From contig RXKB01000003.1 of NCBI GenBank assembly GCA_003963225.1, positions 1 to 32,329 on the forward strand: 32,329 bases of DNA, written 5' to 3'. A model generated the notes under the pieces. The model saw nothing but the letters and a program-made list of their open reading frames with translations. It made no database searches and had not been told where the DNA came from. Positions 1-32,329 of the stretch are shown here, piece by piece. Position 1 is the first letter of the stretch. Every line of letters starts with the position of its first letter. A program made the position numbers and the translations under genes. Source of the DNA: Candidatus Babelota bacterium (GTDB lineage Bacteria; Babelota; Babeliae; Babelales; Vermiphilaceae).

Positions 1-2
1 AG

Positions 3-65
3 GAAGAAGATAAAATCGAAGTAGAGATCGCTACGGAAAAGAAGAAAGGTAAAAAGGCGAAATAG
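3..65 (+). CDS. C-terminal end of an upstream gene (partial)
   Basis: An open frame enters from the left edge and stops with TAG at 63-65. The visible 20 residues are highly charged, acidic then lysine-rich, ending in KKKGKKAK. The TAG overlaps the GTG start of the next gene, which suggests translational coupling. Since the next genes are head-tail connectors, this is probably the end of a head-region gene, but the fragment is too short to name. Confidence 0.6.
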   Translation, partial: EEDKIEVEIATEKKKGKKAK

Positions 66-646
66 TGCTCAAGCGAACAACCGCACCAGCAACCCCAATA
101 ATGACACCCGCGCAAGCGCGCGAACACTTGCGCGGCGTTTCGACGGACGACGACACGTATTTAACGGGATTAATTTCGGCGATAACGGCCGAAGCCGAAG
201 CATTTACGCAGCGGGGGTTTATTACTCAGACTTGGAAGCATTATCAGGATTTTTTCTATGAGCCGATCATAGAAATCCCGATAGGGCCGATTCAGTCGAT
301 TACTTCGGTTAAGTATTACGACGAAAACGGAACTCTTCAAACCTTATCCGGTTCCCTTTATCAAGCGGATTTAGCTTCCGAACCAAGTAGGATATTACTC
401 GCTCCAGGCGTTTCTACTTGGCCAAGCACTCAAGCCGATAGGGTAAATTCGGTAGAAATCGAGTTCGTGGTAGGTTACGGAAGCGCCGCAACGGACGTTC
501 CGCCGGGTATTATTCAGGCATGCAAGCTAGCGATCGGAACCCTCTTCAATCAGCGCGAAGACATCGCGGTCGGCACAATTTCAAGTAAGTTAGATCGAAG
601 TTTCGAAATGATGCTTTATCCATACAGGCTTTTTAGGTTTCCTTAA
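65..646 (+). CDS. Head-tail connector protein, HK97 gp6-like
   Basis: A 193-residue protein. The N-terminal segment (MTPAQAREHLRG, then a run of Asp residues and the helix SAITAEAEAFTQRGFI) matches the usual opening of gp6-like head-tail connectors, which form the ring below the portal. A later segment (VEIEFVVGYG...VPPGIIQACKLAIGTLF) matches the conserved second half of that family. The chosen GTG start at 65 overlaps the previous stop and has AAGG upstream. An internal ATG near 101 would also fit. It is the first of a run of connector and tail-completion genes, in the order normal for siphoviruses. Confidence 0.8.
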   Translation: MLKRTTAPATPIMTPAQAREHLRGVSTDDDTYLTGLISAITAEAEAFTQRGFITQTWKHYQDFFYEPIIEIPIGPIQSITSVKYYDENGTLQTLSGSLYQADLASEPSRILLAPGVSTWPSTQADRVNSVEIEFVVGYGSAATDVPPGIIQACKLAIGTLFNQREDIAVGTISSKLDRSFEMMLYPYRLFRFP

Positions 647-648
647 TT

Positions 649-1038
649 ATGCCAGTTCAAATGGGAGCAAAGCCGCTCAACCGGCAATTTAAATTATATA
701 GCTTCGGAACGAGCGCGACCGCAATTTCCGACGCAACAAACCTACGACCAGATTCATATTTATTGGATAACCTTACATTACAAAAAACGATTTATGGTTA
801 CATCGAAGACGTTGCCTCAGATGAATTTTTTTCAACGCAAAAGGTAATTCAGCCGCGGGCCGTTTTGGTTACTTGCCGATGGTTCGCAGGGTTAGATACG
901 AAGTGGCTTTTATATTTTGACGAAAAAATGTTTGAAATCATTTCAGCGCGAGAAATCGGAACGCGACAATTGTTTGAGATCCGCGCAAAAATGACGATCG
1001 GCAAAACAACGATACCAAGCGGGGGGCCGGGCGAATAA
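649..1038 (+). CDS. Probable head-tail adaptor/connector protein
   Basis: A 129-residue, beta-rich protein starting two bases after the connector stop and overlapping the next start by one base. No catalytic motif is visible. Size and position, between a gp6-like connector and a gp10-like protein, match the head-closure/adaptor slot of HK97-like phages. The sequence VTCRWFAGLDTKWLLYFDEKMFEIISARE resembles the head-closure beta barrel in outline only. The function is called mainly from gene order. Confidence 0.55.
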   Translation: MPVQMGAKPLNRQFKLYSFGTSATAISDATNLRPDSYLLDNLTLQKTIYGYIEDVASDEFFSTQKVIQPRAVLVTCRWFAGLDTKWLLYFDEKMFEIISAREIGTRQLFEIRAKMTIGKTTIPSGGPGE

Positions 1039-1505
1039 TGGCACCGCGCAATAGATACGTTCGGACTTCGCTCAAAATTAATGGGCTAGAACAGCTCATG
1101 AACGATTTGAATCAATTGCCAGACAATGTTCAGGTTCGAGTTTTCAAATCAGGATTAAGAAAAACGCTAGATTTTTTAATTGAAAAAGTTAAAGCGCAAG
1201 TCTTGGCCGTAGGCGCTTATGCTACCGGGAACCTATATCGAGCAATTACGGCGACCCGTCTTTACAAGGGAAGACGTAGGAAATCGATGATCATTTCTCA
1301 AGTGTATCCCAAAAAAGTTCCATACGCCCATTTAGTGGAAAAAGGATTTAAGCACACGAGCGGAAAGCATGTCCCGGCGAATTCATTTTTGCTAAAAACG
1401 GCCGAGGAACAATCGCAAGCAGTGGTAGATCAGCTCAGCAAAGAAATGAGCCCGTATATAGAAAGAGCGTTAAAAAAATTGCATAAGCAATACGGGAGAA
1501 AATAA
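1038..1505 (+). CDS. HK97 gp10-like tail-completion protein
   Basis: A 155-residue basic protein. It opens with ...SLKINGLEQLMNDLNQLPD, a typical start for gp10-like proteins, continues with a helix LRKTLDFLIEKVKAQ, and has the conserved region VPYAHLVEKGFKHTSG...VPANSFL. In HK97-like phages this family sits at the neck and completes the tail terminus or head-tail joint. The ATG overlaps the previous TAA by one base, and the next gene begins two bases downstream. Confidence 0.8.
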   Translation: MAPRNRYVRTSLKINGLEQLMNDLNQLPDNVQVRVFKSGLRKTLDFLIEKVKAQVLAVGAYATGNLYRAITATRLYKGRRRKSMIISQVYPKKVPYAHLVEKGFKHTSGKHVPANSFLLKTAEEQSQAVVDQLSKEMSPYIERALKKLHKQYGRK

Positions 1506-1507
1506 CC

Positions 1508-1915
1508 ATGGCGGCCGACAGCCTAAAACCTGAAAAGATTATGCACTCGCTCCTTAAGGCGATTGTGCATAGTCCGGCAATTCCCGTTTATCATGTTTCG
1601 ATGCCGGACGGTCAGGTCAATCCGTGCATAACATACCAGCGGATCGCGACATCTTTTGATCACATCTTAACAGGGAAGAAAACCCAACTTTCCCGCGTGA
1701 TTTTCCAGGTTGACGCTTGGGCGGATACTGATATTCTCGCCGGGGAAATCGCAACAAAAATTCACTTAGCACTAGACGGGTTAAATCAGGGAGTAGCGGA
1801 AGGGGCCGCATTAGTTATAATGGCGATCAATGACGTTACGTTCTTTGAAGCGGACGAAAAAACGCATCGTCGCAGTATGAATTTTAGAGTTACCGTTAAA
1901 GAATACACCAGTTAA
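1508..1915 (+). CDS. Tail terminator-like protein (DUF3168 type)
   Basis: A 135-residue protein beginning with a short helix (MHSLLKAIVHS) followed by VPYxxxMPDGQVNPCITYQRI-like text and RVIFQVDAWADTDILAGEIATKIHLALDG. That last stretch is the signature of DUF3168/tail-completion proteins that cap the tail tube at the head-proximal end. It lies just before the tail tube gene, the usual position. Confidence 0.7.
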   Translation: MAADSLKPEKIMHSLLKAIVHSPAIPVYHVSMPDGQVNPCITYQRIATSFDHILTGKKTQLSRVIFQVDAWADTDILAGEIATKIHLALDGLNQGVAEGAALVIMAINDVTFFEADEKTHRRSMNFRVTVKEYTS

Positions 1916-1931
1916 ATAGAGAGAGTTGAGT

Positions 1932-2687
1932 ATGCCATATCCATCAGAAGCCGTAGCGGGAATCGGAACTATTTTAGCGGTAGGCGATAGCGGAGCCGGG
2001 GCGGGAACAGTTGCCGCAGTTGAATGGGGCACATCAAACGCTAAAATTCGCATCAAGTGGCGCGAGGCGGGAGTAGTCGGAAACGGTAAAAATATCACCG
2101 TTGCCGTAAGCGGTTCGAGCTACGTTAAAACAACTCTTTCAGCGGCGGCGATTTCGATCACCGTTCCAACTAGCGCCACAGTAGCGCAAGTCATCGCATA
2201 TCTTTATGCAGACGAAACCTTTCAAACCTATTGGGATGCGGATTATGGCGCTTCACCGGGCGATGGTTCTGGCACTATTACGGCGCGAACGGTCACGGCC
2301 ACCAGCGGCGGCGCAGATGGAGCGGAAGTTTTTACGGCGATCGCAGAGGTTCGTTCTTTGAGCGGTCCGAACATGAGCGCGGCAGTGATCGATGTTACAA
2401 ACATGGAAAGCCAGAACAGAACTAGGGAATTCATCACGAGTTTGATCGATCCAGGCGAATTAACTTTCGATTTGAACTTCCTTCCAGGGAACGCAGGTCA
2501 GCAGGGACTATTCGACGACATGGTCGCAGGAACTCGCAGGAATTTCAAAATCACATGGAGCGACGAAGACGCTTCAACTTGGACGTTCGCCGGTCTTGTG
2601 ACGAGCTTTCAGCCAAGTTCCGCACTAGAGGAAGCACTAACGGCGAGCCTAACCGTAAAGGTGACGGGGCTTCCTGTTTGGGCCTAA
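1932..2687 (+). CDS. Major tail (tube) protein with an inserted domain
   Basis: A 251-residue protein. The ATG at 1932 is preferred over the in-frame TTG at 1926 because a GAG-rich stretch lies before it. The core reads EVRSLSGPNMSAAVIDVTNMES, then EFITSLIDPGELTFDLNFLPG, matching siphovirus tail tube subunits that stack as hexamer rings. Between the first strand (GIGTILAV) and FTAIAEVRSLSGP there are about 100 extra residues, Ala/Thr/Ser/Gly-rich, which look like a separate beta domain (KIRIKWREAGVVGNGKNITV). The end (TASLTVKVTGLPVWA) is a normal tube C-terminus. Confidence 0.8.
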   Translation: MPYPSEAVAGIGTILAVGDSGAGAGTVAAVEWGTSNAKIRIKWREAGVVGNGKNITVAVSGSSYVKTTLSAAAISITVPTSATVAQVIAYLYADETFQTYWDADYGASPGDGSGTITARTVTATSGGADGAEVFTAIAEVRSLSGPNMSAAVIDVTNMESQNRTREFITSLIDPGELTFDLNFLPGNAGQQGLFDDMVAGTRRNFKITWSDEDASTWTFAGLVTSFQPSSALEEALTASLTVKVTGLPVWA

Positions 2688-2729
2688 TTTAAGACGTTAA
2701 AAGATAAGCCGTAGGAGGCACACGAAAAA

Positions 2730-3071
2730 ATGAAATCATTGAAGCAAGCGATCCCGACTCTGGAAGTTGCAATCGGCGAAGAAGTTTTCACCATCAAATG
2801 TAGCTTTGGAGTTTTGGCAAGGTTCCAAAAAGCCACCGGGAAAAATCCGTTCGACGGCGATTTGTGGAAAGCTCCATCACCAATAGATTTTGCCGCGTTG
2901 TTATGGGCCGGAATTAGTCCACAAAAGCCAGAATGGACGATTGAGGATGTTTGCGATCAACTAGCGATCGGCCAGCTTGAACAGGTACATCAAATCGCAA
3001 TGGCGCTCATGTCGTCAGCGACCGCGCCGGAAGATAAAAACGCCTCAGAAGAAAAAAAAATCTCAGAATAA
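2730..3071 (+). CDS. Tail assembly chaperone, short (G-like) product
   Basis: A 113-residue protein with a strong ribosome site (GTAGGAGGC) upstream. Its sequence (LEVAIGEEVFTIKCSFGVLARFQKATGKNPF) resembles the Phage_TAC_11/DUF3356 family first described next to the gene transfer agent tail genes. It binds the tape measure protein during tail assembly. The last codons read GAA AAA AAA ATC TCA GAA TAA. The A-run is a slippery site, so a fraction of ribosomes should extend the product in the -1 frame. The tape measure follows shortly downstream. Confidence 0.8.
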   Translation: MKSLKQAIPTLEVAIGEEVFTIKCSFGVLARFQKATGKNPFDGDLWKAPSPIDFAALLWAGISPQKPEWTIEDVCDQLAIGQLEQVHQIAMALMSSATAPEDKNASEEKKISE

Positions 3072-3415
3072 ATAAAGCGCAAAGATCGGGCGATTGGTTA
3101 GAGCTTCTAAGCATTGCGCGGTATGATTTAGGGCTTTCGGAATCGGAGTTTTGGGAACTCACCCCGGCACAATTTGGAGCCATAAATCAGCGTCATATTT
3201 TGCATGAAAAAATGTCCGACTATCGCGCCGGAATAATTGCTAGTATTCTGTGCAATGTTAACCGGAAAAAAGAGTCTCCGCCGTTTGCGCCGGGCGACTT
3301 TTTTGAATCTCTCAAGGTAACAGAGCGGGGAAAGATGACAGGCGCAGAGATTAAGGAAAAGGCGAAAATGATTACGGCTATCCTTAGCGGAACCAAGAAA
3401 AAAGGGGCGAGGTAA
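2730..3415 (+). CDS. Tail assembly chaperone, -1 frameshifted G-T fusion product
   Basis: Reading 110 codons from 2730 and slipping back one base at the A-run joins the frame that continues to the TGA/TAA-type stop at 3413-3415, giving about 228 residues. The -1 extension begins NLRINKAQRSGDWLELL and contains ESEFWELTPAQFGAIN, which resembles the FWxLTPxE motif of the second gene transfer agent-type tail chaperone (Phage_TAC_6 like). The extension has no good start of its own near its beginning: the first ATG is at 3200, mid-domain and after the conserved motif. This supports frameshifting. The fused form is a tail chaperone, not part of the virion. Confidence 0.75.
3053..3059 (+). other. Programmed -1 frameshift slippery site A_AAA_AAA
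   Basis: The heptamer A AAA AAA is in phase with the upstream gene: zero-frame codons AAA at 3054-3056 and 3057-3059 are preceded by A at 3053. Slipping back one base re-pairs both tRNAs perfectly. The zero-frame stop follows 10 bases later, and the -1 frame is open to 3415. Confidence 0.8.
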
Positions 3416-3418
3416 CAC

Positions 3419-6181
3419 ATGGCACCGGTAGCAGCCCTATCAATTGAGATGCGCGCAGAGTTTGACAAGCTCAACGCGGATTTAAAAAAAATTGAACGAT
3501 CATTCGGGTCATTTCAGAAAAGAACTCAGAAGCAATTTCAGTCGCTAGGAAACGCGGTAAGCTTGGCGGTTGGCGCGGTAGTTATCGCCGGAGTTTATAA
3601 ACTCACAGAGGCGTTCATGCGTCTTGGGGCGGAAGGCGAGCGAACGAGCTCGATTGCGGAAAGCTTTGAAAAGCTTGGCGGTAAATCTAGCGTCATAGAT
3701 GAGGCGAGAACTAGCGTAGTTGGATTAGTCAGCGCTTTTGATTTAATGGCGGTCGCGAACAAAGGACTAGTCGCGGGCGTCGCTGGATTCCAAGAATCAT
3801 TTACTAAGATTGCAGACCTTGGAGGGCGAGTAGCAAACGCATTCGGGAAAGATACAAAAACGTCGATCGAAGAATTAACCGAGTCGATTATTAAGGGAAA
3901 CGCGAAGGGGCTTATTCCTTTAGGCTTTTCGTTCAGCGATACAAGCGACAAAGCACTAGTTACCACCGAAGCATTAGAGCAACTTTCAACCGTAATGGAG
4001 CGATTCAATAAGGTTGGTGATAGCACGTTCAACGCGCTTGATTCGATACGCATTACGTTTAACGATCTATTAGTTAAAGTTTGGCAAGGAGTAAACGCAA
4101 ACGCGGAGTTAACCGCATCACTTAGAGAGTTTGAGCGAGAACTAAAAAAGATAGATTTGGCGCAATTTTCTAACGATCTTGCGACCATCGCAAAACAACT
4201 TGTTGAGCTTGCGACAACGATTCTTCCTTACGTGGTGACGGGGCTAAGGAATTTCGCAACCTATATTAAAGCCGTGAAAGGCGAACTTCCAGAAGCCGAG
4301 ATCATTGCGATCAATAGCGAGCTAGAAAAGATGCGCAGACAGCTCGAACACCTTAAGGGCAAAAGCAAGATATGGGGCACCGTAATCGGAAGCCCGGAAG
4401 AAATCGCAGCGACAGAAAAGAGAATAAAAGAATTAGAGGCGCTTTTAATAAACGCAGGTAATCGTTTAAACAAAACGATGGCCGGGGAGTCAATATCGGT
4501 CGCCGAAGCGATTAAACCATTCGAGCGCATAATCAAAGAGAAGGAAGAAAAAGAAAAAAAATCTAAAAAGAAGGTGCACGATTATTCCGTCGATTTGATG
4601 GAAAAAGAAGCGCGCGAATGGGAAAGCAAAATGAAGGACGCGACCGATGGGATTGCGTCAGCACTTAGCGACGCATTCGGCAAGGTCGGCGGCGGCGAGC
4701 TTGGACAGGTTTTTGATACAATCAGCAAGGAATTTCCAGATTTATACAAAGACGTTTTGATCGGTCTTTCGAAAGAACTAGACGTTGCAGCGGAAGCAAT
4801 TGCGCAAATGATAGAAGGATTCGTCGTTACTCTTGGCGCAATCTTTGAAGCCGGAAAAATTAATAAAAAAACAGGAAGCGAAGCCGGAACCGGCGGAGCA
4901 ATCGGAGCCGCGATCGGTTCTATATGGGGTGACGCGGGCGCAAAGATTGGAAACGTCATAGGTCAAATGATCGGGAAGACTTTCAAGTGGGGCGCAAGCG
5001 ATCCACAAACGAAAGCGCGAGTCGCGTTCGAGCAGTTTTTAGAGGACGCGTTCAAGTCTCTTCGTGTTAGGTTTTTCGGTCAGGATGGAAAGCTTGGCGG
5101 ATTCTTTTCCGGAAATTTTGTAGGCAAAGGACTCACCGGCGATTTCAGTTCTAGCAATTGGGCTAAAAGCATGGACGCTTGGGGCAAAGGTGCCGCGGGC
5201 GCGTTTCTCGGGCTAGGCGAAGCCATGAAAGAGATGCAGGGAATCACCGAAGACGTTGGCGCTCAGCTTGGATATATTCTCGGCAAAAACCTAATGGGGA
5301 ATCTAGACAACGCAAAAATTTTAGTTGCGGAACTTGGACTCACATTCGAGCAAGTGAGCGAAGCGCTTTTAAAATCAGCGCTAAAAGGAACAATTTCGTG
5401 GGCAGAGTTTAATCGATACATCGCAGAAACGGGAGAAGCTTTTAAGCCAGGACTGGCAGCGGTTGGAGCAATCAGCGAGGCATTTCAGAACTTAATTGAT
5501 AGCGCCGGACAGGGAAGAAACGCGACAAAATCATTTAAGGACGTAGCAGTAGAAGCGCTTCAGGCAGGCGTTACCACTATGGAGGGGCTACGAAATTATT
5601 TAGCGACTAAGGGATTCGATCCCGAATATATTAGCGCGCTATTTCAAGCCGCAGCGCAACGCAACATTAAAGATCTAAAATCGTGGGCATCGGCCAGCGA
5701 TGAGGTCGCGGGCGCGGTAGTCGGCGACATGGAAGCGATGAGCGAAAAGCTCCGTGAAGCATGGTCCGGAATGCGCGACAGCTTAAAAGAAATGGCGGAT
5801 GGGCTCGCAAAGATTCCTTCGAAAGTAAAAACGGATGTCAGCGTTTCCGTCACAACAAAATACGACGATAAGACTAAAGCGCTAGTTGAAACGCTTGGCC
5901 GCTCAACTCTTCCGGACGGGATACCACTTCCCGATACCAGAACGATCTCGAATCAAGTTACCGCAAGCACGTCACGCGGCGCGCGTTCTTCGGCGACTCA
6001 AAACAATTCGAACGCATCAACCCCCGGGGCAATCAACATCGACGCGCGCGGAGCGTCTCCAGGGGTAGATCAGCAAATCATGAGGGCGGCGGCATACATC
6101 GAAAATAAGGTTTTAAACCGCGTTTATTCTACGCTACAAGATAGCCGCACTCGGGGCGGTCGAGCCGAAGGAGCTTTTTAA
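3419..6181 (+). CDS. Tail tape measure protein
   Basis: A 920-residue protein, the third longest in the window, directly after the tail chaperones as in most siphoviruses. It opens with a coiled-coil segment (MRAEFDKLNADLKKIERSFGSFQKRTQKQFQSL), then a hydrophobic stretch (VSLAVGAVVIAGVYKL). Further coiled coils follow near residues 370-400 (KPFERIIKEKEEKEKKSKKK) and a Gly/Ala-rich hydrophobic region lies near residues 480-520 (GTGGAIGAAIGSIWGDAG). These are the usual elements of a protein that sets tail length and is ejected with the DNA. Its length would predict a tail of roughly 130-140 nm using about 0.15 nm per residue (known relation, not measured here). No peptidoglycan hydrolase motif was recognised. 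Confidence 0.85.
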   Translation: MAPVAALSIEMRAEFDKLNADLKKIERSFGSFQKRTQKQFQSLGNAVSLAVGAVVIAGVYKLTEAFMRLGAEGERTSSIAESFEKLGGKSSVIDEARTSVVGLVSAFDLMAVANKGLVAGVAGFQESFTKIADLGGRVANAFGKDTKTSIEELTESIIKGNAKGLIPLGFSFSDTSDKALVTTEALEQLSTVMERFNKVGDSTFNALDSIRITFNDLLVKVWQGVNANAELTASLREFERELKKIDLAQFSNDLATIAKQLVELATTILPYVVTGLRNFATYIKAVKGELPEAEIIAINSELEKMRRQLEHLKGKSKIWGTVIGSPEEIAATEKRIKELEALLINAGNRLNKTMAGESISVAEAIKPFERIIKEKEEKEKKSKKKVHDYSVDLMEKEAREWESKMKDATDGIASALSDAFGKVGGGELGQVFDTISKEFPDLYKDVLIGLSKELDVAAEAIAQMIEGFVVTLGAIFEAGKINKKTGSEAGTGGAIGAAIGSIWGDAGAKIGNVIGQMIGKTFKWGASDPQTKARVAFEQFLEDAFKSLRVRFFGQDGKLGGFFSGNFVGKGLTGDFSSSNWAKSMDAWGKGAAGAFLGLGEAMKEMQGITEDVGAQLGYILGKNLMGNLDNAKILVAELGLTFEQVSEALLKSALKGTISWAEFNRYIAETGEAFKPGLAAVGAISEAFQNLIDSAGQGRNATKSFKDVAVEALQAGVTTMEGLRNYLATKGFDPEYISALFQAAAQRNIKDLKSWASASDEVAGAVVGDMEAMSEKLREAWSGMRDSLKEMADGLAKIPSKVKTDVSVSVTTKYDDKTKALVETLGRSTLPDGIPLPDTRTISNQVTASTSRGARSSATQNNSNASTPGAINIDARGASPGVDQQIMRAAAYIENKVLNRVYSTLQDSRTRGGRAEGAF

Positions 6182-6793
6182 ATGACGATTTCTTACCCGC
6201 TAGAGCTACCAACTACCCCGGCCGCGAGACGGATCAATCTGTTTTCGGCTTCAAATGTAGCCGTGAACCGGAGTCCCTACACGTTCGCAACTCAGGTACA
6301 ATCTTTTCCAGGTCAGTTATGGCAAGCCGAAATAGTCCTCCCGCCCATGGAGCAAGCCGAGGCGGAACTGTGGACTACCTGGCTATTGAAGCTAAACGGG
6401 CCACAGGGAACATTTAGAATGGGCGACCCCATGAGTAAGACCCCTCGGGGAATCGGCGTGTCAGGGGCAACCGTAGACGGCGCGGGGCAATCCGGGCAGT
6501 CTTTAGCGATCGCGGATTTGCCAACGTCCGTCACCGGGTTACTGCTTGCCGGAGATTACATAGAGATTGAAAGTCGGCTTTATAAGCTCCTCTCAGATTT
6601 AGACTCCGACGGCTCCGGTGAGGGAACCGTCGATATTTGGCCGCGGCTTAGAAGTTCCCCGGCGGACGGCGCGCAAGTTATCACCTCGAACGCAAAGGGG
6701 CTTTTCCGGTTAGCCGAAACAGTGAACGAGGTTTTTGGAGCGGACGAAACAAAAATTATCGAATTTGGATTTACGGCAGTCGAAGCGCTATGA
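6182..6793 (+). CDS. Distal tail/minor tail protein
   Basis: A 203-residue protein starting one base after the tape measure stop and overlapping the next start (ATGA). It begins with proline-rich beta sequence and has QSFPGQLWQAEIVLPPM followed by WTTWLLKLNGPQGTFRMGDP. This is a pattern seen in tail-tip proteins located between the tape measure and hub in many siphoviruses. It probably forms the ring at the end of the tail tube. No enzymatic motif is visible. Confidence 0.6.
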   Translation: MTISYPLELPTTPAARRINLFSASNVAVNRSPYTFATQVQSFPGQLWQAEIVLPPMEQAEAELWTTWLLKLNGPQGTFRMGDPMSKTPRGIGVSGATVDGAGQSGQSLAIADLPTSVTGLLLAGDYIEIESRLYKLLSDLDSDGSGEGTVDIWPRLRSSPADGAQVITSNAKGLFRLAETVNEVFGADETKIIEFGFTAVEAL

Positions 6794-7404
6794 GTCGAAA
6801 CCTAACGACCGACTTAAAGAATCGCCTAACAGCGGCAACTACTACGCCGTGTTTTTTGTGGCGCGCAGACTTCGATTCTTTCACTCTTCGACTATGGAGC
6901 GGAGCGGGCGATCTAACTTGGGATTCTCAAACCTGGCTAGGCAATGGCTGGCTTCAGGGGTTCGACGGCGCTAGTGAGCAAGTGGAGGTCGCGTCGACCG
7001 GCGCTTCTGTAAAGCTTGCCGGAGTTCCTCAAGATATTATTTCTTTAATCTTAAACGCGAAACACGGGGCTCCGGGGAAATTTTACCTTGGGGCTTTGGA
7101 CACGGACGGCGATATCATTGCCGATCCTTATCTTGTATTTTCGGGCTTGCTAGATATCCCAACTATTTTAGATGATCCAGGGTCGCCAGAAATAACTATT
7201 ACTTACGAGAGTTTGCTAGTGGATCTCGACCGCTCGAGGGAGTTCCGCTACAACACCGAAAGCCAGAAAACGCAATATCCATCCGACCGTGGTTTTGAAT
7301 ACGCATCGTCAGCGGCACTATGGACCGGAACGTGGTCGAATAAAAAAGTGGATGTCCGAAAGAAAAAGCCCGTAGCAAAATCGAAGCGAGGCGCAAAAAA
7401 ATGA
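6790..7404 (+). CDS. Tail-tip (hub-associated) minor tail protein
   Basis: A 204-residue protein overlapping both neighbours by ATGA. It contains the text TPCFLWRADFDSFTLRLWSGAGDLTW, a middle beta section (VASTGASVKLAGVPQDIISLIL), and near the end QKTQYPSDRGFEYASSAALWTG. That last motif is typical of minor tail proteins encoded just before the tail hub in phages with gpJ-like fibres. The C-terminus is a Lys/Arg tail. The role in the baseplate hub is inferred from position. Confidence 0.6.
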   Translation: MSRNLTTDLKNRLTAATTTPCFLWRADFDSFTLRLWSGAGDLTWDSQTWLGNGWLQGFDGASEQVEVASTGASVKLAGVPQDIISLILNAKHGAPGKFYLGALDTDGDIIADPYLVFSGLLDIPTILDDPGSPEITITYESLLVDLDRSREFRYNTESQKTQYPSDRGFEYASSAALWTGTWSNKKVDVRKKKPVAKSKRGAKK

Positions 7405-10400
7405 CATCTTTAAGCGATAAAGAAATCAATTCCAAAGTTTCGTTAAGCTCAATTAAGCTTTCAGAAGTTACGCGGTATCTAAAAAAGCACAGAAAAGATT
7501 CAGACATTCGAAACAAAATTCCTCGCGCCGGAGACGTTTCAGCATGGAGACGATTCCGAAAGTTTTTAAGGCGAAGAATCCAAGCCGCGCGAGTTGCAGT
7601 TCAGCCCGGGGTAGAAGTTTCGCACACATACGCGGCCGATAGTAGAAAGATAATTTACGGGCGGATGCGAGTCGGCGGAACGATTACATTTATCAATTCA
7701 GAGCGATTGAAACCAGCAACGATGGCGGTCGCTTCACCGGGAGTCATTACAAGCACGGCGCACGGGTTAGCGGAAGGCGCTACGACTGAAATATCCACGA
7801 CCGGCGCGCTCCTTACGGGAATGACGGCGGGAAATACCTACTTTGTGCGAAACCCTACTCGCAACACATTCAACATTAGTGACACGGCGACCGGTTCGCT
7901 AAAGAACTTTAGCGGAACGCAAAGCGGATCGCACAAAATAGTCACGGGCGACAATTCTCAGCTTGATGTGGTTTATACACTGGCAGGTCACAAGATCAGC
8001 GGAATTGATGAAATTTGGCTAGACGATGAGTTAATACTTTTCGGAGCGTCTCCAGATCCGAGATGGGCGCAATTCTTTTACAATCCACAGCGCGATCAAT
8101 ACCGCGATGCGGCGCATCGTTTTTTCTTCGCCTATAGCGACGGGACGGTCGGGAACGCAGCGATCCCGGAACTCGTAGCAAGAACCGATCTGTGGACATC
8201 GAACCACACACAAACAGGATGCGCGCACGGGTTCGCGATATTTGTCGCGGATGGAATTTTGTTTCCTAACGGACTTCCGGAAGCGACTTTTACCGTGAGA
8301 GGTAAGGAGCTTTACGACTTTGCTACAACCGGAACTAGTTACAGCGCAAACGCGGCGCGTGTTATTGCGGACTTTTTAATGGATACGACCTACGGACTAG
8401 GCGTTTCACTCTCAGATTTAGAAACGGGCGTAGGGGCTCCGGGGAGTTTTTACGACGCGCAATTGTTATGCGAAGAAGGCATTCCGCTATTATCAGGCGG
8501 CACAGAACCGCGCTATCACATCAACGCAGCATTCAGCAGCGAGGAATCACCGCAGCAAATTCTAGAAAAGATGAGCACCGCGATCGGCGGATCTATTAGC
8601 TACGTAGGCGGAAAGTGGAAAATCTTCCCGGCAACTTGGCGCGAACCGGCGATCGATCTAACCGACGATGATTGCTTGGAGCCATTAGAGGTTCAAACAA
8701 AAAGCTCGATATCTGATTCGTTTAACGGGGTTAAAGGAACTTTCACATCTCCGACTAAAGGGTATATAGAGGACGATTTCCCGGCTTATAAAAATGATTT
8801 TTATAAAACGCTAGACAGCGGGAAACGACTTTGGGAAGACGTGCAATTCCCTTGCACCACCAGCGCCACGGCTTGCCAGCGACTTGCGAAAATCTTAGTA
8901 GAGCAAGCGCGCCAGCAGATTGAAGTCCGGGGAATTTTTAGTCTTAAAGCGTATCAGGTCGAAGCGGGCGAAACTGTAACCATTACCAGAACCCGTTTCG
9001 GATGGTCTCAAAAACCTTTTGAAGTCGTAGAAGTTGAGCCGGTAGTCGATTCAGAATCAGAGAATTCTAGACTTGCAGTAAGAATGATTTTGCGAGAGAC
9101 GGCGGAATCTGTTTTTGATTGGAATAACGGCGAGGAACTTTCATACGATCCAGCGCCGAACACGAATCTCGGTTCCCCGTACGACGTGCAAGAGTTGCAG
9201 GGGCTTGAACTATTTTCAGGGACCGATCAGCTTTACATTACTAGCGACGGGACGGTCGTTTCCAGATTACTAGCGCAATGGAGAACCGCGACAGATGGAT
9301 TTGTTTCGAGCGGCGGAACGATTGAACTAGAGTTTAAGCAAAACAGCGCCGCAGCATGGAATCCCGCAATATCTTTTCCGCCTAATACCTCAAATTATTA
9401 TATTTTGGACGTGCAAGATGGCGTCGAATACGATGTTAGAATTCGCGCTAAAAACGGGCTTGGAATCTATTCGGAATATACAACCGTAACGAACCATCTA
9501 GTCCTCGGGAAAACCTCACCTCCTAGCAACGTGACAGGCATTAGCGTTTCGATTTTATCTTACGGGCTTTTAATCGGATGGAGCCAGATTGCAGATTTGG
9601 ACGTGCTACAATACGAGATCCGAGTAGGAAGCGAGGACGATATTTACGAAGAAATGCAGGTTCTAGCAGTCACGGCCGGGAACTCTTTTCAATCTAACAT
9701 CAGAGCCGCGGGCATTTATAAATTTGCAGTAAAGGCGATAGACACTTCCGGAAACTTTAGCGAGGTTGAAGCGGTTTCTATCGTATCAATATCTGCGCCA
9801 GACTTGCCAGTCGTTACAAGCGAAATCGTTGGACCGAATTTGGTTTTATCGTGGAGCGCGCCGGAAAGCGACTTCCAGATATTTGATTACGTCATAAAAT
9901 ACGGGGCGAGTTTTGCAGGCGGAACCACCGTAGGAAGTTCGCAAACCTTAACCTACATCGAGCGCGTTTTGTGGAGCGGCGATCGGACCTATTGGATCGC
10001 GGCGCGAGATATCGCCGGGAACATAGGGACAGCAACGGCGATCGGCGTTTCGATTACGCCACCGTCCGCAGTACAGAACATCACCGCAGAAATCATTGAT
10101 AATAACGTACTCCTACGATGGGAACCGCCCGCAGCAGGAAGTTTGCCGGTTGATTATTATAATGTTTACAAGGGCGAAACCTTTGCAGCCGCAGTTTTAA
10201 CAGGGCAAGTTTCCGCGACATTTTCAGCCGTATTAGAAACGGTCGCTGGAACCTACACATACTGGATCACAGCGGTCGACACAGCCAACACAGAGAGCGC
10301 GGAGAGTAGCTACACGGCGGAAGTTTCGCAGCCTCCAGACTACGTTTTACGGAGCGAGCAAGAACTACCAGCTTCGGGATGGGACACCGCAACGAATGTT

Positions 10401-11318
10401 TTCAGAGACGGGAATCTCGCGATCGCTCCAGTGAATTTAACGCAAACTTGGAACGATCATTTTTCTACTAACGCATGGGCCGACCCGGACGATCAAGTCA
10501 CGGCAGGGTATCCGCTTTACTTGCAGCCAAGCACTACCCCGGCAACCATCGAGGATAAAATTGATTATGGCGCTTTACTTGGGGCAACGATCGTTACGGT
10601 CGCTTGGGGCGAGGAACTACTAGATGGAGCCGTCACAGTCCAATGCGATATTGGGTACAGCGTTGACGATGTCAGTTATACATACGTTTTAAATAAAACA
10701 TCAGAACTGATTTCTTCTTTCCGGTATATCAAAGCGCGATTAACTGTAACCGCAGCAGCGGCGGACGGCTTAGTAATAATTCGTAACCTAACAGTAAGAC
10801 TAGACGTAAAATATAAAACCGATCAAGGCGGGCCAGTAACAGCACCGACCACTAACAACGCTAAAACGGTTACGATCACAATCGCATCACCGGCCGTAGT
10901 AACCTCAGCCGCACACGGACTAGTCGAAGGTCAGCAGATAGAGCTTACCACGACCGGAGCTCTTCCAACGGGATTAGCAACATTAACGATTTATTTTGTG
11001 CGGTATTTGACCGCGAACACCTATAATTTAAGCGCAACCCCTCAAGGGGCTTTGATTAATACAAGCGGAACGCAGAGCGGGACACACACCGCCACGTCTA
11101 GGGGCGTAATGGTTCTTTTTAACCGTCAATTTATTGACGTAGAAGGGTTTACGGTAACCCCAACCCCGACGCCAGCGCAGCGCGGCGCGACGCTTCCACT
11201 TTCTCCGATGGTTACGTTTAAAGATTCTCCGTACAACATCGGATTTAACGTCGAGATTTATAATAGATCTGGAACGCGGGTAGCTTGTGATTTTAGATGG
11301 TCAGCGCGGGGCGTGTAA
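7401..11318 (+). CDS. Tail hub/host-specificity fibre protein with FN3 domains
   Basis: A 1305-residue protein, the longest here. Residues about 210-580 look like a gpJ-type hub core (IDEIWLDDELI, AARVIADFLMDTTYGLGVSLSD, ILEKMSTAIGGSISYVGGKWKIFPATWR, and later KPFEVVEVEPV). From about residue 590 several fibronectin type III-like repeats follow, with starts near 705 (SPPSNVTGISV), 798 (APDLPVVTSEIVG) and 886 (PPSAVQNITAEI). A small beta domain with the AHGL...TTGALxTG...SGTQSGxH pattern occurs twice, at about residues 105-187 and 1154-1233. It likely closes the tail tube and carries receptor-binding parts. Confidence 0.8.
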   Translation: MTSLSDKEINSKVSLSSIKLSEVTRYLKKHRKDSDIRNKIPRAGDVSAWRRFRKFLRRRIQAARVAVQPGVEVSHTYAADSRKIIYGRMRVGGTITFINSERLKPATMAVASPGVITSTAHGLAEGATTEISTTGALLTGMTAGNTYFVRNPTRNTFNISDTATGSLKNFSGTQSGSHKIVTGDNSQLDVVYTLAGHKISGIDEIWLDDELILFGASPDPRWAQFFYNPQRDQYRDAAHRFFFAYSDGTVGNAAIPELVARTDLWTSNHTQTGCAHGFAIFVADGILFPNGLPEATFTVRGKELYDFATTGTSYSANAARVIADFLMDTTYGLGVSLSDLETGVGAPGSFYDAQLLCEEGIPLLSGGTEPRYHINAAFSSEESPQQILEKMSTAIGGSISYVGGKWKIFPATWREPAIDLTDDDCLEPLEVQTKSSISDSFNGVKGTFTSPTKGYIEDDFPAYKNDFYKTLDSGKRLWEDVQFPCTTSATACQRLAKILVEQARQQIEVRGIFSLKAYQVEAGETVTITRTRFGWSQKPFEVVEVEPVVDSESENSRLAVRMILRETAESVFDWNNGEELSYDPAPNTNLGSPYDVQELQGLELFSGTDQLYITSDGTVVSRLLAQWRTATDGFVSSGGTIELEFKQNSAAAWNPAISFPPNTSNYYILDVQDGVEYDVRIRAKNGLGIYSEYTTVTNHLVLGKTSPPSNVTGISVSILSYGLLIGWSQIADLDVLQYEIRVGSEDDIYEEMQVLAVTAGNSFQSNIRAAGIYKFAVKAIDTSGNFSEVEAVSIVSISAPDLPVVTSEIVGPNLVLSWSAPESDFQIFDYVIKYGASFAGGTTVGSSQTLTYIERVLWSGDRTYWIAARDIAGNIGTATAIGVSITPPSAVQNITAEIIDNNVLLRWEPPAAGSLPVDYYNVYKGETFAAAVLTGQVSATFSAVLETVAGTYTYWITAVDTANTESAESSYTAEVSQPPDYVLRSEQELPASGWDTATNVFRDGNLAIAPVNLTQTWNDHFSTNAWADPDDQVTAGYPLYLQPSTTPATIEDKIDYGALLGATIVTVAWGEELLDGAVTVQCDIGYSVDDVSYTYVLNKTSELISSFRYIKARLTVTAAAADGLVIIRNLTVRLDVKYKTDQGGPVTAPTTNNAKTVTITIASPAVVTSAAHGLVEGQQIELTTTGALPTGLATLTIYFVRYLTANTYNLSATPQGALINTSGTQSGTHTATSRGVMVLFNRQFIDVEGFTVTPTPTPAQRGATLPLSPMVTFKDSPYNIGFNVEIYNRSGTRVACDFRWSARGV

Positions 11319-11340
11319 GTTATAGTTTAGGAATTGAATT

Positions 11341-12402
11341 ATGGCGAATTGGAATAACCCGACAGGCGCTTCGGCATACGCGGATTTTATAACCGAAACA
11401 AAAGACCGCGATCTTTCCGTGCTTAAGATGTTAGACGGCACAACGGAAACGAACCTTCCAGCGGACGCAAAAAAATATAATTCCTCTTCTAACAAATTTC
11501 AAAAATGGGATGGCTCAGTTTGGACAAACTTTGGATTCCATGCGCCGATCGATAACCACATAGCGGACACATCGATCCATTTCCCGATTCCGGTTGGTTC
11601 TGTTTTTATGTGGCCGACCACATCAGCACCAACAGGATTTTTATTGTGTGACGGTTCCGCCGTTTTGCGGGGAGACTACCCGACCCTATTTTCTTTAATC
11701 GGCACGACGTTCGGAGCCGGAGACGGGTCGACGACTTTCAATGTGCCAGATTTCAGAGCGAGGTTCCCAATAGGCCGCGACGCATCGACGGCCGCTTGTG
11801 ACACGATTGGCGAAACGGGCGGAAGCTTTAGCCATACACACACCACGCCAGCGCATACGCACACAATCGCAACGCACACACACGATCTTTCGAATCACGT
11901 TCACGGTCAACCGGCGCACACGCACACCGGACCAAGCCACACACACGAAAACCCGGCGCACTTTCACGACTGCCAGAGCGCGGGCGCAACGATTTATGTT
12001 ACCGGCGGAAGTCATATTCATGTGGTTCAGGGTGAGGGGACCACTTCAGCGGGAGACGGAAGAAACACCGGAAACGATTCAGCGAAATTTGCGAAAGCCA
12101 GAACCACCTCGGTTAGTGGCACCGGGCCAACAAACGGCGACACCATCGCATCTACTCATACTCATTCACATGCTGAAGTTTTCGGCACCGTTGGAACGGG
12201 AGTCAGCGGAGATGTGGCTCAGACCACCAGCGCAAGCGGAACAGGAAACACCAGTTCCAGCGGCGGCGATAATACTTTTGGGCCTAACATCAACTCTACC
12301 GGTGGAAGCGGAACGCTATCGACAACCGGCGGCGAAGGAAGCGGGACCACCGGAGCAAATAACCCCCCGTATTTGACCATGAATTTTATTATTCGAGTTT
12401 AA
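11341..12402 (+). CDS. Collar-domain tail fibre with HxH metal-binding needle
   Basis: A 353-residue fibre. Residues about 80-155 form a phage tail collar domain (VGSVFMWPTTSAPTGFLLCDGS, then FGAGDGSTTFNVPDFRARFPIGRD). Residues 165-213 are seven perfect heptads starting HxH (HTHTTPA, HTHTIAT, HTHDLSN, HVHGQPA, HTHTGPS, HTHENPA, HFHDCQS), with further HxH pairs at HIH and HTHSH. The rest is Gly/Ser/Thr-rich and ends PPYLTMNFIIRV, the usual collar-fibre C-terminus. In T4 gp37 such motifs coordinate a row of iron ions in a trimeric needle, so a trimeric receptor-binding tip is likely. Confidence 0.8.
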   Translation: MANWNNPTGASAYADFITETKDRDLSVLKMLDGTTETNLPADAKKYNSSSNKFQKWDGSVWTNFGFHAPIDNHIADTSIHFPIPVGSVFMWPTTSAPTGFLLCDGSAVLRGDYPTLFSLIGTTFGAGDGSTTFNVPDFRARFPIGRDASTAACDTIGETGGSFSHTHTTPAHTHTIATHTHDLSNHVHGQPAHTHTGPSHTHENPAHFHDCQSAGATIYVTGGSHIHVVQGEGTTSAGDGRNTGNDSAKFAKARTTSVSGTGPTNGDTIASTHTHSHAEVFGTVGTGVSGDVAQTTSASGTGNTSSSGGDNTFGPNINSTGGSGTLSTTGGEGSGTTGANNPPYLTMNFIIRV

Positions 12403-12407
12403 CGCCG

Positions 12408-12815
12408 ATGTCGATGAATAGAAATCAAGCGGTAGAATCTCATTGCGTCGAGTTCTCAAAGGGGCGGGAGATTTGCGGAGTCGCGGAATTTATGCAGAAT
12501 ACGAATGTCGCACTAAACCACCTAATGCAATTCAAGGAAGCGGCGAGCGATAAGCTTGATAAGATTGAGCACCTAGAAACCTCTCTCAAAGAAGTTGCGA
12601 CACACGCAAAATCTATGGATAAAACCTTGCAGTCTATGGAAAACACGGCGCGAGAATTAATCGGAATTGCGACCGGCAAAAAACAAGTTCCGATCACGAT
12701 CTTTTATTTAGTTGTTTTTGTGCTAGGCGCTTGGATGATCCTTGATAAGCTAAGCACAACGAAAGCGAATGTTAACCTCACCCCAACCGGGATGACTTAC
12801 GATTCGAGACAATGA
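12408..12815 (+). CDS. Coiled-coil, single-TM protein, possible holin-like lysis protein
   Basis: A 135-residue protein: a soluble N-terminal half with a long coiled coil (HLMQFKEAASDKLDKIEHLETSLKEV and more, residues about 42-88), one membrane helix (ITIFYLVVFVLGAWMIL, about 97-113), and a short tail. It overlaps the endolysin start by ATGA, so the two are translated together. Position suggests a holin or membrane anchor for lysis. The long coiled coil before the helix is unusual for a small holin and could instead be a tail- or envelope-associated protein. Confidence 0.5.
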   Translation: MSMNRNQAVESHCVEFSKGREICGVAEFMQNTNVALNHLMQFKEAASDKLDKIEHLETSLKEVATHAKSMDKTLQSMENTARELIGIATGKKQVPITIFYLVVFVLGAWMILDKLSTTKANVNLTPTGMTYDSRQ

Positions 12816-13204
12816 TCACTCTCACTGAATACTACATGGGGCGCGATCGGGAGTTTCCCGAAGAGTTCGAAGGCGCTAACGTCGAGCACAACGCCAAGTT
12901 TTTACTGCATCAGGTTAACGGATTGTTGAAGTCGCTCAATATCGATAACGTCGAAGTGAGAAGCGGATGGAGACCGAGGGTAATAAATGAAAAAGTGGGC
13001 GGAAGCAGCCGCAGCTATCACATTGTCGGCCGCGCAATTGATATTGCCGATCCTTTGGGCGGATTGGGTATTATCCTATCGCAGAACCCTGAAAAGCTTC
13101 GGGCACATCAGCTCTGGCTCGAAGATCCGCAGAAAACAAAAACGTGGGTACATTTAGACAACGGGATACGGAAAGATCGCGAATCAAGAATTTTTTTACC
13201 GTAA
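12812..13204 (+). CDS. M15-family peptidase endolysin
   Basis: A 130-residue protein with zinc peptidase motifs of the M15/VanY group. SYHIVGRAIDIAD carries the first His (about residue 70) and Asp (about 77), with WVHLDN giving the third ligand His near residue 113. SGWRP before it fits the substrate-side Arg strand. Such enzymes cut peptide stems in peptidoglycan (L-Ala-D-Glu or D,D linkages). There is no wall-binding domain and no signal peptide, so it needs a holin to reach the wall. It overlaps the preceding membrane-protein gene by ATGA. Confidence 0.75.
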   Translation: MITLTEYYMGRDREFPEEFEGANVEHNAKFLLHQVNGLLKSLNIDNVEVRSGWRPRVINEKVGGSSRSYHIVGRAIDIADPLGGLGIILSQNPEKLRAHQLWLEDPQKTKTWVHLDNGIRKDRESRIFLP

Positions 13205-13205
13205 T

Positions 13206-13451
13206 ATGCACGAAGAAAGAAAAGCCGAAGGAAGAATAAATATCAATTGCGAACCGCAATTGTTAGAAATTACGGCGAAAAATCACGAAACCGGCGAAAC
13301 CACTTGTATATATATCAGAAACAATTCAACCGTTATTGAAAAGCGGAAAGACGCGGAATTGATAGACTTTGAGGCGTTCGGTGTGGATGTAGATTTGCAA
13401 ACATTTCGACAAATGTTTTTAAACGAGGGGCCACGATGCAGATTGGTTTAG
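13206..13451 (+). CDS. Small protein of unknown function
   Basis: An 81-residue mixed-charge protein, one base after the endolysin stop and overlapping the next start by 16 bases. The text GRININCEPQLLEITAKNHETGETTCIYIRNNSTVIEKR is beta-like. No membrane segment, lipobox or known motif is visible. Packing in the lysis region suggests co-translation with the endolysin. I do not recognise it. Confidence 0.6.
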   Translation: MHEERKAEGRININCEPQLLEITAKNHETGETTCIYIRNNSTVIEKRKDAELIDFEAFGVDVDLQTFRQMFLNEGPRCRLV

Positions 13452-14467
13452 ACCTGTTAGGCGGCGCAATGTTTCCGGATATCGCGCTAAATGAATTTCC
13501 CGCAGGATGGGCGCTAGGGATTTTTGCGGAGGAGTTCGGAGACGCAGCGCCATTAGTTAGAAAAATCATTAAAGAAAAAAATCCACCGTTAGTCCGTGTC
13601 CAATTAACTTGGAGCCGGAATAAACACATATACACCGAAAAACATTTAGCAGCGGCCAGACGGAGCGCCGCAGTATATGAGCGGATCGCGATCGCAAACC
13701 CTAACGTAAAAATTGAGCTTTCCCCATTCTGCGAACATGATTTGTCGAACCCTACTCCGTGGCTTGATACGATTGCCCGGATCGCTCCACATTGTGAAAT
13801 TGTAAATTGCCCATGGCGCGGCGCGTTGTCGAGACGATATAAAAACGAAATACACGGCACGCAAATTCCACCCGATAGAGGGAATTTTAACTATTCGTTC
13901 GACGGGACCGGATGCGTCGATGTAAATTATCCGGCGTTTGCTAAGCGTTATGCAAAAGCGGAAACATTTTTTTTGTGGACTTATCAATTCAATGGGAATC
14001 GAAACGATGCACAAAAAGACGATCACGGGCTTCCATTGCCGTACATTGAGCCAACTAATCGCGAGTTTTGGCCGACTAAAAAGCTCATGCCAGCCGTGCG
14101 ATACCTAGCAAGAAAAGAAAAGGGAGAGCCGGAGCTCGCCGCGACTACCACTTACAAAAGTCTTAGCGATCAAATAACCCCAATTCCCGGCGCAAGGGAT
14201 TTGCTACCCGTAATCATTACCCCGGTGAAAGCGCTTGCAATTAATTTCGTTACAACTACCGGGGAAATCGTAGCGACCGCGCCTTATTATGGGCCGTATC
14301 GCGACGGTCGGAATCGATATTATGCGCCTCAAATGGGGCATCGGCTCGCAGAATTGGCGCGACGAAAGCAGGGAGGAAACCCGCTTTTAACACTCAACGC
14401 GGGTCGAATCATTCTCGGGACGGTCAATCCAGCACACCGGCAAAACGAGTATCGCGCCAAACCCTAG
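13436..14467 (+). CDS. Unknown 343-residue protein, possible TIM-barrel glycosidase-like
   Basis: It has a good ribosome site (GAGGGG) and overlaps the previous gene. Alternating strand/helix text in the first 210 residues (PPLVRVQLTWSRN, NVKIELSPFCEHD, CEIVNCPWRGA, ETFFLWTYQFNG) with acidic residues near strand ends looks like a (beta/alpha)8 glycoside hydrolase barrel. The C-terminal 100 residues look like a small beta domain (ALAINFVTTTGEIVATAPYYGPYRDGRNRYY). It sits among lysis and host-contact genes, so a wall- or polysaccharide-cleaving role is possible. The fold call is mine from pattern only and no family was recognised. Confidence 0.5.
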   Translation: MQIGLDLLGGAMFPDIALNEFPAGWALGIFAEEFGDAAPLVRKIIKEKNPPLVRVQLTWSRNKHIYTEKHLAAARRSAAVYERIAIANPNVKIELSPFCEHDLSNPTPWLDTIARIAPHCEIVNCPWRGALSRRYKNEIHGTQIPPDRGNFNYSFDGTGCVDVNYPAFAKRYAKAETFFLWTYQFNGNRNDAQKDDHGLPLPYIEPTNREFWPTKKLMPAVRYLARKEKGEPELAATTTYKSLSDQITPIPGARDLLPVIITPVKALAINFVTTTGEIVATAPYYGPYRDGRNRYYAPQMGHRLAELARRKQGGNPLLTLNAGRIILGTVNPAHRQNEYRAKP

Positions 14468-14520
14468 ATTCGGTTAGAGTTGCAGCGTGTATTCTTTTTA
14501 GCTAGCAACGGGGGGACGTC

Positions 14521-14715
14521 ATGCAAAAGAGCAAAAAGGCGATTCAGAGCGGGACTATCTTGGCAAACCTTGCCGTGATGGTTCCGGGCGCAGACCTATT
14601 ACTTGAAAGCGAGATTATTCCACCAGTGGCGAAAGGGGCGATCATTTTAGTTGGATGCGTCTTTGCTATTTGGAGACGCATCGCGGCGAATAAAACCATT
14701 ACTGAGATTTTTTAG
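14521..14715 (+). CDS. Small two-helix membrane protein, holin candidate
   Basis: A 64-residue protein with a strong ribosome site (GGGGGG, 7 bases upstream). It has two hydrophobic segments, GTILANLAVMVPGADLLL and KGAIILVGCVFAIWRRI, with a basic N-terminus (MQKSKKAIQ) and a basic loop. Size and two helices fit a class II holin or holin-like protein. It lies 1.3 kb after the endolysin, so its pairing with it is not certain. Confidence 0.55.
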   Translation: MQKSKKAIQSGTILANLAVMVPGADLLLESEIIPPVAKGAIILVGCVFAIWRRIAANKTITEIF

Positions 14716-14716
14716 T

Positions 14717-15076
14717 ATGCCGGAAACCGCTCCAGTTGGTACAATCGATGGTCAATACCAAGGCGATGCGGTCGCGCGGGATAATTGCAAATGCATTTTT
14801 CTCGAAGCCGTGGTTTCAGGAAAAACAGGGACAGGGAATTTGCAGGTTTCTTTATTTCACTCACTCGAACCGGATGGAATTTTTGTTAAAGCTTGGGACG
14901 CTCCAGCAATTAGCAGCGCAAGCGCCACAAAAATATTTTCAGTTCCGCGCACCGTTCCGATAGGTAAATATATCAAGGCGGTAATTGATCGCACCGGAGA
15001 CGCAGTTTATCAATCGACATTAGTTCTTTGGATGAACGCCGATCAACATATCGTGAACATATTGCCACCACCGTAA
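14717..15076 (+). CDS. Small beta (jelly-roll-like) virion or fibre accessory protein
   Basis: A 119-residue protein. The ATG at 14717, directly after the previous stop, is preferred over an upstream in-frame ATG that would overlap most of the membrane protein. It contains NLQVSLFHSLEPDGIFVKAWDAPA and VPIGKYIKAVIDRTGD. The same plan (LxHSLDGxxW, then LPIGRFLRVDLEITG) occurs in the protein at 16392-16736, so the two are probably distant paralogues flanking the hydrolase. Likely a small capsid- or tail-surface beta domain. No enzyme motif. Confidence 0.55.
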   Translation: MPETAPVGTIDGQYQGDAVARDNCKCIFLEAVVSGKTGTGNLQVSLFHSLEPDGIFVKAWDAPAISSASATKIFSVPRTVPIGKYIKAVIDRTGDAVYQSTLVLWMNADQHIVNILPPP

Positions 15077-15086
15077 AAAGGATAAA

Positions 15087-16382
15087 ATGAGCACAATCTT
15101 TAACAAAGAAATCTGCGATAAGTTTTTCGATATGCGCGCTCAGCGGCGCATTGATTTGATTTCGCTCGGGGATTCTAACGAGCTTTTCGGCGGACACGGC
15201 CGCAATCACGGATGGGGGTACGCTTTCGCAACGGCCGGAGTTCCGATTTATCGCACCGAATTAATTTCAGCCGCAGAGGGGCAAAACCTAGGGTCAAACC
15301 TTGGATATCGGTGCAACCATCCGGCCGACTCCGGGCGGCTCAATAGATATAGGTCGGCTCCAGCGGATCTTGATATGTACATGCCGGACCAGGGCAATTA
15401 CCAGGACGAATCCGGGCAATGGGCACCACCGCATAACTATTGGTATTTAGCGGCGGGCGATTCTTACGTCGCAGGAAACATGGGGCTAACCGTGAACGCG
15501 GCGCATCCGCTTGGAGTTGATACAAACTTACGCGGACATTTTATTTATGCGGAATTGAAAGAAGCCGGAACCGGCGCAATCAGACCACTAATTCGGCGCG
15601 GGTCGTCTCCGTTTACAGAGCTCGCACTCGCTTCGGCAGTTATTAATCCGGCCGGGAAGTCTGAGAATCGAATAGTTCGAACGACACTCGACGTAGCCGC
15701 AGCGGTTCGCGGATACGACATCCAGGTCCGTTGGCACAACGGCGCGAACCCGGTCGTCGGTCCCATGATGCAGCTTTATCAGTGGCTCGAATCAGTAGAC
15801 AAAACGACCGGTATCGGGATTCACACCCTGCTAGGGCGCGGCGGACAAGGATACCCGCACTATTTAACTTCGTTGCGGCGATCTCCGAAAGCTACAAAAC
15901 TATTTTTAGAGGAAGCGACTTACGGCCAAAACGTTCCGGTGTCTCAGAGAGTAGCGCTGATATCGCTCAACTCAGGATTAAACGAAACGACTATGGTCGG
16001 GAAACCATCGGTCGGGCCGATCGGCGGACTCGCTTCAGGAACCGCGGCAGGGTTCGCGGATAACTTAGCCGGGATGATTTTATATTTTGAACAAGTTTGG
16101 GCGCTCATGGGCGGAGCTCGGCAGAACTTATATTTTTGTTTATTTGACTCCACTCCAACAGCGAACCCCGATAGCGCGAGTTTGATTAGTTATCGAGACG
16201 AGTCGCGCAAGCTTTGTCGGCGTTATCAAAATTGCTTTGAGGTCGATTTAACTTTTGAGCAACCAACCATCGAAACAAACGCGGCGGCTTGGTACAATAG
16301 CAGCGGTGCAGACCGCTTTCACATGACGCAAACCGGGTATCAGGAAGTTTTTAACCTAGCCGTTACTAGGATGTTAGCTTAA
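15087..16382 (+). CDS. SGNH/GDSL-type hydrolase (tail-associated esterase candidate)
   Basis: A 431-residue protein. Block I is LISLGDSNELFGGHG (GDSN with the nucleophile Ser near residue 29). Block III-like text is ISLNSGLNE, and block V is GADRFHMTQTGY with the catalytic Asp-x-x-His, followed by the C-terminal helix. Between block I and III lies a long insert (about residues 50-280) rich in beta text. SGNH enzymes deacetylate or de-esterify carbohydrates, so in a late gene block it may act on host surface polysaccharide. No signal peptide is seen. The two genes around it code for small related beta proteins. Confidence 0.7.
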   Translation: MSTIFNKEICDKFFDMRAQRRIDLISLGDSNELFGGHGRNHGWGYAFATAGVPIYRTELISAAEGQNLGSNLGYRCNHPADSGRLNRYRSAPADLDMYMPDQGNYQDESGQWAPPHNYWYLAAGDSYVAGNMGLTVNAAHPLGVDTNLRGHFIYAELKEAGTGAIRPLIRRGSSPFTELALASAVINPAGKSENRIVRTTLDVAAAVRGYDIQVRWHNGANPVVGPMMQLYQWLESVDKTTGIGIHTLLGRGGQGYPHYLTSLRRSPKATKLFLEEATYGQNVPVSQRVALISLNSGLNETTMVGKPSVGPIGGLASGTAAGFADNLAGMILYFEQVWALMGGARQNLYFCLFDSTPTANPDSASLISYRDESRKLCRRYQNCFEVDLTFEQPTIETNAAAWYNSSGADRFHMTQTGYQEVFNLAVTRMLA

Positions 16383-16391
16383 AAGGAATTT

Positions 16392-16736
16392 ATGCCAGAA
16401 ATTAGAACATTATTAGAGTCGCAAACCGTAACCGCTAACACATCGTCTACCGTATACGATAGACTCCCGGGAGACCACGCGCCTCTCGTTAGCGTGACCG
16501 TGGGCGTTGCATCAGGAACCTCGCCTTCATTAACGGCGAAGCTTATGCACTCGCTAGACGGTTCAACATGGGACACGCTCGCAACGGCGGCCGCGGCGAT
16601 CACCACCACGGCAGGAAAAGCGATTTTCGGTCCGGACACCACGCTACCAATTGGGCGATTCTTGCGAGTCGATTTAGAGATTACCGGGACATCTCCGCAG
16701 TTCACGTTAGTTGAGGCAAAACTTCAGCTCAATTAA
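16392..16736 (+). CDS. Small beta-domain protein, paralogue of the 14717 product
   Basis: A 114-residue protein with ribosome site AAAGGA. It reads as antiparallel strands: TVTANTSSTVYDRLPGD, LTAKLMHSLDGSTWDTL, TTLPIGRFLRVDLEITG. The strand order and the SLDGSxW and LPIGxFLR positions parallel the protein at 14717-15076. It is the last rightward gene; its TAA at 16734-16736 overlaps the stop of the converging minus-strand gene. Likely virion surface or adaptor for the hydrolase. Confidence 0.55.
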   Translation: MPEIRTLLESQTVTANTSSTVYDRLPGDHAPLVSVTVGVASGTSPSLTAKLMHSLDGSTWDTLATAAAAITTTAGKAIFGPDTTLPIGRFLRVDLEITGTSPQFTLVEAKLQLN

Positions 16737-17044
16737 CCGTCCCAAAAATAACGACCGAACCGGCGCGCCAGTGGCCAATATTTGCAGATATCGCTGAACT
16801 TGCGACATCTTTCGATCGGGTCTTGTTCTGCATGAGCTTCTAATGCCCAGCGCCAAAACAGATCCGCGTCCGCTTCGGAAAGTCTTTTGCTTCCATCGTG
16901 CGAATTCAAGAAATCGTTATCGTGTAGTTTTGCGGCGCGTTGCATCCAGTCACACCGAGGGGCCGGGAGACGGAACGGACCAACCCCGGCAGAATCGTTT
17001 GAATCCACCGGGAGTTTATTTAACAACCATTTTAAGGGATTCAT
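16733..17044 (-). CDS. Phospholipase A2-like fold protein (tentative)
   Basis: A 103-residue protein starting at MNPLKWLLNKLP (ATG at 17044, just after the previous stop at 17052). An upstream in-frame ATG at 17119 would overlap the neighbour heavily. The core RCDWMQRAAKLHDNDF has the Cys-to-HD spacing of a PLA2 catalytic helix, followed by SKRLSEADADLFWRWAL and a C-terminal YWPLARRFGRYFW. The pattern HDxxF, AD, Y...G..W is known in short phage and bacterial PLA2-like proteins. Catalysis is unproven, and the calcium loop cannot be seen clearly. Confidence 0.45.
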   Translation of the reverse strand: MNPLKWLLNKLPVDSNDSAGVGPFRLPAPRCDWMQRAAKLHDNDFLNSHDGSKRLSEADADLFWRWALEAHAEQDPIERCRKFSDICKYWPLARRFGRYFWDG

Positions 17045-17051
17045 AAATCGA

Positions 17052-17396
17052 CTATGGCAGCTCGCCACCTCCACCCTCGCCACCAGTAGCGGGACCGACC
17101 GATGGATCACCCGCAGCATACGCGCGATCCATTCTTAGGGCCGGGGCGAATTCTTTCTCAACCGTATCGCAGGTATAGAAATGCGGGCGATGGCCGGACG
17201 CGGCGGAACCTGGATAAGCAAACCCGGCGCGCAGTGGATGCCCCTCCGCCGTGATTAAAGTCGGGAACGGTGAAACGCCCTCTTCAAGATCGGAAACCAA
17301 AACTTTAGCCGGATCGCACGCTACGGTTCCACCCGTTGCAACGGGAAGATGGATAATATCTCTTCCGCAGATTGAACAAACTGTATTTTCGGCCAT
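17052..17396 (-). CDS. Phage zinc-ribbon-like protein of unknown function
   Basis: A 114-residue protein starting at MAENTVCSICGRDIIHLP; the GGAGG ribosome site lies inside the end of the upstream gene. It carries CxxC at residues 7 and 10, then GGTVACDP, and near residue 78 SGHRPHFYTCDTVEKEF. This order (CxxC, a proline- and Asp-containing segment, then HFxTC) is common in short phage proteins that probably bind zinc. The tail is Gly-rich (GGEGGGGELP). It overlaps no conserved partner. Confidence 0.6.
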   Translation of the reverse strand: MAENTVCSICGRDIIHLPVATGGTVACDPAKVLVSDLEEGVSPFPTLITAEGHPLRAGFAYPGSAASGHRPHFYTCDTVEKEFAPALRMDRAYAAGDPSVGPATGGEGGGGELP

Positions 17397-17397
17397 A

Positions 17398-17628
17398 CTA
17401 TTCCATTCCTCCACCGTTCGGAGTTCCCTCGGGGGCAGGTTGGCATCCGCGCTCATCACAAACCACGCTCAAGCTAGTCTCTAGCATCCTCCGAATTGCG
17501 CGAAGCTCAAGGCACTCACAATCTCGGCGAGGCGGCATAGGATGCGCGGCCGCAAAAATTGCGTCTAGTCCAATAGTGGTTAGTCCCATTAAACAAACGA
17601 CTCCGATTGCAACAATATAATTTTTCAT
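17398..17628 (-). CDS. Small exported or membrane protein
   Basis: A 76-residue protein with ribosome site AAGGGGA. The N-terminus MKNYIVAIGVVCLMGLTTIG is a hydrophobic signal-like helix followed by FAAAHP, a possible signal peptidase site. The rest is charged and contains four cysteines (CECLE, VCDERGCQ), which could form disulphides outside the cytoplasm. Its stop lies one base before the next start. It could be a spanin-like or envelope protein, but no lipobox is present and I do not recognise a family. Confidence 0.5.
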   Translation of the reverse strand: MKNYIVAIGVVCLMGLTTIGLDAIFAAAHPMPPRRDCECLELRAIRRMLETSLSVVCDERGCQPAPEGTPNGGGME

Positions 17629-17708
17629 ATTTCCCCTTAAATATTAAAGCCGTTTTTTTAAATTTGAACGGCCAAACAAATTTCGTGACAGCGTAGGAGG
17701 CAACACGA

Positions 17709-18005
17709 TTAATTCAGTTCTAACGGACGAAACACCCTACTAATATCTCGGGCGGATTGCTCCGCCTTAAACTTTTCTAAAATTTCTACCGACTGGATCA
17801 ACAATTCTGTACTGTTCAACTTCACCGCCAGCATCAGCAACGAACTACAGCCACGGAGCATTTCATCGTACGCAAGCAACCGACCGCAGATTTGTTGCAC
17901 TTCTAAAAAAACAGACTCGGCGCGATCGGCCGAATTAAGCGTTGAGCGCTCTACGTCTAACTCTTTTAAAAACTCGTCAAAGGTTCCAAATTTTGGGCGC
18001 GTCAT
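17709..18005 (-). CDS. Small helical protein of unknown function
   Basis: A 98-residue protein beginning MTRPKFGTFDEFLKEL. The ATG at 18005 overlaps the stop of the gene before it (ATGA) and has GTGGGG upstream, so this start is preferred over the one four codons earlier. Almost all of it reads as amphipathic helix (VFLEVQQICGRLLAYDEMLRG, SVEILEKFKAEQSARDI). Probably cytoplasmic. No motif recognised. Confidence 0.6.
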   Translation of the reverse strand: MTRPKFGTFDEFLKELDVERSTLNSADRAESVFLEVQQICGRLLAYDEMLRGCSSLLMLAVKLNSTELLIQSVEILEKFKAEQSARDISRVFRPLELN

Positions 18006-18229
18006 CGATTCCCCCACTCTTCTAATTTTTTAATAACCTTCGAATGCTTTTCGGTCTTGTTAGCATTAGCGCTGATCTCTCTGGCTTCGTAAATGGCTAA
18101 AATTGCGCCGCGCCGAATATCGCTCAGGCATAGATCAATCTTTTCCTGAGAAAACCCGATCGCCACCATGCGATCAAATTCTTGATTAAGGTAATCCGTC
18201 AGCGAAAGACTTCGGCGGGCGCGTTGCAT
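18002..18229 (-). CDS. Small basic helical protein of unknown function
   Basis: A 75-residue protein beginning MQRARRSLSLTDYLNQEFDRM. It is helical and basic at both ends, ending with KVIKKLEEWGNR. The start is directly adjacent to the stop of the membrane protein before it (TAA then ATG) and its stop overlaps the next start, so the three genes form a tight unit. No recognised family. Confidence 0.6.
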   Translation of the reverse strand: MQRARRSLSLTDYLNQEFDRMVAIGFSQEKIDLCLSDIRRGAILAIYEAREISANANKTEKHSKVIKKLEEWGNR

Positions 18230-18472
18230 TTATGTTCCCTTTTTAACAAGCACTTCCCGATTTTTATCACCGGCCAAAAGTTTACCGATAACATCAACTT
18301 GCGACTCTTCGAACGCGAAACCGTGCTCGCAGCGGAACGATCCGAATTGACACGTCACGGTGAAAAAACATTTTTGGAAAAATACGAGTAGCAAAACAAA
18401 CGCGATCGGGAGTCCGATTAAAGTTGCAAACGCTTTATACCAACCCCACATGAAATTTAGTTTATCCGACAT
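18230..18472 (-). CDS. Small single-TM membrane protein
   Basis: An 80-residue protein with a short N-terminal part (MSDKLNFMWGWYKAF), one membrane helix (ATLIGLPIAFVLLLVFF) and a 45-residue tail with two cysteines (FQKCFFTVTCQFGSFRCEHGF). A hairpin lies upstream at 18501-18529 between it and the lipoprotein gene. It may have a lysis or superinfection role, but nothing in the sequence fixes this. Confidence 0.55.
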   Translation of the reverse strand: MSDKLNFMWGWYKAFATLIGLPIAFVLLLVFFQKCFFTVTCQFGSFRCEHGFAFEESQVDVIGKLLAGDKNREVLVKKGT

Positions 18473-18500
18473 AACGCTCCAGTTATAGATAAAAAGTTAA

Positions 18501-18529
18501 GGCGCGGCGGCTTTTCACACCACCGCGCC
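18501..18529 (-). terminator. Hairpin, terminator-like
   Basis: Arms 18501-18510 and 18520-18529 pair over 10 bases with one G-U pair, with a 9-base loop. On the minus strand the hairpin is followed by TTAACTTTTTA, a weak U-rich tail. It lies after the lipoprotein gene and before the membrane-protein gene, so it may reduce read-through between them. Confidence 0.5.
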
Positions 18530-18537
18530 GGGTATCA

Positions 18538-18849
18538 TTATTTAGGACCGGCCGCGGTAGGACCGGCAAGCTTACCCCAAAATCCAGGGGTAACAGCTCG
18601 AACCGTTTCGTTTTCTTCCTGAATTTTCCTTATTTTCCAGGCGGCCGTGTCCACGTCCGGAGTCGCTTTGCCGTTCGTGATCATGCCGTTCATCGTATCA
18701 CCGAACGCGCGCATCCCGGCCGCATCCGCACTAATCAAAATCCGTCCATCGGCGGTCGCAGAATGAGCGTCCCAGGTTGAGCCACAACCCGTGAAAAACA
18801 TCGCGATCCCGGCCCAGATTCCAGCGCTCAAAATAATTCCAATTTTCAT
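18538..18849 (-). CDS. Small lipoprotein
   Basis: A 103-residue protein with a perfect lipoprotein signal: MKIGIILSAGIWAGIAMFFTGCGS, where FTGC is a lipobox-like site with Cys at residue 22. The ribosome site is TAGGAGGC. The mature part has helical text (DAAGMRAFGDTMNGMI, TAAWKIRKIQEENETVRAV) and ends in Pro/Ala/Gly. In phages such outer-membrane lipoproteins may serve as o-spanins or in receptor masking. Here it is in the early block and far from the endolysin, so superinfection exclusion is as likely. The function is unknown. Confidence 0.65.
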   Translation of the reverse strand: MKIGIILSAGIWAGIAMFFTGCGSTWDAHSATADGRILISADAAGMRAFGDTMNGMITNGKATPDVDTAAWKIRKIQEENETVRAVTPGFWGKLAGPTAAGPK

Positions 18850-18863
18850 AACCTATTAGCCTC

Positions 18864-19046
18864 CTAGCCTTTTAATAAATGTTTAGTTTCCTTAACTACC
18901 TTTCGAATCTCCTCGAACCGGGCGAAGTCACCGGTCGACCATTCCGGCTTTTCAAGTAACTCTTCCAGTTCTCGGAGATAATATTTCACCATTGCGGCGG
19001 CGATTTCTTTTGAATCGCGAATAACGTGTGGTTTTTGCGTGTTCAT
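18864..19046 (-). CDS. Small charged protein of unknown function
   Basis: A 60-residue protein of two helices: SKEIAAAMVKYYLRELEELLEKP and DFARFEEIRKVVKETKHLLKG. It is strongly charged and probably folds as a small helical hairpin. AAGGA lies before the ATG, close downstream of the terminator-like hairpin at 19068-19084. No family recognised. Confidence 0.55.
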   Translation of the reverse strand: MNTQKPHVIRDSKEIAAAMVKYYLRELEELLEKPEWSTGDFARFEEIRKVVKETKHLLKG

Positions 19047-19067
19047 AAAATCCTTCTTAAAAGCGGG

Positions 19068-19084
19068 ACCGTTTCCAGTCCCGC
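19068..19084 (-). terminator. Rho-independent terminator candidate
   Basis: On the minus strand GCGGGAC and GTCCCGC pair over 7 bases around a 3-base loop with adjoining bases (CTGGAAACG region), followed directly by TTTTAAG. It lies just after the stop at 19092-19094, as expected for the end of the transcript that carries the fragment at 19092-19259. Confidence 0.55.
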
Positions 19085-19091
19085 ATTGGTT

Positions 19092-19259
19092 TTAGTTCAT
19101 TGCCATTTCGTTAAGCGATTTCCACTCAGAGCGCGGAAGCTCAAGAACCGTTCCACCTAATTTCTCGAATTGAGTAGCACGGTCGTAAGATTCGACGTCC
19201 TGTGAATACCGAGCCACCGCGTTCATCAACCCGAAGCGATTCAGCTCACCGCCTCCAAC
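19092..19259 (-). pseudogene. C-terminal remnant resembling a DUF932-type phage protein
   Basis: Directly after the TAA of the 71-residue gene, and in the same frame, there is open sequence with no normal start near its beginning: VGGGELNRFGLMNAVARY, then SQDVESYDRATQFEKLGG and VLELPRSEWKSL before the stop. The NAVxRYxQDVESYDRATxxEKLGG text is like the C-terminal end of DUF932/TIGR03299-type phage and plasmid proteins. It may be a leftover of a deleted gene, or be translated from a rare start (CTG 7 bases after GGAGG, or TTG/ATG further down). Confidence 0.4.
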
Positions 19260-19475
19260 TTAGTTTCGAGCCACGAGCCAGACCATTGAATTTCGGCGCG
19301 GCTTTCCAAACCTGTCATCGTATCCAAGCCGCTCCGCCGCGATGACGTTTTTATCAACCGGCCGGGACCGGCTCCAGCTCCAAGCGTGATACTCAATTTT
19401 TGCGTTTGGATAAGATGCGCGAAACTCTTGTTCGGATCTAAAATATTTTGATTTTTCAGAATAATAAGTTTTCAT
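19260..19475 (-). CDS. Small basic/aromatic protein of unknown function
   Basis: A 71-residue protein with the repeated leader GCTGTAGGAGGC 8 bases before its ATG. It is rich in Tyr, Ser, Arg and Trp: SEKSKYFRSEQEFRASYPNA, EYHAWSWSRSRPVDK, RRNSMVWLVARN. This looks like a small strand-rich protein. Its TAA is followed in frame by the DUF932-like remnant, so it could also be the N-terminal piece of a rearranged gene. No family recognised. Confidence 0.5.
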   Translation of the reverse strand: MKTYYSEKSKYFRSEQEFRASYPNAKIEYHAWSWSRSRPVDKNVIAAERLGYDDRFGKPRRNSMVWLVARN

Positions 19476-19510
19476 TGTCTTTGCCTCCTACAGCATTTTT
19501 GTTGTTAAAA

Positions 19511-19741
19511 TTATTCGTTTCTCTCAAATAAAGAGGCCCGACAATCTTTTGGAGTCGGGAATTTAATTTGAGCTATTAGAGCCTCGGCATCCTCTCGCGT
19601 AGCTGCTAAAAATTTAATCGCTCGCGTTAACTGATCTACCGTTAGCAACGGTGCGGCGATATTGTTTTCCGTGGCTTCATACTCGTTAGTGGCTAATTCT
19701 AGAATTGCTTTGTTTAATAAGTTTACTGAAATAATTTTCAT
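19511..19741 (-). CDS. Small helical protein of unknown function
   Basis: A 76-residue protein, MKIISVNLLNKAILELATNE..., mostly helical (TVDQLTRAIKFLAATREDAEALIAQI). The third codon of a possible longer frame (ATG ATT ATG) is chosen because the second ATG lies 9 bases after GGAGG, while the first lies only 3 bases after it. The leader GCTGTAGGAGGCAAA is the same as that of the next gene. Confidence 0.55.
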   Translation of the reverse strand: MKIISVNLLNKAILELATNEYEATENNIAAPLLTVDQLTRAIKFLAATREDAEALIAQIKFPTPKDCRASLFERNE

Positions 19742-19845
19742 AATCATTTGCCTCCTACAGCAACGTCTCAGGGTTTATCCCTTCGACTTAATTAGATTAC
19801 CACAGGTTATCGCCCGTGCAAACAGTTAAAATAGCCCCACAGCCG

Positions 19846-20118
19846 CTATAACGCATCTGGTAAAATAAATTCGTGTTTTATGTCCACAAAACAGGATTCA
19901 GGAAAAGATTCCGATTTTGACCAATTGAAAAGCCGGAGCGAGCGATGCGAAAAATAAAAAACTTCAACGCATCCCGGACAATTAACAATGTCCATCGCGG
20001 AGGCGGAATAATAAACTGATTCGAAACTAGAAAAACAAATCGGACAAGTGAATCGGCGTATTGAATACGGAGCCGGGAGCGACGGATCGGAAAGTATTTT
20101 TTTTATTCTCCGATCCAT
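19846..20118 (-). CDS. Small zinc-ribbon-like protein
   Basis: A 90-residue protein. CPIC at residues 25-28 and CPGC near residues 48-51 make a four-cysteine zinc ribbon; the spacer includes the text SSFESVYYSASAMDIVN. A helix precedes it (MDRRIKKILSDPSLP). It starts nine bases after the SSB stop, so it probably shares the SSB message. Possibly a DNA- or RNA-binding accessory protein. No family is recognised. Confidence 0.55.
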   Translation of the reverse strand: MDRRIKKILSDPSLPAPYSIRRFTCPICFSSFESVYYSASAMDIVNCPGCVEVFYFSHRSLRLFNWSKSESFPESCFVDIKHEFILPDAL

Positions 20119-20127
20119 CGCAACACA

Positions 20128-20508
20128 TCAGAACGGGGCATCATCGCTATCAAAAGCCGGAACCGCACTCGAAGTTTTCGGCGCACTCGCTTCGGCGGAT
20201 TTATTTCCACCGAGTAATCTGATTCCAGTCACGGAACATTGAAGAGACGTTTTCGTCGTCCCGTCTTTTGCTTCGTAGCTATTTAGCGAGACTTCCCCGC
20301 TTACCATAACCGTGGTTCCCTTCTTCAAATATTGCACTAACTTTTCCACAGACGATTTTCGAAAATCCACGCAGTTGATCCATTGCGTTTCTTTTTTCCC
20401 GTTCGCATAAACCTCATCCGCTACGCTAAATTTTAGCATCTGCGAACCCGATTTTGTCGTCACGATTTCCGCGTCTCGACCTAAGTTACCACTAAATGAA
20501 CCGTACAT
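20128..20508 (-). CDS. ssb: Single-stranded DNA-binding protein
   Basis: A 126-residue protein. The OB-fold is clear: MYGSFSGNLGRDAEIVTTKSG, then KKETQWINCVDFRKSSVEKLVQYLKKGTTVMVSGEVS and SLQCSVTGIRLLGG. It ends in the acidic tip DSDDAPF, which recruits replication and repair partners. It lacks the long linker of bacterial SSB. It coats single-stranded DNA during replication and recombination, fitting the ERF protein, exonuclease and primase encoded upstream. Ribosome site AAAGGAA. Confidence 0.9.
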   Translation of the reverse strand: MYGSFSGNLGRDAEIVTTKSGSQMLKFSVADEVYANGKKETQWINCVDFRKSSVEKLVQYLKKGTTVMVSGEVSLNSYEAKDGTTKTSLQCSVTGIRLLGGNKSAEASAPKTSSAVPAFDSDDAPF

Positions 20509-20532
20509 ATTATTCCTTTCTTAATGTTAAAA

Positions 20533-20697
20533 TTAACTTCTATATTCTTTTGGATATTCAAGCATCGCCAAAGTCGCGATCCGATAAGCCAGTTTAAATT
20601 GTTTCGCTTTAATGAGTTGAGAAACTAATTCGAATTTCTCCGCTATTGAAAGCGCTCCTATTTCCTCGGCCAATGATTCCAACGTTTCGTCACTCAC
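20533..20697 (-). CDS. Small helical protein of unknown function
   Basis: A 54-residue protein beginning with GTG at 20697, overlapping the previous stop (GTGA), with AAGGAG 11 bases upstream. Text: SDETLESLAEEIGALSIAEKF, SQLIKAKQFKLAYRIATLAML, ending YPKEYRS. Helical; not recognised. Confidence 0.5.
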   Translation of the reverse strand: MSDETLESLAEEIGALSIAEKFELVSQLIKAKQFKLAYRIATLAMLEYPKEYRS

Positions 20698-20828
20698 GAT
20701 TTTTCGAGCTCCTTTAGTAATTCAGCACACGCATCTATTGAGTCCTTAGCGGCTTTCCTAAAATGGTTCACCCCAGCCGCTAAAAACAAAATGACGATCC
20801 ATTGTAAAAGCTCATTAATGCTTATCAT
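20694..20828 (-). CDS. Short single-TM protein
   Basis: A 44-residue protein: MISINELLQWIVILFLAAGV is mostly a membrane helix, followed by a charged helix (NHFRKAAKDSIDACAELLKE). Its ATG overlaps the previous TGA, and its stop overlaps the next GTG start. The continuous overlaps on both sides support it as a real gene. Role unknown. Confidence 0.5.
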   Translation of the reverse strand: MISINELLQWIVILFLAAGVNHFRKAAKDSIDACAELLKELEKS

Positions 20829-21043
20829 TTCCGCACCGCCTTTTTCTTGCGCTTAGGTCCACGCTTCTTAATGATCGATCGCAAGCTAATCTTTAGCGTT
20901 GCACCTCGCGTCATCAGCAGGATTTCAACGTCGTCGCGCTTCACCATTACGGAATCGCACCATACGCCATCGTCGGCGGTGCTTTCCGTTGCTTTGGCCA
21001 GCTCGATAAACTTGGCTATTTCCTTCTCTGTTTTTGGGTTCAT
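20825..21043 (-). CDS. Small basic protein of unknown function
   Basis: A 72-residue protein. The N-terminal part is helical (TEKEIAKFIELAKATES), the middle is strand-like (VEILLMTRGATLKISLRSI) and the C-terminus is strongly basic (KKRGPKRKKKAVRK), suggesting nucleic-acid contact. The ATG overlaps the stop of the HNH-like gene (ATGA). No known family. Confidence 0.55.
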   Translation of the reverse strand: MNPKTEKEIAKFIELAKATESTADDGVWCDSVMVKRDDVEILLMTRGATLKISLRSIIKKRGPKRKKKAVRK

Positions 21044-21480
21044 GTTGATTGATCCTCATCTAATGTTGGTAAAAATGCTCTATGCCAGGCCTTGTGATGC
21101 TGGCCGCAAAGAAAGGTTACGTTTAGAAAATCACGAGCTAGATAACTGTGATGATGCCCCTCTGTTTTTAGCGATCCGCATATTTTGCAGGGCAATCGAG
21201 AGATAATCCCTTGGCGCATCGCCACTTGTAAGGCAGCTAAAGCTTTTATTTTTACCGATCTCAATTCTTTTGATTTTAGATAAAATTTAGAGCCTGCCGC
21301 TTTGCAATAATTTTTAATTGTGCGCTTTCTCTTGTCGGGATTAGCCAGAACATATTTCTTGTTACCTTCTGCCTGGCAGAGCTTGCAGTAATCCTGGAGC
21401 CCATCTTTGCGGCTTTTATTACGGTTAAACTCGGCCCGAAATTTGGTTTTGCCACATTTATTACAAAGCTTATTTCCCAT
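21040..21480 (-). CDS. HNH-type zinc-finger nuclease-like protein
   Basis: A 146-residue protein with two zinc clusters. The N-terminal one is CNKCGKTKFRAEFN...YCKLC and resembles the CxxC...CxxC start of many phage HNH homing enzymes. The C-terminal one, RLPCKICGSLKTEGHHHSYL...FLCGQHHKAWHRAF, is a short beta-beta-alpha HNH-like fold with CxxC, HHH and HxxWH. It may be a free-standing homing or repair endonuclease. It overlaps both neighbours, which suggests it has long been part of this block rather than being a recent insert. Confidence 0.65.
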   Translation of the reverse strand: MGNKLCNKCGKTKFRAEFNRNKSRKDGLQDYCKLCQAEGNKKYVLANPDKRKRTIKNYCKAAGSKFYLKSKELRSVKIKALAALQVAMRQGIISRLPCKICGSLKTEGHHHSYLARDFLNVTFLCGQHHKAWHRAFLPTLDEDQST

Positions 21481-21706
21481 CTTCAGTATCCAAAAACACT
21501 AGTTTCACGGGGCGGATTCGCCAGCCATCCGAAAACATTCGAGCAATCTCTTTATCAAGAGCCGCTTTGAAACTTTCGTAGTCACGCCAGCTTGAATCGA
21601 ACGTCATGCAGGTCATCAGCTCGGTAGTTTCTTCCGGGTAATTTGCAAACGCTATTCTCAGCCCCTCTTTGTACGCCACCCACCCGTCCGGTTTTTCACT
21701 ATTCAT
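21470..21706 (-). CDS. Small protein of unknown function
   Basis: A 78-residue protein, MNSEKPDGWVAYKEGLRIAF... . Mixed helix/strand with several aromatic residues (DSSWRDYESFKAALDKEIARMF, DGWRIRPVKLVFLD). Overlaps the previous gene by 8 bases and the next by 11. No recognised family. Confidence 0.55.
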   Translation of the reverse strand: MNSEKPDGWVAYKEGLRIAFANYPEETTELMTCMTFDSSWRDYESFKAALDKEIARMFSDGWRIRPVKLVFLDTEDGK

Positions 21707-22022
21707 TTTTTGACCTCACTTCGTGAGCTTTCATACAATTAGAACAACCGCAATCTCCGCAAGCAAATTCCTGATTTGGATTAACACCCTCAAAAATCAT
21801 CTTATGAAAGTTTTTCTGATCAATTTCTGTCATCCAACTAGAATCTGCTAAATATTGGCAAACTAACTTCCAGATTTTTTCTTTCTCCTCCGCTTTGCCG
21901 CGTGAGTAGCCGTTGGAGTCGCCTGCCTTCCAGGCTCGTAGCGTGTTTTGCTTTGTCTGCTCTGCTTCTAAAAACGGAGTCAGGCTATAATCAGTATCCT
22001 CCGCGCTCATCTTCTCACTCAT
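21699..22022 (-). CDS. Small Cys-cluster protein of unknown function
   Basis: A 107-residue protein. Helical first 80 residues (EKEKIWKLVCQYLADSSWM) and a C-terminal cysteine cluster CGDCGCSNC (residues 90-98) that probably binds a metal. It opens with MSEKMS, and the next-upstream gene opens with MSEKRPS from nearly the same 13 bases. No family recognised. Confidence 0.55.
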   Translation of the reverse strand: MSEKMSAEDTDYSLTPFLEAEQTKQNTLRAWKAGDSNGYSRGKAEEKEKIWKLVCQYLADSSWMTEIDQKNFHKMIFEGVNPNQEFACGDCGCSNCMKAHEVRSKNE

Positions 22023-22024
22023 AA

Positions 22025-22243
22025 TTAGTTTACCCTCGGCGTCCCGTTTCCTTTATGTTCAAATTCTATTGAGCCGTCATACTTAATAATTCTAATCGGT
22101 TTGCTTGGATAATCTAATACGTGGCGAAATACGAACCCGTCCGCATAGCCTTTAGGAACTTCTCGCGCTACGTTTCGCCATTCCCCGTTCGGCATCTGCA
22201 TTTCTACGAACCTGTATGGTTTGGAGGGCCGCTTCTCACTCAT
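22025..22243 (-). CDS. Small protein of unknown function
   Basis: A 72-residue protein. The ATG at 22243, overlapping the previous stop by 8 bases, is chosen over one 23 codons earlier. Strand-rich text: SKPYRFVEMQMPNGEWRNVA, SKPIRIIKYDGSIEFEH. The adjacent aromatic and basic residues suggest a small beta fold. No family recognised. Confidence 0.5.
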   Translation of the reverse strand: MSEKRPSKPYRFVEMQMPNGEWRNVAREVPKGYADGFVFRHVLDYPSKPIRIIKYDGSIEFEHKGNGTPRVN

Positions 22244-22451
22244 CTTTTGCAATCTCCTCTGATAAATACTCCGGCGATTCACGGTACTCTTCAAATGATC
22301 GGTGAGGCGCAAACGCTCCGTATGCTAACGCCTTGCGCTCGCGGGATTCGATTGCTGGATTAATAATGTCGATCAGCTCCTTTAAGTCCTCGCACGATAT
22401 TTTCCTAAGCAAACGAGGGGAAAGAGTATCCGCTAGTTCTTGCAATTTCAT
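22236..22451 (-). CDS. Small helical protein of unknown function
   Basis: A 71-residue protein, MKLQELADTLSPRLLRKISCEDLKELIDIINPAIESRE, with ATGA overlap to the coiled-coil recombination protein gene. The first 40 residues are helical with regular leucines. Not recognised; it is the first of a run of small unknown genes after the recombination set. Confidence 0.55.
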   Translation of the reverse strand: MKLQELADTLSPRLLRKISCEDLKELIDIINPAIESRERKALAYGAFAPHRSFEEYRESPEYLSEEIAKDE

Positions 22452-23074
22452 CGCACCACCGCCGTTTCTACTTGGAAAATTTTAAGACCTGGAATTTCTT
22501 TAATTCCAGATTTAATCCACGCATTAACTTTTACCGAATCAAGAACCATCAACTCACCCGGCACCTTAGAAATATCTACTACCTCAAACGTCCACCGCTT
22601 CATCGTACTAACTGAACCGAACCCACCCCGGGCGGCCGTAGTCGGAACCGGAGCAATGGCCGCAAGGTTCTCGACCGCTTCGATGATGGCCGGTTGACCA
22701 GCCAACGCGGCCGCGGCAATCTTGGCGCGTTGCTCCTCTTTTTGGCGTTCAAGTTCTTCACGAGCGCGCCGGTCCTCGTCCATCTTGTATTTGAGGATTT
22801 TCCCCTTAATTACCGATAAGGCAGAGTCCAACGGGTCAGCTAACTTTTTAAACATCGCGTTCGTAGCTTTTAACGCTTCGTTTTGCGGTTGAGTAATTCG
22901 CTTGCGCTCCGACTCCACCGTTTTCAGCGCTTCAGAAATAAACTTCGCAAGGTCCGCCGCTTGATTATAAGAATCATGGTCCCAGACCGCGCACGTATTC
23001 GCGGTTTCGCACAATTGCGGAACCGAGCTTTGAATCTGTGAAACTAAAGTTGATTCTATTGGTAAGTTTTCCAT
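22448..23074 (-). CDS. Coiled-coil protein of the phage recombination cassette
   Basis: A 208-residue protein. Residues about 45-135 are long coiled coil (SEALKTVESERKRITQPQNE, IKGKILKYKMDEDRRAREEL, RQKEEQRAKIAAAAL), then a Pro/Ala/Thr linker and a small C-terminal domain (RWTFEVVDISKVPGELM, VDSVKVNAWIKSGIKEIPGLK). This architecture and its place between ERF/YqaJ genes match a widespread phage protein of unknown exact role. It often accompanies single-strand annealing proteins and may bridge or regulate the recombinase. Confidence 0.6.
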   Translation of the reverse strand: MENLPIESTLVSQIQSSVPQLCETANTCAVWDHDSYNQAADLAKFISEALKTVESERKRITQPQNEALKATNAMFKKLADPLDSALSVIKGKILKYKMDEDRRAREELERQKEEQRAKIAAAALAGQPAIIEAVENLAAIAPVPTTAARGGFGSVSTMKRWTFEVVDISKVPGELMVLDSVKVNAWIKSGIKEIPGLKIFQVETAVVR

Positions 23075-23087
23075 TTTTGTTTTCCTT

Positions 23088-23771
23088 TTAAAAAAATTTC
23101 GGCAACACTCCCGCTGCCATTAACTCAAGTGGAGTCGCCGCGTCTTTGTACCGAGTTCCCGCGCTTCGATGGTGCTGCCAGTTATTAACTTCCGCTTCGA
23201 TCCGATTCATGATCGACTGGTCACGCTCGAACCTTCTGAAATGAACTTGACCATCGCCGGTTCTCCGTGGATCGAAGCTCATAAAATCCCAATAGGCGGT
23301 TTCCAAAAGCCACATATTGAATTGAATTTGCCAAAAATAAGCCGGAGCAATCGTTCCCATTCGATGCGACTCATGTACAGCCGGGTTATATGGACATTTG
23401 ATTTCTAGGCCACCCATAATATCGCTAGAATCGGCAACACGACACACGCCGTCAGGACTCCCACCAATAAAGCGATAACGGTTAGAAATAAAAAACCCAC
23501 AAGAATCCATTCTAGGAAAGTTAAGATTATATAATGATCGCGCTTGCTCCTCATGTTTTTTCCCCCACTCCAAGGCTGGAATAAACGAATTTTGTTCCGG
23601 TCGCGGACCACGTAAATCCTCTACTTCTAACTCGTCTAATAACTTGTTTTTTGCCCGAGTCGAGCCGTCCATCAGAACCCCGGCGCGCGAAGCGGTTAAA
23701 CAGCCACAGCGCGCACGATGCCATTCCGGGGAGCCTTGATCGACGGTAATTTCAGTATAGATTTTATTCAT
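23088..23771 (-). CDS. YqaJ-family 5'-3' exonuclease (lambda Exo type)
   Basis: A 227-residue protein starting at MNKIYTEITVDQGSPEWHRA (an ATG 16 codons earlier would overlap the previous gene more). Motifs of the PD-(D/E)XK lambda-exonuclease/YqaJ group are complete: GSPEWHRARxGxxTASR (13-29), EWGKKHEEQAR (68-78), GGSPDGV (103-109, catalytic Asp) and GLEIKCP (121-127, catalytic Glu and Lys). It chews 5' ends at double-strand breaks, leaving 3' single strands for the ERF-type annealing protein encoded upstream. Confidence 0.9.
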   Translation of the reverse strand: MNKIYTEITVDQGSPEWHRARCGCLTASRAGVLMDGSTRAKNKLLDELEVEDLRGPRPEQNSFIPALEWGKKHEEQARSLYNLNFPRMDSCGFFISNRYRFIGGSPDGVCRVADSSDIMGGLEIKCPYNPAVHESHRMGTIAPAYFWQIQFNMWLLETAYWDFMSFDPRRTGDGQVHFRRFERDQSIMNRIEAEVNNWQHHRSAGTRYKDAATPLELMAAGVLPKFF

Positions 23772-24009
23772 GTCCACGCCCGTGCAAATCGGCAGATTCG
23801 GATTCAAACATTTCCGCAACGCGGAGATACATCACGCCGTCGCGGTTGTATTCGCCTAAAAGTCCAGTGAGAACATCATCAAGCCGCGCGCTTTTAGCGT
23901 TCAACATTTTTAATTCGTCGATTATCGTTAGCAGAAATGTTTCAACTAACTTTTCATGACTGAGCCCAGACGGAAGTTTATCTAAAAATTCGTTCATTGT
24001 GAGACTCAT
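23764..24009 (-). CDS. Small helical protein between the annealing protein and exonuclease
   Basis: An 81-residue protein: MSLTMNEFLDKLPSGLSHEK, then helices TIIDELKMLNAKSARLDDVL and YLRVAEMFESESADLHG. ATGA overlap with the ERF-type gene and an 8-base overlap with the exonuclease start, so all three should be made together. Function unknown; an accessory of the recombination machine is possible from context only. Confidence 0.55.
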   Translation of the reverse strand: MSLTMNEFLDKLPSGLSHEKLVETFLLTIIDELKMLNAKSARLDDVLTGLLGEYNRDGVMYLRVAEMFESESADLHGRGHE

Positions 24010-24671
24010 GCGGTCACCCCACTATGTACCGGAGTTGTTTGTGCGATGCGTTTTAAAAGCCGCTCTTTTATTTCGGGGAATTTTGCTAACGAAATTTCAT
24101 TCATCTCGTTTACCCCCGCGGCCGTCGCAATGATTTTCGGAGACAGCTTTAAGGTATCCGCATATTGCTTGAGCTCGACCAGTTGCGCGTCACTAATGGT
24201 AGCGACTTCCTCATTGGTTGGAGCGTCGTAATCAAGAGAGCTTTCCGCATCGTCTCCAACTTCAATGTGAAAAAGATTTATAAATAATTGCTTTTCGGTC
24301 ATCGTTAACGCTTTGTTTGCTCCTTTGTCTGATTGGTCAGCGCCACACGCGCAAATTGAGCACGTAAACGAATCGGCCGGATTGTCAGCGCTTGCAATTC
24401 GATACCCTTGAACAACCGTTGTAAAAAACATCGGCTTTCCTTTATCGCTCGTCCATTGGATCGTTTCAGATTTAAGGCACTCAGACGGAGCGATCACGAT
24501 TCCCCATTTAATCAAAATCGGCCGAACCTTCGCCTTTACAGCTTGAGCCGATATCGGGCGAAACCCCGCGCCGGGAACGATTTTGTGCTCGCGTTGCACG
24601 TAAGCAACATCCTGCATCGCTCCGTTTATTCGTTGAGTTAAAAGCAATTTTGCATCCGGTACTAGTGTCAT
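24006..24671 (-). CDS. erf: ERF-type single-strand annealing protein
   Basis: A 221-residue protein. The N-terminal part has helices (NGAMQDVAYVQREHKIVPGAG, AVKAKVRPILIKWGIVI), then a strand region (FTTVVQGYRIASADNPADSF). This leads into the ERF signature GADQSDKGANKALTMTEKQLFINLF (a DKGxxKAxTxxxK motif). The last 70 residues include a helix-hairpin-like section (LSPKIIATAAGVNEMNEISL). ERF proteins anneal complementary single strands after exonuclease resection, giving phage recombination independent of RecA. Ribosome site AAAAGGA. Confidence 0.75.
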   Translation of the reverse strand: MTLVPDAKLLLTQRINGAMQDVAYVQREHKIVPGAGFRPISAQAVKAKVRPILIKWGIVIAPSECLKSETIQWTSDKGKPMFFTTVVQGYRIASADNPADSFTCSICACGADQSDKGANKALTMTEKQLFINLFHIEVGDDAESSLDYDAPTNEEVATISDAQLVELKQYADTLKLSPKIIATAAGVNEMNEISLAKFPEIKERLLKRIAQTTPVHSGVTA

Positions 24672-24682
24672 TTTTTTTCCTT

Positions 24683-27061
24683 TTAAAATTTTTGCGGGAC
24701 TAAATTTCTTAACATCGGTCTAACGATATCTTCTTGCCACTTGTTATTCAGCGGAAACTTATTATCGGAAGCGTTAGCTATAATGGGAAGCGGCATTTGC
24801 TTTGTAGCAATCTCGGTTAAAATCGCTTCAACCGTAATCCAGTACGACCCGAGCGCATGTTCTTGAGCGTTGTCGAATTCGGTTTCTCGTATCCCGTCGA
24901 GCGCATGATTCGCAATTCGGTTTTTTGAATTGATTATTCCCCAAAGCCCGTCATCTAACGTATTGTCGGCGCAAAGATACCGAATCAAAACCGATTCTTT
25001 TTGTCCGATTCGATGAATTCGATCTTCAGCTTGCAGAGCTACACCAGGAGCAAACGGAAGTTCCGCTATCAGCATGTCACTAGCCGCAGTCAAAGTAAGA
25101 CCGGTCGACGCGGCGGTTATGCTCAAAATACAACATTTAATTTTTCCACTCTGAAAATCATCGACGCACCGTTGTCGAGTTTCGAGCGGAGTATCGCCAG
25201 TAATTGAACCAAACGGATATTTTTCGCCGACCGATTTGCATAGCGCTTGGATCATCGTTTTGTGGTGCGCAAATATTACTAGCGGATTCCCCGACTCAAG
25301 TAATTGAAGCGCTATTTCGCAAGCCGTTTCAGCCTTAAGCGTTGCGAGTTCAGAGTAGGCGGAAAAAACGCATTCGGAAATTTCATTTTTTCTTGACCGT
25401 AACCATTCTAAAGCTGAAGGGACGGAGCCGCATTTCTTTAACGCTTTTTCGCATAAAGTTCTCAGGGCCGTTCCGTGCGGAGATCTCCCTAATCCACCGA
25501 CCGAGATACGAACTCGCCGCTTGTCCGGTAATTCTGTTAAGACATCAGACTTGCGCTTGCGTACCATGACGTTCGCTAAAAGCTTTTGATTTAAGTCGCC
25601 TAAATTACTTGAGCCGGTTACATCCCAGCCGAATTTTCCGCGAAACGCGGCGCAGTATTTTTTTGCGTACGCCCAATAATTCCCCAACGAAAAATTCAGC
25701 GCTTCAAGTTGACACCACAATTCAATCGGCCGATTCAACATCGGCGTTCCGGAAAGTAGCAAGCAGTACCGAGAGAGCCGACACAACGCCACGACTGCTT
25801 TAGTCCTACGGGCGTTTCTGTTTTTGCAGTTATGAACGATCACCCCATTCGCTATATAGTTGTGATATCTATCGAGCTTAAGGTCGAAATAACGCGCATT
25901 GGATTTTGAAGAATCTCCTGATTCGAGAATCGAAATACTTTCCACCCGAGCGATTTCAATTTCAGTTCTTTCTTCGAATCTCGTTGTTTCCCCAGCTTCG
26001 TGTTGTGACTCGCTCCGTCGGCTTCTAGTGCAATTTTCAACGAAGGAATCGCAACATCGATTTTGTAACACGTCGGATAGCCATTCTCTCGACCATTTGT
26101 TGCAACACCAAATTCGAATTGAATCTTTGATCCAGGAAATACAATTCGCGCTAATTTTTTTAATCGAACTTGCGCAACTGGCATCGGCTTCCCATTCCCG
26201 CCTTGCACAATAGGCTTGTGCCCTATCTTTTTTAATGTTGCACTCACTTTCAGTCGCGTAGATTCTTTCCTCATTGGGTTTCGTTTTTTCATCACTTCGA
26301 TCCAACCCCCGTTGTGACAGTGGTTCAATTTTGCGCATCGATTGCTGCAAAACTTCCGACTCGTCCATGATTTGTATTTCGCGTCCCAAGTCTTCCCGCA
26401 CAACGGACACCGCATCGGAAACTTGAAGTTCTCCGATAGATTTCCATCCGCTAGGGGTTCTAACGAGATGCCAGTCGAGCCCATTAATTGTTTTACCGTT
26501 ACTGAGCTTGATAACTCTTTTTGGTTCTTCATTGTCGCCCTCAATTTTTGATATAACGCGACCAAGACTAACCCCATTATCTGAAATTGAAAACACCGAA
26601 TCACCAGGATTTAGATCTTTTATCTTAACTAGTCCGTTAGGTGTCGAAATTTGCGTGTTTTCTTCAAGGCAATAATGCGATTCGTCCACCACCATCATGT
26701 CAGGCTTTAGCGCCGCGAGTTCTAGAACTCGGGTCGTCGCTTGCTCATAAGAAATCACGATAAATGTAGTGCGCTCGATTTTAGTTTTGCCGCTCAGAAC
26801 AACGGTAGTTTTTATTTGATTTAGTTTACAGCTCATCGGGTATAGAGCTTGTGACCACGCGGCGATCTCTCTTTCCCAATTCAACCGGAGCGAGGCCGGG
26901 CACACAACGACGGTGCACTTGCAGTTCAGCCACAGAGCGGAGCCGATCGCGACCGGGGTTTTTCCCAACCCCATGTCGAGCGCAACCAAGGCGCGTCCGT
27001 TGAACTTCGTGCAAACTTGATTTATCGCGTCTTTTTGAAATGGGAAAAGTTCCATCGTCAT
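24683..27061 (-). CDS. SNF2-type helicase precursor interrupted by an intein
   Basis: A 792-residue reading frame. Helicase parts: motif I DMGLGKTPVAIG (29-40), motif II DESHY (126-130), motif III SGTP (437-440), motif V SITAASTGLTLTAAS (647-661) and motif VI QAEDRIHRIGQ (677-687), the SMARCAL1-like/RapA set of ATP-driven translocases. Between Y130 and C412 lies a 281-residue intein, so the mature helicase would have about 511 residues, with DESHY joined to CKNRNARRTKA. A Shine-Dalgarno (TAGGAGG) sits nine bases before the ATG. It probably remodels forks or strips proteins in replication. It stands between the annealing protein and primase genes. Splicing is a prediction, as is the precise cleavage site. 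Confidence 0.8.
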   Translation of the reverse strand: MTMELFPFQKDAINQVCTKFNGRALVALDMGLGKTPVAIGSALWLNCKCTVVVCPASLRLNWEREIAAWSQALYPMSCKLNQIKTTVVLSGKTKIERTTFIVISYEQATTRVLELAALKPDMMVVDESHYCLEENTQISTPNGLVKIKDLNPGDSVFSISDNGVSLGRVISKIEGDNEEPKRVIKLSNGKTINGLDWHLVRTPSGWKSIGELQVSDAVSVVREDLGREIQIMDESEVLQQSMRKIEPLSQRGLDRSDEKTKPNEERIYATESECNIKKDRAQAYCARREWEADASCASSIKKISANCISWIKDSIRIWCCNKWSREWLSDVLQNRCCDSFVENCTRSRRSESQHEAGETTRFEERTEIEIARVESISILESGDSSKSNARYFDLKLDRYHNYIANGVIVHNCKNRNARRTKAVVALCRLSRYCLLLSGTPMLNRPIELWCQLEALNFSLGNYWAYAKKYCAAFRGKFGWDVTGSSNLGDLNQKLLANVMVRKRKSDVLTELPDKRRVRISVGGLGRSPHGTALRTLCEKALKKCGSVPSALEWLRSRKNEISECVFSAYSELATLKAETACEIALQLLESGNPLVIFAHHKTMIQALCKSVGEKYPFGSITGDTPLETRQRCVDDFQSGKIKCCILSITAASTGLTLTAASDMLIAELPFAPGVALQAEDRIHRIGQKESVLIRYLCADNTLDDGLWGIINSKNRIANHALDGIRETEFDNAQEHALGSYWITVEAILTEIATKQMPLPIIANASDNKFPLNNKWQEDIVRPMLRNLVPQKF
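25829..26671 (-). mobile_element. Intein at motif II of the helicase
   Basis: Residues 131-411 of the helicase frame. Block A: CLEENTQISTPNG (the first Cys and the TPNG turn). Block B-like region: NGLDWHLVRTPSGWKSIGEL (194-212), with the conserved His but Leu where most inteins have Thr. Blocks F and G: ARYFDLKLDRYHNYIANG and VIVHN, then extein Cys412. Cys1, HN and Cys+1 are the class 1 chemistry. Removing it restores DESHYCKNRNARRTKA, the normal SNF2 motif II neighbourhood. The middle (about 213-390) shows no LAGLIDADG or HNH motif in this frame; a separate nuclease gene is encoded there in another frame. Confidence 0.85.
25852..26532 (-). CDS. Vsr/EDxHD-like homing endonuclease nested out of frame in the intein
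   Basis: A 226-residue protein read in the +1 frame relative to the helicase. The ATG at 26532 has GAGGG about 6 bases upstream. A treble-clef finger is present: CPLCGKTWDAKYKSWTSRKF...CSNRC (Cys 42, 45, 62, 66). A basic linker follows, then a Vsr-like nuclease core: FEFG (Glu140), KIDVAIP (Asp159), ALEADGASH (Glu170, Asp172, His176), KELKLKSLGWKVFRFSN. These fit the EDxHD homing endonuclease group, known from split-intein loci. Its stop overlaps the intein's blocks F/G. It likely cuts intein-free helicase genes and so drives intein spread; the activity is inferred. Confidence 0.75.
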   Translation of the reverse strand: MKNQKELSSSVTVKQLMGSTGISLEPLADGNLSENFKFPMRCPLCGKTWDAKYKSWTSRKFCSNRCAKLNHCHNGGWIEVMKKRNPMRKESTRLKVSATLKKIGHKPIVQGGNGKPMPVAQVRLKKLARIVFPGSKIQFEFGVATNGRENGYPTCYKIDVAIPSLKIALEADGASHNTKLGKQRDSKKELKLKSLGWKVFRFSNQEILQNPMRVISTLSSIDITTI

Positions 27062-27128
27062 ATTGCTTCGCCTCCTACAGCGCCTTTACCGAATACCATA
27101 GGTTTTCACAATTAAAAACACATATTTT

Positions 27129-29483
27129 TTAAAAATTAAATCCATCGTCAGGAAATCCATCTTGCAATAAGTCAGAGGAAACTTCGCCGCTATTGATGTC
27201 GGTTCGAAGCTTGATTCCTTCGTAATAGCGCGCGTCTCGACAATGGATTCGCTTGATTCCGCGATCCTTAATCGCGAGCATTAGTTTCCGCATCGTAACC
27301 GGATTTTCCCCGGAAGTTTTGCACCAATCTTTATAAGATTCGTACAGAGCGGAAGCGGAGACCTTCGAATCCGGTTCAAGCGTACAGCGTTGAGCAAGCC
27401 ACGCCCCAAGAATGTCCATATCTTCTTTATATTCAGCCGTCGCCGCGAGAGACGGAGCCGGAACCTGTAACCCCGATTCCTTCCAAAGTTGATACCCCCG
27501 CATTGCCCAATTAAAAATCCCGGGAAGCTCTTTCAGCAATTTATCCTTTAGTCGCTTGTCTTTGTGCGCTTCCTCCACCGTGAGGTCGAAAGGAATCGTA
27601 ATCATGCGCCTCCAGATTCCGTTATCTTGAGAACGAATCTCGGGCCGATAATTAGAGCGAATCCAAAACTTACATTGCGGGCGGAATTCAAAAAATTCTT
27701 TGAATAAGAAGCGCGCCGCGATCGTGTCTTCTCCGGTCAGTTCTTTGATGCGGGATTCATTTAGTCGAGCGCCTTTCGGAACCTCATTGCCGTTCACTAG
27801 GCGCGCTCCGCGAAGCCGGGCAATCGTGTTAGAGGCGGATTCGTCGCCGTTTGCCTTCAGTAAAATCAAATCGATCGGAGTTTGCGTTGCGTAACCCCCC
27901 GCGAGTTCATAAAGAACTTCAAGGAATACAGATTTCCCGTTTGAGCCCGAAGGTCCGTAGCAGAAAAACATTTTTTGTTCCGAGCAATCGCCCGAAAGCG
28001 AGTACCCCACAGCGCGCTGAATAAAATTAATCATGTCGGGCTTTTCGAGCATTATTGAGCAAATGAAATTTTCCCATAACGGACATTCAGCACTCGGGGA
28101 ATATTCAAAATCGAGGAGCTTGGAGCAAAGATCCTCAGGCGTTCCAGGTCTAATTTCCCCCGTAGCAAGGTTTACAACCCCGTTTCTAGCGCTAACGATT
28201 TCGCGATCCGGGTCAAGCGCATCAACCCCGAGAATGATTTCCCGGTGAGATTTCGCCATTCGTAGCATCGCATCAAGTTTCGTTACGCTTTGGGATTGCC
28301 GAGCCCATTTTAGGACCGCTTCGGCCGCGTCCTCGTCCAGACCCGCGGCTTCCTGCTCAATTTGACCGGCCACGCGAGCCGCTACCCCGAGAGCGTCCTC
28401 GCACGGGTCGACTTCCCAGATTTGACCGTTAAAAAAATGCCACCCCACGCCCGGAACGAACTTTGAAAGCGGGCCAGCGCTGGCTACGAACCGAATCGCG
28501 TTTCCGACATCAGTTAACGGCGGGCGAGCCACGGGAGAGGACGGTGTCAGCTCAACCGCTTCCGGCTCAGAAGCTAGTACTTCAGACGACTCAGCGGAAA
28601 CCACCGGGAGAAGCGCAAGCGAGCGAACCGCCTCTGGAACCGCTCCTGCCTCTAGCCAGTCGGCACAGTCCCAACCGTTAGGGATATCGCCGAATTGGGA
28701 TAAATCGACCGTGGAGAGCGTTAGCCGGGGATTTAACCCCATAAGGATGGAGGCGATCCCATTTGCAGCCTTACGCCCGGGCGCATCGTTGTCCGGCCAG
28801 ATTAAAACCGGAACCCCTTCAAGAAAATGCAAAATTGAGCTCCACGCAGCTTTTCCATAAGCCGAGGAACCGCCGCACCACGTAAGCCCTAGAACCCCGC
28901 GAGATAAATCGGTTATCGCTTGGGCGCATTTTTCCCCTTCGACGATTACCACCACGAAATCAACGCCACGCGGGGCGAGAAGCTTTTCGGCGTTAAAAAG
29001 CGGTCGGCCGTTTTTTTGCCCTAACCCGGAGCGCCACGCGCCGGTCTGTTCCCAGCGCTGAAAAAACGGAATTGTGTCTTTTTTGCCGTGTCCCTCGTAC
29101 CGGGCTACGTGACCGACGATTTCGTTATTCAAATTGCGATAGGTGTAGTGCGTCGAATAAGCTTTTTGATTCTCGGCCGATGGTGTAACCCCTTTTTTGC
29201 GCAGAACCGCGGACGGCGGCCAAAAAAACGGGATCCCATCGGGCGTTTTGCGCTGAACCGCAGTCAGCGTTTGAGCCCAAAGACCTTGATCGCGGAGCGC
29301 GCCGATTACTGAATCCTGTGAGCACCCGGCAAAGCAATGGAGTAAGATTTTACCGTCCGAAGCTTGGCGAAGCCACAAAGACGGGTCGTTATCATCGTGC
29401 GCCGGGCATTTACAGCGCCATTCCCCGGAAACCTGTTTTGCACCAAGTGAAGCGCAGAGCGCAGAAAAACCGGATGATTCCAT
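27129..29483 (-). CDS. Primase-helicase (CHC2-like zinc, TOPRIM, SF3 helicase)
   Basis: A 784-residue protein beginning MESSGFSALCASL, with GTAGGA upstream; longer starts would run through the palindrome at 29567-29584. Zinc part: CPAHDDNDPSLWL and HCFAGC (residues 26-54). TOPRIM: VVIVEGEKCAQA (about 178-189) and WPDNDAPGRK (about 229-238). SF3/D5-type helicase: Walker A GPSGSNGKS (about 511-519), then RLRGARLVNGNE (Walker B region) and FWIRSNYRPEIRSQDNGIWRRM (sensor 1/arginine finger). It likely synthesises primers and unwinds the origin, the core of phage replication. It is the first gene of the leftward early block. Confidence 0.85.
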   Translation of the reverse strand: MESSGFSALCASLGAKQVSGEWRCKCPAHDDNDPSLWLRQASDGKILLHCFAGCSQDSVIGALRDQGLWAQTLTAVQRKTPDGIPFFWPPSAVLRKKGVTPSAENQKAYSTHYTYRNLNNEIVGHVARYEGHGKKDTIPFFQRWEQTGAWRSGLGQKNGRPLFNAEKLLAPRGVDFVVVIVEGEKCAQAITDLSRGVLGLTWCGGSSAYGKAAWSSILHFLEGVPVLIWPDNDAPGRKAANGIASILMGLNPRLTLSTVDLSQFGDIPNGWDCADWLEAGAVPEAVRSLALLPVVSAESSEVLASEPEAVELTPSSPVARPPLTDVGNAIRFVASAGPLSKFVPGVGWHFFNGQIWEVDPCEDALGVAARVAGQIEQEAAGLDEDAAEAVLKWARQSQSVTKLDAMLRMAKSHREIILGVDALDPDREIVSARNGVVNLATGEIRPGTPEDLCSKLLDFEYSPSAECPLWENFICSIMLEKPDMINFIQRAVGYSLSGDCSEQKMFFCYGPSGSNGKSVFLEVLYELAGGYATQTPIDLILLKANGDESASNTIARLRGARLVNGNEVPKGARLNESRIKELTGEDTIAARFLFKEFFEFRPQCKFWIRSNYRPEIRSQDNGIWRRMITIPFDLTVEEAHKDKRLKDKLLKELPGIFNWAMRGYQLWKESGLQVPAPSLAATAEYKEDMDILGAWLAQRCTLEPDSKVSASALYESYKDWCKTSGENPVTMRKLMLAIKDRGIKRIHCRDARYYEGIKLRTDINSGEVSSDLLQDGFPDDGFNF

Positions 29484-29566
29484 TTTAAAATTTCCTACTG
29501 AATCGGCGGGATTGCTCAGAGCGAGAACGATAACCCAAAGTTTGCAAAGCGCAAATAATGAATATT

Positions 29567-29584
29567 TGTTTTTTGCAAAAAACA
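29567..29584. repeat. 18-base perfect palindrome
   Basis: TGTTTTTTGCAAAAAACA reads the same on both strands, centred between 29575 and 29576. It lies 83 bases upstream of the chosen primase start, a good place for an operator bound by a dimeric regulator. Confidence 0.7.
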
Positions 29585-29805
29585 TTTGCTTCATATACCG
29601 ATAAAAATTGAAAGTTGAGTTTTGGAAAAAAATATTTCGGTTAAAAATTTTTCGAAATCGCTTGCGACGCTTAATGAAGCGCCACGCGACGCATCCGCAG
29701 GGAGGAACCGCAACACGATAAAAGCCAATAAATTCGTATATTTATACTACTTTTTTTATATATGTTACACTTGTTACTCTTTTTTTAGAGGAATATATGG
29801 ATTTA

Positions 29806-29821
29806 AAATTTTATAAAATTT
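29806..29821. repeat. 16-base perfect AT palindrome
   Basis: AAATTTTATAAAATTT reads the same on both strands. It lies in the most AT-rich part of the window, where a chance palindrome is more likely than usual. Confidence 0.5.
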
Positions 29822-29852
29822 ATTTTTCAAAATGATTCTATAGAACAATAAG

Positions 29853-29942
29853 GGTTTTTCAGTTTTATCAGAAACATGCGTCACAAAGTGAGTTAAGCCA
29901 GCGAACTCATTCACGAATCGGCGTGTTACTCATTGAAAAACC
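29853..29942. repeat. Nested inverted repeats (possible structured RNA or cruciform)
   Basis: The outer arms GGTTTTTCA (29853-29861) and TGAAAAACC (29934-29942) are perfect 9-base complements. Inside is TGAGTT (29889-29894) with AACTCA (29904-29909), 9 bases apart. Possible RNA regulator, replication element or operator array; undetermined. Confidence 0.4.
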
Positions 29943-29970
29943 ACAGCGCCACACTCCACCGCACGTTTTT

Positions 29971-30007
29971 TAACTTTTGACGCACTAATTCGAGCCGTCA
30001 AAAGTTA
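29971..30007. promoter_or_regulatory. Candidate operator: 12-base inverted repeat
   Basis: TAACTTTTGACG at 29971-29982 and CGTCAAAAGTTA at 29996-30007 are exact complements with a 13-base spacer. It is about 95 bases upstream of the regulator gene start, the likely binding site for a dimeric helix-turn-helix protein. There is no U-run on either strand, so it is unlikely to be a terminator. Confidence 0.6.
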
Positions 30008-30102
30008 CCACGGAGCGCCTCGATCCGCCGGACGCAGCCCGATTCAAATCGCGATTACTTTGAGCAATTGCACGGTGTTTCGATTACTGTTAGGAATTGG
30101 AT

Positions 30103-30309
30103 ATGAGGAAAAAACAAAACCACGGCGTAGCCGAAGCGGTCGAAAAAACCGGCTCCACTCGCCAGCTCGCCCGGCTTTGTGGAGTGACGCAACCAAGCGT
30201 TATGAAATGGCTCCATACCAATTGCCCGGCGGAGCGGGCGGTCCAGATTGAAAACATCACCGGAGTTCCACGGGAATCGATACGACCGGATTTGTGGGAT
30301 AAAAAATGA
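30103..30309 (+). CDS. YdaS/Cro-like helix-turn-helix regulator
   Basis: A 68-residue protein starting at MRKKQNHGVAEAVEKTGST (ATG 8 bases after TAGGA; an in-frame TTG lies two codons earlier). The HTH is TRQLARLCGVTQPSVMKWL, followed by NCPAERAVQIENITGVPRESIRPDLW. The ending ...ITGVxxxxIRPDLW is typical of the YdaS/Cro group that binds phage operators. It should act on the palindromes to its left. It overlaps the methyltransferase start by 4 bases (ATGA). Confidence 0.75.
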   Translation: MRKKQNHGVAEAVEKTGSTRQLARLCGVTQPSVMKWLHTNCPAERAVQIENITGVPRESIRPDLWDKK

Positions 30310-31484
30310 AGATCATTAATAGAACCCCGGCAGAAATATTCCCGTACAAAAAAAACAACAGGATTCACACACCAGAGCAAATTCAAAAAATTGCGGATTC
30401 AATCGGCTTGTTCGGATTCAATCAACCCGTGGTAGTGGATGAATCTAGTGTGGTTCTGGTAGGTCACGGGCGACTAGAAGCGGCGAAACTTTTGGGCCTA
30501 GAGCTTATTCCGTGCGTCGAGCTTCTCGGTCTCAGCGAAGATCAGAAAAAAGCGTACAGGATTCTAGATAATAAAATCCAGAATGATTCAACATGGGATT
30601 TCGGGAATTTAGAAACTGAACTTGCAGAGTTATCGGCGAGCAACTTTGATTTTGCTCAATTTGGGCTTGGCGATTTAGACGAGCTTATTCAAGATAATTC
30701 AAAGCTCATAAAATCACAGATTGAAGTCGTAGATGACGAAGCGCCAGAACCACCCAAAAAAACACTCATTAAGCTAGGCGATATCATAGAGCTTGGAGCG
30801 CATCGGTTGATGTGCGGGGATAGCGCAGAGGCCGAGCTTTTGGAGGTCGATCTAGTGTTGACCGATCCACCGTATGGAGTCAGCCGCGATAGTGGGTTTG
30901 GTGGGTTTGGTGGGTTTGGTGGGTTTGGTAAACCAATTAAGCGCAGAGAATATGATGATGATTGGGATTCCGTCCGACCAGAAAAAAGCACGCTAGACAA
31001 AATTATAGCTAGCGGAAAATCGGCTATTATTTTCGGCGGCAATTTTTTTGCCGACATACTACCAGCGAGCACGCACTGGATTTTTTGGGATAAACTTCAA
31101 ACAATGCCGACGTTTGGCGACGGCGAGCTAGCCTGGACTAACATCGACAGAAAATCAGTGAAGAAAATCACGCACCAATACAATGGCCTAATCGGCAAAG
31201 AGGCAGAGCGGTTTCATCCTACGCAAAAGCCGGTGGCGTTATTTTGCTTATTACTAAAAGAATACGGCGACGGCGCTAAAACTATCGGCGATCCGTATCT
31301 TGGCAGCGGCACCACATTGATCGCATGTGAACAGATGGGTCGCGCCTGCTACGGACTCGAGCTAGAGCCTAAATACTGCCACGTCATAGTTAAACGCTAC
31401 GCCACAGAACGTCAGCGCACCGGAAAGCCTATAGATATCAAGATTAATGGTGAGCCATTCCCGGTAGAATGGATCGATTATTAG
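30306..31484 (+). CDS. ParB-domain DNA methyltransferase (N4/N6-type)
   Basis: A 392-residue protein. The N-terminal about 95 residues are ParB/sulfiredoxin-like (MKIINRTPAEIFPYKKNNRI, VVVDESSVVLVGHGRLEAAK, LLGLSEDQKKAYRILDNKIQ). The methyltransferase follows: LVLTDPPYGVS (motif IV, DPPY) at about residue 182 and, later, GDPYLGSGTTLIACEQMGR (motif I-like FxGxG site), with HPTQKPVALF between. The order IV then I is the beta-class N6-adenine/N4-cytosine plan. The stretch after DPPYGVS carries four GFG repeats from an exact 9-base DNA repeat. It would methylate phage DNA against host restriction, or mark it. The nuclease-like gene follows 3 bases later. Confidence 0.85.
   Translation: MKIINRTPAEIFPYKKNNRIHTPEQIQKIADSIGLFGFNQPVVVDESSVVLVGHGRLEAAKLLGLELIPCVELLGLSEDQKKAYRILDNKIQNDSTWDFGNLETELAELSASNFDFAQFGLGDLDELIQDNSKLIKSQIEVVDDEAPEPPKKTLIKLGDIIELGAHRLMCGDSAEAELLEVDLVLTDPPYGVSRDSGFGGFGGFGGFGKPIKRREYDDDWDSVRPEKSTLDKIIASGKSAIIFGGNFFADILPASTHWIFWDKLQTMPTFGDGELAWTNIDRKSVKKITHQYNGLIGKEAERFHPTQKPVALFCLLLKEYGDGAKTIGDPYLGSGTTLIACEQMGRACYGLELEPKYCHVIVKRYATERQRTGKPIDIKINGEPFPVEWIDY
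30892..30927 (+). repeat. Four tandem 9-base repeats (GTGGGTTTG)
   Basis: GTGGGTTTG occurs four times without change at 30892-30900, 30901-30909, 30910-30918 and 30919-30927, coding for a Gly/Phe tract in the methyltransferase. The four GGG tracts with 6-base gaps could also form a G-quadruplex. Each gain or loss of a unit keeps the frame. Confidence 0.85.
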
Positions 31485-31487
31485 TGT

Positions 31488-31913
31488 ATGAACGAATGGA
31501 GTTTAGCCGCCGCAACTAAAGCGAAGCCCGTCAACTTCAACGCGATGACCGAAAAGCTCATGCGCAAAAGCGGTTGGGAGGTTGAACTCACACAGAGCTA
31601 TAACGCCACGTTACAGCTATCAAAAGATCTTTGGGGATTCGCGGACCTTCTAGCATTCATGCCCGATGGTCCGTCAGTATTGGTACAGGCTTGCGGGAGT
31701 AGTGATAGAACTAAGCGATTGCGAAAAATATTGAATAGCGCCGTCGCGAGGAAATGGATACGGGTTCCGCATCGATTCATTTGGTTGGTTCATTGGAGCA
31801 AGCGGACCAAAAAAGGAAAGCGAGTCGGCGAATGGATATCAAGAATTCAAATCATAGAGGAAGTTGATTTTTTAGAGCACCTCCAACAATTGCGAGGAGA
31901 GCGATGTCGGTAA
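31488..31913 (+). CDS. PD-(D/E)XK-like nuclease candidate
   Basis: A 141-residue protein. Text GWEVELTQSYNATLQLSKDLWGFADLLAFMPDGPSVLVQACGSSDRTKRLRKIL has the GFADLLA...VLVQxxG pattern. It resembles the D...QxK/QxT strand pair of restriction-like folds in small phage proteins, with Asp near residue 53 and Gln near 67. The canonical Lys is not in place (QAC), so activity is doubtful. It is followed by basic text (HWSKRTKKGKRVGEW). Three bases after the methyltransferase; it overlaps the HNH gene start. Confidence 0.45.
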   Translation: MNEWSLAAATKAKPVNFNAMTEKLMRKSGWEVELTQSYNATLQLSKDLWGFADLLAFMPDGPSVLVQACGSSDRTKRLRKILNSAVARKWIRVPHRFIWLVHWSKRTKKGKRVGEWISRIQIIEEVDFLEHLQQLRGERCR

Positions 31914-32302
31914 AGCTTCAACCCGGATGTCGGGTTCGTGGATGCACGGCGCGAGCTCAGCCCGGCGCTACACGTTGCCGAAACCACGAGCGGCCGCAAA
32001 TAGCGCGACGCTTTGCAGAGAACAAAGCGCGAGCGATCACCGAGCAACGCGCCGGGACGGCGGACGGATTCTATCGAACGAAAACATGGAAGAACCTGAG
32101 ACGAATGCACTTGCATGTAGAGCCGATTTGCAGGCGTTGCGGCTTTCCGGCCGACATGGTTGACCACGTAACCCCTCTACACGAGGGCGGCGAGGCATTG
32201 GATACCGCCAATTTGCAATCGCTTTGTAATCGTTGCCACGCTGTTAAGCGCGGCCAGGAAGGCGCGCGAGCGGCACGAACAAAGTTGAAAAAAATATTAT
32301 AA
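31904..32302 (+). CDS. HNH endonuclease (terminase-associated type)
   Basis: A 132-residue protein. N-terminal zinc-like text (CRVRGCTARAQPGATRCRNH), then FYRTKTWKNLRRMHL, then the HNH core ICRRCGFPADMVDHVTPLHEGGEALDTANLQSLCNRCHAVKR with DHVTPL, the Asn and the last CxxCH. Phages of the HK97 type often carry this family just before the small terminase gene; it assists DNA packaging. Its stop is 27 bases before the window end, so terminase is probably just beyond. Overlaps the previous gene by 10 bases. Confidence 0.85.
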   Translation: MSVKLQPGCRVRGCTARAQPGATRCRNHERPQIARRFAENKARAITEQRAGTADGFYRTKTWKNLRRMHLHVEPICRRCGFPADMVDHVTPLHEGGEALDTANLQSLCNRCHAVKRGQEGARAARTKLKKIL

Positions 32303-32329
32303 ACGATTTAAAAATGAATATATTTGATT
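32303..32329. other. Right edge, no gene seen
   Basis: Twenty-seven AT-rich bases after the HNH stop. No start or terminator can be judged from so short a piece; it probably leads into the terminase region. Confidence 0.4.

Follow-up and report, generated by a model that had tools for sequence, protein, structure and literature searches.

Inteins are usually described as a single protein in which the homing endonuclease domain is read in frame with the splicing parts. The helicase gene studied here raises the question of whether an intein and its endonuclease can share one stretch of DNA while being read in two different frames. The gene lies in a stretch of 32,329 nt, referred to here as the window, on one of the 82 contigs of a 2.43 Mb genome. 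By gene content in profile searches the window reads as a tailed phage, with head-tail adaptor, tail terminator, major tail, distal tail and tail fibre genes together with primase, Erf-like and RecE-like genes. It also encodes a DNA methyltransferase fused to a ParB-like domain (30306-31484). A preliminary description, made from the sequence, stated that the helicase frame and a +1 frame are both open over about 680 bases, and both open reading frames are confirmed (Table 1).

Table 1. Coordinates of the features in the window. A slash marks a splice junction; residue numbers are those of the protein named.
Feature	Position	Strand	Basis or remark
SF2/SNF2-type phage helicase gene with continuous intein inside, 792 aa	24683..27061	-	ORF list, domain search
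Predicted intein, 281 aa, helicase residues 131-411 (C131 to N411)	25829..26671	-	Junctions DESHY/C ... VHN/CKN
N-terminal splicing part, approximately intein residues 1-92	26396..26671	-	pLDDT means 82-97 over residues 1-90
C-terminal splicing part, approximately intein residues 232-281	25829..25978	-	pLDDT means 70-96; penultimate His, Asn, +1 Cys
Nested homing endonuclease gene (predicted), +1 frame, 226 aa, ATG start	25852..26532	-	TAG stop within block F/G DNA
GAGGG, Shine-Dalgarno-like, 5 nt ahead of the nested ATG	26538..26542	-	Sequence
Four-Cys zinc-finger codons, nested residues 42-66	26335..26409	-	Domain search, alignment
Nuclease core, D159 to D185 (D, ExD, H, D)	25978..26058	-	Alignment, fold/profile match
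3' zone, GW motif to stop, 31 codons, conserved in both frames across the nuclease family	25855..25947	-	Zone comparison

The helicase is a single open reading frame with no split, so the intein inside it is continuous, as had been described. Profile searches find SNF2, Helicase_C and Intein_splicing domains in it, and its PHROG match is a DNA helicase. The Intein_splicing model (PF14890) scores 37.7 bits (E = 2.3e-9), above the curated cutoff of 35.8; the C-terminal intein model TIGR01443 also exceeds its cutoff, and the N-terminal model TIGR01445 falls below its own. The junction lies three residues past the DE of motif II. C1, H68, H280 and N281 (window numbering) are invariant among 55 aligned inteins, and the window's +1 residue is Cys. 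In the predicted structure both ends are folded, and residues 101-230 have pLDDT means of 41-53. The best Foldseek match of this model is the Mtu RecA intein (2imz, E = 3.4e-8), with Ssp DnaB and other splicing domains among the further matches. Profile, residues and modelled fold together predict a self-splicing intein. The intein frame of the overlap had been called unstructured, which fits only the middle, because both ends fold in the model.

The nested reading frame ends at 25852. Its first start codon is a GTG at 26604 and its first ATG, at 26532, lies 529 nt downstream of the helicase ATG, placing it in the +1 frame. This start falls at intein residue 47, ahead of His 68, which we take to be block B, so the nested gene overlaps block B; its stop falls in the DNA of intein residues 273-274 of 281, presumably within blocks F/G. 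Both placements agree with the preliminary description. The nested protein matches DUF559 (2.3e-11, profile search) and, weakly, a YacG-like zinc finger (18.4 bits, below cutoff). The four-Cys finger is borne out across 72 sequences, in which Cys 42, 45, 62 and 66 each reach 90% conservation or more. Conservation extends to the nuclease residues in the same relatives: D159, H176 and D185 are invariant, and E170 and D172 are at least 90% conserved without being strictly invariant. An ordered E, D, ExD, H core had been proposed; D159, E170-x-D172, H176 and D185 are present, but the upstream Glu is variable, and the nuclease alignment showed no invariant counterpart to the first Glu of EDxHD. The nested frame is not full of stops in relatives. 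A nuclease was also sought by structure search, and the matches include I-Bth0305I (Foldseek E = 3.3e-3) and Vsr; Foldseek returned no PDB match at E = 0.001 or better. The sequence match to I-Bth0305I is distant (profile E = 0.0035), and the core has the fold of the I-Bth0305I/Vsr catalytic domain type. Sequence and model thus point to a likely EDxHD/Vsr-like homing endonuclease, with a four-Cys finger and a DUF559/Vsr-fold core.

We consider it very probable that the locus is a likely mobile intein at helicase motif II whose likely homing endonuclease is a separate +1-frame gene over the intein middle. Ribosomes would read through the helicase frame to give a precursor in which a long disordered linker connects the N- and C-terminal splicing parts, in the place that an in-frame nuclease domain has in other inteins, and the intein would splice itself out. 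Translation of the endonuclease would be separate, starting at an internal ATG preceded by a Shine-Dalgarno-like site of its own, and the enzyme would cut intein-free alleles at the Walker B DNA. Repair would then transfer the complete element along with the +1 Cys codon on which splicing depends. This reading draws on the anatomy above, on a host frame that is open more often than chance allows, on the pattern of selection in the two frames and on exact empty sites in related phages.

Relatives were gathered by scans with the nuclease alone or the nuclease alignment, independently of nesting. This gave 108 loci plus the window; the viral scan took in 80 of 279 relatives, and the census counts at least 109 loci. 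The nuclease is nested in a host gene at 103 of the 109 (93 distinct, from viral and bacterial DNA), always in the +1 frame. Two loci are fractured genes with a split intein (L068:194-2452 and L070:3292-5259), where the intein-N ORF ends, and the intein-C ORF begins, within the nuclease ORF. At four (L007, L009, L014 and L103) the nuclease is free-standing, directly upstream of an intein-free helicase and with the gene ends overlapping. In-frame fusion of the nuclease to an intein occurs at none of the 109. Three nested copies cut by contig ends (L012, L077 and L109) were left out, giving 90 distinct nested copies with a complete intein. The nuclease ORF of L051 extends well beyond the intein end, and that of L010 slightly beyond.

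Twenty genome loci (L110-L129) were kept out of the 109, as they match the DUF559 core only (L128 has no match); no other same-strand frame of 400 aa is open across the nuclease match at these loci. Matches occur in two of 86 genomes, the window's own included. In the other, G040, the match is to a helicase-like protein that carries a REase_MTES_1575/DUF559 nuclease at its C terminus and does not match an intein. Five of 43 isolate phage records were opened (CP-T1, 159E43-1b, 104E43.1, MR14 and 1.194.O): the nested layout is present in all five, and the nuclease is annotated in none. At least three of the 109 loci match a predicted protein at 90% or more among the 120 of 229 proteins listed, a lower bound of little weight. 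The preliminary description had suggested an intermediate or a new arrangement, which is upheld by the occurrence of the same nuclease family in nested, fractured and free-standing form. The nested layout is not a rarity of the window helicase and is wider than first seen. Two loci have further features: L001:2416-6837 has two intein-like regions in one helicase ORF, one with an in-frame Hom_end/LAGLIDADG domain and one out of frame, and at L006:3058-6333 a helicase with a nested intein is fused to an N6/N4 DNA methylase domain.

Synonymous shuffling of the window's nested gene creates 8.4 host-frame stops on average and left the host frame open in 0 of 300 shuffles, so the doubly open frame in the window is not chance. 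Across the 90 nested genes, 0 host-frame stops are observed against 730.3 expected; the mean chance of an open host frame is 0.0024 per gene, for genes that are related and not independent. Since a nested call requires an open host frame and the loci are not independent draws, the zero is in part a product of classification, and the independent facts are the share of nested loci (103 of 109) and the shuffles. In the third frame 1360 stops occur against 1260.8 expected. The same frame holds 17 to 30 stops in the four free-standing copies, and 25 and 13 in the two fractured ones. A host stop arises only where a nuclease codon with a final T is followed by AAN, AGN or GAN. In nested genes T endings number 0/3581 in these contexts (partly by definition) and 3217/10154 elsewhere. 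Free-standing genes avoid nothing (95/207 versus 190/414) and fractured genes little (38/106 versus 86/191). Stops in the +1 frame can be removed synonymously in any protein. In the +2 frame a stop is unavoidable wherever Met precedes Lys, Asn, Thr, Ile or Met, and 83 of the 90 genes contain at least one such pair, which may be why the +1 frame alone occurs.

Start signals bear on how the nuclease would be made. A candidate ATG with a Shine-Dalgarno-like match of at least 4 bases is present in 47 of the 90 nested genes, or 57 counting GTG and TTG; by the scoring used, 33 copies have no such site at any start codon. These sites accompany 53 of 177 candidate ATGs compared with about 10% of 996 control ATGs, an enrichment of about threefold. 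In 82 of 90 copies an in-frame ATG precedes the GGNG motif by 25 codons or more, the other eight being unscored for want of a found motif. One predicted protein of 464 aa, P0103 (drawn from 120 of the 229 listed proteins), passes from the intein frame into the nuclease frame, by a frameshift or a sequencing error.

The nuclease could alternatively be produced by +1 ribosomal frameshifting from the helicase frame, as an intein-N/nuclease fusion, which we regard as unlikely. P0103 has the composition expected of such a fusion (ResIII, HINT and DUF559 in one frame, no C-intein), and nuclease-frame ORFs often reach upstream of the conserved region. However, P0103 is one sequence on a 2386-base contig and may reflect an indel, whereas upstream ATGs and the enrichment of Shine-Dalgarno-like sites favour internal initiation, and the free-standing and fractured copies must possess a start of their own.

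Codon-level selection, to be compared in both frames according to the preliminary description, was assessed in 18 disjoint pairs chosen by nuclease similarity (L051/L079 left out). Variation by host codon position follows the order 3>1>2 in exteins and intein ends and changes to 1>2>3 in the overlap. Read in the nuclease frame, the overlap shows the ordinary order 3>1>2 (positions 1, 2 and 3:.252/.215/.435), so variation switches to the nuclease frame inside it. In the middle zone identity is.676 in the nuclease frame and.432 in the host frame, and the third host position is the least variable. Between the GW motif and the stop, identity is high in both frames (.739 nuclease,.681 host), and variation at nuclease positions 1, 2 and 3 is.145,.171 and.248, against.263,.210 and.477 in the middle. 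The nuclease motif GWxVLRFxN and the intein motif RVxSVEIxE are written in the same bases (consensus of 89 copies). Judged from these patterns, the last 31-33 or so nuclease codons are constrained in both frames and are not plain overprinted filler. The idea that the intein frame of the overlap is overprinted protein therefore stands for the middle zone but not for the 3' end. The host-frame words LLQ and ILLxRM were considered as an intein motif and rejected; read off the alignment, they are by codon logic the shadow of nuclease YPTCYKID and YCSKEC.

These patterns weigh on two further readings. It is very unlikely that the nested gene has decayed or is carried along inertly, with the intein alone of consequence: the nuclease match does exceed the ORF by 3-13% in 10 of the 90 nested copies (L044, L045, L049, L055, L063, L067, L073, L075, L089 and L099), but the nuclease frame keeps an ordinary coding pattern and its core residues are invariant over 72 sequences. 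We give still less credence to the converse, in which the overlap encodes a functional domain in the intein frame and the nuclease frame is accidental. A strictly open host frame and the host-frame conservation of the 3' zone would fit this, but middle-zone identity is far lower in the host frame, where third positions vary least, the low pLDDT means fall in this region, and the Pfam and fold matches lie in the nuclease frame. Sequencing or assembly frameshifts splitting an ordinary in-frame intein nuclease are hardly credible even though metagenomes supplied most loci, given the same frame in 103 of 103, the five isolate phages included, and the absence of host stops.

Splice junctions are recognisable in all 90 distinct complete nested copies, and in 86 the junction is at DE/C of a motif we take to be Walker B (motif II) of P-loop ATPases. 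The others are DExHY/C (window and L021), DEAQ/C (L022) and DELSF/C (L049). The C-extein contains Helicase_C in 75 of 86 scanned copies and clamp-loader (DnaX-like) domains in three (L105, L106 and L108); that of L041 matches a terminase family, and that of L069 does so weakly. Junctions and C-extein domains together place the element at Walker B of several P-loop ATPases, mostly SF2 helicases.

Empty alleles define the insertion precisely. Compared with the Vibrio phage vB_VchM-138, phage CP-T1 has a 1059 bp insert exactly after GATGAR, with flanks 90-98% identical in 100-base windows; the empty allele reads DE-A-HH (GCT) and the filled one DE/C-HH (TGC). Phages 159E43-1b (helicase annotated as starting 60 nt later) and 104E43.1 differ from 142E35-1 by a 900 bp insert and a GCG to TGC change, with less similar flank windows (about 67-94%). 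In these comparisons (L015 versus L130; L016 and L017 versus L131) the filled alleles have DE/C where the empty ones have DEA. The comparison of empty and filled Vibrio phage alleles indicates that the Cys codon required for splicing goes with the element. From these sequences the spliced helicase would change from DEAH to DECH. A limited search saw no empty allele of the window's own element.

Evidence on transfer is less direct. Most of the 18 pairs show greater similarity in the nuclease than in the host protein (window and L021: nuclease 56%, exteins 30-32%), with the opposite trend in L098/L099 and L048/L057; the pairs were picked by nuclease similarity, and the pattern may be taken as a hint of transfer only. 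Co-inheritance was also approached through distance correlations over 87 loci (nuclease-splicing.60, nuclease-extein.56, splicing-extein.62), an approach dropped because the values do not discriminate.

These loci probably form a widespread class of inteins in phage P-loop ATPases that consist of two genes, a splicing element and a homing endonuclease sharing one DNA in two frames. Such an arrangement would let the nuclease be made independently of splicing. The class could stem from a free-standing or fractured-gene nuclease whose other frame was opened by synonymous changes, and the presence of free-standing nucleases, fractured genes and inteins in one family makes the origin of nuclease-bearing inteins testable. 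If the whole class uses the other frame, gene callers would miss the nuclease, as in the isolate phage records, and such inteins could pass as nuclease-free with odd linkers. The family would also exemplify, in nature, overlapping genes that are conserved in both frames over one zone, as well as selfish DNA whose arrival is accompanied by a DEA to DEC change in Walker B.

Full-length inteins of the PI-SceI type carry an in-frame homing endonuclease that is cut out with the intein. The nuclease described here likewise lies between blocks B and F but is in frame at none of our loci. Fractured genes, reportedly described by Dassa and colleagues in 2009, are said to consist of a split intein whose halves flank an ORF for an EDxHD (Vsr-like) nuclease. 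They share the nuclease kind and the phage-type genes, and L068 and L070 of the present family are fractured helicases. In the window, by contrast, host gene and intein are continuous and the nuclease is in an overlapping frame. Within the literature searched, which lacks most subscription papers, no account of an intein with a nuclease read out of frame came up; a 2025 bioRxiv preprint on non-canonical actinobacteriophage inteins may, from its title, concern a related architecture. I-Bth0305I, the distant match of the nested nuclease, is an EDxHD endonuclease encoded by a group I intron (PMC3943268). Other group I introns have an endonuclease ORF overlapping the intron core (PMC3984707). There too the nuclease ORF overlaps essential sequence of the splicing element, the other function being RNA in those introns and a second protein frame here. 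A genome announcement mentions an out-of-frame HNH in a methylase (PMC12613952). In the ShiLan case an HNH nuclease gene of homing-like distribution is read out of frame within a host gene that stays open; its authors detected neither a splicing domain of the intein or intron kind nor a ribosome binding site, and they propose that the insertion remains in the host protein. On that account ShiLan resembles the window locus in its out-of-frame nuclease, open host gene and homing-like distribution, but the window has a splicing domain and an EDxHD-like, not HNH, nuclease. Fractured genes and ShiLan are the nearest relatives of the nested layout.
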